DNA from: a bacterium
Lineage (GTDB): Bacteria; Armatimonadota; Zipacnadia; Zipacnadales; UBA11051
NCBI GenBank assembly: GCA_021372615.1
Contig: JAJFUB010000150.1
Span: forward strand, 1 to 64,000
DNA length: 64,000 nucleotides
Reading direction: 5' to 3'
The position numbers were made by a program, and so were the translations under genes. Positions 1 through 64,000 of the stretch are shown piece after piece. The notes under the pieces were generated by a model. It did not search any database. It saw only the letters and a program-made list of their open reading frames with translations, and was not told the DNA's origin. The first letter of the stretch is position 1. Every line of letters begins with the position of its first letter.

Positions 1-85
1 GGGGCCCGCCGCACACGACGCGGCACCCGCCGCCTGAGTGTGTCGTCGAGATGCGCAAGTAGGACCCAAGGGGAGTTGGACTGAC

Positions 86-379
86 GTGAAGTCGAAGGCA
101 TGTCGTGACGCAATTGTCTTGACGGATGGGGAACGCGCGGCGCTGGAGGATCTGGCGCTGCAGCACCTCGGCCATTCCGCCGGAGCCCGGCGGGCCTGTA
201 TCATCCTGCTGAGCGCGGACGGCCGCAGCGTGACCGACATCTGCAACATGCTCGGCTGCACGCGCCAGACGGTCGTCTCCTGGCGTCGCCGCTTCCAGCG
301 GGCGCGCGTCGAGGGCCTGCACCGGGCCCGGTCGGCGCGCCGCCTCGGCTCCTGCGGTTCGGTGCCGATACAGCCCTGA
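86..379 (+). pseudogene. IS630-type transposase N-terminal remnant
   Basis: The 97 codons resemble the N-terminal helix-turn-helix half of IS630-family transposases. The pattern LTDGERAALEDLA, then ARRACIILLSADG, then a recognition-helix-like stretch VTDICNMLGCTRQTVVSWRRRF and a GL-x-R-A-R-S hinge follows that family from memory. The DDE catalytic domain is missing: the frame ends after an unrelated short tail at 379, so this is a truncated element and not a working transposase. I chose the GTG at 86 because AAGGGGAG lies about ten bases upstream; an ATG at 38 is also open but has no ribosome site. A small HTH regulator is possible but less likely given the hinge. Confidence 0.6.
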
Positions 380-455
380 CGCCGCCTCCGCGCCCGCGGC
401 AGGACCCTCGCTCCCCGGCGGCGAATGTTCCTACATTCCCCGCAAGGAGCCACCG

Positions 456-2150
456 GTGCCTACGTTAGCCATCCTCAACGGCGCACTCGAGGGGCAGGTC
501 TTCGACCTCGACAAGCCCATCATCACGCTGGGGCGACGGGCTGACAATGATGTCGCGGTGACGCTGGACCCGCGCATCTCGCGCTTCCACGCCCAGCTCT
601 CCCAGCGCGGGCAGGAGTGGCTGCTCGAGGACCTCGGCAGCGCCAACGGCACCTTCGTCGGCCAACGCAAGATCCACGGCCCTACCGTGATCCGCCCCGG
701 CGACCGCTTCCGTCTGGGCCGCACGTGGCTGGCCCTGGTGCCCGAGCCGATTCACACGTCCGAGGCCGAGGCCCGCGAGCGCGTACAGCTCACCGAGGAG
801 GAGCCCGTGGACCTGCTCGGCACGCCGGCCGAGGAGAGCGACGCCCTGGCGCCCGAGGTCTCCACGGCCACCTCCGCGCCGCAGTCGGTCGTCTATTCGC
901 TGGGCCTCGACCAGCCGCAGAGGCCCACCGACGAGAAGTACGCTCAGCGCTGGTTGGAGGTCATGGGCCATGTCAGCCGCAGCCTGGCCTCGACCCTGGA
1001 CCTGGGGCAACTGCTGGATGTCATCATCGAGAGCATCATGGCGGTCATGCCCGCCGATGCCGGCTTCGTGATCCTCGTGGATCGCAAGACCGGGGAACTC
1101 GTGCCCAAGGCCATGCGGCAACGGGGCGCCGGGGACGCGCAGATCGCCGTCTCGCGCCACATCCTGGAGTATGCCCTCGCGGAGCGCGCGGCTCTGATGA
1201 CCGCCGACGCCATGAGCGATGCGCGCTTCGAGAACCTCGACAGCGTCCAGGACCTGCGCCTGCGCTCGACGATCTGCGCCCCGCTCTTCCACGGCGAGGA
1301 GGCGCTCGGCGCGATCTTCCTCGAGGCTCGCTCGGCCACCGGCGCCTTCACCGAGCAGGACGTGGAGATGCTCCGGTCCATCGCGGCCCAGGCCGCCACG
1401 GCCATCGAGAACGCCCGCCTGTATACCGACGTGCGCCAGGCGCTCGATACGGTGCAGCAGGCCCAGGAGCAACTGCTCCGCAGCGAGCGCCTCTCGACCA
1501 TCGGGGCGCTGTCGGCCAGCATCGCCCACGACATGGCCAACATCGTCACCCCGCTCAAGCCGCTGCTGAAGCTGGCCCTGCGCGACCAGGACACCGACCC
1601 CGACCTCACCGAATCCCTCAACCGCCAGATGGACCGCCTCACGACCCTCCTGGAACGCCTCATGTCCTTCTCCAAGAGCGAGACCCACCTGGGGTCGGTC
1701 AACGTCAACGAGCTGCTGCAGAAGACCGTCACGCTCATCCGCAGCGAGATCTACCACCGCAACGTGGAGCTGGTCATGGACCTGGCGGAGGATGTGCCAC
1801 CGGTCCTGGGCGACGCCGCCCAGCTCGACCGGGTCTTCCTCAACGTGTGCATGAACGCGCTGGAGGCCATGGAGACGATGCCGGAAGGGGAGGAGCGCGC
1901 GCTCACGATCAAGACCGAGCGCGACGGCGAGGAGGTGGCGATCAGCTTCAGCGACACCGGCCCGGGGATCTCCGAGGCCGATCAGGAGCGGCTGTTCGAG
2001 CCGCTATTCACGACCAAGGAGACGGGCACGGGCCTGGGCTTGCACTCCTGCAAGCGTATCGTGGAGGAGGAGCACCGGGGCACGATCGAGGTGGACTCGA
2101 TGGAAGGCATCGGCGCCACCTTCACGGTCCGTCTGCCGGCCACGCCGTAG
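456..2150 (+). CDS. FHA-GAF sensor histidine kinase (orphan)
   Basis: This 564-residue protein has an N-terminal FHA domain (about residues 1-95, with TLGRRADND, SRFHAQL and LGSANGTFV, the phosphothreonine-binding signature), a GAF domain (about 160-320), a HisKA helix pair with the phospho-acceptor His near 358 (ASIAHDMAN), and a HATPase_c domain with N box NVCMNALEAM, G1 DTGPGIS and G2 GTGLGL. There are no membrane segments, so it should sense a cytoplasmic ligand or phosphoprotein. The start is GTG at 456, preceded by AAGGAG at 444-449. No response regulator lies beside it, so its partner is elsewhere. FHA suggests crosstalk with Ser/Thr kinases (inference). Confidence 0.93.
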   Translation: MPTLAILNGALEGQVFDLDKPIITLGRRADNDVAVTLDPRISRFHAQLSQRGQEWLLEDLGSANGTFVGQRKIHGPTVIRPGDRFRLGRTWLALVPEPIHTSEAEARERVQLTEEEPVDLLGTPAEESDALAPEVSTATSAPQSVVYSLGLDQPQRPTDEKYAQRWLEVMGHVSRSLASTLDLGQLLDVIIESIMAVMPADAGFVILVDRKTGELVPKAMRQRGAGDAQIAVSRHILEYALAERAALMTADAMSDARFENLDSVQDLRLRSTICAPLFHGEEALGAIFLEARSATGAFTEQDVEMLRSIAAQAATAIENARLYTDVRQALDTVQQAQEQLLRSERLSTIGALSASIAHDMANIVTPLKPLLKLALRDQDTDPDLTESLNRQMDRLTTLLERLMSFSKSETHLGSVNVNELLQKTVTLIRSEIYHRNVELVMDLAEDVPPVLGDAAQLDRVFLNVCMNALEAMETMPEGEERALTIKTERDGEEVAISFSDTGPGISEADQERLFEPLFTTKETGTGLGLHSCKRIVEEEHRGTIEVDSMEGIGATFTVRLPATP

Positions 2151-2182
2151 CGTCGAGGCCCCCGGGGGGCTCCATCGTGCCC

Positions 2183-2244
2183 AGTAGGGCAGGCGGCCTC
2201 GCCTGCCCGTTCCGCCGCGCGCGGGCGAGGCCGCCCGCGCTACT
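2183..2244. repeat. REP-like palindromic repeat, class A
   Basis: An intergenic GC-rich element that starts with AGTAGGGCAGGCGGCC and ends with the inverted form GGCCGCCCGCGCTACT. Each arm can also fold on itself. Related copies lie at 21310-21368 and 23479-23538. Here it separates the convergent histidine kinase and DUF4838 genes and could stop transcription in both directions. Confidence 0.8.
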
Positions 2245-2289
2245 GGACAGCGGAAACCCCTACGGCGACGCCGTAGCGCCCCCTCGTCC

Positions 2290-5205
2290 CTACTCGAACC
2301 ACAGCGCCCCGTAGCGCTCGACGTTGTGGAACGACCCGAACGCCGGGCGCCAGCTTGAGATCTCCCACTGCCATAGCGGCGAGTCCGGGGTCCGGTAGTG
2401 GTAGTTGCGGCAGAAGTTCACTCGCCACGGCGCCTGCTTGGTCGGGGTAGGCAAGTCCAGCGAGGCCAGCGGCACCGCCAGCTCCGCCGTCCACTCCTTG
2501 TCCCTCAGCACCGTCTTGTACTGCACCCCGGCGCAGTTCCACCGGAACAGGTCCATCGAGAACTCGCGCGTCAGGTCCGGCTGGTAGTTGTCCGCGAAGA
2601 TGTCGCGGGGCCCCAGCAGGAACTGGACCTGCCTCTGCCCCTGCACCAAGAATACCTCACAGCTCTCGTCGTCCCACACCTTCCCGTCGCGGCTGCCCGC
2701 CTCCACCGTCTGCTTGGTCTCCGGCTTCTCCAGCGGGGCGCGCATGGCGATGTACAGGTTCGCCCGGTCGCGCAGCAGGCGCATCGTGGTCTGGGAGCGC
2801 AGTTGCGGGTTGTTGTACATGTCGAAGAAGCCCTCGACCGGGGCGGCGGCCTGCCAGCAGGCCTCATCGGGCCGGCCGTCGATCTTCGGCGCCGTGGCCG
2901 ACAGGGGCACAACCACCTGCTCGTTCTTCACCGGGGCCCCGGCGGACGCGGCGTAGCGCCGACTGCTGGCCTCGAAGGGCAGGAAGCCCGTCAGCGTCTT
3001 GGCCACGCGGGCATGGTAGGGCTCCTGGCCGCGGGTGGCCTGTTCGGCGGCGCGCAGGTACCCCATGGCACGCTGCGCGAACTCCGGCGGGTACGTCTTC
3101 AGCCAGCACGTGCTCCAGTCCCACATGGGCTTCGGGCCGCCCTTGGTGCCCGGGTCGGCCCAGGCGGCCTCCAGTTCGGCGTAGAACCGGCGCACCTGCG
3201 GCGCCGCCGGCCCGTAGAGCTGCGTCATGTACTCGTCCAGCAGCGCGTCCACATCCTGGTCCACGTTCCACATCAGCCGCATGGCCACGTACATGTCCAG
3301 CGCGTCCATCATCCAGTCGGCCCAGTCCGTGCTGGAGCGGCCGTCGGCGTAGAACTCGCACAGCTCGATGACCCGCCCCTGCACCCGCCCGCGCTCCAGG
3401 GCGAACCACTCCTGCATCGCGTGGGGGAAGACGCTCGGCGCGCCGTACGTCCCGGCCCCCCGCCGCGCATACCAGTAGTCCCAGACGTAGATGCCGGAGG
3501 TCTTCCGGGCCCACCCGCCTAGCTCGTCCAGGTACTCCTGCTTGCTCTCCGGCTGCCAGACGGCGGGCAGGTAGTTCGTGCACAGGGTGATGGCCACGTT
3601 GGGGAGCAGGTAGACCTCCGCCGGCGGCTCGCGGTATTCCGAGTAGGCGCAGCAGGTGACCACGCGGTCGGGATGGCTCTTGCGGATCTCGGCCGCGACG
3701 TTGTTGACGAAGGTCCAGACCAGCTTGCTCCAGTGGCCGGACTTCGGCTCCTCGGGGCCCGCCTGGGCCTGGCACTTATCGCACCGGCACTCGAACATCC
3801 CGTCACCGGGCATGACCGTGGCGTAGCGCACTTCGGGGTGCTTGTCGAAGAACTCGCGCATGTCGGCCACGGTCTGGGCGAAGACCTCCGGGTTGCTGAA
3901 GCACACGTAACCGCCGGGGTCGTGGGCCGCGCGCTGGCCGTTGCGCTGCAGGGCGAACCAATCGGGGTGCGTGTCGCCGAAGCGCTTGGGCCACTGGTTG
4001 AAGGAGTGCATGCCGATGGGGCTGCCGCCGACCCCTCCCCACCTCATGCGCCGCCACCAGACCTGCGTATCGCGCGGGGTGAAGTCCGGGTCCTTGGGGA
4101 CGGAGTAGAACGCGAAGCGCGTGCTGTACGTCGGGGCCCCGTACCAGGACACCGGCCCGACGGAGAGCGAGGGGTGCCTGGGCACAACCCGCCCCAGCTC
4201 GCCGGGCCAGTACCAACGCACGCCCACCACGCGCTCCAGGAACTCGTACACGGCGTAGAGCGTGCCGAAGGGTTGCAGCGTGCCAAGCGGCTCGACGTCA
4301 ACGGCGGCGTCCCCGCCGGACAGGATGATCGCCTCGCCCACGCGCTGCACGGTCCAGTGGTCGGGCGCGAAGAACGCCGGCGCCAGGCCGAGGCGCTCGC
4401 TCAGGGCGGTCCTGCCCAGGTGGAGCGTCGGGCCGCTGACCGGCTCCCCGTCCTTGACGACCGGCAGTTCGGCGCCGGTGCTCAGCTTCAGGTGCGCCTG
4501 GAGTTCCTGCAGGGCATACTTCAGGGCCTTGCTCATGGGGTCGGCGACAACGATGCTGGCGAGGGGCTTGCCGTCGCGCACGAGGTCCAGGGGCTTGCTG
4601 TCCGCCGGCCGCTCATAGGCCGCGAAGCCCGGCTTGCCGCTCACCGTCGCCGCCGCGGTGTCGGCTTCAATGACCAACTCGTCCACGAGCATCACCGGCG
4701 GTTGCTGGGAGTTCTCCAGCCACACCATGAAGTTGACGATGTTGGCTTCGGGCATCGGCGGCACGGTGGCGTGTAGCTCAAACGGCGCCCACTTCCCCGG
4801 CTGCGGGGTGAAGACAACCTGCTGGGCGATCGTCCCGGCCAGCTTCTCGCCGCTGGCGCGCATCTGCAGCGTGACCCGCCCCTCCCCGGCCAGCCACTTG
4901 ATCTGCCCGCGGAAGACCACGGCCTGGCCCTTGTACGGGGCGAGCTTGCCGGGGTGGATGTAGCACCCGACGCCGATGACCCGCTCCTTGGTCTTCGTGC
5001 AATCCATCCGCAGGCAGGGCTTCTCCCGGACGGCGTCGGTCTCATCGGGCTTGACGGCGCCCTCAGCGACGTTGCCCGACAGAAGGGGGTAGCCGCCGAC
5101 TTTGGGGAAGAGCGGCTTGAAGCTGAGGGTAAGGTTCGCCGGGGGCTGGGCGGGCACGACGGAGACGAGCCCCAGCAGGGCCGCGAGCAGTCCAAGCACT
5201 CTCAT
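2290..5205 (-). CDS. secreted DUF4838-family protein with C-terminal CBM9-like domain
   Basis: This 971-residue protein begins with a signal peptide (RVLGLLAALLGLVSVVPAQP). Residues about 25-190 look like a beta-sandwich binding domain, followed by an alpha-glucuronidase-like N-terminal fold and a DUF4838 core (about 330-640) with the paired-cysteine motif CRCDKCQAQ near residue 472. The last 200 residues resemble a CBM9-like domain (PKIDGRPDEACWQAA). DUF4838 proteins are thought to be glycoside-hydrolase-like enzymes of polysaccharide degradation; the substrate is unknown. ATG at 5205 is preferred to GTG at 5214 because GAGGT lies seven bases before it and overlaps the GTG. A paralogue is at 10536-13007. 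Confidence 0.88.
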   Translation of the reverse strand: MRVLGLLAALLGLVSVVPAQPPANLTLSFKPLFPKVGGYPLLSGNVAEGAVKPDETDAVREKPCLRMDCTKTKERVIGVGCYIHPGKLAPYKGQAVVFRGQIKWLAGEGRVTLQMRASGEKLAGTIAQQVVFTPQPGKWAPFELHATVPPMPEANIVNFMVWLENSQQPPVMLVDELVIEADTAAATVSGKPGFAAYERPADSKPLDLVRDGKPLASIVVADPMSKALKYALQELQAHLKLSTGAELPVVKDGEPVSGPTLHLGRTALSERLGLAPAFFAPDHWTVQRVGEAIILSGGDAAVDVEPLGTLQPFGTLYAVYEFLERVVGVRWYWPGELGRVVPRHPSLSVGPVSWYGAPTYSTRFAFYSVPKDPDFTPRDTQVWWRRMRWGGVGGSPIGMHSFNQWPKRFGDTHPDWFALQRNGQRAAHDPGGYVCFSNPEVFAQTVADMREFFDKHPEVRYATVMPGDGMFECRCDKCQAQAGPEEPKSGHWSKLVWTFVNNVAAEIRKSHPDRVVTCCAYSEYREPPAEVYLLPNVAITLCTNYLPAVWQPESKQEYLDELGGWARKTSGIYVWDYWYARRGAGTYGAPSVFPHAMQEWFALERGRVQGRVIELCEFYADGRSSTDWADWMMDALDMYVAMRLMWNVDQDVDALLDEYMTQLYGPAAPQVRRFYAELEAAWADPGTKGGPKPMWDWSTCWLKTYPPEFAQRAMGYLRAAEQATRGQEPYHARVAKTLTGFLPFEASSRRYAASAGAPVKNEQVVVPLSATAPKIDGRPDEACWQAAAPVEGFFDMYNNPQLRSQTTMRLLRDRANLYIAMRAPLEKPETKQTVEAGSRDGKVWDDESCEVFLVQGQRQVQFLLGPRDIFADNYQPDLTREFSMDLFRWNCAGVQYKTVLRDKEWTAELAVPLASLDLPTPTKQAPWRVNFCRNYHYRTPDSPLWQWEISSWRPAFGSFHNVERYGALWFE

Positions 5206-5215
5206 GGGAGGCACC

Positions 5216-5992
5216 TCAGACGTTCAGGCAGCGCCCGGTTGCCCGGGCGATGGCGGCGGCGTCCTTGCTGGCGAAGGGGACCGGCTCCTGGTACTGCCGC
5301 CGCGCGCGGTCCAGCGTCCGCAGGTAGGCGCTCAGGCGCTCGTTGACCACGTCGCTTTCGAAGACCGCCTGGCAGGAACGGTAGTCCGGGCCCAGGATCA
5401 AGTCGAAGCCCGCCCCGAAGGCCAGCACCCCCACGGCGACATAGGCGGGTAGCACCTCGGACCTCATCCCCCCGGTCACGAAGAAGGGGAAGCTGCGGTA
5501 CGTGGCGGGATCCATGGCCCGGAAGTAGTCCGGCCCGCCCTCCAGGTGGGGATTGACGAACTTCACGAGGTTGGCGCCCCAATCCAGGGCCTGTGCAGCC
5601 TCGCCGGGGGTCTTCACGCCGGCGATGATCCCCACTTGCCCGGCGTAGCGGGCGTACGTGGGCTCCCGGAAGGGCAGCAGGGAGACGATGAAGTCTGCCC
5701 CGGCGTCCACGGCCTCGCCGATGGTCGGGACGATGTGCCCGGTGCTGTTGACGAAGTCCCGCAGCTTCCCCTCCTCCAGCAGCGTCGCCGCGCCGATGGC
5801 CATCTCCGGGAACTCCCGCTTGGCCTCGGCGATGAAGCGGATGGCGTCCGGGCGGCGGCACGAGATCTCGATCGCCTCAATGCCGACGGCCGCGACCTGC
5901 TCCACACACTGCAGCGGGGGCAGGTCGTCGCCTATCACGATCGGCACGAAGCCGCAGTACAGGATCTTGCCAATCGCCTCAGCTGCGGTCAC
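5216..5992 (-). CDS. KDPG/KDPGal aldolase-like protein
   Basis: A 258-residue (beta/alpha)8 class I aldolase relative. FVPIVIGDD near the N-terminus, GIEAIEISCRRPDAI, and IGAATLLEEGKL follow the pattern of 2-dehydro-3-deoxy-phosphogluconate aldolases, and NLVKFVNP near residue 144 offers the Schiff-base lysine position. The reaction would be retro-aldol cleavage of a 2-keto-3-deoxy sugar acid to pyruvate plus an aldehyde; the exact substrate cannot be read. The protein is longer than typical KDPG aldolases (about 210 residues), with extra C-terminal sequence. It starts at GTG 5992, overlapping the TGA of the upstream dehydrogenase fusion by four bases (GTGA), so the two are probably translationally coupled and work on one substrate. 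Confidence 0.78.
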   Translation of the reverse strand: MTAAEAIGKILYCGFVPIVIGDDLPPLQCVEQVAAVGIEAIEISCRRPDAIRFIAEAKREFPEMAIGAATLLEEGKLRDFVNSTGHIVPTIGEAVDAGADFIVSLLPFREPTYARYAGQVGIIAGVKTPGEAAQALDWGANLVKFVNPHLEGGPDYFRAMDPATYRSFPFFVTGGMRSEVLPAYVAVGVLAFGAGFDLILGPDYRSCQAVFESDVVNERLSAYLRTLDRARRQYQEPVPFASKDAAAIARATGRCLNV

Positions 5993-7521
5993 TGCAGGCC
6001 CTCCAGGAAGCGCGCCAGCTTGCCGATCATGTGCGCGATGGTCATGCGTTGTGACTCCAGCGTCACGCCGCCGGTGTGCGGCGAGATCACCAGGTTCTCG
6101 TGGGTGGCGGCGTAGCGGATCAGCGGGTGGTCCGCCAGGTCCTCGCGCCATTCGCCCTTGATCACGTCGAGTCCTGCCCCGCCCAGTCGTCCGCTCTCCA
6201 GCGCTACCAGCAGCGCTCCCTCGTCAATGACCGCGCCGCGGCTGGTGTTCAGCAAGATCGCGCCCGGCTTCATCCGCGCGAAGGCCCCGGCGTCCAGCAG
6301 GCCCCGGTTCGCCTCGCTCAGGTGGATGTGCACCGAGAGCACGTCGGACTCGCCCAGGAGCGTGTCGAAGTCCACCAGCCGCACCCCCGGCGCCAGCGTC
6401 ACAGGCCGGACGTCGCAGGCCAGCACCTGCATGCGGAAGGCGTGGCCGTACTGCGCCACGATCCGCCCCAGGCGACCATAGCCCAGGACCCCCAGCGTCT
6501 GGCCGGAAAGCTGTACCCCGCGGAACCGGTCGCGCGCCCACTCCCCTCGCTGCGCCGCCGCGAACGACCACGGCAGCTTCCGCGCCACCGCCAGCAGCAG
6601 TCCCCAGGTCATCTCGGCTGTCGCGGTGATGCTGTCGAGGAACTCCGTGTCCTCCTTCAGCGACAGCAGCGCGACGCCACACGCGGCCATCGCTTCCAGG
6701 TCGAGGTGATCCAGCCCCGTGGAGGGCGTGGCGACGACCTTGAGGCGAGGCGACTGCCGGATGATGTCGGCGGTGAGGCGGGCATGGAGGGTGGCGAGAT
6801 AGGCGTCGAAGTCGGGGAGCAGGTCGGCCAGGACCTGCGCGTCGGGCGGGACGGTGACGACCTCCGCGAGACCGGCGAGGGGCTGCCAGATGTCCGGGAA
6901 GAGGTCGGTCTCGGCCATGTTGAGGACGCGTCGAGGCTGCGGGCGCCCCTGGTACTTGTCGCGAGTCAGGCACAGGTCGTAGGTGCGCTCAGCCTTGTGG
7001 CCCGGCGGCTCCGGCACGACTTGCTCCACCTCGTAGCCCACCTTGCGGAAGGCCCCACGGCTGCGGGGGTTGTAGTCGGCCACGCAGCATGCGTAGATGC
7101 GGTCGGCCGCCTGCTCGCGGAAGCCGAAGTCAGTCAGCAGACGGATCGCGTCGGCGCCCAGCCCCTGGCCCCACAACGCCTTCTCCCCGATCATGAGGTC
7201 AATGCGGAAGAGCTTCCCGCCCGGGTGTTGGGCCAGGATGCGGTCCACATTCATCTCCTGCAGCCAGCACTCGCCGATGGGCTGCCCCCCATGCTCCATC
7301 ATGAAGCAGAAGGCTGTCTCGGACACGCTGCGGTAGATGTCCTGGACCTCCTCGAGGGGATAGCCCGGTACGTCCTGGCCGTCGGTCCCCGTGGAGGAAA
7401 AGTGCAGCACTTCGGGGTCGTTGTTCCAGCGCAGGAGGATGTCCCAGTCGTCCTCGGTGAGGGGCCGGAGCCGCAGGCGGGGAGATTGCAGGACGACGCT
7501 GTGGGGGCGGAGGCGGTCCAT
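5989..7521 (-). CDS. GNAT acetyltransferase / D-2-hydroxyacid dehydrogenase fusion
   Basis: One 510-residue frame holds two enzymes. Residues about 1-198 are a RimJ/RimL-type GNAT acetyltransferase (LRLRPLTEDDWDILLRWNNDPEV, GEKALWGQGLGADAI acetyl-CoA loop). Residues about 199-510 are a D-2-hydroxyacid dehydrogenase like SerA/GyaR, with Rossmann motif GYGRLG near 347, the catalytic Arg in NTSRGAVID, the Glu after GLDVIKGEW and the His in ISPHTGG. All catalytic residues are present. The ATG at 7521 lies five bases after the purM stop. It is coupled downstream to the KDPG-aldolase-like gene, suggesting sugar-acid metabolism (inference). No stop or ribosome site was seen between the domains, so a real fusion is likely. 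Confidence 0.85.
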   Translation of the reverse strand: MDRLRPHSVVLQSPRLRLRPLTEDDWDILLRWNNDPEVLHFSSTGTDGQDVPGYPLEEVQDIYRSVSETAFCFMMEHGGQPIGECWLQEMNVDRILAQHPGGKLFRIDLMIGEKALWGQGLGADAIRLLTDFGFREQAADRIYACCVADYNPRSRGAFRKVGYEVEQVVPEPPGHKAERTYDLCLTRDKYQGRPQPRRVLNMAETDLFPDIWQPLAGLAEVVTVPPDAQVLADLLPDFDAYLATLHARLTADIIRQSPRLKVVATPSTGLDHLDLEAMAACGVALLSLKEDTEFLDSITATAEMTWGLLLAVARKLPWSFAAAQRGEWARDRFRGVQLSGQTLGVLGYGRLGRIVAQYGHAFRMQVLACDVRPVTLAPGVRLVDFDTLLGESDVLSVHIHLSEANRGLLDAGAFARMKPGAILLNTSRGAVIDEGALLVALESGRLGGAGLDVIKGEWREDLADHPLIRYAATHENLVISPHTGGVTLESQRMTIAHMIGKLARFLEGLQ

Positions 7522-7526
7522 GGCCG

Positions 7527-8558
7527 TCAGGCCAACCGGAACTTCGTCGCGCCGCGCTCGATGTGTCCCATCTGCATGACCGGCAGGCCCCGCTCGGACA
7601 GGAACTGCACGAACAACTCCAGCGCCTCGGCCGCCACGATGACGATCATGCCGATGCCCATGTTGAAGGTCTTGTACATCTCGTCCCGCGCCACGCCGCC
7701 CAGGCGCTGGATCAGCGCACAGACCGGCGGCACGGGCACGGCAGCCGGGTCGCAGACCGCGCAGAGGCCCTCGGGGATGACGCGGGAGATGTTGTCCGGC
7801 CAGCCCCCGCCGGTGATGTGGGCCATCCCGTGCGGGCGCAGGCCCTCATCCAGCATCGCCACGAGGTCGGCGCAGTACAGGCGCGTCGGCTCCAGCAGGG
7901 CCTCGCCAAGCGTCTGGGGGAGTTCCGGAAGGCTCTCGTCCAGGTGCAGCCCCGCGTCCTCCAGCAGCACCTTCCGCGCCAGCGAGAAGCCGTTGCTGTG
8001 CAGCCCCGACGAGCCCAGGCCAAGGATGACGTCGCCCTCAGCCACGGCCGATCCGTCAATGATCTCGCTCTTCTCGACCGCCCCCACCGCGAAGCCCGCC
8101 AGGTCGTACTCGCCCTCGGCGTAGAAGCCCGGCAGCTCCGCCGTCTCGCCGCCGATCAGCGCGCACTGAGCCTGCTGGCAGGCGGCGGCGATCCCCTTGA
8201 TGACGGCGCTGCCCGTCTCGGGCTTGAGCTTGCCGGTGGCGAAGTAGTCCAGGAAGAACAGGGGCCGCGCGCCCTGCACGACGATGTCATCCACGCACAT
8301 GGCCACCAGGTCCTGGCCGATGGTGTCGTGCCGGTCCAGGGCGAAGGCGATCTTGAGCTTCGTGCCCACCCCGTCGGTGCCCGACACCAGCACCGGCTCG
8401 CGGTAGCCGGTCAGGGCATACAGCCCGCCGAAGTCCGAGAGCGTCTGCAGGACGCCGGCGGTGTGGGTGCGCCGGACGGCGTCCTTCACATCGGCCAGCA
8501 TCGCCTCGGCGGCGGCAATGTCTACACCGGCGGACTTGTAGGTGGCCTGCTCACTCAT
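7527..8558 (-). CDS. purM: phosphoribosylformylglycinamidine cyclo-ligase
   Basis: AIR synthetase, the fifth step of purine synthesis: it closes the imidazole ring of FGAM using ATP, in the cytoplasm. The 343 residues match the family length. Seen motifs are the early YKSAGVDI, the nucleotide-binding SGTDGVGTKLKIA near residue 56, DIVVQGARPLFFLDYFATG, IGGETAELPGFY near 136 and GLHSNGFSLAR. I placed the start at ATG 8558; the frame is open further upstream but that sequence is not family-like. A purine-gene neighbour is absent; the gene instead leads into the GNAT-dehydrogenase and aldolase genes. A good promoter lies at 8596-8624. Confidence 0.96.
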   Translation of the reverse strand: MSEQATYKSAGVDIAAAEAMLADVKDAVRRTHTAGVLQTLSDFGGLYALTGYREPVLVSGTDGVGTKLKIAFALDRHDTIGQDLVAMCVDDIVVQGARPLFFLDYFATGKLKPETGSAVIKGIAAACQQAQCALIGGETAELPGFYAEGEYDLAGFAVGAVEKSEIIDGSAVAEGDVILGLGSSGLHSNGFSLARKVLLEDAGLHLDESLPELPQTLGEALLEPTRLYCADLVAMLDEGLRPHGMAHITGGGWPDNISRVIPEGLCAVCDPAAVPVPPVCALIQRLGGVARDEMYKTFNMGIGMIVIVAAEALELFVQFLSERGLPVMQMGHIERGATKFRLA

Positions 8559-8595
8559 CGCGGGGCACTCTCTTCGTGGTAGTGGGTGTACATCG

Positions 8596-8624
8596 ATTAT
8601 AGCCTCCGCTGCCGGCAAAGTAAA
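8596..8624 (-). promoter_or_regulatory. sigma-70-type promoter of purM
   Basis: On the minus strand TTTACT (8619-8624) is followed after 17 bases by a consensus TATAAT (8596-8601). The predicted start is about 30 bases before the purM ATG. The -35 box overlaps the T-rich tail of the upstream terminator. Confidence 0.7.
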
Positions 8625-8652
8625 AGGCCCCGACGCCGAGGCGTCGGGGCCT
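8614..8652 (-). terminator. intrinsic terminator after pilin-like gene
   Basis: A perfect 12-bp stem (AGGCCCCGACGC at 8625-8636 paired with 8641-8652) with a four-base loop. Reading the minus strand it is followed by TTTTACTTT, so it terminates the pilin-like gene that ends at 8678, just before the purM promoter. Confidence 0.85.
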
Positions 8653-8677
8653 GTACAGGATGCGTCCACGAGGCTGT

Positions 8678-9283
8678 CTAGTTGGCTTCGAGCCACAGGC
8701 GCTGGCCCGCGGTGTCGGTCGCGCGCAGGTTCTGCCGCGACATCCACTTGGCGTGGCCGTCCATGAAGGCGACGTTGGAGCCGCCGTTGTGCCGGTCGGC
8801 CACATAGCCGACGCCGCCGTCTTCGGTGCGGCACACCGGGCAGTAGATCCACGTATAGCTCCGGCTCTCACCAAACATCATGCACTCTGCCGGGTAGTTG
8901 ATCGTGCCAATCGAGCGGCTGCTGTAGCGGTAGGGGTGGTGCGGATGCGGCCACCCATAGCCACAGACGCTGGCCTGCGACGGGCAGATGGCGACCTGGG
9001 AGTTCTTGATGTAGGGCAGGAGCACACTCGGCGCGCTCGTCGAGAGGATGCTCACCAGCGGGTACGTGGCCGGGCTCGTGTCGAACTGGCCCAGCGGCAG
9101 CATTTCGTCGTAGTCCTGCGTGTACTGCATGACTGCCAGCGCCAGCTGCTTGCAGTTGGACAGACAGGAGGACTGCCGGGCCTTCTCGCGGGCCTTGGCG
9201 AAGACCGGGAAGAGAATCGCCGCCAGGATGGCGATGATGGCAATGACGACCAGCAACTCAATAAGCGTGAATCCACGTCTCAT
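8678..9283 (-). CDS. DUF1559 type IV pilin-like secreted protein (copy 1)
   Basis: A 201-residue protein with a short basic leader and prepilin cleavage site ([15 protein letters not shown]), the conserved Glu at mature position 5, one N-terminal membrane helix, then [11 protein letters not shown]. The C-terminal part has the [13 protein letters not shown] motif (near residues 175-190) typical of DUF1559 pseudopilins. It should be processed by a prepilin peptidase and sit in the envelope; whether it builds a pseudopilus is unknown. ATG 9283 has GGAGG nine bases upstream. The gene is paralogous to the next one at 9425-10003 and carries an almost identical promoter and leader. Confidence 0.9.
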
Positions 9284-9330
9284 ACCATGTGACCTCCGCG
9301 GTATCTGTGATGTCGTCCGAACGGCACGGC

Positions 9331-9360
9331 ATCTTACACTGACTCGGCCCTCGGGCACAA
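9331..9360 (-). promoter_or_regulatory. promoter of pilin-like copy 1
   Basis: On the minus strand TTGTGC (9355-9360), an 18-base spacer and TAAGAT (9331-9336). The same arrangement is found before copy 2 in a stretch of about 85 nearly identical bases. Confidence 0.65.
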
Positions 9361-9424
9361 CCGCTGCACGCCCCCGGCTGTCCACGCTGGCACGGCAGCG
9401 GCGGCGCCGCCGCGCGTGGCGGAG

Positions 9425-10003
9425 CTAGAAGTCCGGCCAGAACCGATCATCGCGTAGCGCGGACTTCTTGGCTGACTTCACGTGGCCGTCGAAGTACAGC
9501 ACGTTCGCCATGTCGTTGTGGCGCTCCACGATGTGGTCGCCCCAGGCGTCCGTGTTCAGCCACTGGTCCTGGCAGTCAGCGAAGTAGACTGTCTCGCTCG
9601 GGCTGACGACCTGGCCCAGCCCTACGCCGCGGCCGTACGTCGCGAGGTCAGGGTAGGCGATGCCGATGCCGTTGCTGCCGTCGTACTTGTTCACATTGGC
9701 GGGATCCCAGCGGCCGCTGTTGCTCGGGCAGTTCCACACCTGGCTGTTCTTGATGTACGGCTCCATGATCCACTTGAAGTCAGTACGCGGGTTGGCGCTC
9801 TGGTACGCGAAGAACACCGTGAGTTCGTCGTAGTCCTGCGCGTACGACAGGGCGGCCAGACCGACTTGCTTGAGGTTGCTCAGACAACTCGACTGCCGGG
9901 CCTTCTCGCGGGCCTTGGCGAAGACCGGGAAGAGGATCGCCGCCAGGATGGCGATGATGGCAATGACGACCAACAACTCAATCAGCGTGAAACCACGTCT
10001 CAT
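9425..10003 (-). CDS. DUF1559 type IV pilin-like secreted protein (copy 2)
   Basis: A 192-residue paralogue of the neighbouring gene. It keeps the prepilin cleavage site and hydrophobic helix ([15 protein letters not shown]), [11 protein letters not shown], a CPSN motif and the C-terminal [13 protein letters not shown] signature. Cysteines near residues 37 and in NCPSN are shared by the family. The N-terminal 45 residues are almost identical to copy 1 while the rest has diverged strongly, which fits a conserved export and assembly signal with a variable exposed domain. ATG 10003 has GGAGG upstream. The gap to copy 1 holds that gene's promoter, so each copy can be transcribed separately. Confidence 0.9.
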
Positions 10004-10050
10004 ACCATGTTACCTCCGCAGTATCTGTGATGTCGTCTGAACGGCACGGC

Positions 10051-10080
10051 ATATTACACTGACTCCCCCGCCGGGCACAA
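10051..10080 (-). promoter_or_regulatory. promoter of pilin-like copy 2
   Basis: On the minus strand TTGTGC (10075-10080), an 18-base spacer and TAATAT (10051-10056), closely matching the promoter of copy 1. The predicted leader is about 40 bases with GGAGG before the ATG. Confidence 0.7.
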
Positions 10081-10104
10081 CCGCTACCCGCGCGGGGAGC
10101 GCAG

Positions 10105-10449
10105 TCAGCACGTCAGATGCAGCGCCGCCGCCACGTCCCTGCCTTGCGTCCGCAGGTCCACGAAGTGCTCCAGGGCCTTGTCGGTCGGCATCGGCCGTCC
10201 GTCCACGCCCGCCTCGGCCAGCTTGCTCAGGACCTTGTCGGGCACTTCCATGGCGCCCATCTGGCCGGTGCCGATGACCAGGATGCGCGGCGGCTGATCC
10301 ATGACCTCGGCCAGGTCGCTGAACTTCAGCCGGTGCCCGTGTTCCCGCACCCACGGGCTCAGCACCGTATCCCCGCGTATGATGACATCCTTGCGGTAAC
10401 TCCGCCCCTGCCACCGCAGATGCCCGAAGCTGTACTCGTAGTCGGCCAT
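10105..10449 (-). CDS. Mth938-domain (DUF498/NDUFAF3-like) protein
   Basis: A 114-residue cytoplasmic protein. The core PPRILVIGTGQMGAMEVPD and the following ALEHFVDLRTQGRDVAAALHLTC match the Mth938-like domain shared with NDUFAF3/AAMDC proteins, whose bacterial function is not established. The internal start region FGHLRWQGRSYRKDVIIRGD is also typical of the family. ATG 10449 has GGAGG seven bases upstream. The gene stands alone, divergent from the DUF4838 gene that starts about 90 bases away, and reads toward the pilin-like genes. Confidence 0.82.
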   Translation of the reverse strand: MADYEYSFGHLRWQGRSYRKDVIIRGDTVLSPWVREHGHRLKFSDLAEVMDQPPRILVIGTGQMGAMEVPDKVLSKLAEAGVDGRPMPTDKALEHFVDLRTQGRDVAAALHLTC

Positions 10450-10535
10450 GGGACCACCTCCCACTGATGTCGGGCAGGTCAGCCTTCCCCGACCAGGGAA
10501 CCCCTACCTGCGCCACCCGCGCAGGAGGAGCCCCC

Positions 10536-13007
10536 ATGCGATTGCTCACTGTTGCCCTGCTGCTCGCCCTGACGCTGCCTGCCTTTGCCCTGACCCTCGC
10601 CGACGGCGGCAAGGCCGCTGTGGTGATCGCCTTCCCCGACAGGCCCGACGGCGCCGAGCGCGAGGCTGCCGCCGAGTTGGCCAAATACCTGGGCAAGGTC
10701 ACCGGCGCGGCCTTCGAGCAGGTCGCGGAGAAGGACCTGCAGGGCAAGCCGGCGGTCTTCGTCGGCGCCACTGCCGCCGCTGCGGCGGCCGGCGTCTCGG
10801 CCGAAGAGCTCGACCGCGACGGCTTTGTCATCAAGGCCGACGGGGGCAGCCTGTTCATCGTCGGCCATGACGCGACGGCTACCGAACTAGGGGCGCACTT
10901 CTTCCTGCAGCGCTACGGCGGCGTGCGCTGGTACGCGCCGCTGGAGCTGGGCGAGCACGTCCCCTCGCGCCCGCGCCTGGCCGTGCCCGACAAGCTGAGC
11001 GACACCCAGGAGCCCGCCTGGAAGTCCCGCCTGTGGAGTTCCGTGTCGCGCATGGACCCGATGTGGGAGAAGCGCAACCTGTGCCGGGCCCGCTACAACT
11101 TCCACCACAACCTGCTCAACGCCATCAAGCCGTCCGAGGTGTATGACCAGCACCCCGAGTGGTTCCCGCTCATCAACGGCCAGCGCCTCCCCAAGCCACC
11201 CGACACCGCGCACTCCTGGCAGCCCTGTTTCGCCAACCAGGAGCTGGCGACGTGGGTGGGCCAGAAGATTGTCGAGTACTTTGACAAGAACCCGACCGCC
11301 ACGAGCTACTCCCTGGGCATCAATGACGTCGGCGCCGGCGGGTACTGCCAGTGTGAAGCCTGCCAGGCTCTCGACGACAAGTCTCAGCCCACCTTCCGCG
11401 ACCGCCCCAACTACTCCAACCGCGTCTTCACCTTCATGAACCGTGTGGCGGCGATCACGTCCCAGAAGTACCCGGACAGGCTGCTGGGCTGCCTGTCGTA
11501 CGCCAACTGCGAGGCCGTGCCCAGCTTCCCGGTGCACCCCAACATCATTCCGTACCTGACCAACGACCGGGCCCAGTGGCGTGACAAGCAGTTCCGCGCC
11601 CAGGACCAGGCGTTGCTGAAGCGCTGGGCCAAGGCCGCACGGCAGCTCGGGGTCTATGACTACTACTATGGCTCGGGCTATGTCATCCCGCGCTTCTTCC
11701 CCACCGTGAGCGCCGAGAGCATCAAGTTCTGTCACAGCACCGGCGTGCGCGCGTGGTATGCCGAGATCTACTCGAACTGGGGACTGGACGCCTGCAAGGC
11801 GTGGCTGGCCAGCCAGCTGCTGTGGGACGTCAAGCAGGACCCCAAGAGGTTGGTGGACGAGTACTACACGAACTTCTTCGGCCCGGCGAAGGGCCCCATG
11901 AAGAAGTACTGGGACCGCTGCGAGCAGATCTGGATGAAGCAGCCGGGCGAGGCCCGCTGGTTCAAGGGCTTCTTCCAGCTTGACCAGCTCGACATGTTCC
12001 CCCCGGAGGTGTGCGCGGAGTTGCGCGGCTACCTCGACCAGGCGGCGAAGCTGGCCGACAGTGACCTCCTCCGCAAGCGCATCAAGCTCTACTCAGATGC
12101 CTTCCACTACACCGAGCTGTACTCCGGCGTGTACTGGGGCGAGAGGCGCATGGCCGGGGCCACGGTGACGACGACGCGTGACGCCGAGAAGGTCCGCCAG
12201 ACCCTGGTGAGCTACGCCCGGGCCGAGCAGGGCCTGCAGCGCCACTTCGACGAGGTCATCAACGTGGACCCGCTGCTCAAGCCGTGCCTGCCCTTCGCCG
12301 GGGAGGCGCGCTCGACGTTCGGCCAGGGGCTGTTGCCGGGCATCGTGCGCCTGGCTGACTACTATGAGAAGGCCGGCCAGCCCCTGCAGGAGCCCTTCCG
12401 GCTCTCGCCCGACCTGCCCGACGACAATCCGGTGGCGAAGATGTTCGCCGCCTACATGACGATGCGAACGCACCCAGAGACCGCCGAGGAGAAGCTGCCC
12501 AACCCGGGCTTTGAGGACAAGGCCGGCGGCACGACGCCCCAGGGGCCCGAATGGACCTCTGAGGGCTGCCCGCAGGGCTGGGGGAGCTGGATCCGGGGTG
12601 GCACCAAGGCAGAGCTGCGATGGGTGGCCAGCCCCGTGCACGGCGGTCAGCGCGCCGTCATGCTCAAGGGCGCCGAGGGTGCGGCCTGCTACCTGATGGA
12701 CGTGCGCGGGGAGCCCGGCACCGTCTACCTGTGCACGGTCTATGCCCGCTGCCGGGTCAGCCGGCCTGAGCGGGTACACCTGACCATCAAGTGGCGCGAC
12801 CCCAAGGGCGCCTGGTTCAGCGGCGCCCCGAACCAGAGCGTTTCGTTGCCCCAGGCGGAGCTGAAGGAGTGGACGCCGCTGAGCCTCATGTTCACGATGC
12901 CCCGGGGCGCGGGCTCGGCTGTGATCATGCTGGGCGGGGAGGACATGAAGCCCGATGACGCCGTCTGGTTCGATGATTGCTCGGCCAAGCAGTTGCGGGT
13001 GAAGTAG
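10536..13007 (+). CDS. secreted DUF4838-family protein with C-terminal carbohydrate-binding-like domain
   Basis: An 823-residue secreted protein with signal peptide LLTVALLLALTLPAFA. An alpha-glucuronidase-like N-terminal domain (about 20-160) is followed by the DUF4838 core with HPEWFPLINGQR, the paired-cysteine motif CQCEACQALDD near residue 271 and a tyrosine-rich stretch GVYDYYYGSGY. From about residue 655 (LPNPGFEDK) a beta-sandwich resembling CBM4/CBM9-type modules follows. It is probably a polysaccharide-active enzyme acting outside the cell; the substrate is unknown. ATG 10536 is preceded by AGGAGGAG; the frame is open 69 bases further upstream but without a leader. It is a distant paralogue of the gene at 2290-5205. 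Confidence 0.88.
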   Translation: MRLLTVALLLALTLPAFALTLADGGKAAVVIAFPDRPDGAEREAAAELAKYLGKVTGAAFEQVAEKDLQGKPAVFVGATAAAAAAGVSAEELDRDGFVIKADGGSLFIVGHDATATELGAHFFLQRYGGVRWYAPLELGEHVPSRPRLAVPDKLSDTQEPAWKSRLWSSVSRMDPMWEKRNLCRARYNFHHNLLNAIKPSEVYDQHPEWFPLINGQRLPKPPDTAHSWQPCFANQELATWVGQKIVEYFDKNPTATSYSLGINDVGAGGYCQCEACQALDDKSQPTFRDRPNYSNRVFTFMNRVAAITSQKYPDRLLGCLSYANCEAVPSFPVHPNIIPYLTNDRAQWRDKQFRAQDQALLKRWAKAARQLGVYDYYYGSGYVIPRFFPTVSAESIKFCHSTGVRAWYAEIYSNWGLDACKAWLASQLLWDVKQDPKRLVDEYYTNFFGPAKGPMKKYWDRCEQIWMKQPGEARWFKGFFQLDQLDMFPPEVCAELRGYLDQAAKLADSDLLRKRIKLYSDAFHYTELYSGVYWGERRMAGATVTTTRDAEKVRQTLVSYARAEQGLQRHFDEVINVDPLLKPCLPFAGEARSTFGQGLLPGIVRLADYYEKAGQPLQEPFRLSPDLPDDNPVAKMFAAYMTMRTHPETAEEKLPNPGFEDKAGGTTPQGPEWTSEGCPQGWGSWIRGGTKAELRWVASPVHGGQRAVMLKGAEGAACYLMDVRGEPGTVYLCTVYARCRVSRPERVHLTIKWRDPKGAWFSGAPNQSVSLPQAELKEWTPLSLMFTMPRGAGSAVIMLGGEDMKPDDAVWFDDCSAKQLRVK

Positions 13008-13032
13008 GGCTCGAGGGGTGCGCCAAACCTGC

Positions 13033-13060
13033 TTGACATCGCATCCGGTTGGGGTATCTT
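13033..13060 (+). promoter_or_regulatory. promoter of the divergent pilin-like gene
   Basis: A consensus TTGACA (13033-13038), a 16-base spacer and TATCTT (13055-13060). The leader would be about 25 bases and contains GGAGGAGG before the ATG at 13092. It starts just after the DUF4838 stop at 13007, so the pilin-like gene has its own transcript. Confidence 0.75.
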
Positions 13061-13091
13061 GTAGTTGTCGTTTCCTGGAGGAGGTGCACTC

Positions 13092-13643
13092 ATGCGCATT
13101 CGGCGACGCGGGTTCACGACCGTCGAGGTCATGGTCGTCACCGGCATCCTCACCAGCCTGGCGGGTGGCGGCAACAGCTTCCAGAACGTCACGAACAAGG
13201 CCCACCAGGTCGCCTGCTTCAACCAGCTACGGCAGATCTTCATGGCCTTCCAGATGATGGCCACCAACGACGAGCCCCTGCCGCAGGCGTGGTTCTATCC
13301 GCCCGACAACCACCCCTACCGGGAGCAGTACAACATCGTCAACATCATGGCCCGCCAGGGCGTGCCCAAGAACTTCTTCATCTGCCCCTCGGCGCCCCAG
13401 GAGCTGCAACAGCGCGGCTGCTGCTATCTGTACAATGACAAGCTCTCCAACCGCAACCTGGACGGCGTCGAGGACCCCGTCAATACCTGGCTCATGATGG
13501 ACGTCAACGGCGTCACGGACCAGGTCCCGCCGGCCCACAACGGCGGCTGCAACGTGCTGTACTGCGACGGCCACGTCAAGTGGGTGCCCTCGGCGTCCAT
13601 CCCCAAGCTCATCACCCAGGCCGTAGACTACCGGGGCGAGTAG
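13092..13643 (+). CDS. divergent DUF1559 pilin-like protein
   Basis: A 183-residue member of the same family as the genes at 8678-10003, with leader RIRRRGFTTVEVMVV and the C-terminal H-N-G-G-C-N-V-L-Y-C-D-G-H motif. The Glu expected at mature position 5 is kept. The N-terminal helix is odd: after VMVVTGILTSLA comes GGGNSF, so the usual twenty-residue hydrophobic run is cut to about twelve and replaced by glycines and polar residues. It may anchor poorly in the membrane or be a degenerate copy. It is cysteine-rich in the middle (QQRGCCYLY). ATG 13092 follows a strong GGAGGAGG site and a consensus promoter. Confidence 0.85.
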   Translation: MRIRRRGFTTVEVMVVTGILTSLAGGGNSFQNVTNKAHQVACFNQLRQIFMAFQMMATNDEPLPQAWFYPPDNHPYREQYNIVNIMARQGVPKNFFICPSAPQELQQRGCCYLYNDKLSNRNLDGVEDPVNTWLMMDVNGVTDQVPPAHNGGCNVLYCDGHVKWVPSASIPKLITQAVDYRGE

Positions 13644-13667
13644 CCCCCGGAGGAGCACACTCACCCC

Positions 13668-13694
13668 GACGGGCAGGCGAGTCGCCTGCCCGTC
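13668..13694 (+). terminator. palindromic terminator / single-arm class A repeat
   Basis: A perfect 13-bp palindrome (GACGGGCAGGCGA, one base, then its complement) 25 bases after the pilin-like stop and just beyond the convergent heparinase-like gene end. There is no real T-run, so it may be a REP arm that also slows transcription from both sides. Confidence 0.5.
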
Positions 13695-13724
13695 TGCCGT
13701 ATTGGCTTGCCCTACTATGGCCCG

Positions 13725-15914
13725 CTACTCCGTCGCTGCCAGGCCCACCTGGGCCGCTACGACCTGGGTCAGGTCGGCGTCGGCGATCGTCTTCCCCTCC
13801 CGCACGATCCGGATGTGCCCGCCGATCGCCCCGGTCGTGGGCAGCGTGACCGTCACCTGCGCCCCGTGGGCCTGCAAGGTCAGTCGGGCCTGTCCCCCCT
13901 CCAGCCGCGCCTCCGCCGGCTCCATCACCGTCACGGTCTGATCGCCCACTTGCAGCAGGTGCAGGAACACGTCGTCCGCCCGCGCCGCGCCGGGCTTCAC
14001 CTCCAGTCGCCACCGCCCCATCAGCTCCGGCACTTCCTTGTACTCCAGCTTCTTGATGCCGGTGTATTCGCTCTTCACAATCGCCTCGGCCGGCCCGGCG
14101 TTCAGGTCGTAGTTGACGCCCTCGACCAGGAACTCTCGGCCGGGCCCCCCGACCTTCTCCACCGTCGCGTCCGTCGGCAGCAGCGTCCGGCACAGCAGCC
14201 GCCCCTGGCCCTGATCCGCCCGCGCGGTGAGGCCGTCCATGGCCGGCTCATTGGCGAAGTGGATCAGCCACGTCTTGGCGTACTCCGGCTTCGTGGCCGC
14301 GACGCGGTCGAAGACGACGAAGTGATCCGGCATCACGAAGAGGAACTGCCGCACTATCTGCGCGCACTTCTCGGTGTTGTATGTGGGCGTCGCGTCCACC
14401 GCGACATAACTGTACGCGGGGTGGGTCTCGAAGGCGATGACCTTCGATCCGACCTGCTTGTCCTGCCCCCCGGCCTGCGCGACCACCGTGCCGTTCCAGT
14501 ACGGCGAGGGCTTCTCCCCGGGCATCTTGATGAGCAGGCAGTTGTGGGCGATGGTCTGGGCGAAGTAGTTCTGCAGGTTGTCCGTGTTGCCCTGGCGGGT
14601 GCCGGTGTCGAGGGCCAGGTAGCCCTGCTTGAAGAGGGTGAAGTGCCCGGCGTCATAGTGCCGGTGCTGGGCGGTCGGCCCGTCCCCGGCGATCATGCAG
14701 TACGTGTCGGCAGGCCCGTCGCCCGAGCGCATGAAGACCTGCCCCATCAGCGGGAAGAAGCGCGCGGCGGGCAGCCGCCTGGGGTCCAGCGGCGCCGGGG
14801 CGCTGTCGAGGTCGGTCAGCAGGTACGGATGGATGCACAGGCCGCTGGTGGCGAAGTACACCGGGAAACGTTGGCGCAGGTATGCGGCCAGCGCCGCCTC
14901 CTGCGGCCGCGTCTTCCCGTACAGGGCCATGATGTGCGACAGGTGGTTGTACATGGGCCAGCGCGTCAGCCGGTTGTCCACGTGCGGCGTGTCGCCATAG
15001 CCGAACTCCAGCAGCCCCGGCAGCGCGTTCCACATGATGTAGTTGGGGAAGCCGGCGACGTAGGCCAGCTCCTCCCGGCGGTCCAGCCCCGCGGCCGACT
15101 TCATGCAGTGCAGGTAGTTCCACTCGGCGAGGGGGTATTCGCCCATGGAGTAGCCCAGCGTCGGTGAGGCCGCGCCCCCGTCGTCGCCGGCCATGCTGCG
15201 CCGGTGGGCGATGACCTTCTGGTAGGTCGCGTAGCCCTCGTTCAGGCACCGCAGCGCCATGGCGTCATCGGCGCCGGTGCGATGCAGCGCCAGGCCGGTG
15301 AACAGCGCGAGGTTGTCGTCGCCGTAGTAGCCGGTCTGGTAGCCCCCACGGTTCTGGCGCTGCTTGCCCTTGCCGTGGAGGGCCTCATCCACATGCTGGA
15401 GGAAGCCCCGCGCCAAGTCCATCCGCTCGGCTGCGGGCAGCTCGTTCCAGGTCCAGTCCAGCGCGCTCAGCCACTCCAGGCGGCTGAAGCCGTACCAGTT
15501 GACCGACTTGCCCTGGGCGAAGCAGGCCTGGTAGTAGTCCAGGCTGGCCCACAGCATCTGCCGGATGCGTTCCAGGCGCTGCGGGTCCGGCTCGATCCGC
15601 TGGACGAGGGCCGCTCCCATGAGCCGGTCCCCCCAGTCGTAGGCCTCGTAGGCGCTGCCCTCACGCTTGGGGGGCCGCTGGATCGCCGACCACTCCCCCG
15701 GAGGCTTCGGGTTGTCGGCCGCCTTGCGCACCTCGGCGAAGTGCTCCTTGAGCGGCCCCTTGGCCCGGGCTTTGACCGTCGGCCAGGTGTCGACGTTGAA
15801 GTACAGGCGGGGGTGATCGGGGCGGATCGTGCTCCAGTCAGGGGGCTGAGCCACTCCAGCCGAGCACAGGACCAGCAGGAGCGCCAGGCACACCGGCGGC
15901 CACAGCGAGGGCAT
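13725..15914 (-). CDS. secreted heparinase II/III-like polysaccharide lyase
   Basis: A 729-residue exported protein with signal peptide (LWPPVCLALLLVLCSAGVAQ). The N-terminal two-thirds is helical as in (alpha/alpha) toroid lyases, with WYGFSRLEWLSALDWTWN and NRGGYQTGYYGDDN. The heparinase II/III domain follows with GPTAQHRHYDAGHFTL, LALDTGTRQGN and AHNCLLI, then a beta-sandwich C-terminus. Members cleave uronic-acid-containing polysaccharides by beta-elimination; heparin, alginate or another substrate cannot be told from sequence. ATG 15914 is chosen because AGAGG lies eight bases before it, too close to the ATG at 15920. Its upstream neighbour is separated by a terminator at 15955-15996. 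Confidence 0.87.
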   Translation of the reverse strand: MPSLWPPVCLALLLVLCSAGVAQPPDWSTIRPDHPRLYFNVDTWPTVKARAKGPLKEHFAEVRKAADNPKPPGEWSAIQRPPKREGSAYEAYDWGDRLMGAALVQRIEPDPQRLERIRQMLWASLDYYQACFAQGKSVNWYGFSRLEWLSALDWTWNELPAAERMDLARGFLQHVDEALHGKGKQRQNRGGYQTGYYGDDNLALFTGLALHRTGADDAMALRCLNEGYATYQKVIAHRRSMAGDDGGAASPTLGYSMGEYPLAEWNYLHCMKSAAGLDRREELAYVAGFPNYIMWNALPGLLEFGYGDTPHVDNRLTRWPMYNHLSHIMALYGKTRPQEAALAAYLRQRFPVYFATSGLCIHPYLLTDLDSAPAPLDPRRLPAARFFPLMGQVFMRSGDGPADTYCMIAGDGPTAQHRHYDAGHFTLFKQGYLALDTGTRQGNTDNLQNYFAQTIAHNCLLIKMPGEKPSPYWNGTVVAQAGGQDKQVGSKVIAFETHPAYSYVAVDATPTYNTEKCAQIVRQFLFVMPDHFVVFDRVAATKPEYAKTWLIHFANEPAMDGLTARADQGQGRLLCRTLLPTDATVEKVGGPGREFLVEGVNYDLNAGPAEAIVKSEYTGIKKLEYKEVPELMGRWRLEVKPGAARADDVFLHLLQVGDQTVTVMEPAEARLEGGQARLTLQAHGAQVTVTLPTTGAIGGHIRIVREGKTIADADLTQVVAAQVGLAATE

Positions 15915-15954
15915 GGTCATCACCTCTGCCCCGCAGTTCGCCAGCCCAAAGCGA

Positions 15955-15996
15955 AGAGCCTTCCGGACGCGGATGACTCATCCGCCGGAAGGCTCT
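15955..15996 (-). terminator. terminator after the GyrA-CTD-like gene
   Basis: A long hairpin: a perfect 12-bp outer stem (AGAGCCTTCCGG with 15985-15996) and a 6-bp inner stem (CGGATG with CATCCG). Reading the minus strand it is followed by TTCGCTTTGGG. It separates the small GyrA-like gene from the heparinase-like gene. Confidence 0.8.
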
Positions 15997-16027
15997 CATG
16001 GTTCGCGTGCGACCAGATGTGTCGTGA

Positions 16028-16330
16028 CTAGACCAGGACGGCAACGACCTTGTCGCCCTCGGCGACGTTGATGACCTTGACGCCGCCGGCGGTCCGGCTG
16101 CGCACGGAGATGTCGTCCACGTTGGTCATCAGGGCCATGCCCTGGGCGGTGATGATGAGGACGCGCTGGCCCTTGCCGGTCTTGACGTGCTCGGCCGCGG
16201 CCACTGCATCGCCCTCGCCGACCTTGAAGCCGCCAACGCCCTTGCCACCCTTGCCCTTGGTCGGGAACTGGGTCTCCTCGACTACCTTGCCCTGCCCCTT
16301 CTTGGTCACGATGAGAACTGCTTCAGCCAT
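16028..16330 (-). CDS. stand-alone GyrA/ParC C-terminal repeat protein
   Basis: Only 100 residues, made of two repeats of the DNA gyrase A C-terminal propeller type. Repeat 1: VLIVTKKGQGKVVEETQFP followed by KGKGGKGVGGFKVG; repeat 2: VLIITAQGMALMTNVDDI followed by RTAGGVKVINVAEGDKV. In GyrA six such blades wrap DNA; the basic KGKGGKG segment sits where the GyrA box would be. There is no breakage-reunion domain and the protein ends cleanly, so it is not a GyrA fragment cut at random. A DNA-binding or gyrase-modulating role is inference. ATG 16330 follows GGAGA. It has its own promoter (16398-16427) and terminator. Confidence 0.82.
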   Translation of the reverse strand: MAEAVLIVTKKGQGKVVEETQFPTKGKGGKGVGGFKVGEGDAVAAAEHVKTGKGQRVLIITAQGMALMTNVDDISVRSRTAGGVKVINVAEGDKVVAVLV

Positions 16331-16397
16331 GTTGTTGTCTCCTTTGCCGGGTCCTTCCAGGTCGGGGGGTACCCCACCAGGTAACTCGAATGCAGCG

Positions 16398-16427
16398 ATT
16401 TTAGCCCAAGCGCCGCCCTAGATGCAA
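16398..16427 (-). promoter_or_regulatory. promoter of the GyrA-CTD-like gene
   Basis: On the minus strand TTGCAT (16422-16427), an 18-base spacer and TAAAAT (16398-16403), giving a leader of about 60 bases. Confidence 0.65.
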
Positions 16428-16554
16428 CATGAATCAGCCGCTGAGAGTGCGAGAGCGGGCGGCGGAGGTCCTCGCAGGGCGCCGGAGAAGGGGACGGGCG
16501 ACGGCTCTACGCCGCCCCGAAGGCCGCCACCACCTGAGCCTGGAGAGCCCCCAG

Positions 16555-18561
16555 ATGGCAACCACCGAGGCCGACTTCTACGTGAGCCCCGCCGGTCGTG
16601 ACAGTTGGAGCGGGACCTGCCCCGAGCCGCAACGTGACGGCCGCGACGGTCCCTTCGCCACCCTCGCCCGCGCCCAGAAGGCCGTGCGCAAGCTGCGCGA
16701 GGCGGACGGCCGCCCCGTCACCGTGCTGATCCGCGGCGGCGTCTACCGCCTGGCCCGCCCGATCGTCTTCACCCCCCGGGACAGCGGCTCCGCCGAAGCC
16801 CCCGTCACCTACGCGGCGTACGGCGACGAGCGCCCGGTGTTCAGCGGCGGGCGGCTCATCACGGGCTGGACGAAGCGCCAGGACGGGATCTGGACCGCCG
16901 ATCTGCCTGACGTCAAGGCAGGCAAGTGGGCCTTCAACCAGCTCTGCTGCGATGGGCAGCGGTGCGTCCGTGCCCGGCACCCCAACGAGGGCTTCCTGCG
17001 CACCGCCGGTCTGCCGCCGGGCATTGACAACCCGCACACCCAGCGCGGTAACCCGGCCGCCTGCCAGACGCTGAGCTTCCGCCCCGGGGACATCAAACGC
17101 TTCCATAACCTGGAGGATGTGAACCTCTTCGTCTACCACGCCTGGACGGCCTCGCTGCACTGGATCGAGAGCCTCGACCCGCGGCGCCACGCGGTGACCT
17201 TCACGGCCCCCTCGGGCTGGCCGCTGGGGTACTGGGAGGCCGAGCAGCGCTACGTGATCGAGAACTGCCTGGAAGCCCTCGACATGCCCGGCGAGTGGTA
17301 CCTCGACCGCAAGCAAGGGCGGCTCTACTTCATGCCCCAGCCCGGCGAGGACCCCAACGACTCCGAGTTCGTGGCCCCGGTGCTGCGGGAACTCCTCGTT
17401 TTCAGGGGCAACCCGGCGCAGGAGCAGGTCGTCCAGCACGTGCATCTGCGCGGGCTGTCCTTCCAGCACGCCGACTGGCACATCCCCGACCGGGGCCGCG
17501 CGGACGGGCAGGCTGCCATCTGGCTCAGCGGCGCCGTCTTCGGGCGCGGGATGACCCACTGCTCGCTGGAGGACTGCGAGGTCGCCCACGTCGGCACGTA
17601 CGCGGTGTGGCTGGAGCGGGGTTGCCGGGACAACGCCCTCCGGCGCTGCGAGTTGCACGACCTGGGGGGCGGCGGGGTGAAGATCGGCGAGACCTGCACC
17701 GTCACCGACGCGAAGCTCGCGACTGCGCACAACGCGGTAGATAATTGCTACATCCACGGCGGCGGGCAGGTCTTCCCGGCCGGCGTCGGGGTCATCATCC
17801 TGCGCAGCAGCTCCAACACCGTCACCCACAATGAGATCAGCTACCTGTACTACACCGGGGTCTCAGTGGGCTGGAGCTGGGGCTACGCCCCCAGCTCGGC
17901 CAGTCAGAACGTGATCGAGTACAACCACATCCACCATATCGGGCAGGGCGTGCTGAGCGACATGGGCGGCATCTACACCCTGGGCATCTCCCCCGGCACC
18001 CGCCTGCGCTACAACCTCATCCATGACGTGGAGTCATACAGCTACGGGGGCTGGGGTCTGTACCCGGACGAGGGCAGCACGCACATGCTGCTGGAGAACA
18101 ACATCTGCATCCGCTGCAAGACCGGCGGCTTCCACCAGCACTACGGCCGCGAGAACGTCATCCTCAACAACATCTTCGCCGACGCCACGCTGATGCAGGT
18201 GGCGCGCAGCCGCGAGGAGCCCCACGCCTCCTTCACCTTCGAGCGCAACATCGTGTACTGCACCAACCCCACGGTCCTGGGCGGGTCGTGGAAGAACAAC
18301 AACTACCGCATGGAGCGGAACATCTACTGGAACGCCAACGGGCCGGAGCTGGACTTTGGCGGCCTGACTTTCGGGCGCTGGCAGGCCGAGGGGCGGGACC
18401 TGGAGTCCGTCGTCGCCGATCCGCTCTTCGTGGACCCCGAGCACGACGACTTCCGCCTCCGGAAGGGCTCACCGGCCCTGAAGCTGGGGTTCCACCCCAT
18501 CGAGACCGACAAGATCGGCCTCTACGGCCCGCCGGAATGGGTCAAGAAGCCACGGCGGTAG
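16555..18561 (+). CDS. right-handed parallel beta-helix protein (pectate-lyase-like)
   Basis: About 668 residues. The start EADFYVSPAGRDSWSGT with DGPFATLARAQKAVRKL and VLIRGGVYRLARPI is the typical opening of single-stranded beta-helix carbohydrate-active proteins. The middle and end hold repeated turns with N-x-I/V motifs such as NTVTHNEISYLYYTG and NVIEYNHIHHIGQG. Such proteins bind or cleave polysaccharides; I cannot pick a lyase or hydrolase family. No signal peptide is visible from ATG 16555 (GGAG upstream) or from the alternative ATG 16429, whose extra 42 residues are arginine-rich and not family-like. The protein is therefore intracellular or exported in an unrecognised way. Confidence 0.8.
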   Translation: MATTEADFYVSPAGRDSWSGTCPEPQRDGRDGPFATLARAQKAVRKLREADGRPVTVLIRGGVYRLARPIVFTPRDSGSAEAPVTYAAYGDERPVFSGGRLITGWTKRQDGIWTADLPDVKAGKWAFNQLCCDGQRCVRARHPNEGFLRTAGLPPGIDNPHTQRGNPAACQTLSFRPGDIKRFHNLEDVNLFVYHAWTASLHWIESLDPRRHAVTFTAPSGWPLGYWEAEQRYVIENCLEALDMPGEWYLDRKQGRLYFMPQPGEDPNDSEFVAPVLRELLVFRGNPAQEQVVQHVHLRGLSFQHADWHIPDRGRADGQAAIWLSGAVFGRGMTHCSLEDCEVAHVGTYAVWLERGCRDNALRRCELHDLGGGGVKIGETCTVTDAKLATAHNAVDNCYIHGGGQVFPAGVGVIILRSSSNTVTHNEISYLYYTGVSVGWSWGYAPSSASQNVIEYNHIHHIGQGVLSDMGGIYTLGISPGTRLRYNLIHDVESYSYGGWGLYPDEGSTHMLLENNICIRCKTGGFHQHYGRENVILNNIFADATLMQVARSREEPHASFTFERNIVYCTNPTVLGGSWKNNNYRMERNIYWNANGPELDFGGLTFGRWQAEGRDLESVVADPLFVDPEHDDFRLRKGSPALKLGFHPIETDKIGLYGPPEWVKKPRR

Positions 18562-18708
18562 CGGACACAGGAGCCGCACAGCCACCCGTCCGGGCGATTC
18601 CGGGCGGGCAGCTGGCCCCGGAGCCGGCTCCCCGGATGGTGCCTGTGCCCCCGTCCCCTGACACATATCGAATACATACCATACTGCATTGTGTCGAGCC
18701 ACCGGGGG

Positions 18709-18738
18709 TTGACTTCGCTTTTCCGGGGGCCTTATACT
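18709..18738 (+). promoter_or_regulatory. promoter of the SH3b/NlpC-P60 gene
   Basis: TTGACT (18709-18714), an 18-base spacer and TATACT (18733-18738). The expected transcription start is about 18745, only three bases before the ATG, so the message would be leaderless or nearly so. Confidence 0.75.
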
Positions 18739-18747
18739 TTTGGCGCT

Positions 18748-20571
18748 ATGCATCTCCGAAAACTGGTGGGCTTCGGCCCTTTGAGAGCGGTGGGGCTGGG
18801 GATCGCCCTGTTGGCAGTCTGCGTACACCCTGAGCCGGCGCTGGCCGCCAAGGCGCGTGCGGCGTGGGTGATCCCTGAGACCCTCAACGTCCGGTCCGGG
18901 CCGCGGATGGACAGCAAGAGGATCGATTCCCTGTCCCGCGGCGCCAAGGTCTACGTCATTTCCTTCGGCAACAAGTGGTGCTGGTGCTCGCTGCCGGGCG
19001 GCGGCAAGGGGTGGATCGCCGAGTGGTACCTGCAGTTCTCGGCGGACAAGGGCCGGCAGATCGCCCACTCAGCGGGCAAGTCCCCCGCGACGCATGTCAG
19101 CCGGTCGAGCCCCCCGGCCTGGGTCAAGGTCGCGGCGGCCAATGTCCGCAGCGCCCCGGGCCTGGGCGGCGACTCGTACGGGACGCTGGACAGCGGGACC
19201 AAGGTCTACGTGTTGGCCCGCCGGGGCGACTGGGCCAAGTGCAAGACCCCCGGTGGATCCGGCTGGATCCGGAACGACCTGCTGGAGTACAGCATGGCAG
19301 CCGGGCGCAAGCTGGCGGGGACCGGGGGCTCCGCCCCGCACGCCAGCTCCCCAGCTCCGAAGGTCGCAGCCGCCTCCGGCAAGGCCTTCGTGCTGGAGGA
19401 CAAGGTCGCGCTCCGTTCCGGCCCCGGCAGCCGCTTTGACCGCAAGGCCACCGTCGTCAAGGGCCAGACGCTGTACATCTCGGGCACCAAGGGCATGTGG
19501 CGCAAGGTTACGGTCCATGGCGGCCACAGCGGCTGGATTGCCGCGTGGCTCATCAAGGAAGACAAGCCCAAGTCGCTGCCCGGAAACGCGAACACGCCCG
19601 ACGTGGCGCGGACGGACAGGGTGCTGACGGCCTGGGTAACGGCCGACACCGCCCGTATCCGCGAGCGCCCCAGCAGCGAGGCCAAGGTCAAGTTCTCGCT
19701 CAAGCAGGGCACGAAGATCCACGTGGCGGCTGTCTGCGGCCACTGGTGCAAGATGCGCACGCTGTCCGGCAGCTATGGCTGGGTGGCCGGCTGGCTCATC
19801 AAGTTCGTGCCGCCGGGTACGGCCGTGACCGCCACGGAGGCCGGTGAGAAGGTCGAGGTCAACGTGGGCTGGGTGGCGCGACCGGTCGTGAACCTGCGCA
19901 CCGCTCCCAGCACCGACGCCGCGACCAATGGCGACGCCCGGCTCGGAACCCGCCTGCTGATCATCGGCAAGAAGCCCGGCTGGTACAAGGTGGCGCTGGA
20001 GGACGGGAACATCGGCTGGATGTCGGCGCGGCTGGTGGACACCCGGTCCGAGCGCATGGTGCGCTATCGGGTCGCCACGGCCGGCAAGAGCGCCTCCAAG
20101 GAGTCCTCGTCGGCCACGCTGCAACAGGCCTCGCTCAGCGGTGCGGATGACTTCCCCTCACCGACCGCCGGGGGCAACGACGACGATGCCCCCAGCAGCG
20201 GCATGGGCGCCGATCTGGTGGCCACGGCCAAGCGGTTCATTGGTTGCTCGTACGTGCGCGGGGCCTCGCGCCCCGGCGCCTTTGACTGCTCCGGCCTGAC
20301 CTCCTACGTCCACCGCGTCCACGGCATAGATATCTCGCGCTCGTCCGTGGCCCAGTTCCGCCAGGGCACGCCGGTCGCCCGTGACGACCTGCAACCGGGC
20401 GATGTCGTCTTCTTCCAGAACACCTACAAGCGCGGCATCTCCCACGTCGGCCTGTACATCGGCAACGGCCGCTTCGTACACGCCAGCAACCACCGGGGTG
20501 GCGTGAAGATCACCGGCCTGGACGAGGACTACTACGCGCGGCGCTATGTCGGCGCCCGCCGGATGTACTGA
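18748..20571 (+). CDS. secreted cell-wall hydrolase: five SH3b repeats plus NlpC/P60
   Basis: A 607-residue exported protein with signal peptide ending near ALAAKA. Five bacterial SH3 repeats start near residues 37, 124, 212, 294 and 374; four carry N-x-R/L-R-x-x-P (LNVRSGP, ANVRSAP, VALRSGP, VNLRTAP) and end in GW-I/V. The NlpC/P60 cysteine peptidase domain begins near 486, with Cys in FDCSGLTSY (about 512), His in ISHVGLYIGNG (about 565) and the third residue in HASN. It should cut peptidoglycan stem peptides, with SH3b repeats binding the wall. ATG 18748 gives a proper signal peptide. The gene has its own promoter and a hairpin terminator downstream. Confidence 0.93.
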   Translation: MHLRKLVGFGPLRAVGLGIALLAVCVHPEPALAAKARAAWVIPETLNVRSGPRMDSKRIDSLSRGAKVYVISFGNKWCWCSLPGGGKGWIAEWYLQFSADKGRQIAHSAGKSPATHVSRSSPPAWVKVAAANVRSAPGLGGDSYGTLDSGTKVYVLARRGDWAKCKTPGGSGWIRNDLLEYSMAAGRKLAGTGGSAPHASSPAPKVAAASGKAFVLEDKVALRSGPGSRFDRKATVVKGQTLYISGTKGMWRKVTVHGGHSGWIAAWLIKEDKPKSLPGNANTPDVARTDRVLTAWVTADTARIRERPSSEAKVKFSLKQGTKIHVAAVCGHWCKMRTLSGSYGWVAGWLIKFVPPGTAVTATEAGEKVEVNVGWVARPVVNLRTAPSTDAATNGDARLGTRLLIIGKKPGWYKVALEDGNIGWMSARLVDTRSERMVRYRVATAGKSASKESSSATLQQASLSGADDFPSPTAGGNDDDAPSSGMGADLVATAKRFIGCSYVRGASRPGAFDCSGLTSYVHRVHGIDISRSSVAQFRQGTPVARDDLQPGDVVFFQNTYKRGISHVGLYIGNGRFVHASNHRGGVKITGLDEDYYARRYVGARRMY

Positions 20572-20605
20572 GCCCCGCCGGGGCCCACCATGCTCCTGAT
20601 CCGCC

Positions 20606-20633
20606 AGGGACCTCCTGAAGCACGGAGGTCCCT
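20606..20633 (+). terminator. hairpin after NlpC/P60 gene
   Basis: A perfect 10-bp stem (AGGGACCTCC, 20606-20615, with 20624-20633) and an eight-base loop, 35 bases after the stop. The following GTGCTGTCTGG is only weakly T-rich. Confidence 0.65.
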
Positions 20634-20687
20634 GTGCTGTCTGGAGACAATCTCCACCCGTATCGCCGCCGTACCGAGACGAACAAC

Positions 20688-21266
20688 ATGATGAGTGTTC
20701 TGATAGTCATAGGTTACATTCTGTTCGTGCTCGTCCTGCTGTCGGGGATCATCGCGTGCCTGTGCGGCATGGCCGGCACGCTCCTGATCCTGCTGGCCGG
20801 CGTGGGCCTGTCGGCGGCCACGCACTGGCAGCGGCCCAGCCTGTGGGTCCTGCTGGTCCTGGCGGTCCTGGGGATCGGGGCGGAGGTCCTCGACAACGTC
20901 CTCAGCGCCGTGGCGACGCGGCAGCAGGGGGCGAGCAGCCGCACCGGTTGGGTGGCCATGCTCGGGGGGATCGGCGGCGCGCTGATCGGCTCGTGGATCG
21001 GCCCGCTGGTCGGTGCTGTCGGCCTGGTCGGCGGCCCGCTGGGGTTCATCATCGGGGTGGTGCTCATTCCCCTCGTCCTGGCCGGGGTCGGGGGCTACTG
21101 CGCCGCGTACTGGTATGAACTGCGCCAGGGCAAGACGCCCGAGGAGGCCCGGCAGGCGGGCAAGGGGGCCCTGGTCGGGCGGCTGCTGGGTGTCATGGGC
21201 AAGACGCTGATCGCCGTCATCATGTCCGGCGCCCTGCTGTGGATCGCGTTCGTGCACCCGAAGTAG
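20688..21266 (+). CDS. DUF456-family membrane protein
   Basis: A 192-residue integral membrane protein. Hydrophobic segments include VLIVIGYILFVLVLLSGII, a second around LLILLAGVGLSAA, a third in VLLVLAVLGIGAEVL and glycine-rich helices MLGGIGGALIGSW and GFIIGVVLIPLVLAG; the overall pattern and the closing E-L-R-Q-G-K-T-P-E-E-A segment match DUF456. The function is unknown. The start is uncertain: ATG 20688 or 20691 are both possible and neither has a good ribosome site; an open frame continues to 20634. It stands between a terminator and a class A palindromic repeat. Confidence 0.78.
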   Translation: MMSVLIVIGYILFVLVLLSGIIACLCGMAGTLLILLAGVGLSAATHWQRPSLWVLLVLAVLGIGAEVLDNVLSAVATRQQGASSRTGWVAMLGGIGGALIGSWIGPLVGAVGLVGGPLGFIIGVVLIPLVLAGVGGYCAAYWYELRQGKTPEEARQAGKGALVGRLLGVMGKTLIAVIMSGALLWIAFVHPK

Positions 21267-21309
21267 ACGTCCCGGCGTGGTGTGTAGCTTCGGCAATCAC
21301 TCACATCGC

Positions 21310-21368
21310 AGTAACGCGGGCGGCCTCGCCCGCGCCGAGGCCGGGCAGGCGAGGCCGCCTGCCCTACT
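21310..21368. repeat. REP-like palindromic repeat, class A
   Basis: Same type as 2183-2244, bounded by AGTA and TACT with two GC-rich self-complementary arms. It fills most of the gap between the DUF456 and HIT genes. Confidence 0.75.
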
Positions 21369-21441
21369 GGACGGGGAGGGTACCTACCCTATCTACAGGG
21401 GACGCCCCGCCGGGCGGCGCACGGTGGCGCGCGGAGGTTAC

Positions 21442-21870
21442 GTGAAGGACTGCATCTTCTGCCAGATCGTCGGCGGCGAGGTCCCGGCGGCGGTGGTGCT
21501 CGACGACCCCTCCGCCGTGGCGTTCCTGGACCGTCGCCCGCTGCTGCCGGGCCACACGCTGCTTGTTCCCCGTGCTCATGTCCCCACGCTGATGGACCTG
21601 CCGCCCGAGCTGGTGGAGCCGCTCTTCCAGCGGGCGCGGTTGCTGGCGCAGGCGGTCCAGCAGGCCCTGGGGGCCGATGGCATCTTCGTGGGGATCAACA
21701 ACCAGGTCAGCCAGAGTGTCCCGCATCTGCACATCCACATCGTGCCGCGTCACCGGGGGGACGGCCTGAAGGGGTTCTTCTGGCCGCGGAGACAGTACGA
21801 GAGCGAGGCGGCCATGGCCGACATCGCCACCCGCATCCGCCAGGCCCTGGCGAACCTCCAGGAGCCCTAA
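21442..21870 (+). CDS. HIT-family nucleotide hydrolase/transferase
   Basis: A 142-residue HIT protein. CIFCQIVGGEVPA at the N-terminus, LPGHTLLVPRAHVPTL and the histidine triad HLHIHIVPRH near residue 94 are all present. The family hydrolyses nucleoside phosphoramidates or dinucleoside polyphosphates; the substrate here is not known. The start is GTG 21442, with GGAGG four bases before it. The open frame begins further upstream but that part overlaps the palindromic repeat. The next gene begins within ten bases of the stop, so the two may share a transcript without an obvious functional link. Confidence 0.92.
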   Translation: MKDCIFCQIVGGEVPAAVVLDDPSAVAFLDRRPLLPGHTLLVPRAHVPTLMDLPPELVEPLFQRARLLAQAVQQALGADGIFVGINNQVSQSVPHLHIHIVPRHRGDGLKGFFWPRRQYESEAAMADIATRIRQALANLQEP

Positions 21871-21877
21871 GGACGTG

Positions 21878-23449
21878 ATGGACATGCCCCGCCCGCTCGT
21901 CTGGCTGCTGTTGCCGCTCCTGTTGTCGGCCCTCCCCGCCTGCGCCCAGCCCCCCGACCTCTCCCCCGCCCGCAGCCGCCTGGGCATCAACCTCAACGGG
22001 CCCACCGACTGGAACTCCGAACTGCCTTTTGTGGACGTGTTCCGCCTGTCGCGGGCGTGGATCAGTCAGCGCCAGGGGGAGGGCTGGGGCAAGGGCCCGG
22101 CTCTGCAGCGCGATGCCAGGGGCTGGGTCACGCAACTGGAACCCAACTGCTGGGCGGACACGCCCATGTGCACCATCCGGGGCGGGCACTTCCCCAAGGG
22201 TCGCTACACGTGCCTATACGAGGGCCAGGGGGAGATCGAGTTCTGGGGCGCCTCGGCAGTCATCGAGAAGGCCCCCGGGCGGCTGGTGGTCGAGGTGAAC
22301 CCCGAGGCGGAGGTCATCTGGCTGCGCCTCCGCCAGACCAACCCGCAGGACTACGTCCGCAACATCCGCGTCGTCATGCCGGGCTGTGAGCAGACCTATG
22401 CCCGGGAGCCCTTCCGGCCGGGCTTCCTGGAGCGCTGGGCCTCGATGAACACGATTCGCTTCATGGACTGGATGCTGACCAACCATGATCTCCCCGGCAC
22501 GTCGGCGGCCCGGCCGACGCCGGACTACTGCAACTTCACCGAGCGCGGCGTGCCCGTCGAAGTCATGGTGGACCTGTGCAACCGCCTGAAGTGCAACCCG
22601 TGGTTCTGCATGCCCCACCGGGCTGATGACGACTACACGCGCCAGTTCGCCAGGTACGTCCACGAACACCTCGACCCCTCGCTGAAGGTGTACGTGGAGT
22701 ACTCGAACGAGGTCTGGAACAGCATCTTCCCCCAGTGCCGCTATGCCCAGCAGAAAGGCCAGGAGCTAGGCCTGGGGCCCAGGGAGCGGCCGTGGGAGGG
22801 CGGGGGCATGTACTATTCGCGCCGCAGCCTGCAGATCTTCCGCCTCTGGCAGGAGGTCTTCGGGGGCCGCTCCCGCCTCGTGCGGGTCCTGGCGTGGCAG
22901 GCGGTCAACCCGTGGTGGGTGGAGCACATCATCCTGCCGACCGACGAGGCCTTTGCCAGCGCCGACGCCGTGGCCATCGCCCCGTACTTCGGGCCGCTGG
23001 TGCCCCCCACCAGCACCGAGGGCCGTCCCGGTGCCGACCAGGTGGACAACTGGACCGTGGACCAGTTGCTCGACTACGTGCAGCAGACCACGCTGCCCCA
23101 GGCCCTGGAGGCCATCCGGCAGCAGAAGATCATCGCCGACCGCTTCGGGCTGAAGCTGGTGGCATACGAGGCCGGACAGCATCTGGTGGGCCTCGGTGCG
23201 GCGCAGAATGACGAGAAGCTGACCGCGCTGCTCACGCAAGCCAACCGGCACCCGCGCATGGGGGCGCTCTACACGCAGTACCTGGACGGCTGGAAGGCCG
23301 CCGGGGGCGATCTGATGTGCATGTTCAGCTCGGTGAGCGCCTGGGGCAAGTACGGCAGTTGGGGGCTCAGCGAATTCTACGACGAGGCGGAAGCCGATCA
23401 CCCCAAGCTGAAGGCCGTCACGGAGTGGATGCGGAATAACCCGCGCTAA
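21878..23449 (+). CDS. secreted TIM-barrel glycosidase-like protein
   Basis: A 523-residue protein with signal peptide VWLLLPLLLSALPACAQ (a Cys at the end could make it a lipoprotein). A clan GH-A-like barrel is suggested by VYVEYSNEVWNS near residue 273, where the Asn-Glu pair fits the acid/base position, and by VAYEAGQH near 429 as a possible nucleophile strand end. I cannot assign a numbered glycoside hydrolase family. The start ATG 21878 follows TAAGGA directly after the HIT stop; ATG 21884 is also possible. Neighbouring sugar isomerase and oxidoreductase genes on the same strand suggest use of the released sugar. Confidence 0.72.
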   Translation: MDMPRPLVWLLLPLLLSALPACAQPPDLSPARSRLGINLNGPTDWNSELPFVDVFRLSRAWISQRQGEGWGKGPALQRDARGWVTQLEPNCWADTPMCTIRGGHFPKGRYTCLYEGQGEIEFWGASAVIEKAPGRLVVEVNPEAEVIWLRLRQTNPQDYVRNIRVVMPGCEQTYAREPFRPGFLERWASMNTIRFMDWMLTNHDLPGTSAARPTPDYCNFTERGVPVEVMVDLCNRLKCNPWFCMPHRADDDYTRQFARYVHEHLDPSLKVYVEYSNEVWNSIFPQCRYAQQKGQELGLGPRERPWEGGGMYYSRRSLQIFRLWQEVFGGRSRLVRVLAWQAVNPWWVEHIILPTDEAFASADAVAIAPYFGPLVPPTSTEGRPGADQVDNWTVDQLLDYVQQTTLPQALEAIRQQKIIADRFGLKLVAYEAGQHLVGLGAAQNDEKLTALLTQANRHPRMGALYTQYLDGWKAAGGDLMCMFSSVSAWGKYGSWGLSEFYDEAEADHPKLKAVTEWMRNNPR

Positions 23450-23478
23450 GGCGGCTGGCAACGGGCCAGGAGGAAGCC

Positions 23479-23538
23479 AGTAGGGCGGGCGGCCTCGCCC
23501 GCCCCTTCGCCTGCGCGGGCGAGGCCGCCCGCGCTACT
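23479..23538. repeat. REP-like palindromic repeat, class A
   Basis: Bounded by AGTAGGGCGGGCGGCC and GGCCGCCCGCGCTACT, the same layout as 2183-2244. It lies 30 bases after the glycosidase-like gene and ends about 45 bases before the ribosome site of the isomerase gene. Confidence 0.8.
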
Positions 23539-23596
23539 CGGGCCCCATGGGGCCCGGATCACGCATCCCGATTCCCGGTCACAAGGAGACCACCCC

Positions 23597-24430
23597 ATGA
23601 AGCTGTCTGTCATGCTCTTCCCGTTCCATGGCCCCGTCACCGATGGGTCGCTGACGCCGCAGGCCGCCGTGGACGCCATTCAGTCCGTCGGCATCGGCGC
23701 GATCGAGCCGATGCTGTCGAACCTCGACGCCACCCCCGGGCCGTGGGAGCAGTTCATAGACCTGTGCCGGGCGGCCGGTATCCAGGTCAGTTGCGTGGAC
23801 ATCGGCGCGAACCTCGTGGGCAATAACGACGAGGAGCGCGCGAAGGCCCTCGAGACCGTGCGGCGCGGCCTGGACCTGTGCGTGGACCTGGACTGCCCGG
23901 TGGCCCTGATCGCCGGTAGCCGGCCCGGCGAGGGCATGAGCAACGAGGAGGGGCGCGCGATCTACTCGCAGGGCCTGGCGAAGTCTGCCACCATGGCGCT
24001 GGAGCGCGGCATCATCCCCACCATCGAGGACTTCGGTGTCTACCCCGAGTTTGCGTGCCGGTCGGACCATGTGCGCGAGGTCGTCACGGGTGCCGGCCCC
24101 GACGTGAAGGTCACCTGGGACAACGGGAACTTCATCCTGGCCGATGAGATGCCCATGCACGCCTACGCGGCCCTGCGCGACCTGACGGTCCATACGCACA
24201 TCAAGGACTTCGTCCTCGACCCCGCGGGCCAGGCCAGCCTGAAGAGCCCCTCGGGCAAGGCCCACAAGAGCATCGGGATCGGCCTGGGCGACTGCCAGGT
24301 GCGCGAGGGCGTCACGGCCCTCAAGCAGGACGGCTTCGACGGCTGGGTGTCGCTGGAGATCGGCAGCAACCGCGTCCAGGAGATGCTGGACGGGGCCGAG
24401 TTCGTGCGCAAGGTGTGGGACGAGGCGTAG
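23597..24430 (+). CDS. sugar phosphate isomerase/epimerase-family protein
   Basis: A 277-residue AP-endonuclease-2-like TIM barrel. The strand ends hold the usual metal ligands: TIEDFGVYPE (Glu), VTWDNGNF (Asp), HTHIKDF (His) and WVSLEIGSN (Glu). Such proteins (xylose isomerase-like) isomerise or epimerise keto- and inosose-type sugars using a divalent metal. The exact substrate is unknown. ATG 23597 follows AAGGAG by ten bases. A Gfo/Idh/MocA dehydrogenase follows on the same strand after a strong palindrome; that pairing is common in inositol and rare-sugar catabolism, which is the best clue to its role. Confidence 0.88.
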   Translation: MKLSVMLFPFHGPVTDGSLTPQAAVDAIQSVGIGAIEPMLSNLDATPGPWEQFIDLCRAAGIQVSCVDIGANLVGNNDEERAKALETVRRGLDLCVDLDCPVALIAGSRPGEGMSNEEGRAIYSQGLAKSATMALERGIIPTIEDFGVYPEFACRSDHVREVVTGAGPDVKVTWDNGNFILADEMPMHAYAALRDLTVHTHIKDFVLDPAGQASLKSPSGKAHKSIGIGLGDCQVREGVTALKQDGFDGWVSLEIGSNRVQEMLDGAEFVRKVWDEA

Positions 24431-24434
24431 GCCG

Positions 24435-24497
24435 GTACGCCCGACACTCCTGTCGGGCGCAGGCGACGAATCCGCCCGACAGGAGTGTCGGGCGTAC
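24435..24497. repeat. perfect 25-bp inverted repeat (class D)
   Basis: Arms 24435-24459 and 24473-24497 are exact complements around a 13-base loop. Each arm also folds alone through CCCGAC and GTCGGG. It sits five bases after the isomerase stop and could act as a terminator or an mRNA end-stabiliser. Confidence 0.85.
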
Positions 24498-24552
24498 TGC
24501 TGCATCGGCATCGGCGGGATACAAGCCCCCGCCCTACAGAAGAGGCAACAAC

Positions 24553-25752
24553 ATGGACAAGCTACGCATTGGCATCCTCGGCATGCGCCGGGGGATGTCA
24601 CATCTGCACAACTTCCTGGCCGTCGAGGAGGCCGAGGTCATCGGCGTCGCCGATCGGCTACCGGACCGCCAGGAGGCGGCCGCAAAGGTCCTAGATGACA
24701 AGGGCTGCAAGGCTCGCATCTGCAACGAGTATGAGGAGTTGCTGGCGATGCAGCCCGATGCCCTCGTCGTCGCCAGCAACGGCCGGGCCCAGTGCGGCCA
24801 TGCCGTACAGGCGCTGGAAGCCGGCTGTCATGTGCTCTCGGAAGTCCCGGGGGCGTTCTCGCTTCAGGAGTGGCTGAAGATCCGCGACACCTCCGAACGC
24901 TGCGGCAAGCAGTACATGATGGGCGAGAACCTGTGCTTCATGGACTTCATCCGCTACTGGCGCAAGTGGATCGAGGCGGGCCAGTACGGTCAGATGTCCA
25001 TCGCCGAGGCCGAGTACCTGCACTACCTGCCCCACACCATGACCAACGCCAAGGGCGAGTTCTTCAAGCCTTCACAGGCCAAGGAGCAGGGGCTCAAGGA
25101 CGTCTTCCCCACCTGGCGCGCCGACCAGCCGCCGATTGGCTACCTGACCCACGACCTCGGTCCGCTGCTGGAGGTGCTGGACGACCGCGTGGTGACCGTC
25201 ACGTGCATGAGTGGTCCCTGGCGCTGCCAGGAGGCCCCCCTGCGCCCCGACGGCCAGATCGCGCTGTTCCACACCGCCAAGGGCCTGCTCATCCAGATCC
25301 TGGTGACGCTCAACACGGTCCGCCCCAGCGAGCACCGCTTCCGCCTCTTCGGCACCGGCGGCAGCCTGGAGTGGACCCTCTACGAGCAGTTCTGCCGGCG
25401 CTTCGACAGCAGCCGGGCGGAGAGCGACGGCTGGGAGGTCGTGAACATCGGCCTGGCCGCCAAGGACACCGACCCCACCACCGGCCATGGCGGCACGGAC
25501 ATCAACCTGGCGCGGCAGTTCACCCGCTGCCTGCTCAAGAACGGCACGGTGCCCATTGACGTGTACCGCAGCATCGAGTACTCGCTGCCGGGGATCATCG
25601 CCGGGCAGTCGGCCGACCTGGGCGGTGTCCCGCTGGCCATCCCCGACCTGCGCCGCGAGCCGTTCGTGCACACGGACTTCTGGAAGGTCGTCGGCTTCCC
25701 CGAGGACGAGCCGGAGGGCAAGCCGTTCAAGGAGATCATGGAGCTGGGGTAA
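24553..25752 (+). CDS. Gfo/Idh/MocA-family oxidoreductase
   Basis: A 399-residue NAD(P)-dependent dehydrogenase. The Rossmann fold opens with LRIGILGMRRGMSHLHNF, slightly unlike the usual GxGxxG, and continues with VIGVADRLPDR and a CHVLSEVPGAF motif, where a Glu-Val-Pro replaces the classical Glu-Lys-Pro. The second domain has YLTHDLGPLLEVL, holding the His expected near the active site. The lost lysine may mean altered chemistry or a glycosidase-like use of NAD, as in some members. ATG 24553 follows AAGAGG. It pairs with the isomerase before it in likely sugar catabolism. Confidence 0.87.
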   Translation: MDKLRIGILGMRRGMSHLHNFLAVEEAEVIGVADRLPDRQEAAAKVLDDKGCKARICNEYEELLAMQPDALVVASNGRAQCGHAVQALEAGCHVLSEVPGAFSLQEWLKIRDTSERCGKQYMMGENLCFMDFIRYWRKWIEAGQYGQMSIAEAEYLHYLPHTMTNAKGEFFKPSQAKEQGLKDVFPTWRADQPPIGYLTHDLGPLLEVLDDRVVTVTCMSGPWRCQEAPLRPDGQIALFHTAKGLLIQILVTLNTVRPSEHRFRLFGTGGSLEWTLYEQFCRRFDSSRAESDGWEVVNIGLAAKDTDPTTGHGGTDINLARQFTRCLLKNGTVPIDVYRSIEYSLPGIIAGQSADLGGVPLAIPDLRREPFVHTDFWKVVGFPEDEPEGKPFKEIMELG

Positions 25753-25759
25753 CGACCTG

Positions 25760-26038
25760 AACGGCATCCTCACCCCCAACCCTCTCCCTCGCCCGCGATA
25801 CGGCTGCGGGCTCCGGAGAGGGGAACCACGGGCGACCACATTGTGGCTACGCAGCCACGGAGCGACAACCAACCGCCCCTACCCATCTTCCTCGCCCGCG
25901 ATGCGGCTGCGGGCTCCGGAGAGGGGAACCACGGGCGACCACATTGTGGCTTCGCAGCCACAGAGCGACAAGCGACTGCCCCTCTCCGGAGCGGAACGAA
26001 GTGGAGCGAGGGAGAGGGGAAGGGGTGAGGACGCCGTT
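25760..26038. mobile_element. MITE-like element with terminal inverted repeats (copy 1)
   Basis: A non-coding stretch of about 280 bases that fills the gap between two genes. It starts with AACGGCATCCTCACCCCC and ends with the inverted form GGGGTGAGGACGCCGTT. Inside, an 81-base unit is present twice (25788-25868 and 25891-25971) with few differences. A second copy at 63723-63969 shares both ends, including about 60 nearly identical bases at the right end. No transposase is encoded, so it would have to be moved in trans. The following gene starts only 18 bases after it. Confidence 0.75.
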
Positions 26039-26055
26039 TGCCGTACGGGAGATAC

Positions 26056-28959
26056 ATGCGACTCAAGATCATCGCCTGTGGCGTACTGGAACCTGAACTG
26101 ACGCACCTCGCCGGGGAAGCCCCGCACGAGGTCGTGATCGAGCTGCTCGAGGCCGGACTACATGACCGGCCGGACCTGCTGCGCGAGCAGGCGCAGGCGG
26201 CCATTGACCGCACCGAAAGCGAGGGGGGCTTCGATGCCCTCGCGCTGGGCTACGGGCTGTGTGGGCGCGGCGTGGCCGGGCTCATCGCCCGCAGCATCCC
26301 TGTCGCCATTCCCCGGGCCCATGACTGCATGACGCTCTTCATGGGCTCGCGCGCCGCCTACCGCAAGCAGTTCGCCGCCGAGCCGGGCACGTTCTACATC
26401 ACGCCCGGCTGGTACGAGAACAAGGTGCGCCCGCTGGGGCATGACAAGGAGAAGCATTACGACAGCGGCTGCGACCTGACCGAGGACTCACGGTTCGCCG
26501 CTCTGGCGGACAAGTACGGCCCCGAGCGCGCCGCCTACATCATCCACTTCCACGATAGCTGGAAGCGCAACTACACCCGCGCCGCCTACATAGACACCGG
26601 CGCCCCCCACCCCGAGAAGTACGAAGCTTACGCCCGGCAGATGGCCGAGGACCTGGGCTGGCGCTATGAGCGCCTCTCGGGCGACCCGCACCTGCTGCGC
26701 AAGCTCGTCGATGGCGAATGGGACGAGGACGAGTTCCTGGTCCTCCAACCCGGCCAGCGCGCCACAGCCAGCGGCGACGATGGCGTGCTGGCAGCGATCA
26801 CCGCGGGGGCTGACCCCGTTCCGACCACTCCGCCCCATGATGACCACCAGACCGACGCCCGGAATGGGGTCTGTCCCCCCCAGGCACCCACACAGACGGG
26901 GACAGCCCCCAGCGCGGGAGCTTCCTCGCCAACTCCTCCCTCCGCTACCGGCCGCGATGGGGACAGTCCCCTGGTCGGCACGATAGGCCTGGGGATTGAC
27001 GCGGGGGGGACTTATACCGACTGTGTCCTGTATGACCTGGACCACCGCCGGGTCATCGCGAAGGCGAAGGCCATCACGACTCACCACAACCTGATGCTGG
27101 GGATTGACGAGGGATTGCAGGCGCTGACATTGCCTGACCCGGCGGCAGTTCGTGTCGTGGCGCTGTCCACGACGCTGGCGACCAACTCCATCGTCGAGGG
27201 CAAGGGCGGGCGGCCTGGCGCCATCATCATGTCGCCGCTGTCCGCGCCCGGTCAGGACATCAACTGGCGGCCCCTGCGGCACGTCGCCGGGGCCATGGAC
27301 ATCCGCGGGGATGAACTGGAGCCCCCCGACCGGGACGAGATCGCGCAGGCTGTCCGCGACCTGCTGACCGAGGGCGTGGATGCCTTCGCCGTCTCCGGGT
27401 ATGCCAGCGTCCGCAATCCGGGCCACGAGCTGCTGGTGCGCGAGGTCATTCGCGCCCACTGCTCCCTGCCCGTGATCTGCGGGCATGAGCTGTCCCAGCG
27501 CCTGGACTACCTCGCCCGCGCCAACACGGCCATCCTGAACGCCCGGCTGCTCAGCGTCATCGGCAAGCTGCTGGAGGCGGTCAAGCAGTCGCTGGCCGGT
27601 CTGGGCATCGCGGCGCCGGTCATGGTCGTGAAGGGCGATGGCTCGCTCATCAACGAGCAGACGGCGCGGGAGCGGCCGGTGGAGACCGTTCTGTCCGGCC
27701 CGGCGGCGAGCGTGTCCGGGGCCCGGCACCTCACGGACATCACCGAGGGCCTCGTCTTCGACATGGGCGGCACCACCACCGACAGCGCGGTGCTCAGCCA
27801 GGGGATGGCCCGCCTGCACCCCGAGGGCGCGCTCGTCGGCGGCTGGCGCACGAGCGTCGAGGCCGCGCAGATCAACACCATCGGCCTGGGCGGCGATAGC
27901 CACATCGCGTTCAATGCCGACCGGGACCTGCTCATCGGCCCGCGCCGCGTGCTGCCGGTCTGCTACCTGATGGCGCAGAACCCCCAACTGGTGCCCAGCC
28001 TGCGCCGCATTGACCCCCGCTTCATCACCAACCGCACCAGCTCACAGCCGCTGGAGTTCTTCCGCCTCGGCCGCGACCACGAAGACGCGCCCTTGCCCGA
28101 GCGCGATCTGCGGATGGTGGCCGCCCTGCAGGAGGGGCCGCTATCACGCGAGGACCTGGCGCGACGGCTGGGGCTCGTGGAGGCCTCGCTGCTGCGGACC
28201 GCCCACCTGGAGGACCTGGGCTTCGTCCAGCGCTCCTCGCTGACCCCCACCGACCTGCTGCACGTCACCGGCGAGTTCACGCACTGGGACGTGGCAGCCG
28301 CCCGGCTGGCCCTGGACATCTTCGCCGAGCTATACGGCGCCGACCCGGACGAGATCATCGAGCGCGCCCGGGACGAGATCGTCCGGCGACTGTGCCTGCA
28401 ACTGGTGCGCCACGTGGCCGACCGCGACCTCGGACCGGCAGGGGCGGGCGCCGGCCCTGGCATGGCCGAGTACCTGCTGGACCTGGCGCTGTCGGACAGT
28501 GCCACGGGCCCCCTGCAGTTGACGTTCACCTACAACGACACGATCGTGGCCCTGGGGGCGCCGGTGCATCCGTTCTTCCCCGAGGTCGCCCGCCGCCTCA
28601 ACGCCCGGCTCGTCATCCCCGAGCACGCCGAGGTCGCCAACGCCATCGGGGCGGTCGCCAGTGAGGTCGTCGTGCGCGAGAAGACCGTGGTGCGCCCCGG
28701 CGAGCTGTCGGCGTACGTGGTGCACTCCCGGCAGGGCAAGCGTGAATACGAGAAGCTGGAGACGGCGCTCGAGGCGGCCAAGCAGGAGGCGCGAGAGCTG
28801 GCCGTGGAGCGCGCCAGCCGCTCTGGCGCGGCGTCACCGAAGCTGCGGCTGGATGTGGATGAGCGGCGGGGCCTGCTGGCCGACGGCCAGGAGGAGCTGA
28901 TCGAGGTCGTCATCGAGGCCACGGCGTCGGGGCGGCCCCTGCTGGAGGTCGCGACGTAG
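26056..28959 (+). CDS. DUF1638 / hydantoinase A-oxoprolinase-like (ASKHA) fusion
   Basis: A 967-residue two-part protein. Residues about 1-240 are DUF1638 (LKIIACGVLEPEL, ALGYGLCGRGVAGL, IPRAHDCMTLFMG, ITPGWYENK), a family often found beside corrinoid methyltransferase genes. A proline- and threonine-rich linker (about 245-310) leads to a HyuA/oxoprolinase-type ASKHA domain with LGIDAGGTYTDCV, LSTTLATNSIVEGKGG and VFDMGGTTTD near residue 568. The late part lacks an obvious partner HyuB. A role in activating corrinoid proteins or in an ATP-dependent ring opening are both possible; neither is proven. ATG 26056 follows GGGAG. The linker DNA has repeat-like GGGGACAG motifs. Confidence 0.85.
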   Translation: MRLKIIACGVLEPELTHLAGEAPHEVVIELLEAGLHDRPDLLREQAQAAIDRTESEGGFDALALGYGLCGRGVAGLIARSIPVAIPRAHDCMTLFMGSRAAYRKQFAAEPGTFYITPGWYENKVRPLGHDKEKHYDSGCDLTEDSRFAALADKYGPERAAYIIHFHDSWKRNYTRAAYIDTGAPHPEKYEAYARQMAEDLGWRYERLSGDPHLLRKLVDGEWDEDEFLVLQPGQRATASGDDGVLAAITAGADPVPTTPPHDDHQTDARNGVCPPQAPTQTGTAPSAGASSPTPPSATGRDGDSPLVGTIGLGIDAGGTYTDCVLYDLDHRRVIAKAKAITTHHNLMLGIDEGLQALTLPDPAAVRVVALSTTLATNSIVEGKGGRPGAIIMSPLSAPGQDINWRPLRHVAGAMDIRGDELEPPDRDEIAQAVRDLLTEGVDAFAVSGYASVRNPGHELLVREVIRAHCSLPVICGHELSQRLDYLARANTAILNARLLSVIGKLLEAVKQSLAGLGIAAPVMVVKGDGSLINEQTARERPVETVLSGPAASVSGARHLTDITEGLVFDMGGTTTDSAVLSQGMARLHPEGALVGGWRTSVEAAQINTIGLGGDSHIAFNADRDLLIGPRRVLPVCYLMAQNPQLVPSLRRIDPRFITNRTSSQPLEFFRLGRDHEDAPLPERDLRMVAALQEGPLSREDLARRLGLVEASLLRTAHLEDLGFVQRSSLTPTDLLHVTGEFTHWDVAAARLALDIFAELYGADPDEIIERARDEIVRRLCLQLVRHVADRDLGPAGAGAGPGMAEYLLDLALSDSATGPLQLTFTYNDTIVALGAPVHPFFPEVARRLNARLVIPEHAEVANAIGAVASEVVVREKTVVRPGELSAYVVHSRQGKREYEKLETALEAAKQEARELAVERASRSGAASPKLRLDVDERRGLLADGQEELIEVVIEATASGRPLLEVAT

Positions 28960-29029
28960 GGGGGTGTTCTCCCTCCGGTCCAGGAGGGGCAGGGCGCAGT
29001 CAACACGTGTCCGGGGGTCTGCCAAGATC

Positions 29030-31912
29030 ATGCCCCATCGCCTGCTGTGTCCGTTGGCACTCCTTCTCCTGGCCGCGCCATGGGTCGCCGCGCGTCCGAC
29101 TGTCCTCGAAGACGGTGAGCGCTTCACCGTCACCGGCCAGGCCTACCGGGTCGTCTTCGCCCGCGCCAGCGCGGAGGTGTCGTACGAGCTGCGCGATGCG
29201 GCCGGGGCCTGGCAGCCCGTGGCCGCCACGCCCCGCGACACCGTCAGCGCCCTGAACGCCGACGGCGGACTGATGGAGGCCGGTCGCCAGCGCGCGACAT
29301 GGGAGACGACCACGGGTGCCGACTATGTGGCCGTCAGCCGTCGGACGCGCCTCGGCCTCACCGGCCGGCTTACCGTCCAGACGGAGTACCTTTGCAGCGA
29401 TGGCGGCGTGCTGGTCGGCTATCGCGTCCAGGGCGCCCCTGCTGCGGGCACGTACTGGTCGCCGCCCCGATTTGGCCTGCGCCCGGCGGATTGGGACAGC
29501 TATGCCTTCTACGGCCCCGACGGTCGGCGCCATGCCGGGCCCCTGGCGGCCCTACAGCCGCTCCCGGCCTATGCGGGTGTGTCGCCGTGGGGCGCGCAGG
29601 GCGACACGGTGCCCCGGCTCGATCCCCGCCACCCGCTGCTGATGATCCGCTCGGCGGCGCGCCCCCAGGGCCTCGGTGTGGTGTACGTGGACTACGACGG
29701 CGCCTGGCAGGGGGCCAGCGGCTTCATCCAGCGGCATACGCCAACGGCGCTCTTCTTCTACTCGGGCATGTCCCCGGCGACCGATGACCGCGTGCGCTGG
29801 GCGTGGCTGGCGCCGTTCGCCGCCCTGGACGCGCCGGCCGAGGCAGCTCACGTCGAGGCACTGCTGCGTCAGGGCGAGGCCCTCGTGAAGTCCTACACAC
29901 CCCCGACAACGACGATACCCGAGGACTGGCTCAAGCCCGTTCCCGACTTCCCGACCGCGCTGCGGCGTACCGCCCCCGTGTCGGACATCCGCGAGGCCGC
30001 CGTCTACACGATCAACGAGTCCATCACCTCAGCCGAGGGGATCGAGCTGGCGCGCAAGGCGGGCTCAGATGTCCTGATCCGGGCCTGGTTCAAGTGGGGC
30101 GGGGCTCCCAAGGTGAGCCAGTGGCAGGACCTGCCGACTCAGGCCCACGCCCTCGGCGCCCTGTTCGGCGGGGGCATCACCTGCAGCGCCCTGTATGACA
30201 CGGAGAATGGCCTGACGCCCGAGGAGATAGCCGACATGGCGACCCGCGGGCCTGACGGGCAGTTCGTGGACGCCTGGGACACCCCCGGCCTGCGCCATGG
30301 GTCACTGTCGAGCCCTGCCTATCTCGACTACCTGTTCCGCTGGTGCCGCGAGCAGATGGACGCCGGGGCTGATTATCTGTTCATGGACGAGACCACCGCG
30401 GCACTCAGCGAGCGGGAGGGCTATGACGACCACTCGCTACGCGACTTACGCGCCTACCTGCTGCACGACTGCGCGCAGACGCAGGGCTGGAAGCCTGATG
30501 ACCCACGCTGGCGGGACACGTGGGGAGTGCCACTGGACAACCGCCAGGTCTGCCCCGATGGCACCATGGCTTCCTTCGACTACCGGGGCTACCTGCGCGC
30601 GCTGGGCATTGTCGAGAAGCCCAACCAGGAGCGGAACAAGCTGACGCTCCTGTGGCGGCAGTTCCGCAGCTTCCGGGACGACCGCGCCTGGAAGGCGCTG
30701 ACCGACCGGATGCGCGAGTACGCCCGGGCGCAGGGCCGCCGGCTGCTCATCAGCGGCAACGGCCTGGTCAAGTACGTGGACTTGCAGGTACTGGGGGTCT
30801 GGGGCAACTGGCGGGTGCGGGACGGCCATGTGGACCTGTCGGAGAGCCTCATGCCCCACTGGCGGAGCCTGGTGGAGCGGGGCGTAGCGGCGGCCGGGAA
30901 GCCGGTGCCGGTGGTGCTGTTCCATGACTGGGGCTTCGGCGAGCCCCCCTTCCCCTGGCTGGCCGTGCCGCCGCCGGACCGCGAACTGTGGATGCGCACG
31001 CGCGGGGCCGAGATCTACGCCGCCGGGGGCTTCTTCGCCTTCCCGGTGCTCGGTCCGTTCCACTGCAATGCCGCCGAGGACGGCACGCTGGGCTGCATCG
31101 CCTCGCAGGCTGCCTTCTACCAGGCCCACCGCGACCTGTACCTCCAGGGCCGCTACCTGGGCTGCGAGCGGTTGACCTCGGACACCGACCGCCTCAGCCT
31201 CGCCGCCTGGTGGCACCCGGAACGCCAGGCCCTGCTGGTGCATGTCATCAACCGTGCGGCCGAGGGCGCGGCGCTGACGCCGCGCCAGGTCATCACCATC
31301 CGCTTGCCGCTCACTGTCGCGCCCACCACGGCCACGGTCATCTCCCCCGACGCGCCCGGTGAGACCCCGGCACGGTGCCGCCTCGCGGGCAAGGCCCTGG
31401 AGCTGACGCTGCCCGTGCTGCAGGCCTATGATGTCGCCATCCTGCAGTATGGGGCAGAGCCGGACCTGACGGCTCTCGCCGACCCGATCTACGCGCGCCC
31501 GACGCCGCGGTGGGGTCGCCCCGAGCGCAGTGAGTTCCGAGTGGGCCCGGGGGGCGCAGTCGGGAATGTCTCCGACCTGGTGTCCTACCTGCAGGGGCTG
31601 CTGCACACGGAGTTGCGCAACCCGCCCACGTTCCTGGTCCGCGCGGAAGCGCCAGGGAAGCTGGAGGTGCATGTCCGCGCCGTGGCGGCTGCCGGGGCGC
31701 GGCTGGAGTACCGGGTGGACGGCGTGATGGTCCAGACGGTGGACCTGCCCGACCTGGACGGCAAGAACGACGGCGGCGTGCTGGAATACAACCGGACGGT
31801 GTCGTTCGACATCCCGGCGGGGGAGCACAAGCTCACCGTGGACAATGTGGGGGGCGACTGGGCCGTGATTGACTGGTACGGCTTCCGGGGCAAGCTCCTG
31901 GAGGCCCGTTAG
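29030..31912 (+). CDS. large secreted protein, glycosidase-like, function unknown
   Basis: A 960-residue exported protein (signal peptide LLCPLALLLLAAPWVAARP) that I cannot place in a named family. The first 300 residues look like a beta-rich domain, the central part like a TIM barrel (GADYLFMDETTAALSERE offers acidic residues; RRLLISGNGLVKYVD; PVVLFHDWGFG), and the last 130 residues like a beta-sandwich ending in DWYGFRG. The build resembles carbohydrate-active enzymes of the window. ATG 29030 lies 70 bases after the upstream stop; no strong ribosome site is seen. Its stop TAG overlaps the GTG start of yraN by one base. Confidence 0.7.
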   Translation: MPHRLLCPLALLLLAAPWVAARPTVLEDGERFTVTGQAYRVVFARASAEVSYELRDAAGAWQPVAATPRDTVSALNADGGLMEAGRQRATWETTTGADYVAVSRRTRLGLTGRLTVQTEYLCSDGGVLVGYRVQGAPAAGTYWSPPRFGLRPADWDSYAFYGPDGRRHAGPLAALQPLPAYAGVSPWGAQGDTVPRLDPRHPLLMIRSAARPQGLGVVYVDYDGAWQGASGFIQRHTPTALFFYSGMSPATDDRVRWAWLAPFAALDAPAEAAHVEALLRQGEALVKSYTPPTTTIPEDWLKPVPDFPTALRRTAPVSDIREAAVYTINESITSAEGIELARKAGSDVLIRAWFKWGGAPKVSQWQDLPTQAHALGALFGGGITCSALYDTENGLTPEEIADMATRGPDGQFVDAWDTPGLRHGSLSSPAYLDYLFRWCREQMDAGADYLFMDETTAALSEREGYDDHSLRDLRAYLLHDCAQTQGWKPDDPRWRDTWGVPLDNRQVCPDGTMASFDYRGYLRALGIVEKPNQERNKLTLLWRQFRSFRDDRAWKALTDRMREYARAQGRRLLISGNGLVKYVDLQVLGVWGNWRVRDGHVDLSESLMPHWRSLVERGVAAAGKPVPVVLFHDWGFGEPPFPWLAVPPPDRELWMRTRGAEIYAAGGFFAFPVLGPFHCNAAEDGTLGCIASQAAFYQAHRDLYLQGRYLGCERLTSDTDRLSLAAWWHPERQALLVHVINRAAEGAALTPRQVITIRLPLTVAPTTATVISPDAPGETPARCRLAGKALELTLPVLQAYDVAILQYGAEPDLTALADPIYARPTPRWGRPERSEFRVGPGGAVGNVSDLVSYLQGLLHTELRNPPTFLVRAEAPGKLEVHVRAVAAAGARLEYRVDGVMVQTVDLPDLDGKNDGGVLEYNRTVSFDIPAGEHKLTVDNVGGDWAVIDWYGFRGKLLEAR

Positions 31913-32367
31913 TGCCGCCCCCGAGGCTGCAAGAGCACTGGCTGACGCGCGCGTGGAGGGCCTTCGACCTGTGGTTCTTCGGGCCGTCCGCAGAGTCTGT
32001 CACCCGCACGCGTGGTCAGGAAGCCGAGGACCTCGCGGCCCGCTACCTGCAGGCCAAGGGCTACAGCGTCCTGGAGCGCAACTGGAAATGGCACCGGGGG
32101 GAGCTGGACCTGGTCTGCCTGCACGGGGAGTGCGTGGTCGTGGTCGAGGTGAAGTCCTCGCGGGCCGACGAGGCCTACCATGCGGCGGACCGCGTCGGGC
32201 CGACCAAGCGCCGCCAGCTCTGCAGGCTGACCGAGCACTTCCTCAAGCAGCGGCGCTGGCTGGGCCGTCCGGTGCGGATAGATGTGGTCGAGGTGACGTT
32301 CGACAAGGACGGGCAGCCGACCATCCGCCACCTGGAGGCGGCCGTGACCGAGGCACGGCGGCGCTGA
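31912..32367 (+). CDS. yraN: YraN/UPF0102-family predicted endonuclease
   Basis: A 151-residue protein of the YraN family with a PD-(D/E)xK nuclease-like core: TRGQEAEDLAARYLQAKGY, then RGELDLVCLHGECVVVVEVK, carrying the Glu-Asp and Glu-x-Lys residues, then KRRQLCRLTEHFL. Its job in DNA processing is predicted from fold only. The start GTG 31912 uses the last base of the preceding TAG, so it is probably read by reinitiation. A 30-residue N-terminal extension before the conserved TRGQEAE is unusual but in frame. Nothing in the neighbours explains the link to the secreted protein. Confidence 0.87.
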   Translation: MPPPRLQEHWLTRAWRAFDLWFFGPSAESVTRTRGQEAEDLAARYLQAKGYSVLERNWKWHRGELDLVCLHGECVVVVEVKSSRADEAYHAADRVGPTKRRQLCRLTEHFLKQRRWLGRPVRIDVVEVTFDKDGQPTIRHLEAAVTEARRR

Positions 32368-32418
32368 GGCCGCGAGCCTCGGGGGAACGGGCCGATGGGC
32401 CCCAAGGGCAGAGCGGAA

Positions 32419-32471
32419 TAGTGCGGGCTTCCAGCCCGCCCATGGCCAGCGCGGGCTGGAAGCCCGCACTA
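32419..32471. repeat. REP-like palindromic repeat, class B
   Basis: TAGTGCGGGCTTCCAGCCCGC is followed, after a short spacer, by its inverted form GCGGGCTGGAAGCCCGCACTA. Single arms of the same type appear twice at 38634-38687 and a related form at 61446-61505. Confidence 0.82.
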
Positions 32472-32521
32472 CCTCCCTTGTCGGTCTGACAGCAGCCCCC
32501 CATGCGCCCCGGGCCGGTGCC

Positions 32522-32550
32522 TTGACAGGGGCGGCGCAGCAATCTACACT
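32522..32550 (+). promoter_or_regulatory. promoter of leuC
   Basis: Consensus TTGACA (32522-32527), a 17-base spacer and TACACT (32545-32550). It predicts a leader of about 120 bases before the leuC ATG. Confidence 0.78.
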
Positions 32551-32560
32551 CTCCTCAAGC

Positions 32561-32616
32561 GGGCTCCCCCCAAGAGGGAGCCCTTGTTCGCCTATTGCGG
32601 GCGTGAGGACACGCCC
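32561..32616 (+). promoter_or_regulatory. structured leuC leader
   Basis: Two hairpins in the predicted leader: an 8-bp stem (GGGCTCCC with GGGAGCCC, 32561-32583) followed by TTGTT, and a 7-bp stem with AGGA tetraloop (32599-32616). The first could act as an attenuator. No T-box consensus and no leucine-rich leader peptide were found, so the signal is unknown. Confidence 0.4.
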
Positions 32617-32677
32617 GTCCACGCGGGATGTGGCCTCTCCACCCCGGAGCCATGTGCCGTCCATACGAGGTGCCTCC

Positions 32678-33931
32678 ATGACCATCACCGAGAAACTGCT
32701 GGCCCGTGCCGCCGGACTGGACGCCTGCAAACCGGGCGACTTTGTCACCTGCAAGCTGGACCTGGTGCTCGCTAACGACATCACCGCCCCCATCGCCATT
32801 GACCAGTTCTTCGAGATCGGGGCCACCGAGGTCTTCGACCGCGACAAGATCGCGCTGGTGGCCGACCATTCGACCCCGACCAAGGACATCAAGGCCGCGC
32901 AGCTGGTCAAGAAGATGCGCGACTTCTCGCGCCAGATGGGCCTGACGAACTTCTACGAGGGCTGCCATGGCGGGATCGAGCACATCATCCTGCCGGACTT
33001 CGGGCTGGTGCTGCCCGGCGATGTCGTCATCGGCGCGGACAGCCACACCTGCACGTACGGGGCGCTGGGGGCCTTCTCGACGGGCGTGGGCTCCACCGAC
33101 GCCGGCGCTGCCATGGCTACCGGCGAGATCTGGTTCCGCGTGCCCGAGAGCATGCGCTTCTCCTTCTCCGGCCCCAAGAACAAGTGGGTCACGGGCAAGG
33201 ACCTGATCCTGTACACGATCGGCCAGATCGGCGTGGACGGCGCGCGCTACCGGGCGATGGAGTTCGTGGGCGATACCATCGAGGCGCTGCCGATGCATGA
33301 GCGCTTCACGATCTGCAACATGGCCATCGAGGCCGGGGGCAAGTCCGGGATCATTGCCCCGGACACGACCACGGAGGCCTGGGTGGCACCGCGCGCGAAG
33401 CGCCCGTATACCATGATGGCCAGCGACCCCGACGCGGAGTATGTCGAGACGTTCGACTGGCAGACCCCCGACATCGAGCCGCAGGTGAGCTTCCCGCACC
33501 TGCCCGAGAACGCCCGGGGCCTGTCGGAGGTCGGGGAGGTCAAGATAGACCAGGCGGTCGTCGGGGCCTGCACCAACGGGCGGCTGGAGGATCTGCGCCT
33601 GGCGGCCGAGGTGCTCCAGGGGCGGCAGGTGGACCCGAACGTGCGCTGCATCATCATCCCGGGCAGCCAGGAGATCCACCTGCAGGCCACGCGCGAGGGC
33701 CTGGTGGAGCTGTTCCTGGAGGCCGGCTGCGTGTTCAGCCCGCCGACGTGCGGCCCGTGCCTGGGCGGCCACATGGGCATCCTGGCCGAGGGCGAGCGCG
33801 CCATCGCCACCACCAACCGGAACTTCGTGGGCCGGATGGGTCACCCGGCCAGTGAGGTGTACCTGGCGAATCCGGCCGTGACGGCCGCCAGCGCCATCCT
33901 GGGGCGGATCGGCGGGCCGGAGGAGTTGTAG
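32678..33931 (+). CDS. leuC: 3-isopropylmalate dehydratase large subunit (LeuC/HacA type)
   Basis: The 417-residue catalytic subunit that, with LeuD, isomerises 2-isopropylmalate to 3-isopropylmalate in leucine synthesis. The short archaeal/HacA-like form is indicated by length and by the pattern VIGADSHTCTYGALGAF. Cluster cysteines for the [4Fe-4S] centre are seen in ADSHTCT, GACTNGR (about 297) and PPTCGPCLGGH (about 358). The ATG 32678 follows ACGAGGTG. LeuD lies just downstream but is preceded by an inserted AbrB-like segment. A related homoaconitase activity cannot be excluded on sequence alone. Confidence 0.95.
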   Translation: MTITEKLLARAAGLDACKPGDFVTCKLDLVLANDITAPIAIDQFFEIGATEVFDRDKIALVADHSTPTKDIKAAQLVKKMRDFSRQMGLTNFYEGCHGGIEHIILPDFGLVLPGDVVIGADSHTCTYGALGAFSTGVGSTDAGAAMATGEIWFRVPESMRFSFSGPKNKWVTGKDLILYTIGQIGVDGARYRAMEFVGDTIEALPMHERFTICNMAIEAGGKSGIIAPDTTTEAWVAPRAKRPYTMMASDPDAEYVETFDWQTPDIEPQVSFPHLPENARGLSEVGEVKIDQAVVGACTNGRLEDLRLAAEVLQGRQVDPNVRCIIIPGSQEIHLQATREGLVELFLEAGCVFSPPTCGPCLGGHMGILAEGERAIATTNRNFVGRMGHPASEVYLANPAVTAASAILGRIGGPEEL

Positions 33932-33948
33932 GGGAGAAGCGAACTGCA

Positions 33949-34800
33949 ATGAAGATGAGCAGTAGAGGGGTCATCACTGTACCCAAGGCGCTGCGAGAGC
34001 AGTTCGGTCTGCTGCCGGGAGGCGACGTGGAGTGGGTGGACACAGACGCAGGGCCACTGCTGCGGCGTAAGGCGTCGCCAGACGAACAGGAAGTGGACAG
34101 GCGAGAGGCGAAAAGGCGAGCTATCGAGGCAATCAACCACGCTGCCGGCGCGTGGCGACTTGAGGACCATCCGGAACTGCTCAACGAAGAGACGCTGCAG
34201 CGTTGGCGTCGTTGCCTTGGGGGAGGGACGGAGTTCCGTCTGTCGCCCACTGAGTACGCACAATGGCGGCGACGTGTTGAGGAAGAGAGGCGCACACCCA
34301 TGCCCATCACAGGCACAGCACACAAGTTCGGCGACCATGTAGATACCGATGTCATCATCCCGGCCCGGCACCTGGGCACGACCGACCCGGCGGAGCTGGC
34401 CTCGCACTGCATGGAAGACATTGACGCGGAGTTCATCAAGCGCGTGCAGCCCGGCGACGTCATGGTCGCGGGCCGCAACTTTGGCTGCGGGTCCTCGCGC
34501 GAGCATGCCCCCATCGCCATCCAGGCCGCCGGGGTGTCGGTCGTCATCGCCGAGACCTTCGCGCGCATCTTCTACCGCAATGCGCTCAACATCGGCCTGC
34601 CGATCGTCGAGTCGGCGGAAGCCGCGGCCGGGATCAGGGCCGGCGACCAGGTCGAGGTGGACCTGGAGGGCGGGACGATCAAGAACCTGACCACCGGCCA
34701 GGCGTTCACCTTCGCCCCGCTGGTCGGCGCGGCCCAGGACCTCATCCAGGCCGGCGGGCTGGTGGCACTGACCAAGCAGAAGCTGGCAGCGAGGGCGTAG
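33949..34800 (+). CDS. leuD: LeuD small subunit with N-terminal AbrB-like domain
   Basis: A 283-residue frame. Residues 118-283 are a full-length LeuD swivel domain (ITGTAHKFGDHVDTDVIIP, GRNFGCGSSREHAP, FYRNALNIGLP), the partner of LeuC. Residues 1-117 are an AbrB/SpoVT-type DNA-binding domain (MSSRGVITVPKALREQFG) plus a basic helical linker, like an antitoxin. This upstream part has a lower G+C content and different third-base use from its neighbours. The LeuD part has its own start, ATG 34300, with GGAAGAGAGG nine bases before it, and 166 residues is its normal length. So a separate LeuD may be made as well as, or in place of, the fusion. Confidence 0.85.
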   Translation: MKMSSRGVITVPKALREQFGLLPGGDVEWVDTDAGPLLRRKASPDEQEVDRREAKRRAIEAINHAAGAWRLEDHPELLNEETLQRWRRCLGGGTEFRLSPTEYAQWRRRVEEERRTPMPITGTAHKFGDHVDTDVIIPARHLGTTDPAELASHCMEDIDAEFIKRVQPGDVMVAGRNFGCGSSREHAPIAIQAAGVSVVIAETFARIFYRNALNIGLPIVESAEAAAGIRAGDQVEVDLEGGTIKNLTTGQAFTFAPLVGAAQDLIQAGGLVALTKQKLAARA

Positions 34801-34822
34801 GCGTACCCGATCACCAGAGACG

Positions 34823-34915
34823 GACGGGGGTTGAAACCCCCGCCTATCAGAACCGTCCCTACGGGACGGGGAAGGGGCGTCCCGGAGGGACGCTTCGGCA
34901 AGGCGGGCCCTTCAG
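34823..34915. repeat. cluster of palindromes including class C repeat
   Basis: Three adjacent palindromes: GGGGGTTGAAACCCCC, CCGTCCCTACGGGACGG and further GGGCGTCCC/GGGACGC and GGGCCCTTCAGGGCCC units. The first two match 54926-54975 almost base for base, where they lie inside the polymerase gene. The cluster fills the gap between leuD and der. Confidence 0.82.
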
Positions 34916-34949
34916 GGCCCGATGGGGTCCGGGGGTTGGGATCTGCAGC

Positions 34950-36323
34950 ATGGCCTTACCAGTCGTCGCGATAGTCGGTCGCACCAACGTCGGGAAGTCA
35001 TCCCTGTTCAACCGCCTCGTCGGACGGAAAATGGCGGTCGTGGAGGACTTCCCCGGCGTCACGCGCGACCGCCTTTATGCCGAGGCCGAGATGGATCAGC
35101 GCCAGGTGCTGCTCGTGGACACCGGCGGGATCGTCGGCGGCGAGGGGGACGAACTGTTCGCCCGGGTCAAGGGGCAGGCGGCCACGGCCTTGAAGCAGGC
35201 CGACGTCATCGTCATGATGGTGGACGGCCGGGAAGGCCTGACGGGACTGGACCACGAAGTGGCGGACATTGTCCGGCGGTCGGGTAAGCCGTACGTGCTG
35301 GCCGCCAACAAGATGGAGAAAACCTCGCTGGACTCGGAGGCCTTTGCGGAGTTGCGGCTGGGGCTGCCGATTGACATCTCGGCCATGCACGGGCGGGGGC
35401 TGCAGGAACTGGTCGAGGAGGTCGAGGAGCTGCTGCCGCCCGAGGAGCCGGCGGAGGCCGAAGCCGAGCAGGCGCTGGCGGTGGCGATCATCGGCCACCC
35501 CAATGTCGGCAAGTCGGCGCTGACGAACGCCATCCTCGGCGAAGAGCGCGTCATTGTCAGCGATCTGCCCGGCACGACCCGCGACTCCATTGACACGGTC
35601 TTCGAGCGCGAGGGAGAGCGCTGGCGGCTGATTGATACGGCGGGGCTGCGCCGCCGGGGCAAGCGCCAGGACACGGAGTTCTATACCAGCCTGCGGACGC
35701 TGCGCTCCCTGTCGCGAGCGCAGGTCGCGGTGGTCGTGGTGGATGCATATGAGGGGCCCAGCGCCCAGGATGCGCGCGTGGCCGGCGAGGCGCACGAGGC
35801 GGGACGCGCGATGGTCGTGGTGGCCAACAAGTGGGACCTGCTCAAGCAGTACGCCCAGCCGAATGAGGACCATCCGGAACTGAGCCCGCAGAAGGCCGAG
35901 AAGGCCCTCAAGAGCGATCTGCAGCGCCTGATCGGCCAGGAGATGCCCTTCGCCTCGTATGTGCCGCTCGTGTTCACCAGCGCCGTGACCGGGGAGGGGC
36001 TGCCGGAGTTGCTGCAGACGGTGCGGCAGGTGGCGGACAACTTCCGCCGCCGCATCGAGACAGGCAAGCTCAACCGCACGATCCGCGATGCCCTGGCCCG
36101 TCATGCGCCCCCGACGCGCAAGGGGAAGCAGCTCAAGATATACTACGCAACACAGGTACGGGCCGAACCACCCACCTTCGCGCTGTTCGTGAACGACCCG
36201 CAGCATGTCCATCTGTCGTACGAGCGCTACCTGGTGAACGTGCTGCGCCAGGAGTACGACTTCACCGGCACGCCGATCCGCATCTTCTGGCGCGCGCGCC
36301 GGCGGGAGGATGAGGAACGCTGA
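34950..36323 (+). CDS. der: ribosome-assembly GTPase Der (EngA)
   Basis: A 457-residue double-GTPase with a C-terminal KH-like domain, needed for 50S ribosome assembly. First G domain: GRTNVGKSSLF (P loop), GVTRDR, DTGG and, in the G4 position, ANKMEK. Second G domain: GHPNVGKSALTN near 181, GTTRDS, DTAGLRRRGK and NKWDLL. The first G4 motif reads Asn-Lys-Met-Glu in place of Asn-Lys-x-Asp, an unusual change that may affect guanine specificity. ATG 34950 lacks a strong ribosome site because of the palindrome cluster upstream. Its stop lies just before plsY; der-plsY-gpsA is a common cluster. Confidence 0.96.
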   Translation: MALPVVAIVGRTNVGKSSLFNRLVGRKMAVVEDFPGVTRDRLYAEAEMDQRQVLLVDTGGIVGGEGDELFARVKGQAATALKQADVIVMMVDGREGLTGLDHEVADIVRRSGKPYVLAANKMEKTSLDSEAFAELRLGLPIDISAMHGRGLQELVEEVEELLPPEEPAEAEAEQALAVAIIGHPNVGKSALTNAILGEERVIVSDLPGTTRDSIDTVFEREGERWRLIDTAGLRRRGKRQDTEFYTSLRTLRSLSRAQVAVVVVDAYEGPSAQDARVAGEAHEAGRAMVVVANKWDLLKQYAQPNEDHPELSPQKAEKALKSDLQRLIGQEMPFASYVPLVFTSAVTGEGLPELLQTVRQVADNFRRRIETGKLNRTIRDALARHAPPTRKGKQLKIYYATQVRAEPPTFALFVNDPQHVHLSYERYLVNVLRQEYDFTGTPIRIFWRARRREDEER

Positions 36324-36340
36324 GCAACCCGTCTGTCGGT

Positions 36341-37003
36341 GTGGCGGCGATCATCGGCAGCTACCTGTTCGGCGGCGTCCCGATCGGGCTGCTGGTCGGG
36401 CGCGCTAGGGGCATTGACGACATCCGCAAGTACGGCAGCGGCAACATCGGGGCCAGCAACGTGCTACGGGTGATCGGCGTCAAGGCCGGGCTGTTCGTGT
36501 GGGCCATGGATGCCATGAAGGGGCTGCTGCCGGTGGTGGTGGCCCGCTACGCCGTGTTCCCGATGGTGGAGCCCGTGCCGGGCACAGGGGTCGTGGCGGG
36601 GGCGCCGGAGCGGCTGTGGTGGCTGGCGGCGGTGGCGCTGGCGGCGATGGTCGGGCACTGCTTCTCGCCCTATCTGAAGCTCACCGGGGGCCGGGGGGTG
36701 TCCACCAGCCTCGGCGTGATCCTCGGGCTGGACTGGCGCGTGGGTGTGATCTGCTTTGCCTGCTGGGTGGCCATCGTGGCCGTCACCCGCTACATCTCGC
36801 TGGGCTCGATGATCGCGTGTGCGCTGGCGGCGCCGATCCTGTGCCTGTTTGGCGCACCGGCTCCCTTCGCCGTGGCCATCGCGCTGGTGGCGCTGGTCGT
36901 CATCATCCGCCATATCCCCAACATCGGGCGCCTCCTGGCCGGCACCGAGCGCAAGATCGGCCAGAAGGAGCGCCCTGCCTCCGACACTGAGAGCGCATCG
37001 TGA
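36341..37003 (+). CDS. plsY: glycerol-3-phosphate acyltransferase PlsY
   Basis: A 220-residue inner-membrane enzyme that transfers an acyl group from acyl-phosphate to glycerol-3-phosphate, the first step of phospholipid synthesis. About five membrane segments are seen, with the conserved loops YGSGNIGASNVLR, KGLLPVVVARY and GHCFSPYLKLTGGRGVSTSLG. GTG 36341 is the first standard start; a CTG at 36320 with GAGGA upstream would add seven residues and cannot be excluded. The stop TGA overlaps the GTG of gpsA (GTGA), so the two are coupled, which makes sense because gpsA supplies the substrate. Confidence 0.93.
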   Translation: MAAIIGSYLFGGVPIGLLVGRARGIDDIRKYGSGNIGASNVLRVIGVKAGLFVWAMDAMKGLLPVVVARYAVFPMVEPVPGTGVVAGAPERLWWLAAVALAAMVGHCFSPYLKLTGGRGVSTSLGVILGLDWRVGVICFACWVAIVAVTRYISLGSMIACALAAPILCLFGAPAPFAVAIALVALVVIIRHIPNIGRLLAGTERKIGQKERPASDTESAS

Positions 37004-38013
37004 GTAGTTCACAGCCCATCACTGCGGTGCTGGGGGCCGGGGCCTGGGGCACCACCCTCGCCTGCTTGCAGGCCGGGAAGGGCCGCAAAGTGCGGCTGTG
37101 GGCCCGGCGGCCGGAGTTCGCGGCGCAACTGGCGAGAGAGCGCGAGAACCGCGACTACTTGCCCGGCACTCCGCTGCCGGAGGCGGTCGCGGTCACCGGA
37201 GACTTGCGGGCGGCGCTCGAGGCTGCCGGTCAAGTGATCGTCGCAGTGCCCTCCCACGGGCTGCGGGAGGTCATGGGCCAGGCTGTCCCCCACCTCGCGC
37301 AGGGCGCGCTGGTCGTGTGCGCCACGAAGGGCCTGGAGCGGCCGTCCGGGCGGCGCATGAGCCAGGTGCTGGACGAGACGCTGGAGGACCGGGCGCCCCG
37401 CATCGTGGCGTTGTCGGGGCCCAACCTGTCGGCCGAGATCATCGCCGGGGAGCCCGCCGTCAGCGTGGCTGCCTCGGACGATATGGCGGCAGCCCTGGAG
37501 GCCCAGGAGTTGTTGTCAAATAGCCTCTTCCGCGTCTACACCAATTCTGATATAATAGGTGTCGAGCTTTGTGGGGCGATCAAGAACGTGATCGCCATCG
37601 GGGCGGGGATCGGCGACGGTCTGGGTTTTGGCAACAACGCCAAGGCTTCGTTGCTGACGCGGGGGATGGCGGAAATGAGGCGTCTGGGGCTGAAGCTGGG
37701 GGCCCAGGCGGACACCTTCGCCGGTATCGCGGGCATGGGTGATCTCATCGCCACCTGCCACAGCCACCATAGCCGTAACTGGACTGTGGGCTACCGCCTG
37801 GGGCGGGGTGAACGCCCCGACGAGATCACCGGTAGCCTGCACAGCGTGGCCGAGGGCATCTTCACAACCTTTGCGGCTCGCGACAAGGCGCGTGAGGTCG
37901 GGGTGGAAATGCCAATCACCGAGACGTTGGCGCGGGTCCTGGCGCAGGAGATCCCGCCTGCCGAGGCCGTGAAGTACCTGATGGCGCGGCGCTGGCGGGC
38001 GGAAGAGGAGTAG
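37000..38013 (+). CDS. gpsA: glycerol-3-phosphate dehydrogenase [NAD(P)+]
   Basis: The 337-residue cytoplasmic enzyme that reduces dihydroxyacetone phosphate to sn-glycerol-3-phosphate for PlsY. The dinucleotide fold opens with VLGAGAWGTTLA; SGPNLSAEI and ELCGAIKNVIAIGAGI (catalytic Lys) and GIAGMGDLIATCHS follow in the family order. The length is normal. The start is GTG 37000, overlapping the plsY stop by four bases. A short AT-richer stretch (37515-37560) sits in the middle of the gene without altering the frame. Confidence 0.96.
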   Translation: MSSSQPITAVLGAGAWGTTLACLQAGKGRKVRLWARRPEFAAQLARERENRDYLPGTPLPEAVAVTGDLRAALEAAGQVIVAVPSHGLREVMGQAVPHLAQGALVVCATKGLERPSGRRMSQVLDETLEDRAPRIVALSGPNLSAEIIAGEPAVSVAASDDMAAALEAQELLSNSLFRVYTNSDIIGVELCGAIKNVIAIGAGIGDGLGFGNNAKASLLTRGMAEMRRLGLKLGAQADTFAGIAGMGDLIATCHSHHSRNWTVGYRLGRGERPDEITGSLHSVAEGIFTTFAARDKAREVGVEMPITETLARVLAQEIPPAEAVKYLMARRWRAEEE

Positions 38014-38097
38014 CGATTCAGGCTGACCTGTGGTCAGTCGGGATATCGGACCGGGCTGGCGAGCGGCTGCGGATATCACAGTTGGGAGGGCTCAAAG

Positions 38098-38382
38098 ATG
38101 GCCGCAACGATGGGCAAAGCCGATGTCGCGGACATGGTCGCCGAGAAGACCGGCCTGAGCAAGAAGGATGCCGCTGCCGCACTGGAAGCCTGCATGGGCG
38201 TGATCACCGCCGCGCTCAAGCGGGGAGACAAGGTCCAACTGACGGGCTTCGGGGTGTTCGAGGTCCGCACGCGCAAGGCGCGCAAGGGCAAGAACCTGCG
38301 CACCGGCGCGACGATTGACATTCCGGCGAGCAAGGTGCCTGCCTTCAAGGCGGGCAAGGGGCTCAAGGACGCCGTCAAGTAG
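38098..38382 (+). CDS. hup: HU-family DNA-binding protein
   Basis: A 94-residue histone-like protein. [20 protein letters not shown] forms the helical body, [20 protein letters not shown] the strand and start of the DNA-clasping arm, and [18 protein letters not shown] the end, with the conserved Pro of the arm tip region in IDIPASK. It bends and compacts DNA as a dimer. ATG 38098 follows GGGAGG by eight bases; a second ATG at 38110 is in frame but less well placed. The gene lies 84 bases after gpsA and before a tRNA gene. Confidence 0.95.
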
Positions 38383-38456
38383 CATCGGCAGCAGCCGGCA
38401 GACGTCAGGGCACCACTTCGGGCGGTGTCGGCGGAATGACTGCCGGTCAAGAGTGT

Positions 38457-38534
38457 CGGGGCGTGGCGCAGTTTGGTTAGCGCGTTGGACTGGGGGTCCA
38501 AAGGTCGCTGGTTCGAGTCCAGTCGCCCCGACCA
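38457..38534 (+). tRNA. tRNA-Pro (GGG)
   Basis: The acceptor stem CGGGGCG pairs with CGCCCCG and the encoded CCA end is at 38532-38534. The D arm has GCGC on both sides, the anticodon stem TTGGA/TCCAA encloses the loop CTGGGGG, giving anticodon GGG, and the T arm has GGTTCGAGTCC. It reads CCC and CCU codons. Confidence 0.95.
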
Positions 38535-38633
38535 TATTCTTCCTGTTAGTGACGCAGGCCAACAGGCGCCCAGGACCATAGCGGCCCTGGGCGTTTGTGG
38601 TTTGAGGTGCGGGCGTCTCGGCCTCCACGCCTC

Positions 38634-38687
38634 TGCGGGCTGGAAGCCCGCACTACGGGCCGGTGGCGGGCTGGAAGCCCGCACTAC
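38634..38687. repeat. two class B repeat arms
   Basis: GCGGGCTGGAAGCCCGCACTAC occurs twice as direct copies, separated by a few bases, with an internal GCGGGCttgGCCCGC-like hairpin in each. They sit between the tRNA and the aminotransferase gene. Confidence 0.78.
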
Positions 38688-38716
38688 AGACTGTACGACA
38701 GAAGGGTTCCCTCCTC

Positions 38717-39970
38717 ATGCCCAACTCCCCCGAACTGCTCGAGCAGACCTACAACCGCTACATGAAGCATGTCAGCCCCGGCATGGCCACGATCGTCCGG
38801 TTCATGGGTTTTGAGACGGTCGAGTGGCGCTCCGAGGGCTGCTATGTGTACGGCCCGGAGGGCGAGAAGTACCTGGACTGCCTCGGCGGCCCCGGGGTGT
38901 TCACCTTCGGCCATCGCCATCCACGGATCGTCGAGGCAGTGTCGCGGCAACTGCAGGAGATGCCGCTGTCCTCTCACCTGCTGCTCGACCCGGTGCTGGC
39001 CGAGGCGGCCGAGGCTGTCGCCGGGATCGCCCCCGGGGACCTGCAGTACTCGTTCTTCTGCAACTCGGGCGCGGAGGCCATCGAGGGGGCGCTGAAGATC
39101 GCCCGCATGTACACGCGCCGTCCGCACTTCGTCTGCGCCGTCAATGGCTTCCATGGCAAGACCTTCGGGGCGCTGAGCGCTTCGGGGCGCGACACGTACA
39201 AGACGCCGTTCGAGCCGCTGCTGCCGGGCTTCACCCACGTGCCCTTCGGCGACACCGAGGCGCTGCGGGCCGCGGTCAACGACCAGACGGCCGCGGTGCT
39301 GCTGGAGCCGATCCAGTGCGAGGCCGGGATCATCGTACCGCCGGAGGGCTACCTCCGGGCCGCGCGCGAGATCTGCGACGCCGCGGGGGCGCTGCTGATC
39401 CTCGACGAGATCCAGACCGGCTTCGGGCGCACCGGCGCGACCTGGGGCTGTGACCACGAGGGCGTGGCGCCCGACATGATGACCCTGGGCAAGGCGCTGG
39501 GGGGCGGCGTGGTGCCGGTGGGCGCGTTCATGGCCCGCCCGGAGATCTGGGAAGTGTTCCACGACAACCCCTACATCCACACCACGACGTTCGGCGGCAA
39601 CCCCCTGGCCTGTCGGGCGGCCATCACCGCCGTGCAGGTGCTGCAGGAGGAGGGCATCGCCGAGCTGTGCCGCGTGCGCGGCGCCGAACTGCTGGCAGGG
39701 ATTGGGCAGGTGGCCGCGGAATATCCGGAGTTGGTCAGAGAGGTGCGCGGCAAGGGTTTGCTGGTCGGCGTGGAGTTCGCCGACGCCGACATTGGCAACC
39801 TGGTCATCGCGGGCCTCGCCCAGGAGCACATCCTGACGGCGTTCACGCTCAACCGGCCGGAGGTCTTCCGGCTCGAGCCCCCGGCGGTCATCACCAGCGA
39901 CGAGATCGCCATGGTGGTCGCGGCGTGCGGCCGGGCCATCCAGTCCACCAAGGAACTGCTGCAGTTGTAG
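38717..39970 (+). CDS. class III pyridoxal-phosphate aminotransferase
   Basis: A 417-residue class III (ornithine/putrescine-type) aminotransferase. [18 protein letters not shown] binds the cofactor phosphate, [16 protein letters not shown] is the family loop, [15 protein letters not shown] holds the Asp that touches the pyridine nitrogen, and TLGKALGGG near residue 258 gives the Schiff-base Lys. Putrescine, acetylornithine or another omega-amino donor are all possible. The ATG 38717 is preferred to an ATG at 38663 that lies within the palindromic repeat. The ribosome site is weak. No polyamine or arginine genes lie nearby. Confidence 0.9.
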
Positions 39971-39997
39971 CGTTCCGACGAACACCGAGGTGTGGCG

Positions 39998-41065
39998 ATG
40001 CCGCAACTGCGACGCGCGCTTCTGCTGATGCTGCCGCTGGTCTTCCTGGCCGGCTGTGGCTGCCGGCGCCATGCGTCGGGGGAGCAGGGCGTCACGCCCC
40101 CCAAGGCGCTTCCCGTGCGTCTGACGCACGTGCTGTGCTATCACCACCTGACCACGACCCCCAAGAGCGTCTACGACGTCAAGCCCGCCGACTTCGAGGC
40201 GCAGTTGCAGACCCTCAAGTCCGGCGGCTACCAGACCATCACCTGCAAGCAACTGGCCGACTATCTGGCCAACACCCAGGACATCCCCGAGAAATCAGTC
40301 ATCATCTCCTTTGACGATGGGCGCGCCAGCGTGCTGTCGGTCGCCAAGCCGCTGCTGGACAAGTTCGGCTTCCAGGCGGTGCTGTTCGTCAACCCCGGCA
40401 GCGTCGGCGCCAAGAACTACCTGAGCTGGGACGATCTGAAGGCCCTGGCGCAGGCGGGCTACGAGATCGATTCGCACACCCAGTCGCACCTGAACCTCAC
40501 CCGCAAGCCCAAGAACCTGACGATGGTGCAGTTCCAGGAGAAGGTGCGGGCGGAGATCGAGGACTCCTACGCGGCCATCGAGGAGCACCTGGGCCAGGCG
40601 CCCGTGGCGCTGGCTTACCCGTTCGGCAACTATGACCTGTTCGTCATGCGCGCCACGAAGGAAGCGGGTTACCGGCTGGGGCTGAGCATTGACCCCGGCG
40701 CCATAGACAACCGCAGCGATCCCTGGGCGCTGCCGCGCAAGATGATCGTGGACGGGACCTCGGCCAATACCTTCGCACGGAACCTGGAGACCGAGCCGCT
40801 GCACCTGACCGGCGTCCGGCCGGGCCTGGGCGTGCGGATCAACTCCCGGGCGTACACGTTCACCGCCGGCCTGGCCGACGCGGACGCCGCGGAGTCGCTG
40901 GAAGTCGAGGGGGGGCGCGGCGCGAAGCTGAAGGTTGACGCGACGACGAGGCAACTGACGCTGACCAGCCGGCTGAACCGGGGCGCGAACCTGATCCGGC
41001 TGCACTCGCCAGGCCCACCGCGACGCGAGGCCGCCTGGATCGTTGTGTGTGATGTGGCCGAGTAG
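39998..41065 (+). CDS. lipoprotein polysaccharide deacetylase
   Basis: A 355-residue lipoprotein (lipobox FLAGC) with a NodB-type carbohydrate esterase 4 domain: VLCYHHL near the front, VIISFDDGRAS near residue 104 with the metal and catalytic Asp pair, and DSHTQSHLNL near 160 with the metal His pair, then LAYPFGNYD. The last 90 residues form a beta-rich tail of unknown role. It should remove N- or O-acetyl groups from wall or extracellular glycans. ATG 39998 has GAGGTG before it; GTG 39992 is an alternative. It follows the aminotransferase by 27 bases. Confidence 0.88.
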   Translation: MPQLRRALLLMLPLVFLAGCGCRRHASGEQGVTPPKALPVRLTHVLCYHHLTTTPKSVYDVKPADFEAQLQTLKSGGYQTITCKQLADYLANTQDIPEKSVIISFDDGRASVLSVAKPLLDKFGFQAVLFVNPGSVGAKNYLSWDDLKALAQAGYEIDSHTQSHLNLTRKPKNLTMVQFQEKVRAEIEDSYAAIEEHLGQAPVALAYPFGNYDLFVMRATKEAGYRLGLSIDPGAIDNRSDPWALPRKMIVDGTSANTFARNLETEPLHLTGVRPGLGVRINSRAYTFTAGLADADAAESLEVEGGRGAKLKVDATTRQLTLTSRLNRGANLIRLHSPGPPRREAAWIVVCDVAE

Positions 41066-41116
41066 GGTGGCACGGCGCCACCTGTCCGCTCGACTCGACG
41101 TCCCTTGCTGATCCCT

Positions 41117-43255
41117 ATGGCCTACGAACCTCCACCCCTGATCTCGCACGAGGCGCCGCGCAGCCGGCGGCGCCGGCGGCGTGCCCAGCAGCAATCCAGC
41201 TGTTGCTGTTGCCTGGTGGTAGCGCTGGCGCTGCTCGTGGCGCTGATCGCGTGGCGGGGGCCCATCTTCTCCGTCTTCAGCCGCCACCACCATGATGCCG
41301 CGAAGCCCGGCTCGGCCGCCTTCCCCCTGGAGCTGTCAACGGACGCCGCCAGCTACCTCCGATACAGCATCGTGCGACTCTCGGCGACGCTGGTGGATGC
41401 GCGGGGCAACAGGCTGAGCACCACGACGACCCCGCCCGAGGTCACCGTGACTCGCGACGGCCAGGTCGTGACCACGATCGGCGACTTCAGCGCCATCACG
41501 CCCCGCTATGACCGCAGCCAACAGGCCTACGTCGCCTGCTGGCCCGTGCCGTGGAACTGTCCGGCCGGCGAGTACGTCGCTGAGGCCCGCATGGCCGTGA
41601 CCGACCCGGCGTCGTGGACGTGGGACACCGAGGAGACGAGACGGCAGAAGCGCCGCGAGCGGCGCAAGCAGGCCGAAGAGATAGCCCCCACAGGAGAGAC
41701 CTGGTGCGTGGCGCGGACCCGCTTTGCCATCACCGGTCTGGCACCCCGGACCGACATCCCCAAGGGCACGTGCGTGGCCACCTGGGAACCGGACTTCCGC
41801 GCCAGCGGCATCCGCAAGCCGGACGGCACCATGGGTGACTGGCGCGCGATGTTCGACTGGTGTGACTTCATGGGCGCCGACACCTTCTGGTTCCGCGGCG
41901 CCGTCACCGAGGTGTATGAGGGGAACCTGTCCCTGGATCGCCCCTTCAACCAGGGGAACATCAGCGTCATCCCGCAGATGGCGGCCGAGGCCAAGCACCG
42001 TGGCCTGCGCTTCGGCACCTGGGCTTCGGCGTACTCGACGTACCCGACCCGATCCAACGCAGGGAAGCCGAAGTACGACTACGCCCAGGACATCTCCCGT
42101 GGCTCGGGCGCCATCCGCAGCCTCGATTTCATCTCGCTGTTCGACCGCCGGCGCATCAACCACATCGCCAGCTTCTTCAGCCAGATGCAGGCCGATCCGA
42201 ACGTGGACTACCTGGGCCTCGACTACATGCGCAGCGACCGCGGCGGCTACGAGATGGTGGACCGCTTTGTCCAGGAGATGCCGCTGCGTCTGCCTGCCGG
42301 CTTCTCCCAGTGGAGCCGCGGCCGCCGCTGGAGCTACGTAGCCCAGAAGGCGGAGCAGGAGTGGCAGAAGGACCCGCGCTTCTACGACGCCTGGAACTGG
42401 TACCGGGCCCACACCGGGGCCGAGAACGTGCGCGACATGATCGCCCAGTCCCAGCTCAAGAAGCCCCTGTGGATCTTCGTGTTGAGCTGGTGGCACGGCA
42501 AGCAGCACGGGCAGGACCCGATCATGTTCACCGATGCCGGCGTCGGGCTGCTGGCGCCGATGCTCTATCAGGTCCCCAACCGCCTGCACTTCGACACCAT
42601 GGTCCGCGACTGGAATGAGTACCTGGCCGCCGGTCAAGTGAACCTGTGCCCCGGCGACCAGGTGGACTTCTACTGGCACCAGAAGACCCTCCGGCCCGCC
42701 GCACCGGAGGAGTTCTACGACCGGATCATCACCGCCCACGGGGCCAAGGGCAAGGGCTACCTGCAGGGCGGCCTGACCCTCGGGGCCTTCCTGCACGACA
42801 TCAACCGGGCCCAGAGCCCGCACCCGACGTGGCCGCACCGGGGGACCGAGTGGGCGCTGGCGGGCGGGGCGGCGTTCTCGACGATCCGCATGGACTGGCG
42901 CGTGTTCCCGCTGGTGGCCAAGCTGGAGATGCCGGCCTCGGCGCTGCTGAACACCACCGTCGAGGGGCAACTCACGATCCAGAACGTGGTCAAGAAGCCC
43001 GTGAACCGCATCACGCTGTCGCTGGAGAAGACCGAGGGCGTGGAGCTGGCGGGGCCGCTGGAGTCCATCTCGCTGCGCGGCGGCGACACGATCATCAAGA
43101 AGGTCCCCGTGCGCATCAAGGGTGGACACGGCGACCGCGCCAACCGGCTGATGGCCTGTGTGCGCATCCGCTGGCCCGATGATGACTACGGCCCGGACGT
43201 CCGCCGCGACCTGCAGCCGATGATACTGGTGATGGATTACGTGCAGGGGAAGTGA
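41117..43255 (+). CDS. membrane-anchored glycosidase-like protein, function unknown
   Basis: A 712-residue protein with a very basic N-terminus (SRRRRRRAQQQ), four consecutive cysteines and one membrane helix (LVVALALLVALIAW), so the bulk should lie outside the membrane. A beta domain (about 75-230) is followed by a TIM-barrel-like part with MFDWCDFMGADTFWF, FGTWASAYSTY and YLGLDYMRSDRGG, then a beta C-terminus. I do not recognise the family; carbohydrate-active is a guess from shape. ATG 41117 is used; a TTG at 41105 is in frame. An isomerase gene follows after a tandem repeat. Confidence 0.66.
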   Translation: MAYEPPPLISHEAPRSRRRRRRAQQQSSCCCCLVVALALLVALIAWRGPIFSVFSRHHHDAAKPGSAAFPLELSTDAASYLRYSIVRLSATLVDARGNRLSTTTTPPEVTVTRDGQVVTTIGDFSAITPRYDRSQQAYVACWPVPWNCPAGEYVAEARMAVTDPASWTWDTEETRRQKRRERRKQAEEIAPTGETWCVARTRFAITGLAPRTDIPKGTCVATWEPDFRASGIRKPDGTMGDWRAMFDWCDFMGADTFWFRGAVTEVYEGNLSLDRPFNQGNISVIPQMAAEAKHRGLRFGTWASAYSTYPTRSNAGKPKYDYAQDISRGSGAIRSLDFISLFDRRRINHIASFFSQMQADPNVDYLGLDYMRSDRGGYEMVDRFVQEMPLRLPAGFSQWSRGRRWSYVAQKAEQEWQKDPRFYDAWNWYRAHTGAENVRDMIAQSQLKKPLWIFVLSWWHGKQHGQDPIMFTDAGVGLLAPMLYQVPNRLHFDTMVRDWNEYLAAGQVNLCPGDQVDFYWHQKTLRPAAPEEFYDRIITAHGAKGKGYLQGGLTLGAFLHDINRAQSPHPTWPHRGTEWALAGGAAFSTIRMDWRVFPLVAKLEMPASALLNTTVEGQLTIQNVVKKPVNRITLSLEKTEGVELAGPLESISLRGGDTIIKKVPVRIKGGHGDRANRLMACVRIRWPDDDYGPDVRRDLQPMILVMDYVQGK

Positions 43256-43258
43256 CGG

Positions 43259-43294
43259 CAGGGATCAGGGATCAGGGATCAGGGGTCAGGGATG
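43259..43294. repeat. heptamer tandem repeat
   Basis: Five copies of CAGGGAT (the fourth CAGGGGT) directly after the stop at 43255, with a further CAGGGAT at 43324. Such short tandem tracts may vary in number by slippage. Confidence 0.8.
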
Positions 43295-43336
43295 GGGGGA
43301 GCAGGCCGCGCGAACTACACGGTCAGGGATGTGGCA

Positions 43337-44146
43337 ATGCGCATTTCCATTCTGTCTGATGAGATCTCGGTGGACCCCGTCGCCGCTTGCGAGTTGGCGG
43401 CCGATTGGGGCCTGAAGCACCTGGAGTTCCGGCTGTGGATGACCACCCGCGCGCCGAGTGGGATGAGCGAGGGGGACATGAAGCGGGTGCGGCAGGTCGC
43501 CGACGGCTTCGGGCTGGACTTCCCCTCCGTGTCGCCCGGGCTCTTCAAGATCAAGCTCGACGATCCGGCCTATGCAGCGCACTGCGGGGACTTCCAGCAG
43601 CAGTGCTACGACCTGGCCGAGGCGCTCGGAGCCGGGATCGTGGTGCTCTTCCCGCCGATCTGCGGCGACTATGCCCAGTGGGAGAACTGGCCGGCGCGCA
43701 TCGTGGACGACCTGCGCCAGGCGGCCGAGAACGCCGCGCAGCGCGGGCTGGTGCTGGCCCTGGAGAACGAACCGATCTGCTACGGCGGCAGCGGCCCGGC
43801 CCTGGCGAAGCTGGTCGGGGAGATCGGCCACCCGAACCTGAAGGCCAACTGGGACCCCGGCAACCACTGCCATGCCACCGGGCAGGACTTCCGGGTGGGC
43901 TACGAGGCCCTCAAGCCCGTGCACCTGCATACCCATGTGAAGGACTACCGGCCCGGCACGAACCACGCGATCGTGCCCGGGGACGGCGACGTGGACTGGC
44001 TGGGCCAGTTGCAGGCGCTGCAGGCCGATGGCTACCAGGGGCTGCTGGTGCTGGAGACACACTTCCAGCCGAAGATCGCGGGGAGCCGGAACTGCGTGGA
44101 GCGGCTGCGGGAGCTGCTGGCGCAGATCGGCGAGGGGGCGGAGTAG
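43337..44146 (+). CDS. sugar phosphate isomerase/epimerase-family protein
   Basis: A 269-residue xylose-isomerase-like TIM barrel, related in fold to the gene at 23597. The metal-site strand ends are LALENEPIC (Glu), KANWDPGNHCHATG (Asp and His), LHTHVKDY (His) and LLVLETHF (Glu). The substrate is unknown. ATG 43337 follows CAGGGATG, part of the tandem repeat region, as a mediocre ribosome site; GTG 43331 is an alternative. A methyltransferase gene begins at the very next base after its stop. Confidence 0.85.
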   Translation: MRISILSDEISVDPVAACELAADWGLKHLEFRLWMTTRAPSGMSEGDMKRVRQVADGFGLDFPSVSPGLFKIKLDDPAYAAHCGDFQQQCYDLAEALGAGIVVLFPPICGDYAQWENWPARIVDDLRQAAENAAQRGLVLALENEPICYGGSGPALAKLVGEIGHPNLKANWDPGNHCHATGQDFRVGYEALKPVHLHTHVKDYRPGTNHAIVPGDGDVDWLGQLQALQADGYQGLLVLETHFQPKIAGSRNCVERLRELLAQIGEGAE

Positions 44147-44914
44147 TTGCCCGACCCGGCCGACCTCACCCGCCCCGGACAGGGCGAGTTCGACGCAGTA
44201 GCACAGTACTATGACCACCTGATGCGGACGGTGCCGTATGCGGGCTGGGTGGACTATGTCGAGGCGATCCTGCGGCGCTGGAAGGCCCACCCGAACACGG
44301 TGCTGGACCTGGCCTGTGGCACGGGACGGGTGGGGAGCGAGCTGCTGCGCCGGGGCTATGACGTCGTCGGGGCGGACCTGTCTGAGCCGATGGCGCGGGA
44401 GTGCAGCCGCCAGGCCCCGCCGCTGGCCGCCGTAGCCACTGACGCCCGTTGCCTGGCCCTCGCCGATGATACCTTCGACCTCGTCGTCTGCCTCTATGAC
44501 AGCCTCAACTACATCCTGGAGCCGGACGACTTCCGCCAGGCCATGGCGGAGGCCCATCGGGTGCTGCGCAGCGACGGGCTGTTCGTCTTTGACATGAACA
44601 CGATCCGCGCCCTGTCCACGGCAATGTTCACCCAGGCGAGCAGGACTGGCCCGGACCCGCTGCACTACGACTGGCAGGCCAACTGGGACCCGTGGACGCG
44701 CATCTGCCGGGTGGAGATGTGGTTCGGCTACCATGCCGATGGGGAGGTGCGCGAGTTCCGCGAGACGCACTACCAGCGCGCCTACACCAACCGGGAGATC
44801 GTGGGGGCGCTCGAGGCGGCCGGGTTCCGCCGCCACAAGTCGTATGACGCCTATCGCTTCACGCCGGTGACGCCGTGGAGCGACCGGGCCTACTATGTCG
44901 CGCGCAAGGAGTGA
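44147..44914 (+). CDS. class I SAM-dependent methyltransferase
   Basis: A 255-residue Rossmann-fold methyltransferase. TVLDLACGTGRVGSELLRRG binds S-adenosylmethionine, VVGADLSEPMA is motif II with its acidic residue, and FDLVVCLYDSLNYI is motif IV. The target may be a small molecule or a protein; nothing in the sequence decides. The start is a TTG at 44147, immediately after the stop of the isomerase gene, with GGAG overlapping that stop. A lipoprotein gene follows with its ribosome site within this gene's last codons, so the three may be one operon. Confidence 0.86.
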   Translation: MPDPADLTRPGQGEFDAVAQYYDHLMRTVPYAGWVDYVEAILRRWKAHPNTVLDLACGTGRVGSELLRRGYDVVGADLSEPMARECSRQAPPLAAVATDARCLALADDTFDLVVCLYDSLNYILEPDDFRQAMAEAHRVLRSDGLFVFDMNTIRALSTAMFTQASRTGPDPLHYDWQANWDPWTRICRVEMWFGYHADGEVREFRETHYQRAYTNREIVGALEAAGFRRHKSYDAYRFTPVTPWSDRAYYVARKE

Positions 44915-44921
44915 CGTGCCC

Positions 44922-45338
44922 ATGCGACGCCTCATCCCCGTGATCGTGGCGATGCTGTTGCTGGCGCTGCTGGCCGGCTGCGCCGGGAAGGTGACCAAGA
45001 CGCCCGAGAGCACCACCCGCGCCTACCTCGCCCTGATGAAGGCCAGCAAGTGGCAGGACGCGGCCCTGCTGTGGGACTACGACGCCCAGGGGCGGGCCGG
45101 CAACGCGGACTGGGACACCTTCAGCACCAGCCAGCGCAAGCTCATCGTCAAGGAGTCCAAGTGGGCCGACCAGAAGGCCAGCTCGCTGGAGCAGTGGTCC
45201 TCACACTTCGCCGGTGACATCAAGATCGAGACGGTGGAGACGAGCGGCGACAAGGCGCACGCGGTGCTGAACGGCCAGGTGACGGGCCTCGACCTGGTCA
45301 AGGTCGGCGACGAGTGGCTCATCTCGGGGATGAACTGA
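44922..45338 (+). CDS. small lipoprotein, NTF2/DUF4878-like
   Basis: A 138-residue lipoprotein: MRRLIPVIVAMLLLALLAGC is a signal with lipobox LAGC. The remaining part, TPESTTRAYLALMKASKWQDAA followed by a beta stretch ending VKVGDEWLISGM, has the cone-shaped NTF2-like outline of DUF4878 proteins, whose function is unknown. AAGGAG at 44907-44912 overlaps the end of the methyltransferase gene and serves ATG 44922. A hairpin follows 25 bases after the stop and likely ends the operon. Confidence 0.75.
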   Translation: MRRLIPVIVAMLLLALLAGCAGKVTKTPESTTRAYLALMKASKWQDAALLWDYDAQGRAGNADWDTFSTSQRKLIVKESKWADQKASSLEQWSSHFAGDIKIETVETSGDKAHAVLNGQVTGLDLVKVGDEWLISGMN

Positions 45339-45362
45339 GCGGACCGCAACGGCGTACACTCC

Positions 45363-45386
45363 GGCGGGCTCCCCGGCCCGCCCTTT
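45363..45386 (+). terminator. hairpin after lipoprotein gene
   Basis: A 7-bp GC stem (GGCGGGC, 45363-45369, with GCCCGCC, 45376-45382) and a six-base loop, followed by CTTTG. It lies between the lipoprotein stop and the kinase start, so it may be either a terminator or part of the kinase leader. Confidence 0.5.
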
Positions 45387-45402
45387 GCGTGGGCCATGCC
45401 CT

Positions 45403-46749
45403 ATGTCCCTGTCCTGGCGCCAGGCTGAAGAGATCATCGCCGCGGAGCGCGGGCGGTTCCTGTCACCCCGCGCGCCCATCCACGTCGCGCGCGCCCCGGC
45501 GCGGCTGGATGTGATGGGGGGCATCGCGGACTATTCGGGCTCGCTGGTGCTCGAGGGGACGCTGGCGCGGGCGGCCTATGCGGCCGTCCAGCCACGCCGC
45601 GACGGCAAGCTGCGGGCCATGAGCGTCGGCGTGACCGAAGCGCAGCCGGTCGAGATCAGCCTGGACGATCTGCTGACCCGCGGCCGGCCCAAGAGCTACC
45701 CGCAGGTGCGGAAGCTGTTCGGCGGGGCGGCGCGCTGGGCCGGCTATGTGCTGGGGACGCTGCACGTCCTGCAGCGCGAGGGCGTGGTAGCGCAGTGGCC
45801 GCATGGGCTGAACCTGCTGCTCCTCAGCGACATCCCCATCGGCGCGGGCGTGGCCTCATCGGCGGCCATCGAGGTGGCTGCGATGGTCGCCGTCACGGCG
45901 GCGTACGGTGTGGCCCTGGAGCCACTGCGCCTGGCGCAGCTCTGCCAGATGGTCGAGAACCGGGTTGTGGGTGCGCCGTGCGGGATCATGGATCAGGTCA
46001 CCTCGGCGCTCGGACAGACCAACCGCCTGCTGGCGCTGTGCTGCCAGCCGTGCGAGGTCGAGGGCCTGCACCGGGTGCCGGAGGGCTACCAGTTCGTCGG
46101 GATCAACTCGGCAGTGAAGCACTCGGTGGGCGGAACGGCCTATGGCCGCGTCCGCTGCGCGGCCTTCATGGGCTACCGGATCATGGAAGACCTGCTCCCG
46201 GCAGGCGACTACGGGGGCTTCTGGTGCCGCGCCACTGCAGCGGAGTTCGCCGCGATCGAGGCGGAGCTACCGGTGGAGATGGTGGGGCGCGAGTTCCTCG
46301 CGCGCTATGGCCGCACGCGCGATGCCGTCACGGCCGTGCAGCCAGACATGGCGTACCCGGTGCGGCAGGCCTCGCGCCACCCGGTGCTGGAGAACGCCCG
46401 CGTCCGGCGCTTTGTGCAGTTGCTCGGCCGTGGCGATGAAGGCGCGATGCGGGCGGCGGGGAAGCTGATGCTCGAGTCACATGCCAGCTACTCGGCCTGC
46501 GGGCTGGGAGCGGACGAGACCGACCTGCTGGTCCGCCTCGTGCGCGAACGCGGCGCCGAGGCCGGGCTGCTGGGGGCGAAGATCACCGGCGGTGGCTCGG
46601 GCGGCACCGTGGCCGTGCTGATCCGCAACGAGGCCCGCCCGCTGCTGCGCGACATCACGCGCGAGTACCGCCGGCGCACCGGCCTCTCCCCCCTTCTGCT
46701 GACCGGCTCGACCGCCGGGGCGGCCCGGTGGGGGACGCGCACCATCTGA
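45403..46749 (+). CDS. galactokinase-like GHMP sugar kinase
   Basis: A 448-residue GHMP kinase. The N-terminal sugar-binding segment PARLDVMGGIADYSGSLVLE corresponds to the galactokinase/arabinokinase signature; LLLSDIPIGAGVASSAAIEVA is the ATP-binding motif 2 and LLGAKITGGGSGGTVAVL motif 3. PCGIMDQ holds the catalytic Asp region. It should phosphorylate a hexose or pentose at carbon 1. A nucleotidyltransferase gene lies two genes downstream, which would fit a salvage route from free sugar to nucleotide sugar. The ATG 45403 has no clear ribosome site; frame upstream to 45385 is open. Confidence 0.87.
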   Translation: MSLSWRQAEEIIAAERGRFLSPRAPIHVARAPARLDVMGGIADYSGSLVLEGTLARAAYAAVQPRRDGKLRAMSVGVTEAQPVEISLDDLLTRGRPKSYPQVRKLFGGAARWAGYVLGTLHVLQREGVVAQWPHGLNLLLLSDIPIGAGVASSAAIEVAAMVAVTAAYGVALEPLRLAQLCQMVENRVVGAPCGIMDQVTSALGQTNRLLALCCQPCEVEGLHRVPEGYQFVGINSAVKHSVGGTAYGRVRCAAFMGYRIMEDLLPAGDYGGFWCRATAAEFAAIEAELPVEMVGREFLARYGRTRDAVTAVQPDMAYPVRQASRHPVLENARVRRFVQLLGRGDEGAMRAAGKLMLESHASYSACGLGADETDLLVRLVRERGAEAGLLGAKITGGGSGGTVAVLIRNEARPLLRDITREYRRRTGLSPLLLTGSTAGAARWGTRTI

Positions 46750-46767
46750 CAACACGGGAGACAGGCC

Positions 46768-48573
46768 ATGTCCATCCTGCGAGCCGCCGCCAGCGCCGTG
46801 CAACTGACCGACGAGGCTTTCCCCGGCACTGAGCCGGTCTTCGCCAAGGGGCACGAGGGCGAGTTCCGCGCGACCGCTCTCGTCGTCGAAGCCGAGACCC
46901 GCCTGTGCTTCATCTCCATAGACGCGCTGGTGCCCCCGACGTCCATGATCCGGGCGGCGGCGCGCCGCATCGCCGAGACAACCTCGATCCCGGCCGAGAA
47001 CGTGCTGCTCTGCGCCACCCATACCCACAGCGGGCCGACGACCCACGACTCCTTCGGCGCCACGCCCAACCCCGAGTACAAGCGCCGCATGGAGGAGGGG
47101 GCTGTGCAGGCCGTGCAGCAGGCCTGCGCCATCCTCGATGACACCACGCGGCCGCCGGACGAGACGCAGGTGGAACTGCTGCTGGGTCTGAGCCAGGAGG
47201 CGACCATCGGCCGCAACAGCCGCCTGCTGCTCAAGGACGGCCAGATCGGCTGGTACAACTACGAGGCCGAGGACGCGGTGCGGCCGACGGGTCCGCATGA
47301 TGTGAACGTGCCCGTGCTCGTGTTCCGACGGCCCGACGGCTCCGAGGCCGGCGTACTGCTCAACCACTCGGTGCACAACATCGGCGCGACCAACTGGGAC
47401 GTGTTCTCCCCGGCCTTCTCCGGCCTGGCGCGCGGGGAGATCGAGCAGCGACACGGCACGACGGCCCTGTTCCTGCCGGGCGCCTTCGGCTCGAGCCACA
47501 ACAACACCTACAACGGCGGGGGCCTGGAGCCCGCGGAACTCGTGGTCCGGCTCGTAGCCGCTGTCGAGGAGGGCCTCCAGAGCGCCCGTCCGTGCCTGTT
47601 CGGGCCGGTGCAGGTGCTACAGCGGCCCTTCGAGTATCGCCTGCGCGCGTTCGACGAGGCCCAGGCGGCGGCCGACGTGCGCCGCTACTCCGAGCGCTAC
47701 TTCGGCGACCACGCGGAGGCCAATGATCGCATGTTCGCCTCGATGCGGGCCGAGATGATCTCCCGCCAGGGCGAGCAACGGACCACACTCCTGACGGTCA
47801 TCCGCCTGGGCGAGGTCGCCCTCGTCGGCATCCCCGGCGAGATGTACGCCCGGCTGGGCCTGGACCTGCGCCGGCGCTCGCCCTTCCGCCACACCATCCT
47901 CGTCGGCCTGGGCAATGAGGAAATCGGCTACATCCCCGACCTGAAGGCGTACGAGGACGGCGGGTACCAGACGTGGGTCGGCTGGCACTGCTGCGTGGCC
48001 CCGGGCACGGGCGAGGCGATGGTGGAGCAGGCGCTGGAGATGCTGCAAGATGTCTTCGACGACCGCGGGGGGCCGGATGTCCCGGATGGTGCCTGCCGCG
48101 ACCACGCGCCGACCATTCGCGAGCTGCGGGCGGACGACGGGCCGGCGCTGCAGCGGTTCTTCAACTCTTTGGCACCCCAGACGCGGCGCCTGTTCCGCCC
48201 GGCGGGCTGGAACATGAGCCTGCAGCAGTGCTCCGGCCTGTGCCGGCAGAGCGCGGACGGGGAGCGCTACGACCTGGTGCTGGAGGATCGCGGGCGGATC
48301 GTGGGCTGGTCGTTCCTGCAAGCCCTGGACCGCCCGGCGCCTTCGTTCGGCATCGGGCTCGCGGAGGCCTACCACGGCCGGGGCTATGGCCGGGAGCTGA
48401 TGGGCCGGATCCTCGCCTGGGGGCGGGAGGCGGGCCGGACCGAGTTCGAGCTGACGGTCGTGCAGAGCAACGAGCGCGCCCAGCGCCTGTATGAGAGCTT
48501 CGGCTTCACCCGCACCGGGATGTGGCAGGGCTCGGACGGCCTGGACTACTACGAGATGCGGCTGACGCTGTAG
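46768..48573 (+). CDS. neutral ceramidase-like / GNAT acetyltransferase fusion
   Basis: A 601-residue fusion. Residues about 1-435 resemble the neutral/alkaline non-lysosomal ceramidase family (CATHTHSGPTTH, LLNHSVHNIG, LPGAFGSSHNNTYN, VALVGIPGEMY), including the His-containing zinc motifs. Residues about 445-601 form a GNAT acetyltransferase (PTIRELRADDGPALQRFFN, GIGLAEAYHGRGYGRELMG with the acetyl-CoA loop, VVQSNERAQRLYESFGF). No signal peptide is present, so this is not a classical secreted ceramidase; a cytoplasmic hydrolase of another amide is likelier. ATG 46768 follows GGGAGACAGGCC. It sits between sugar kinase and nucleotidyltransferase genes. Confidence 0.84.
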   Translation: MSILRAAASAVQLTDEAFPGTEPVFAKGHEGEFRATALVVEAETRLCFISIDALVPPTSMIRAAARRIAETTSIPAENVLLCATHTHSGPTTHDSFGATPNPEYKRRMEEGAVQAVQQACAILDDTTRPPDETQVELLLGLSQEATIGRNSRLLLKDGQIGWYNYEAEDAVRPTGPHDVNVPVLVFRRPDGSEAGVLLNHSVHNIGATNWDVFSPAFSGLARGEIEQRHGTTALFLPGAFGSSHNNTYNGGGLEPAELVVRLVAAVEEGLQSARPCLFGPVQVLQRPFEYRLRAFDEAQAAADVRRYSERYFGDHAEANDRMFASMRAEMISRQGEQRTTLLTVIRLGEVALVGIPGEMYARLGLDLRRRSPFRHTILVGLGNEEIGYIPDLKAYEDGGYQTWVGWHCCVAPGTGEAMVEQALEMLQDVFDDRGGPDVPDGACRDHAPTIRELRADDGPALQRFFNSLAPQTRRLFRPAGWNMSLQQCSGLCRQSADGERYDLVLEDRGRIVGWSFLQALDRPAPSFGIGLAEAYHGRGYGRELMGRILAWGREAGRTEFELTVVQSNERAQRLYESFGFTRTGMWQGSDGLDYYEMRLTL

Positions 48574-48638
48574 CCCGGGGAAGCCGTCGGCGTCGACGAT
48601 GTCACCTGGACGGCACATGTACAGACCCTAGGAGCCCC

Positions 48639-49337
48639 ATGAAGACTGTCATCCTGCTGGCCGGCCATGCCACGCGCATGAGGCCGCTCACCACCTACCT
48701 GAACAAAGGCATGATCCCCCTGCGCGGCAAGCCGCTGCTCGAGCACGTCATCGAGCGCCTGCGCAAGCAGGGCTTCACCGACCTGCTCGTGGCCGTCACG
48801 ATGTTCCCCGAGCAACTGCAGGGCTACTTCGGCGACGGCAGCCGCCTGGGCGTGAACATGCAGTATGTCCTGCGCCCGGAGCCTTCGCAGACCGCCGGTG
48901 AGGTCGCCGCCCTGCGCGAGTATCTGGCCGACGACGAGTCCTTTCTGGTACACTATGGTGACATCATCACCGGGCTGAACACCGCCGCCATGGCCGAGCA
49001 GCACCTGCAGACGGGCGCAGCGGCCACGCTCGGGCTTGTGACCAATGTCGAGATCCATACCGGCGTGGCGGAACTCGGCGCCGACGGCCGTGTCATACAG
49101 TTCGTTGAGAAGCCGCCGCTGGACAAGCCCTGCCACGCGGCGGTGAACATCTACAGCCCGCGCGTGTGGGACTACGTCGGGCCCGGCAAGGACTTCGGGC
49201 ATGACGTGATCCCCGCCATGGTCGCCGCGGGCGAGGACGTGCGTGGCTACCTCGACAGAGAGGCATACTGGATGGATGTGGGGAGGCTGTCGGACCTGGA
49301 CGGCGCGGAGGAGTTGCTCGGGAAGCATGAAGTGTGA
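48639..49337 (+). CDS. sugar-phosphate nucleotidyltransferase
   Basis: A 232-residue member of the NTP_transferase family. The nucleotide-binding signature is LLAGHATRMRPLTTYLNKGM; the usual Gly-Gly-x-Gly start is changed to Gly-His-Ala. FLVHYGDIITG gives the metal-binding Asp, and VIQFVEKPP and HAAVNIYSP the sugar-binding loops. It lacks the C-terminal left-handed helix of some relatives. The substrate could be glucose- or mannose-1-phosphate or a product of the kinase gene upstream. ATG 48639 follows AGGAG. Its last codons overlap the region used by the next gene's ribosome site. Confidence 0.87.
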   Translation: MKTVILLAGHATRMRPLTTYLNKGMIPLRGKPLLEHVIERLRKQGFTDLLVAVTMFPEQLQGYFGDGSRLGVNMQYVLRPEPSQTAGEVAALREYLADDESFLVHYGDIITGLNTAAMAEQHLQTGAAATLGLVTNVEIHTGVAELGADGRVIQFVEKPPLDKPCHAAVNIYSPRVWDYVGPGKDFGHDVIPAMVAAGEDVRGYLDREAYWMDVGRLSDLDGAEELLGKHEV

Positions 49338-49347
49338 AGGCAGAAGG

Positions 49348-50775
49348 ATGAAGACGAACGGCACCCACCCCCGCTGCTGCGCAGCGACCCCTCCCCACGG
49401 GGGAGGGGCATGGCGTGGTGACGGCCGTTGGCGTTCGCCTCTTTGCCCTCCCCGCAGGGGAGGGGCATGGCGTGGTGACGGCCGTTGCCGTTCACCCCTC
49501 CCCTGTGGGGAGGGGTCGCCCCGCAGGGGCGGGGGTGGGCCCGTCGTCCTGGCCTGCCTCCTGCTTCTGGTCGCCGGCACCTTCGCCTCCGCCGACATCG
49601 TGTCCGACATCTGCGCGTGTGGCACGTCCAGCCCCAGCTTCGACGGCGTGCTGCACAGCCTGCGCGAACTGCAGTCCAGCCCCCGCGTGACGCTCAGCAA
49701 CCTGGGGGCCTCCCGTCAGGGGCGGCCCATCCCCCTACTCATCGTCCATGACCCCGCTGTCCCTCTCGCGGAGACTGTCCGCCTCTTCATCGTCGCCCGC
49801 CAGCACGGCACGGAGGCTTCCGGTACGGTGGCCTGTCTCGCGCTGGCGCGGCACTTCGCACAGGCCCAGGGCGAAGAGGAGCAGGCGCTCCTGCGGCAGT
49901 TCTCGCTCCTCATGGTGCCCGTCGCCAACCCGGACGGGATGTGCGCCGGGCGGCGCGCCAATGCCGGGGGGGCCGACTTGAACCGCCACTGGGGCGGCAG
50001 CGGCGAGCCGGAGATCAGCGCCATCAAGGCCGCCGTGCGCAAGCACCAGCCCCATGCACTCATAGACATGCACGAGTTGCCGGCCGGATCGGGCAAGCCC
50101 TCGTTCCGCGACAACTTCATCCAGACCATCGGCCGCGACGGGACGCTGAGTGCCGACCTGACGACCGACTGCGCGGCGACGAGTGCGCGCTTGGCCAGTT
50201 GGATGAGCCAGTGCGGGCTGCCGCTGAGCGTGTACTACGACGGCGCGAACGAGAGCCTGAACCTCTGCCATCGGTACTTCGGCCTGGGGGCAGGCATACC
50301 CTCATACCTGTTTGAGGCCAAGTGCGGGTCCGGCCGGCCCTTGGCCAGGCGCGTGCGCTTCCACGTGCTGGGCACGCTCGTCGTGGCCAACTATGCGCTG
50401 CACCGCTACTACCAGCCCGAGGGCCAGGCGACACCGCAGCCGGAGGAGCCGGTGGCCCAGGCCCCGGAGCCGACCACGACTGTGCCCACGACCGTGACCC
50501 TGTCCTCGCCGCGTCCGGAGCAGGTCGCGCGCGGGCAGTTGCCGGTCGTGGCGGACGTCACGGGGCTGCCGCCCGGAGGCACCATCGGCTTCTCGGTGGA
50601 CGGCAAGCTCCGGTCCCTGACGACGGCGGCCCCGCACGAGTACCTCCTGGACACGCTGGGCTACGCGGACGGGCGCCATGAGGTGACGGTTGAGGTGTGC
50701 GATGCGGCCGGACGGAATCTGGGCGCCTCGCGCAGCGTCATCATCGTGGACAACCGGGTGGCGGCGGGCGAATGA
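49348..50775 (+). CDS. M14 zinc carboxypeptidase-like protein with repeat-derived N-terminus
   Basis: A 475-residue protein. The M14 domain has the zinc pair RQHGTEAS (His and Glu), NPDGMCAGRRANAGGADLNR with the substrate Arg/Asn region, IDMHELP with the third zinc His, and LFEAKCGSG with the catalytic Glu. An Ig-like domain follows (about 380-475). The secretion signal (VLACLLLLVAGTFASA) is not at the start: about 65 residues, encoded by a palindromic repeat element (49366-49546), come first. ATG 49348 has GAAGG seven bases upstream; no better start lies nearer the signal. Whether the protein is still exported is uncertain. Confidence 0.82.
   Translation: MKTNGTHPRCCAATPPHGGGAWRGDGRWRSPLCPPRRGGAWRGDGRCRSPLPCGEGSPRRGGGGPVVLACLLLLVAGTFASADIVSDICACGTSSPSFDGVLHSLRELQSSPRVTLSNLGASRQGRPIPLLIVHDPAVPLAETVRLFIVARQHGTEASGTVACLALARHFAQAQGEEEQALLRQFSLLMVPVANPDGMCAGRRANAGGADLNRHWGGSGEPEISAIKAAVRKHQPHALIDMHELPAGSGKPSFRDNFIQTIGRDGTLSADLTTDCAATSARLASWMSQCGLPLSVYYDGANESLNLCHRYFGLGAGIPSYLFEAKCGSGRPLARRVRFHVLGTLVVANYALHRYYQPEGQATPQPEEPVAQAPEPTTTVPTTVTLSSPRPEQVARGQLPVVADVTGLPPGGTIGFSVDGKLRSLTTAAPHEYLLDTLGYADGRHEVTVEVCDAAGRNLGASRSVIIVDNRVAAGE
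49366..49546. repeat. palindromic repeat element inside the M14 gene
   Basis: The stretch opens with CACCCCCGCTGCTGCGCAGC and closes with the inverted GCCCCGCAGGGGCGGGGGTG. In between, a unit of about 65 bases (GGGGAGGGGCATGGCGTGG...) is present twice in direct order and a third CCCCTCCC/GGGGAGGGG palindrome follows. The frame stays open through all of it. Confidence 0.8.
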
Positions 50776-51473
50776 AGCGGCTGGCGGATAGGCCGTGGCT
50801 CCCGGCCGGCGTGTGGGCCGGCGTGATCCTGATCGGGACCTCCATCCCGATGCCAGCCCTCCCACCGGGACCGCCCGGCAGCGACAAGCTGGTCCACCTC
50901 CTGATGTACGGCGTGCTCGGCGCGTTGCTGGCCAGAGCGCTGCTGCGGGAACATCCCGACCGGGGCCGCTTGTTACTCTTGTTGATGTCCACGGGCCTGG
51001 CCGCCGGGTTCGGCCTGTTCGATGAGTGGCACCAGCAGTTCTGCCAGCGGTGCCCCAGTGCCGGAGACTGGCTGGCCGATGTGATCGGGGCGGGGCTTGG
51101 CGCGACCATCCTGTGCGCTGTGAACACCATACGAGCCGGAGGAAGCAAGATGCCGGAAGCAAGGCGGATCAGTGGTGCGGACCTCGGCGCGGAGTTGACC
51201 AAGCCCGAGCCCTGCGTGGTCGAGTTCTGGATGGTGGGGTGCCCGGCGTGTGCGCGGTTTGGGCCGACCTTCGGCGACCTGTCCGAGGAGTACCAGGGGC
51301 GGGCCAACCTGGTGGCGATCGAGGCGCGGGAGAACATGGACGCCGCCAAACAGTATGCCATCCGAGGCGTGCCGACCGTGATCGTCTTCAAAGACGGACA
51401 GGAAGTGCAGCGCATGACGGGGGCCAAGACCCTCGCCGAGATGCGCGAGTGGCTGAACCCCGTGTTGGGTTGA
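50772..51473 (+). CDS. VanZ-like membrane protein fused to thioredoxin
   Basis: A 233-residue frame. Residues 1-126 are a VanZ-like membrane domain with about four helices (WAGVILIGTSIPMP, DKLVHLLMYGVLGALLA, GFGLFDEWHQQF). Residues 127-233 are a complete thioredoxin fold with active site GCPACARFG, and the cis-Pro loop GVPTVIVFKDG. The start ATG overlaps the preceding TGA (ATGA), so it is coupled to the M14 gene. An in-frame ATG at 51150 with GGAGGA just before it could also yield a free thioredoxin. So this may be a fusion, or two genes whose boundary lacks a stop. Confidence 0.82.
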   Translation: MKRLADRPWLPAGVWAGVILIGTSIPMPALPPGPPGSDKLVHLLMYGVLGALLARALLREHPDRGRLLLLLMSTGLAAGFGLFDEWHQQFCQRCPSAGDWLADVIGAGLGATILCAVNTIRAGGSKMPEARRISGADLGAELTKPEPCVVEFWMVGCPACARFGPTFGDLSEEYQGRANLVAIEARENMDAAKQYAIRGVPTVIVFKDGQEVQRMTGAKTLAEMREWLNPVLG

Positions 51474-51569
51474 CGCCGCGAGATAGTCAAGCCGCCGCTC
51501 CGCCGACTCGGTCGCGCTCGGAGTGGACCCCAGCCTCCGTTCGTGGGGCTCATATGGAGGAGAAAGCTG

Positions 51570-51896
51570 ATGTCGCAGGCCAAAGAGCTAACAAGTGCCG
51601 AGTTCGACGGTGAAGTGCTGAAGTCCGAGACGCCGGTCCTGGTGGATTTCTGGGCGCCGTGGTGCGGCCCGTGCCGCATGATGGCTCCGGTCGTGGACGC
51701 CGTCGCCGCCAAGTACGAAGGCCGCGTCAAGGTGTGCAAGGTCAACGTGGATGAGGCCGGGGACATCGCCGGCAAGCTCGGCATCCGCAGCATCCCCACC
51801 CTCATCATCTTCAAGGGCGGTCAGCAGGCGGACACGGTCGTCGGGGCGGTGCCGGAGGCGGAGCTGACCCAGCGCCTCGACCGCGTACTGGCCTAG
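51570..51896 (+). CDS. trxA: thioredoxin
   Basis: A 108-residue canonical thioredoxin: [18 protein letters not shown] with the standard WCGPC active site, then [18 protein letters not shown] and the cis-Pro loop [11 protein letters not shown]. It reduces disulfides in the cytoplasm. ATG 51570 follows GGAGGAG by seven bases. It comes directly after the VanZ-thioredoxin gene, whose thioredoxin domain has GCPAC at the active site and is clearly divergent, so this is not a recent duplication. Confidence 0.96.
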
Positions 51897-51917
51897 CGCC
51901 CAACTACGCGTACCCGT

Positions 51918-51945
51918 GGCTCCTGCCTCCGCACTTGCAGGAGCC
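51918..51945 (+). terminator. hairpin after trxA
   Basis: A perfect 9-bp stem (GGCTCCTGC with GCAGGAGCC) and a ten-base loop 21 bases after the trxA stop. The following GCTTCG is a poor T-run. Confidence 0.6.
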
Positions 51946-52056
51946 GCTTCGTAAGTGGCGACCAGCCACAGAAGGCCCACAGCAGCAGGCGTATGCGTCC
52001 CGGGGTGGGTAGCTAACGCAGACGTGGGTAGAGTAGGTTGAAGGAGGAAAGAGTGT

Positions 52057-53619
52057 ATGGACCCTCGTGAACATGCCGGACACCGGCATAGTCATCTGGC
52101 GCTAATCCTGTTGAGTGTACTGGTGGGGGCTGTGCTAACGGCCCTCGTCTTGGCACAGACAGACCGGACCGCGCCCGTACTGACCCCTGCCGCGGCGCAG
52201 ACGCAGGCGGCGCCGCAGTTTGAGGATGTCGCCCAGCGCGTGCTGCCGGCGGTCGTCTACATCAACAGCGACCTGGCGACGCGCACTGATCCCCGACAGG
52301 AGGAGATGCGGCGACGCCTCGAGGAGATGTTCAAGGACATGCCGGGATTCCGCGGGCAGATGCCCGACGGGATGGGCGGCGGCCAGGAGCGCTCGCGGCC
52401 CGCAGCCGGCTCCGGCTGGATCTACAGCCCGGACGGGTACATCGTCACGAACGCCCACGTAGTGCGCGGCGCGACGAAGGTGACCGTACAACTGCACGAC
52501 AACGACGGCGACACGAAGGACTACCCGGCCAAGATCGTCGGGATAGACCCGCGTTCGGAACTCGCCGTCATCAAGATTGACGCCGGACGGAAGCTGCCGA
52601 CCCTGGCCCTGGGCGACTCGAGCAAGGCCCGCATCGCCTCGTGGGTCATGGCCGTGGGCAGCCCCTTCCAACTGCAGCAGACAGTCACGGTCGGGGTCAT
52701 CTCGGCGCGCAACCGCACCATCAGCGCGGAGAGCCAGTACTTCCAGCTGGGCGACCTGATCCAGACCGATGCCTCGATCAACCCCGGCAACAGCGGCGGC
52801 CCGCTGATCAACCTGAGCGGTGAGGTCATCGGCATCAATGTCGCCATCGCCTCACCCGGCGCGACCACCGTGCCGGTCAACATCGGCATCGGTTTCGCCA
52901 TCCCCTCGAATGTGGCGAAGACGGTCGTGCCGCAGCTTATCCAGAAGGGCAAGGTGGCCCGTGGCTGGCTCGGCGTGCAGCTCAGCCGGGAGAGCGCCAA
53001 GAGCATGAGTGACAACCTCAAGCAGCACTTCGGCGTGCCCGAAGGGGGCGCGCTGGTCACCATGGTGTACGAGGATGCGCCGGCCGCCAAGGCGCTGCAG
53101 GGCAATGATGTCGTGGTGGCCGTGAACGGCCAGAAGGTGACCAACAACGCCGAGTTGCAGGCGGCCATCCAGAACACGCCGCCCGGCACCAAGGTCAGCA
53201 TGGAGATCGTGCGTGACCGCAAGCACCAGCAACTCACAGTAGAGCTGGGCGAGATGCCGGCCCGCTACTCGGGACTCGACGGCGGCGATGAGGGAGCCAC
53301 AGCCGCGCAGCCCACGGTCGGCCCGCCTATCCAGGTGCGCAACATCACGCCCCAGATGGCGCGCGAGCAGAACCTGCCGCGCAATCAGGGCGTCGTCATT
53401 GAGAGTGTGGGCGGGGAGTTGCAGGACCGCCTGGAGCCAGGGAGTATCATCGCCCAGGTGGATGGCGCCAAGGTCATGACCGTGGAGCAGTACAACGCCG
53501 CGATCCGTCGAGCGCTGGACGCCAAGCGGAAGTTCGTGGTGCTGACCATCGAGCAGGCCGGGGACGACGGACAGGTTCTGCGTGATGTGGTGGAGGTGCC
53601 GCTGGCCAAGGAGCAGTAG
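52057..53619 (+). CDS. HtrA/DegP-family serine protease with two PDZ domains
   Basis: A 520-residue envelope protease with one N-terminal membrane helix (ALILLSVLVGAVLTALVLA). The trypsin-like domain has the catalytic His in TNAHVV (about 133) and Ser in NPGNSGGPL (about 245). At the usual Asp position the sequence reads PRSELAVIK (Glu about 167), so the triad would be His-Glu-Ser. Two PDZ domains follow (about 300-395 and 425-515). It should degrade misfolded envelope proteins; the Glu makes its activity uncertain. ATG 52057 has GGAGG nine bases upstream. It follows two thioredoxin genes, and a strong terminator closes the unit. Confidence 0.93.
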   Translation: MDPREHAGHRHSHLALILLSVLVGAVLTALVLAQTDRTAPVLTPAAAQTQAAPQFEDVAQRVLPAVVYINSDLATRTDPRQEEMRRRLEEMFKDMPGFRGQMPDGMGGGQERSRPAAGSGWIYSPDGYIVTNAHVVRGATKVTVQLHDNDGDTKDYPAKIVGIDPRSELAVIKIDAGRKLPTLALGDSSKARIASWVMAVGSPFQLQQTVTVGVISARNRTISAESQYFQLGDLIQTDASINPGNSGGPLINLSGEVIGINVAIASPGATTVPVNIGIGFAIPSNVAKTVVPQLIQKGKVARGWLGVQLSRESAKSMSDNLKQHFGVPEGGALVTMVYEDAPAAKALQGNDVVVAVNGQKVTNNAELQAAIQNTPPGTKVSMEIVRDRKHQQLTVELGEMPARYSGLDGGDEGATAAQPTVGPPIQVRNITPQMAREQNLPRNQGVVIESVGGELQDRLEPGSIIAQVDGAKVMTVEQYNAAIRRALDAKRKFVVLTIEQAGDDGQVLRDVVEVPLAKEQ

Positions 53620-53655
53620 ACCGCGGGTGTCGTTGACACGCCGCTGACGTCACTG

Positions 53656-53692
53656 GAGGGACGGCTTCACCGGAAGCCGTCCCTCTTTGCTT
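53656..53692 (+). terminator. intrinsic terminator after htrA
   Basis: A perfect 13-bp stem (GAGGGACGGCTTC with its complement, 53656-53685) around a four-base loop, followed by TTTGCTT. It also separates the convergent small membrane gene. Confidence 0.9.
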
Positions 53693-53713
53693 GGGTCTGC
53701 GATGGGACGGGGG

Positions 53714-53914
53714 TCAGGAGGCCTTCTTGCCGAGTTCGTCGGCGATGCCCAGGACACCCGCCGCGATGGAGAACATCAGCAGGACGCCGGTGACCTCCAG
53801 CCAGGTGGCGGGCAAGATCGTGAGCAACAGGGCGGGTTGGATGAAGCGGGCGATCAGGGCGCAGACGCCGGTCAGAGCGGCAAGGATCAGCAGCAGTCGC
53901 GAGAGAGCCAACAT
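53714..53914 (-). CDS. small membrane protein
   Basis: A 66-residue protein with two membrane helices (LLLILAALTGVCALIARF and LEVTGVLLMFSIAAGVLGIA) and a short charged tail DELGKKAS. I do not recognise it. ATG 53914 has GGAGG nine bases upstream; ATG 53923 directly abuts that site and is unlikely. The gene has its own near-consensus promoter and a predicted leader of about 60 bases, so it is probably real despite its size. It ends just before the htrA terminator. Confidence 0.7.
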   Translation of the reverse strand: MLALSRLLLILAALTGVCALIARFIQPALLLTILPATWLEVTGVLLMFSIAAGVLGIADELGKKAS

Positions 53915-53982
53915 GTCTACCATCCTCCTGCCTATGGAATGAGCCCACCGCCGCAGCGCCACGGCGCCGGTCCCATCACAAA

Positions 53983-54010
53983 AGTATACGCCGACGCTTC
54001 CAGTCGTCAA
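53983..54010 (-). promoter_or_regulatory. promoter of the small membrane protein gene
   Basis: On the minus strand TTGACG (54005-54010), a 16-base spacer and TATACT (53983-53988), one of the best promoter matches in the window. Confidence 0.75.
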
Positions 54011-54089
54011 GCGCGAGTTGGGTCGCGGGTCCGACATCAGGCTGCCTCGGGCATGGCCACTCTCGCTGTCCGCGGCGTGACCGTTGTCT

Positions 54090-57000
54090 CTAGGCGCCCC
54101 AGTTCTTGCTGCGGAAGATGAAGGCCGCGTCGCGCTGATCGCCCTCGTTGATGGGGGCCTTGAGCTCATCCCAGGTCGGCAGGGCCTCGACGCGGTCGGC
54201 GATCACGGACAGGTCGAGTTTGCCCAGGCGGCTGAGCTTGCCCTCGATCATCAGCACCGGCGAGGCAACCACCGCCCGCCCGTACTTCTGGTAGCAGTCC
54301 TCGAAGATAGCCGCATCCACCAGCCCCGTCTCATCCTCCAGGCAGACGAAGATGGCGGTGCGCCCGCTCTTGGTCGGCGGCCGGGCACGGGCCACCACAA
54401 TCCCGGCGATGCGCACCCGCTCCCCGTCCCGGTGGCGATACAGATCGGCGCTGCGCACCACGCCCAGCCGCTTGACCGCACTGCGCCAGAACTTGAAGGG
54501 ATGACTGGTCGTGCTGAGCCCCAGCAGTCGTAGGTCCAGGCCGACGCGCCCGAACTCTGTCTCCGCGTCCAGTGCCGGCAGGGCCTCGGCAAGGCTCTCG
54601 CCTTCCCCCGCGAAGGAGGCGGCGGCCCAATCCAGTTCCTGGGGGGCGCGGCGCCCGCCACGGTCGGTGACGCAACCTGCCGGCAGCGCCGCCAGCATCC
54701 ACATCAGTTCCGCCGGCGAGAGCCCTGTGAAGGCAAAGGCTCGGGACAGGATGAGCGTTTCGACCAGGGGTCGCGGCACGCGGGTACGCCGGCAGAAGTC
54801 GCGCAGCGAGGAGAAAGGCCCCCCCTCGGCACGGGCCTGCAAGATGGAGTCCATGGCGACCTCGCTCATGCCGTAGATGAGCCGCAAGCCGGTGCGGATA
54901 GCGGGGCCGGTGCCGGTGCCGTGAGGCGTCGGGGGCTGAAGCCCCCGCCTGCCAGAACCGTCCCTCCGGGACGGGCCGCTGCCGTCCCCCCCCTCCCCCG
55001 TGGGGAGGGGGCCGGGGGGTGGGACGATGTTCGCCGTGCCCTCCTCCACCGTGAATACCGCCTCACTCCGGTTCACGCACGGTGGCAGCATCGCAATCCC
55101 CAGGCGCTTGGCTTCCTCGGCGACGGTACGCGGCGGGTAGAAGCCCATCGGCTCGGCCGACAGGATGCCGGCCAGGAACTCGGCGGGGTAGTGGGCCTTC
55201 AGGTAAGCCGTCTGGTAGGTAAGGCGGCCGAAGCAGGCCGCGTGGGCTTTGTTGAAGCCATAGGCCGCAAAGCCGGCGATGTCGTCGAAGATGCGGTCGG
55301 CGATGAAGCGATCCACACCCTGAGCGATGGCGCCCCGGACGAACTGCTCCCGCAGCTTCTCCATCTCCCGGTGCGAGCGGTCCGAGGTCATGGCCCGGCG
55401 CAGCAAGTCGCCCTGGCCCAGGGTGAAGCCCGCCACGGCCTGCGCGATCTGCAGCACATGCTCCTGGTAGATGATGACCCCGTAGCTGGTCCTGAGTACC
55501 GGCTCCAGCGCCGGGTGCAGATAGGTGATCGGCTCCAGGCCATGCTTGCGCGCGATGTACGGGCGGATCATGTCCGACTGCACCGGGCCGGGGCGGAACA
55601 GCGAGATGTTGGCGATGATCTCCTCGAACTCATGGGGCTGCGTCCGCCCCAACAGGTTGCGCTGGCCGGGGCTTTCGACCTGGAAGAGGCCAATGGTCTT
55701 CGTCGAGCGCAGGAGGCGATAGGTCGCTGCGTCATCCAGCGGCAGGTCCTCCACGTCCAGGCGGTGGCCCGTGCGCCGCTCGACCTGCGCCAGGCAATCC
55801 GCGATGGCGGTGTGGATGCGCAGGCCCAGGATGTCCATCTTCAGCAGGCCGAGTGCTTCGATGTCATCCTTATCGAAGGCGCTGATGACGATGCCCTTGT
55901 TGGCCAGCTCCAGGGGCATGAGATGCGTGAGCGGCTCCGCGCCGATGACCAGCCCGCCGACGTGGACGCTCAGATGGCGCGGGTAGCCGCTGACCTGGTG
56001 GCATAGCTCCAGGAGCAGGCCTTTGTCGCGGAAATCGAAGGGGGCGTCGCGCACCTCGGGGAGCCGCAGGGCCGCCTCCTCGATCTGTGAGGCGCGAATG
56101 TAGGGAAAGGCCGTGGCCAGGGGCCCCAACTCCGCCTCGGGCAGGCCGAGGGTCTTGCCCAGGTCGCGGATCGCCGCCCGGGCGCGGAAGGTGTTGAGCG
56201 TGCAGACAGCCGCGACGTGCGCGGCGCCATAGCGCTCGTAGACATAGGCGGTCACTTCATCCCGGCGCCGCGCGCAGAAGTCCACATCAATGTCCGGCAT
56301 GCCCTGGCGGTCGGGGTTGATGAAACGCTCGAAAAGCAGCTCATGGGCCAACGGGTCGGCCTGGGTGATGTCGAGAAGATAGCTGAGCAAGGAATCGCCG
56401 GCGGAGCCGCGACCGGTGGCGGGGATGCCGCGACTGCGGGCGAAGCGCACGATGTCCCACACGATCAGGAAGTAGTCACAGAGGCCCTTGGCCTCGATGA
56501 CACTCAGCTCGTGCTCCAGCCTCTGCCCCACCTCGGGAGTGATCTCCCCATAGCGCCACTTGGCGCCGGTATAGCACAGGCGGCGCAGGTAGCGGCGGCT
56601 GTCTTCATCGGGGGCGGGCGGCGGAAAGATCCCCGTGCCGTCGGCGGGCACGGCCTGCAGGTCGAACGCCGGGAGGTGCAGGTGCTCCAGATCCAGCTCC
56701 CAGCCACACCGTTCGGCGATGGCCTCGGTGTGGCGCAACGCCTCGGGCAGATCGGCGAACAGCTCCCCCATCTCCGCCGGCGACTTGAGCCGGTACTCCC
56801 AGTTCACCTTGCGATCCGGATGGGCCTCATCCACGGTGATGTTGTGGCGCAGGCACGTCAGCACGTCCTGCAGGGGCGCCTGGTCGAGCCCGACATAGTG
56901 CACATTGTTCGTCGCCACCAGCGGCAGGCCCAGACGGCCGGCCAGATCCGCGAGGGCATAGCGCAGCCGATGCCGCGGCGGCGGCAGCAGCAGGTGCTGC

Positions 57001-57548
57001 AGCTCGATGAAGAAGTTGCCCGGACCAAAGAGCCCGCGGTAGGTGTTGGCCACCTGTGCGGCGGCGGTGGCCTGGCCGCGTTCGAGCAGTTGGCCGATCT
57101 CGCCACGCTCGCAGCCCGACAGGGCGATCAGATGGGAGGCGTTCTGGCGCAGGTGCTCCTGGGTGAGGCGGGGGTGGTCACGGTCTACCGCGGCGTAGGC
57201 CGGGGCGAAGGGACCGGCGCTTTGCGCCTGGCCCAGTCGCGCAGCGGTGACCAGGCGGCACAGATTGCGGTAGCCCTCGTTGTCTTCGGCCAGCAACACG
57301 AGATGGGGTTCGTAGGGCAGGTCCTGTCCCCCACAGGGCTCGAGGGTGAACTCCACGCCGATGATGGGCTTGACCCCCGCCTGCCGGGCTGCCTGGCAGA
57401 ACCGCACGGCCCCGTACAGACCGTTGTGGTCGGTCAGCGCCAGGGCCTTCATGCCGTAGGCGGCGGCGCTGCGGGTCAACTCCTCTACTGTCGCCGCGCC
57501 GTCAAGCAGAGAGAAGTTGGAATGCACATGCAGATGTGTGAAGGGCAT
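54090..57548 (-). CDS. dnaE2: error-prone DNA polymerase III alpha (DnaE2/ImuC-like)
   Basis: A 1152-residue C-family polymerase: PHP domain (HLHVHSNFSLLDGAATVEEL, intact His residues), palm with GRGSAGDSLLSY and the catalytic PDIDVDF, LLKMDILGLR, helix-hairpin-helix part, and an OB fold whose GIVVARARPPTKSGRTAIFVCLEDETG pattern and short C-terminus are of the DnaE2 type. It would do translesion synthesis after DNA damage. About 45 residues near position 840-885 (from TANIVPPPGPLP to PHGTGTG) are foreign: they are encoded by a palindromic repeat inserted in frame. DUF6504 and an SOS-type promoter lie upstream, supporting a mutasome role. No ImuB is in the window. Confidence 0.9.
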   Translation of the reverse strand: MPFTHLHVHSNFSLLDGAATVEELTRSAAAYGMKALALTDHNGLYGAVRFCQAARQAGVKPIIGVEFTLEPCGGQDLPYEPHLVLLAEDNEGYRNLCRLVTAARLGQAQSAGPFAPAYAAVDRDHPRLTQEHLRQNASHLIALSGCERGEIGQLLERGQATAAAQVANTYRGLFGPGNFFIELQHLLLPPPRHRLRYALADLAGRLGLPLVATNNVHYVGLDQAPLQDVLTCLRHNITVDEAHPDRKVNWEYRLKSPAEMGELFADLPEALRHTEAIAERCGWELDLEHLHLPAFDLQAVPADGTGIFPPPAPDEDSRRYLRRLCYTGAKWRYGEITPEVGQRLEHELSVIEAKGLCDYFLIVWDIVRFARSRGIPATGRGSAGDSLLSYLLDITQADPLAHELLFERFINPDRQGMPDIDVDFCARRRDEVTAYVYERYGAAHVAAVCTLNTFRARAAIRDLGKTLGLPEAELGPLATAFPYIRASQIEEAALRLPEVRDAPFDFRDKGLLLELCHQVSGYPRHLSVHVGGLVIGAEPLTHLMPLELANKGIVISAFDKDDIEALGLLKMDILGLRIHTAIADCLAQVERRTGHRLDVEDLPLDDAATYRLLRSTKTIGLFQVESPGQRNLLGRTQPHEFEEIIANISLFRPGPVQSDMIRPYIARKHGLEPITYLHPALEPVLRTSYGVIIYQEHVLQIAQAVAGFTLGQGDLLRRAMTSDRSHREMEKLREQFVRGAIAQGVDRFIADRIFDDIAGFAAYGFNKAHAACFGRLTYQTAYLKAHYPAEFLAGILSAEPMGFYPPRTVAEEAKRLGIAMLPPCVNRSEAVFTVEEGTANIVPPPGPLPTGEGGDGSGPSRRDGSGRRGLQPPTPHGTGTGPAIRTGLRLIYGMSEVAMDSILQARAEGGPFSSLRDFCRRTRVPRPLVETLILSRAFAFTGLSPAELMWMLAALPAGCVTDRGGRRAPQELDWAAASFAGEGESLAEALPALDAETEFGRVGLDLRLLGLSTTSHPFKFWRSAVKRLGVVRSADLYRHRDGERVRIAGIVVARARPPTKSGRTAIFVCLEDETGLVDAAIFEDCYQKYGRAVVASPVLMIEGKLSRLGKLDLSVIADRVEALPTWDELKAPINEGDQRDAAFIFRSKNWGA
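54926..55022. repeat. class C palindromic repeat inside dnaE2
   Basis: The palindromes GGGGGCTGAAGCCCCC and CCGTCCCTCCGGGACGG (54926-54975) match the intergenic cluster at 34823-34880 nearly base for base, and a CCCTCCCCC/GGGGAGGGGG palindrome follows. The frame of the polymerase passes through it without a stop. Confidence 0.88.
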
Positions 57549-57602
57549 GGTGGCGGCGGTCAGTGGAGCGTAGGAAGCTGTGGCGGGGAGGTGGGCAGCG
57601 CC

Positions 57603-57833
57603 CTAAGCGACCTCGCGGTAGCTCAGGCGCGGGGCCGGAGTTGGGATCCGGCGAGCGGCAGGGCAAGGACGACAGGCGCGGGCCTCCGGCCTGGGTGTCG
57701 CCGTTTCCTCCTCCGTGATGCTCTCCCGACGGTCACAGATCATGCCCCAGATGATCAGCACCAGAGAGAACACGATGCCGATGAGGCAGATCAGGCTGTT
57801 GAGGACATGGGGGTTCAGATCATGTAGATGCAT
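57603..57833 (-). CDS. small membrane protein in the SOS operon
   Basis: A 76-residue protein with one membrane helix (SLICLIGIVFSLVLIIWGMI) followed by a charged and then proline- and arginine-rich tail. It has no recognisable family. ATG 57833 has GAGAG about eight bases upstream; a GTG at 57842 is in frame. It lies between the DUF6504 gene and dnaE2 on the same strand and with short gaps, so it should be co-transcribed from the SOS promoter. It may be a true small gene or a spurious frame; conservation would decide. Confidence 0.5.
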   Translation of the reverse strand: MHLHDLNPHVLNSLICLIGIVFSLVLIIWGMICDRRESITEEETATPRPEARACRPCPAARRIPTPAPRLSYREVA

Positions 57834-57881
57834 GTGGCTCACTCTCTTCGCTTCGCGAGGGTCCTGGTCTCTGCCGGCGGC

Positions 57882-58130
57882 CTAGTCCATCAGAGCACCG
57901 ACGGTCCAGGCCTGAGCGAGTTCGTCATAGCAGAGGTCCAGGGCCATATGTTCCAGGGTGGTGATGCGGAAGTAGCGCTTGTAGCTTTCGCCCAGCCACC
58001 AGCGCCCCCGCCGTGCCCAGCGGCCGCCCAGGCTGCTGACATGGTGCTCGCAGCCGCGCCACACAAAACGCGCTCCGCTCCGCAGCGGCACTTCCAACAT
58101 CGTGATGGGTTCATCCACAGGCTTAGGCAT
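57882..58130 (-). CDS. DUF6504-like protein of the mutasome operon
   Basis: An 82-residue cytoplasmic protein: EPITMLEVPLRSGARFVWRG, then WARRGRWWLGESYKRYFRIT and LDLCYDELAQAWTVGAL. The order of a short basic strand, an R-W-R-G-like turn, WW and Y-F-R-I is how I recall DUF6504, a family seen beside imuB and dnaE2 in SOS mutasome operons. The role is not known. ATG 58130 is used; GTG 58139 would add three residues. There is no clear ribosome site, consistent with a short leader from the promoter at 58175-58203. A LexA-type operator lies in that promoter. Confidence 0.72.
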   Translation of the reverse strand: MPKPVDEPITMLEVPLRSGARFVWRGCEHHVSSLGGRWARRGRWWLGESYKRYFRITTLEHMALDLCYDELAQAWTVGALMD

Positions 58131-58174
58131 GGTGTTCACGGGTTTGGGCGGCCTACTTTCGATTGCCTGGAGTA

Positions 58175-58203
58175 GATGTACCAAACATTTGTTCGATTGT
58201 CAA
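58175..58203 (-). promoter_or_regulatory. promoter of the DUF6504-dnaE2 operon
   Basis: On the minus strand consensus TTGACA (58198-58203), a 17-base spacer and TACATC (58175-58180). The SOS-type operator lies inside the spacer, so a bound repressor would block RNA polymerase. Confidence 0.82.
58182..58195 (-). promoter_or_regulatory. LexA (SOS) box
   Basis: Minus strand CGAACAAATGTTTG matches the Gram-positive/actinobacterial-type LexA consensus CGAAC-N4-GTTCG with one change in the right half. It is centred between the -35 and -10 boxes and controls genes with an expected SOS function. Confidence 0.82.
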
Positions 58204-58236
58204 GAGAAAAAAATCGGGCCTCAGCCCAAAATAGTA

Positions 58237-58264
58237 ATGACATTTTAGTTTTCTCGGGTATAAT
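58237..58264 (+). promoter_or_regulatory. promoter of candidate small RNA
   Basis: ATGACA (58237-58242), a 16-base spacer and consensus TATAAT (58259-58264), pointing away from the SOS operon. Expected start about 58271. Confidence 0.7.
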
Positions 58265-58270
58265 AGGGAC

Positions 58271-58400
58271 AGCGGCGAGCGTCCCGACTGAGAGCCCTGC
58301 TTACCCTATCGAGTTGCCTTTCTGTATCTGCCAAGTATCCTAACACGCTCGCCTTTGTCTTCAGAGCCTTCAGAAGCCCTTCTGAGGGCTCTGCTTGTTT
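58271..58400 (+). ncRNA. candidate structured small RNA
   Basis: About 130 bases between a consensus promoter and an intrinsic terminator, with no credible reading frame. A 9-bp long-range stem (GGCGAGCGT, 58274-58282, with ACGCTCGCC, 58345-58353) closes a 62-base domain; the terminator hairpin follows. No known RNA (6S, SRP, tmRNA, RNase P) was recognised. Nothing on the plus strand lies directly downstream, so a cis-acting leader is unlikely and a trans-acting RNA is the better guess. Confidence 0.55.
58362..58400 (+). terminator. intrinsic terminator of candidate small RNA
   Basis: A stem of about 14 bp with one G-T pair (CAGAGCCTTCAGAAG, 58362-58376, with 58379-58393) followed by CTTGTTT. 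Confidence 0.87.
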
Positions 58401-58583
58401 CCCGAGGCCTGACACCCCGATCATCCGGCACCGCCCACAGCCAACCGCATATATATAATGACGTTCTGTATATCAGTCGCCGCTGTTGCTTACGCGCTGA
58501 ACACAGCCCCTATCCCCCATGCCAGCTGGCACTCCAAACCGCCCCCAACCCCATAGCATAACGTCGTTATGAATCTGGGCATC
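58401..58583. other. AT-richer gap with a 15-base palindrome
   Basis: No gene is seen. It contains a TATATATAAT stretch (58450-58459) without a matching -35 box and the exact palindrome CATAACG-T-CGTTATG (58557-58571), thirteen bases beyond the obg stop. Confidence 0.6.
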
Positions 58584-59891
58584 TCATACGTAGTCCGGCC
58601 GATACTCCAACTCGGTATCCCCGATGAAGACAGTGTCCCCATCCCGGGCTCCGAGGTCCTCGAGCTGCTGGATCACACCCATCTTCTCCAACACGCGCTG
58701 AGTGCGCTGGAGCCCCTCCCCGTGCGCCAAGTCGGCACGGGCGATCATCCGCTCCACCTCGGTGCCACTGACGGCGAATACACCGTCCTCCAACCGTTGC
58801 ACGCGCAACTCGTACTCCGGCGCGGGGGGCATGTGCAGGACCACCTGCTCAGCCGGCTCGGCCGGACCGATGGCCGCCGGGCCCCCGGCCTGCTCCAGCA
58901 GCCCCCACGTCGCCTCCAGCAGTTCCCGTAGGCCCTCGCCTGTCGCCGCCGAGATCGCCAGCACAGACCGCGCGCCCCGCTGCAGCAGCTCCTGGCGATA
59001 GAGCCCCGCGTACTCGCGGCCCTCGGTCAAGTCCACCTTGTTGAGCGCCACGAGCTGTGGCAGGGCTGCCAGCTCCGCGCTGTAGAGCGCCAGCTCGCGG
59101 TTGATCGTCTCGAAGTCTTGCACCGGGTCGCGCCCTTCCAGGGCGGCGGCATCGAGGAGATGGATCAGCACGCGGGTGCGCTCAACGTGGCGCAGGAACT
59201 GGTGCCCCAGGCCCACGCCCTGGTGAGCGTTCTCGATCAGCCCGGGCATGTCGGCCACGACGAACTGGCGGTCTTCATCCAGGGACACCACGCCGAGGTT
59301 CGGCACGAGGGTCGTGAAGGGATAAGCCGCGATCTTCGGGCGCGCGGCGGAGAGGCGAGAGATCAGCGTGGACTTGCCCACGCTGGGGAAGCCGATGATG
59401 CCCGCATCCGCCAGCAGCTTTAGCTCCAGGCGCAGGCGATGCTGCTGGGAGGGCTCGCCCCGTTCGGCGAAGTGCGGCGCCTGGCGCGTGGCCGTGGCGA
59501 AGCGCTCATTCCCGCGCCCGCCCTTGCCGCCGACAGCGGCGACGAGTTCGTAGCCCGGACCGACGAGGTCGGCCACCAGCTCCCCGCTCTCCTCGTCGTG
59601 GACCGCCGTGCCGGGCGGCACGCGGACGATGAGGTCCGAGCCGTCGCCCCCACTCTTGCCGAAGCTGCCGCCGGGAGCCCCGTCCTCGGCTTTGAAGCGC
59701 GAGGTGTAGGTGAAGTCCAGCAGTGTCCGCATGTGCGGGTCCACGCGGAGGATGACGCTGCCGCCCCGGCCGCCATCGCCGCCGCCCGGCCCGCCGCGGG
59801 GCACGAACTTCTCGCGGCGGAAGTGCACCATGCCATCGCCGCCGCGCCCGGACTCCACGTCAATCGTCGCCACATCTACAAAGTCAGCCAT
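58584..59891 (-). CDS. obg: ribosome-associated GTPase Obg
   Basis: A 435-residue essential GTPase of ribosome assembly and stress control. The glycine-rich Obg fold comes first (RGGDGMVHFRREKFVPRGGP, GGDGGRGGSVILRVD), then the G domain with GFPSVGKSTLISRLS, DMPGLIE and LNKVDL, and an OCT domain at the C-terminus (YELRVQRLEDGVFAVSG). ATG 59891 fits the family N-terminus; an ATG at 59921 would add ten residues. Neither has a good ribosome site. The usual rplU-rpmA neighbours are absent; it is instead downstream of a sugar transporter on the same strand. Confidence 0.95.
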   Translation of the reverse strand: MADFVDVATIDVESGRGGDGMVHFRREKFVPRGGPGGGDGGRGGSVILRVDPHMRTLLDFTYTSRFKAEDGAPGGSFGKSGGDGSDLIVRVPPGTAVHDEESGELVADLVGPGYELVAAVGGKGGRGNERFATATRQAPHFAERGEPSQQHRLRLELKLLADAGIIGFPSVGKSTLISRLSAARPKIAAYPFTTLVPNLGVVSLDEDRQFVVADMPGLIENAHQGVGLGHQFLRHVERTRVLIHLLDAAALEGRDPVQDFETINRELALYSAELAALPQLVALNKVDLTEGREYAGLYRQELLQRGARSVLAISAATGEGLRELLEATWGLLEQAGGPAAIGPAEPAEQVVLHMPPAPEYELRVQRLEDGVFAVSGTEVERMIARADLAHGEGLQRTQRVLEKMGVIQQLEDLGARDGDTVFIGDTELEYRPDYV

Positions 59892-59962
59892 GGTAGGGGT
59901 TGGGTGCGGGGACGGGGCCATGACGACAGCCTGAGCGTCTCTCCCCCATCCCCTCCCTCCTC

Positions 59963-61444
59963 TCAGTTGGTCCCAGTCATCAGCCGCAGCACGCGTTCCT
60001 GCTCCAGGTCACCGCGCGGCAGTTCCGCCACGAGGCGGCCCTCGCGCATCACGAGCAGGCGCGTGGACAGGTGCAGCAGCTCCGGCAGCTCGCTGGAGAT
60101 CAGCAGGATGCCCATGCCACGGGCGGCCAGATCATCAATGAGGGCGTGGATATCTGCCTTCGCCCCCACATCGACGCCGCGCGTCGGCTCATCGAGGAGC
60201 AGAACGCGGCAGTCGGCGGCCAGCCAGCGCGACAACATCACCTTCTGCTGGTTGCCGCCCGACAGGGCCGAGATGAGCATCTCCGGCCCGCGGGTGCGGA
60301 TGCTGAGCTGGCGCAGGTACTGTGCCGTCACGGCCCGCTGACGACGGCCGCGCAGCCAGCCGACCGAGGCCAGCCGGGGCATCGTCGGCAGCGTCAGGTT
60401 GTCATTCACGGACATGGCCGGCACGAGGCCATGGCGCTTGCGGTCCTCGGGAACGAGGCCGACGCCCCGGTCAATCATCCGGCGCGGCCGCGGCCGCAAG
60501 GCGGCGCCCCGCAGGCGCACCGTGCCCTGCGCGCGGGTGTCGAGGCCGAAGATGGCCTCCGCCACCTCCGTCCGCCCGGCGCCGACGAGGCCGGCCAGCC
60601 CCACAATCTCCCCGGCCCGCACCGACAGGCTGACCTCGCTGAACCGCCCCGCGCTCCCCAGCCCCTCGACCTGCAGCAGCACCTCCCCCGGCGCCTGGGA
60701 TGCGCTCTTAGGGAAGTACTCGGCCAGCTTCCGGCCGATCATGTGGCCGATGACCTCGTCTTCGGATAGCTCCGCGCGGGGAGCGGTGTGGACCACGCAG
60801 CCGTCGCGCAGCACCGTGATTGTATCACAGAGGCTGAAGATCTCGGGCAGCCGGTGCGAAATGTACAGGCACGTGACACCACGGCTAACCAGGTCGCGCA
60901 CGAGCGCATGCAGGCGCTGGGCCTCGCGGTCCGACAGGCTGCTGGTGGGCTCGTCGAAGATGATGATGCGGGCGCCGCGGGCAATGGCCCCGGCGATCTG
61001 CACGAGCTGTTGCTGACTGACCGACAGCTCGCCCAGCCGTCGCCCCACCGGGACCTCCGGGGCGATCTCGGCCAGCAGGCGGCGGGCCTCGGTGGCGAGG
61101 CGTCGCTGCGACACGAACGGCCCCACCCGCGGCAGCCGCCCCAGCAGCAGGTTCTCGGCCACGGTCATGTTCTCGCAGAAGGACAGTTCCTGATGGACGA
61201 GCGCGATGCCGGCGGCAAGGGCCTCGGCCGGGCTACGGAAGGCGACGCCGCGACCGAAGACACACATCTCGCCGCCGTCGGCCTGGTGGATGCCGGCCAG
61301 GATCTTGCCCAGCGTGCTCTTGCCCGCGCCGTTCTCCCCAACGAGCCCGTGGCAGGAGCCGGCCGCGACCGACAGGCTGACGCCGTCGAGCGCCAGACTG
61401 CCGGGAAAGCGCTTGGTGATGTTACGGAACTCGATGGCGTTCAT
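59963..61444 (-). CDS. ribose-type sugar ABC transporter ATPase
   Basis: A 493-residue RbsA/MglA-type protein with two ATPase halves. First half: GENGAGKSTLGKILAG, the signature LSVSQQQLVQIA and IIIFDEPTSSL. Second half: GLVGAGRTEVAEAIFG, SGGNQQKVMLSRWLA and LLLDEPTRGVDVG; as usual in this family the second Walker A is degenerate. It powers uptake through the permease at 62596. ATG 61444 is the family-like start but lacks a ribosome site, since a palindromic repeat lies directly before it. An ATG at 61507 would add 21 repeat-encoded residues. Confidence 0.93.
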   Translation of the reverse strand: MNAIEFRNITKRFPGSLALDGVSLSVAAGSCHGLVGENGAGKSTLGKILAGIHQADGGEMCVFGRGVAFRSPAEALAAGIALVHQELSFCENMTVAENLLLGRLPRVGPFVSQRRLATEARRLLAEIAPEVPVGRRLGELSVSQQQLVQIAGAIARGARIIIFDEPTSSLSDREAQRLHALVRDLVSRGVTCLYISHRLPEIFSLCDTITVLRDGCVVHTAPRAELSEDEVIGHMIGRKLAEYFPKSASQAPGEVLLQVEGLGSAGRFSEVSLSVRAGEIVGLAGLVGAGRTEVAEAIFGLDTRAQGTVRLRGAALRPRPRRMIDRGVGLVPEDRKRHGLVPAMSVNDNLTLPTMPRLASVGWLRGRRQRAVTAQYLRQLSIRTRGPEMLISALSGGNQQKVMLSRWLAADCRVLLLDEPTRGVDVGAKADIHALIDDLAARGMGILLISSELPELLHLSTRLLVMREGRLVAELPRGDLEQERVLRLMTGTN

Positions 61445-61445
61445 G

Positions 61446-61505
61446 TTGGACCGCGGGCTTTCCAGCCCGCGAATGTCCCCGCGCGGGCTGTAAAGCCCGC
61501 GGTCC
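61446..61505. repeat. class B-like palindromic repeat within the transporter operon
   Basis: GACCGCGGGCTTTACAGCCCGC and its near-complement CCGCGGGCTTTCCAGCCCGC face each other between the binding-protein stop and the ATPase start. The frame of the ATPase is open through it. Confidence 0.78.
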
Positions 61506-61510
61506 ATGGG

Positions 61511-62560
61511 CTACTTCATCTGCAGGTACTGCTCCGGCACGTCGGTGAAGCCCCACTCCTTGAGCTGTCGGGCCCACTCGCCCAGGTTGTCCTTCGTCAC
61601 GCGCACCAGTTCCATGGTGTTGACGACGGGAACGTCCTGCTTGAGCTGCACCTTCGCCACGATCTTCTCGACCGACACGTAGCCCCACTTGTAGGTCGGC
61701 TGGGCCAGTAGCACGGGGGTGATGCCCTTCTCGATGTAGGGCAGCTCGGCCGGCAGGGCATCCACCGAGACGACCGACACCTTCTGGGGGTCGAGGGTCG
61801 TCAGCAGAGACTTGGTGAACAGCGGCCAGCCGCCGATCATCGCCCAGCCGCGGATGCCGGGGTAGGCGTTCATCACGCGGGTGACTTCGGCGGCGGCGTC
61901 CTGCGGCGTCTCCGGATGGTAGAACGTGCCGATGATCTCGATCCCTGGGTACTTCGTGGCAGCGTCCTTCACGCCCTGGACGCGCTTTTGCAGGTTCGGG
62001 GCGTTCTGGTTACCGGCCAGGATGGCGACCTTGCCCTTGCCGCCGATCAGCTTCGCGAGTTCCTCCAGCACCTGCCCGCCGGTCTTGAGGTCATCCACGC
62101 CGTAGTAGGCGAAGCGCTTGGACTGCGGTGCATCGCTGTCGAAGGTCATGACCGGCACGCCGCGGGCGACGACATCATTGATGGCCCCGGTCACTTTGCC
62201 GGCGTCCGAGCAGGAGATCAGGATGGCGTTGGCGCCCTCGTTGGCGGCCTGGGTGAGGCGCTGGGCCTGCACTTGCCCATCCTCAGTCGGCGGCGTGCGC
62301 CAGTCAATCGTGATGTTGATCCCGTGCTTGGCCGACAGATCCCTGGCGGCTGCCTCGGCCCCGGTGCGGGCGGACAGGAACACCGGGTTGGTGGAACTCT
62401 TGGCGATCATGGCGATCTTGAGGCTCTGGCCGGACCCCGGAGGGGCTGGGGCCGGCCCCTGCGGGGCGGGCGGCTGAGACGTGGACGTCTGCGGCTGCGG
62501 ACAACCGGCCAGCAGTACAGCCATTGCGGCAGCAAGCAGGACGAGCATCATGGGGCGCAT
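61511..62560 (-). CDS. sugar ABC transporter substrate-binding lipoprotein
   Basis: A 349-residue periplasmic-binding protein type 1 of the ribose family. The lipobox is VLLAGC, then a proline-rich spacer, then KIAMIAKSSTNPVFLSARTGAEAAA, the usual opening, and ILISCSDAGKVTGAINDVVARGVPVMTFDSDAP with the ligand-binding Asp. The sugar cannot be told. ATG 62560 has GGAGG eight bases upstream. It lies between permease and ATPase genes, all read in one direction, so the three should form one operon in the order permease, binding protein, ATPase. Confidence 0.93.
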   Translation of the reverse strand: MRPMMLVLLAAAMAVLLAGCPQPQTSTSQPPAPQGPAPAPPGSGQSLKIAMIAKSSTNPVFLSARTGAEAAARDLSAKHGINITIDWRTPPTEDGQVQAQRLTQAANEGANAILISCSDAGKVTGAINDVVARGVPVMTFDSDAPQSKRFAYYGVDDLKTGGQVLEELAKLIGGKGKVAILAGNQNAPNLQKRVQGVKDAATKYPGIEIIGTFYHPETPQDAAAEVTRVMNAYPGIRGWAMIGGWPLFTKSLLTTLDPQKVSVVSVDALPAELPYIEKGITPVLLAQPTYKWGYVSVEKIVAKVQLKQDVPVVNTMELVRVTKDNLGEWARQLKEWGFTDVPEQYLQMK

Positions 62561-62595
62561 CTGCGGCACCTCCCTGTTCTGAGACACCTGACGAC

Positions 62596-63648
62596 TCAAC
62601 GGTCCACGCCCATCGCCAGCCGCCGCTCGCTGATCTGGTGGCCGAGGCGGTCCAGTACGACGGCGACGATGATGGCGCAGCCGATGATGATCCACTCGTA
62701 GTTCTGATCGAAGTGCAGCGTGCGGATGGACTGACGGATGAGCGTGATGAGCACGGCCCCGAGCATGGCGCTGACGACGCTGCCCTTGCCGCCGGCGAGA
62801 CTGGCCCCGCCGACCACCGCGGAGGCGATGACATACAGCTCGTAGCCGGTCGCGTCGGCGCAGGACGCCGAGCCGTAGTACGAACAGCCCAGGAAGGCCG
62901 CCACGCCCGCGGTCAGGCCCGCGAGGGCATAGACGACCGTAAGCACCCGCCCGGTCCGCAAACCCGCATAGCGCGCCGCGTCGGCATTGCCGCCGACGGC
63001 GTAGATGTACCGGCCGGTCACCATGTGGGTGAGGAAAACCGAGCCCAGGGCCGCCACCAGCACCATGGCCAGCAGCGGCAGCGGCGACAGCGTGGGCGGC
63101 AGCCCCAGCGAGCACTTGGCGAAGCGCGTGAGGGCATCGGGCACGAGGATGCTCTCGGCCCGGCTGCTGACGAAGGCCAGGCCCCGGAAGACCCACATGG
63201 CCCCCAGGGTGATGATGAAGGGGTGCACGCGCAGGTTGACGATGAGCAGGCCATTGACCAGCCCGCAGGCGAGCCCGAGGCCCAGGCAAATGAGCAGGCC
63301 GAGCAGCACGGAGTCCGACTGCCAGGCCCGCAGCGCCAGGGCCATGCCGACCCCCGCGAGCGCGAAGACCGACCCGACCGACAGGTCAATCCCGCCGGAG
63401 ATGATGACCATGGTGGCGCCGACGGCCATGATGGCGAAGAACGAGGCGTCGGTGGCGGTCTGCAACAGCGTGTTGGGGTTCAGGAAGTTGTTGACCGTCC
63501 GCCCGGTCTCGGGGTCCTGGTGGCTACCGGCCAGCATGGACAGCAGCACGGCAAGCAGCACAATGACCCCGAGCAGGCCAAGCTGTTCAAGGCGCAGCGA
63601 GGGCCGGGGAGCGGCCGGCGCGGTAGGCGGGGCATCCGAGGATGGCAT
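62596..63648 (-). CDS. sugar ABC transporter permease (RbsC-type)
   Basis: A 350-residue membrane protein with eight to ten helices. MAVGATMVIISGGIDLSVGSVFAL is the family signature, HPFIITLGAMWVFRGLAFV follows, and VGGNADAARYAGLRTGRV is the cytoplasmic loop that meets the ATPase. GGASLAGGKGSVVSAMLGAVLI lies near the end. ATG 63648 is used. It is the first gene of the transporter operon. No regulator or sugar kinase is beside it. Confidence 0.93.
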   Translation of the reverse strand: MPSSDAPPTAPAAPRPSLRLEQLGLLGVIVLLAVLLSMLAGSHQDPETGRTVNNFLNPNTLLQTATDASFFAIMAVGATMVIISGGIDLSVGSVFALAGVGMALALRAWQSDSVLLGLLICLGLGLACGLVNGLLIVNLRVHPFIITLGAMWVFRGLAFVSSRAESILVPDALTRFAKCSLGLPPTLSPLPLLAMVLVAALGSVFLTHMVTGRYIYAVGGNADAARYAGLRTGRVLTVVYALAGLTAGVAAFLGCSYYGSASCADATGYELYVIASAVVGGASLAGGKGSVVSAMLGAVLITLIRQSIRTLHFDQNYEWIIIGCAIIVAVVLDRLGHQISERRLAMGVDR

Positions 63649-63722
63649 GAGGCCTAGCAGTTCGCGGGGGCGCGGGGAGATACCTGCCGGAGGGCGGCAG
63701 CAGGTCGTGCGGCCGGAACGGC

Positions 63723-63969
63723 AACGGCGTCCTCACCCCTACCCCTCTCCCGCGCGCGGTACGGCTGCGCGCCGGAGAGGGGAACGGCGAACGGCGTCCT
63801 CACCCCGCAGACTGCGTCGCAGTCTGAGCCCTGTCGCTCGCGTCGCTCCGGAGAGAGGAACTCAGATGTCACGTAGCCGCGAAGCCACAACGTGGTCATC
63901 CCAGGCCCCCCCTCTCCGGAGCGGAACGAAGTGGAGCGAGGGAGAGGGGCCGGGGGTGAGGACGCCGTT
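63723..63969. mobile_element. MITE-like element with terminal inverted repeats (copy 2)
   Basis: Opens with AACGGCGTCCTCACCCCTA and closes with the inverse GGGGTGAGGACGCCGTT. The right end shares about 60 nearly identical bases with 25978-26038. The middle part differs from copy 1 and contains other short palindromes such as CAGACTGCGTCGCAGTCTG. No gene is seen from 63649 to the window end. Confidence 0.75.
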
Positions 63970-64000
63970 CCCGATTCCCGGTTCCCGCCCCTACCCCTCA

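Follow-up and report, generated by a model that had tools for sequence, protein, structure and literature searches.

Two palindromic repeat families joined in an in-frame insert of a DnaE2-like polymerase gene from a Zipacnadia genome

REPs inside genes have already been published, those in DnaE2 genes included. Di Nocera, De Gregorio and Rocco described them in 2013 in many species and found many of them in genes of DNA synthesis and repair, with DnaE2 genes named explicitly as hosts (PMC3733652). The GTAG and CGTC REPs treated there are small palindromic repeats, mostly extragenic, of which some lie in frame, singly or in groups, with clusters that encode up to 43-82 residues (PMC3733652). 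REPtrons (RAYT/TnpA-REP) join such repeats to an enzyme: a Y1 gene is flanked by the same REP, which carries GTAG at the foot of its hairpin and occurs in dispersed copies and inverted pairs (PMC2817692, PMC3733652). The Rickettsia palindromic elements (RPE), covered in a review of MITEs, are selfish palindromes ~150 bp long that encode a conserved peptide and are translated in frame as part of unrelated proteins (PMC10969869). For the most part, palindromes inserted in frame have been regarded as peculiar to Rickettsia, apart from isolated REP examples in other organisms.

Here we describe an in-frame palindromic insert in a DnaE2-like gene, for which the lineage, the repeat families, the link to a transposase and the apparent scale are new. 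The original prediction for this DNA had cited the RPE as precedent, which holds as far as palindromes read in frame in many proteins are concerned, but the REPs in DnaE2 genes are the closer one (PMC3733652). Armatimonadota is absent from the phyla named in those passages of the 2013 paper on which we draw (PMC3733652), and a limited literature collection yielded no paper on REPs in this phylum.

The polymerase gene and its insert

The window, a stretch of 64,000 nucleotides on contig C150, comes from a metagenome-assembled genome (G000) of 6.41 Mb in 171 contigs, with a completeness of 96.7% and a contamination of 2.93%. The genome belongs to Candidatus Zipacnadia, or candidate division WS1, which we take to be a lineage of Armatimonadota. 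On the minus strand of the window, positions 54090-57548 encode a DNA polymerase III alpha-type protein of 1152 residues with Pfam PHP, DNA_pol3_alpha, finger, HHH_6 and OB domains. It stops after the OB fold, unlike the separate full-length replicative DnaE1 on contig C55, which passes the curated DnaE cut-offs; a second DnaE without the C-terminal domain beside a replicative DnaE1 is the arrangement typical of DnaE2. A quick tree placed the window polymerase outside the DnaE1 clade, and its best plasmid match was the error-prone polymerase of Thermomicrobium roseum (41%). Since it scored below the curated NCBIfam cut-off for error-prone polymerases (870 bits against 939) and also below the NCBIfam DnaE1 cut-offs, we call the protein DnaE2-like and the gene dnaE2. 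In DnaE2-like homologues from another family (L038, L039, L041 and L045), 20-130 extra residues were seen at a second loop, around query residue 300.

The insert of 129 bp, or 43 codons, lies at 54900-55028 and is read on the minus strand; as ATC stands at each of its edges, 54897-55025 is an equally valid placement. This 3-bp ATC was considered as a target-site duplication and rejected, because it cannot be told from chance. The reading frame is open through EAVFTVEEG-TANIVPPPGPLPTGEGGDGSGPSRRDGSGRRGLQPPTPHGTGTGPA-IRTGLRLIYGM, just as had been described, where TANIVPPPGPLPTGEGGDGSGPSRRDGSGRRGLQPPTPHGTGTGPA comprises 46 residues, ~43 of them extra, and the insert-encoded part of the protein would give the peptide VPPPGPLPTGEGGDG. 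The whole insert is open in five of six frames. No match to it was found among plasmids.

The extra residues are missing from relatives, as the original prediction expected of homologues. In tblastn searches, the matches of relatives broke off at residue 839 and restarted at 882-884, and in the alignment three proteins of the same family (L024-L026) read VEDGN or VEEGN directly joined to IRVGL, with zero residues between. The Pfam HHH_6 match likewise covers 129 residues for 87 profile positions, leaving ~42 extra. In E. coli DnaE the corresponding turn is ~6 residues long (826-831), while the nearest relative (L023) and L031 carry ~24 unrelated residues at the insert site, so this turn accepts variation in length. 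An AlphaFold2 model with a mean pLDDT of 87.3 puts the insert in the turn of a beta-hairpin, between strands 833-836 and 882-885 and just before the HhH region; residues 839-879 fall below 50, in line with the disordered loop that had been proposed here.

Class C and class B repeats and their link to a Y1 transposase

Local BLAST divided the insert into a class C repeat (~54928-54974, plus strand), a class B repeat that abuts it (~54975-55026, minus strand) and 28 bp left over (54900-54927), a GGTGCC-rich linker with only partial, low-identity matches. The ~45 residues had been ascribed to one palindromic repeat followed by another palindrome; the palindromes and the frame stand, and the insert is in fact made of two repeat families.

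The class C unit is 47 bp long with two hairpins, at 54930-54947 and 54958-54974 in dnaE2. The copy known from the leuD-der spacer (34826-34872, plus strand) is the same repeat, with 81% identity between 34825-34883 and 54930-54988, and it adjoins an inverted second copy (34877-34921, minus strand) whose stem 1 reads GGGCCC/GGGCCC with pairing kept. Such inverted pairs, a BIME-like dimer layout, occur at two places (C80:44609/44702 and window 34826/34921). Seventeen copies were found in the genome, nine of them within ~20 kb of contig C18; a class C pattern gave 13 matches, with 0 in the reversed control. In class C, 99.2% of the helix cells are paired and five pairs in the two helices are changed on both sides, which none of 500 shuffles reached. 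Judged by ORF context, the coding versus intergenic count that the original prediction had proposed came to 16 extragenic copies, with dnaE2 the exception. Copies on C6, C60 and C80 were tried as intragenic and rejected: their frames are open, but each copy is either ahead of the probable start codon or in an implausible frame. The claim that class C can invade genes is thus borne out by a single copy; other families, class B foremost, enter genes habitually.

Class B is a unit of ~50 bp with its hairpin at 54989-55011 in dnaE2, where this part of the insert is open in all six frames. The genome holds 105 exact-stem matches, against 0 in the control. Elsewhere its distribution is patchy: the six further genomes in the family have 0-9 matches each, and two from a different family have 38-43. 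Three class B hairpins stand in a row at window 49388-49514, upstream of a zinc-carboxypeptidase-like gene, where they make the predicted ORF 49243-50775 longer at its N-terminus. The window also contains, at 25773-26025 and 63742-63955, a 103-bp tandem pair beside a palindromic repeat of 47 nt, a further copy of which (96%) occupies 63909-63955. On C18 (L182-L184, ~17.4-40 kb), class C and class B repeats lie between consecutive genes of a phage-like block with terminase, head, head-tail adaptor and tail matches, and the terminase ORF has a long repeat-rich insert.

Class C was predicted to be a repeat family of this lineage's own. It is not exclusive to this lineage, as 11 copies are spread over several contigs in the sister genus (G001). 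Five other members of the family yielded none apart from one weak match. With the tighter pattern, which missed the G001 copies because their linker is two bases longer, 54 more distant genomes gave one weak match.

In G001, a Y1 gene with the HUH motif DHIHVLV has class C units of the sequence CGGGGGTTGAAACCCCCGTCTGGGAGGGAAGCGTCCCTGCGGGACGC on either side, as in a REPtron, although NCBIfam names the enzyme as IS200/IS605 family. The source genome differs here: PF01797, the Y1 transposase domain, matches at seven places, several of them within inverted-repeat arrays of their own, and no class C flanks were found around these seven genes. Within the source genome, the proteins most similar to the G001 enzyme are encoded on C56 and C40 (34-35% identity), and the REP flanking the C40 gene has the same hairpin-GCCT-linker-hairpin layout. 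Given its position on either side of this IS200/RAYT-type gene in G001, class C is best interpreted as a REP element, and its sequence features agree: it is a dispersed short palindrome, mainly extragenic, with conserved hairpins and inverted pairs. That class C is mobilised by a Y1 (IS200/RAYT-type) enzyme is a well-founded inference from the same arrangement.

Class C resembles the GTAG and CGTC REPs in being a small palindromic repeat, mostly extragenic and in frame in a DnaE2-like host. It differs from them in having two hairpins and in lacking the standard unpaired GTAG or CGTC tag (PMC3733652); in the 17-copy alignment GTAG is absent from both hairpin feet. In the dnaE2 copy CGTC happens to precede stem 1. 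Membership of the CGTC superfamily, which is defined by an unpaired CGTC tag and an 8-9 bp stem with complementary A-T residues at the first two positions, was rejected, as the tag of class C varies (GTC, GGC, CGC, GAC) and its stem 1 starts with C-G and G-C pairs. An assignment of the repeats to RPE was likewise rejected: insertion in frame is common to both, but the units here are ~50 bp, GC-rich, of several families and read in different frames in different genes.

In-frame repeats in mutS and other genes

For a wider survey, 1.61 Mb, or about a quarter of the genome, was sampled, 0.34 Mb of it picked for holding class B. With at least four members required per family, by which many intragenic stem-8 hairpins were dropped as chance, the sample contained 17 hairpin families with 288 members. 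Forty members were in frame in ORFs with a coding signal on both sides, in ~30 ORFs, two of which look like chance, leaving ~28 ORFs with in-frame REP hairpins. Among the five largest stop-poor families, 36 copies were in frame and open, six were out of frame and three had a stop. The 1.27 Mb outside the pieces chosen for class B held ~16 such ORFs, which suggests ~80 genes with in-frame REP inserts genome-wide, an estimate that comes from a codon-usage score rather than gene annotation.

Full homologue alignments covered dnaE2 and mutS. The mismatch-repair gene mutS (L278:1850-4753 on G000:C24, minus strand) has two in-frame inserts, one near residue 190 and the other near residues 443-487, and at both sites the repeat-encoded residues are absent from alignable relatives. 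The first is a class B REP, identical to that of dnaE2 at 46 of 47 positions and read in the same frame (PPPGPLPTGEGG). At the second site the mutS of G013, from another family (L333), carries a different insert, GSAGVSPASGGGGAGETPTLP. This peptide resembles what would be encoded by the GCCGGCGTCTCGCCGGC repeats on either side of a Y1 gene on contig C146 of the source genome.

Inserts were also found in unrelated genes (IorA, GHMP kinase, sulfatase, DUF58, GH20 and phage terminase). The Pfam match exceeds its profile span by about the length of the insert in the GHMP kinase (96 versus 85), an NAD-binding domain (175 versus 161), DUF58 (233 versus 215) and GH20b (143 versus 122).

Origin of the insert and its meaning

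We consider it highly probable that a REP composite of class C and class B transposed into a surface beta-hairpin turn of the DnaE2-like polymerase and was kept as harmless; the insert is thus most likely selfish DNA that the protein tolerates in a surface loop. Class C would move, or have moved, through the action of a Y1 transposase (IS200/RAYT-type) on its hairpins, and insertions would hit genes at random. Copies that break genes were presumably lost, and those that survive would be GC-rich, nearly stop-free, divisible by three in length and situated in a loop. Since the repeats are indeed GC-rich and nearly stop-free, selection among random insertions would leave behind copies that are in frame and sit in loops. 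In dnaE2 the residues would be translated and form a disordered loop that has no function of its own; we found nothing in favour of such a function, which the new residues might nevertheless have.

A different possibility is that the loop was co-opted, with its Gly/Pro/Arg-rich residues contacting DNA or a partner and altering the polymerase, and that the decoration of mutS reflects selection on mutation rate. The class B element shared in the same frame by dnaE2 and mutS, the second mutS insert, the different insert of G013 at that second loop and the many REPs reported in repair genes (PMC3733652) would fit this idea, which we nonetheless regard as improbable, because the many unrelated genes listed above carry inserts too and the residues, for which disorder is predicted, represent only one of the translations that the repeat can give. 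It is slightly less probable again that the decorated gene is a dying pseudogene with a frame still open by luck. The separate replicative DnaE1 may make the gene dispensable, but all 1152 codons are open, the PHP, catalytic, HhH and OB regions are intact and the alignment shows no other lesion; judging from this intact frame and the conserved motifs, the polymerase is probably still functional. The least credible alternative is an assembly or binning artefact that wrongly joined a repeat stretch into the gene: the bin is fragmented and has 2.93% contamination, assemblies typically break at REPs, and contig ends hold several of the class B copies, but the frame is kept on both sides in dnaE2 and in the 36 copies of five families, the domains downstream of the insert are 70% identical to the nearest relative, and the copies differ by compensatory changes.

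We see an even chance that several REP families act in this uncultivated lineage as routine extenders of proteins, with in-frame inserts in the ~80 genes estimated for this one genome, a scale like that of Rickettsia or above it, and that, from genus to genus, different families of repeats have made use of the same loops in conserved enzymes such as MutS. This unusual load of decorated genes is the interesting part of the finding. A genome from an uncultivated phylum that combines several repeat families with dozens of decorated genes, and whose sister genus offers a candidate transposase, would allow the lengthening of proteins by selfish DNA to be tested, as well as which loops accept such DNA and whether a decorated mutS or dnaE2 works.
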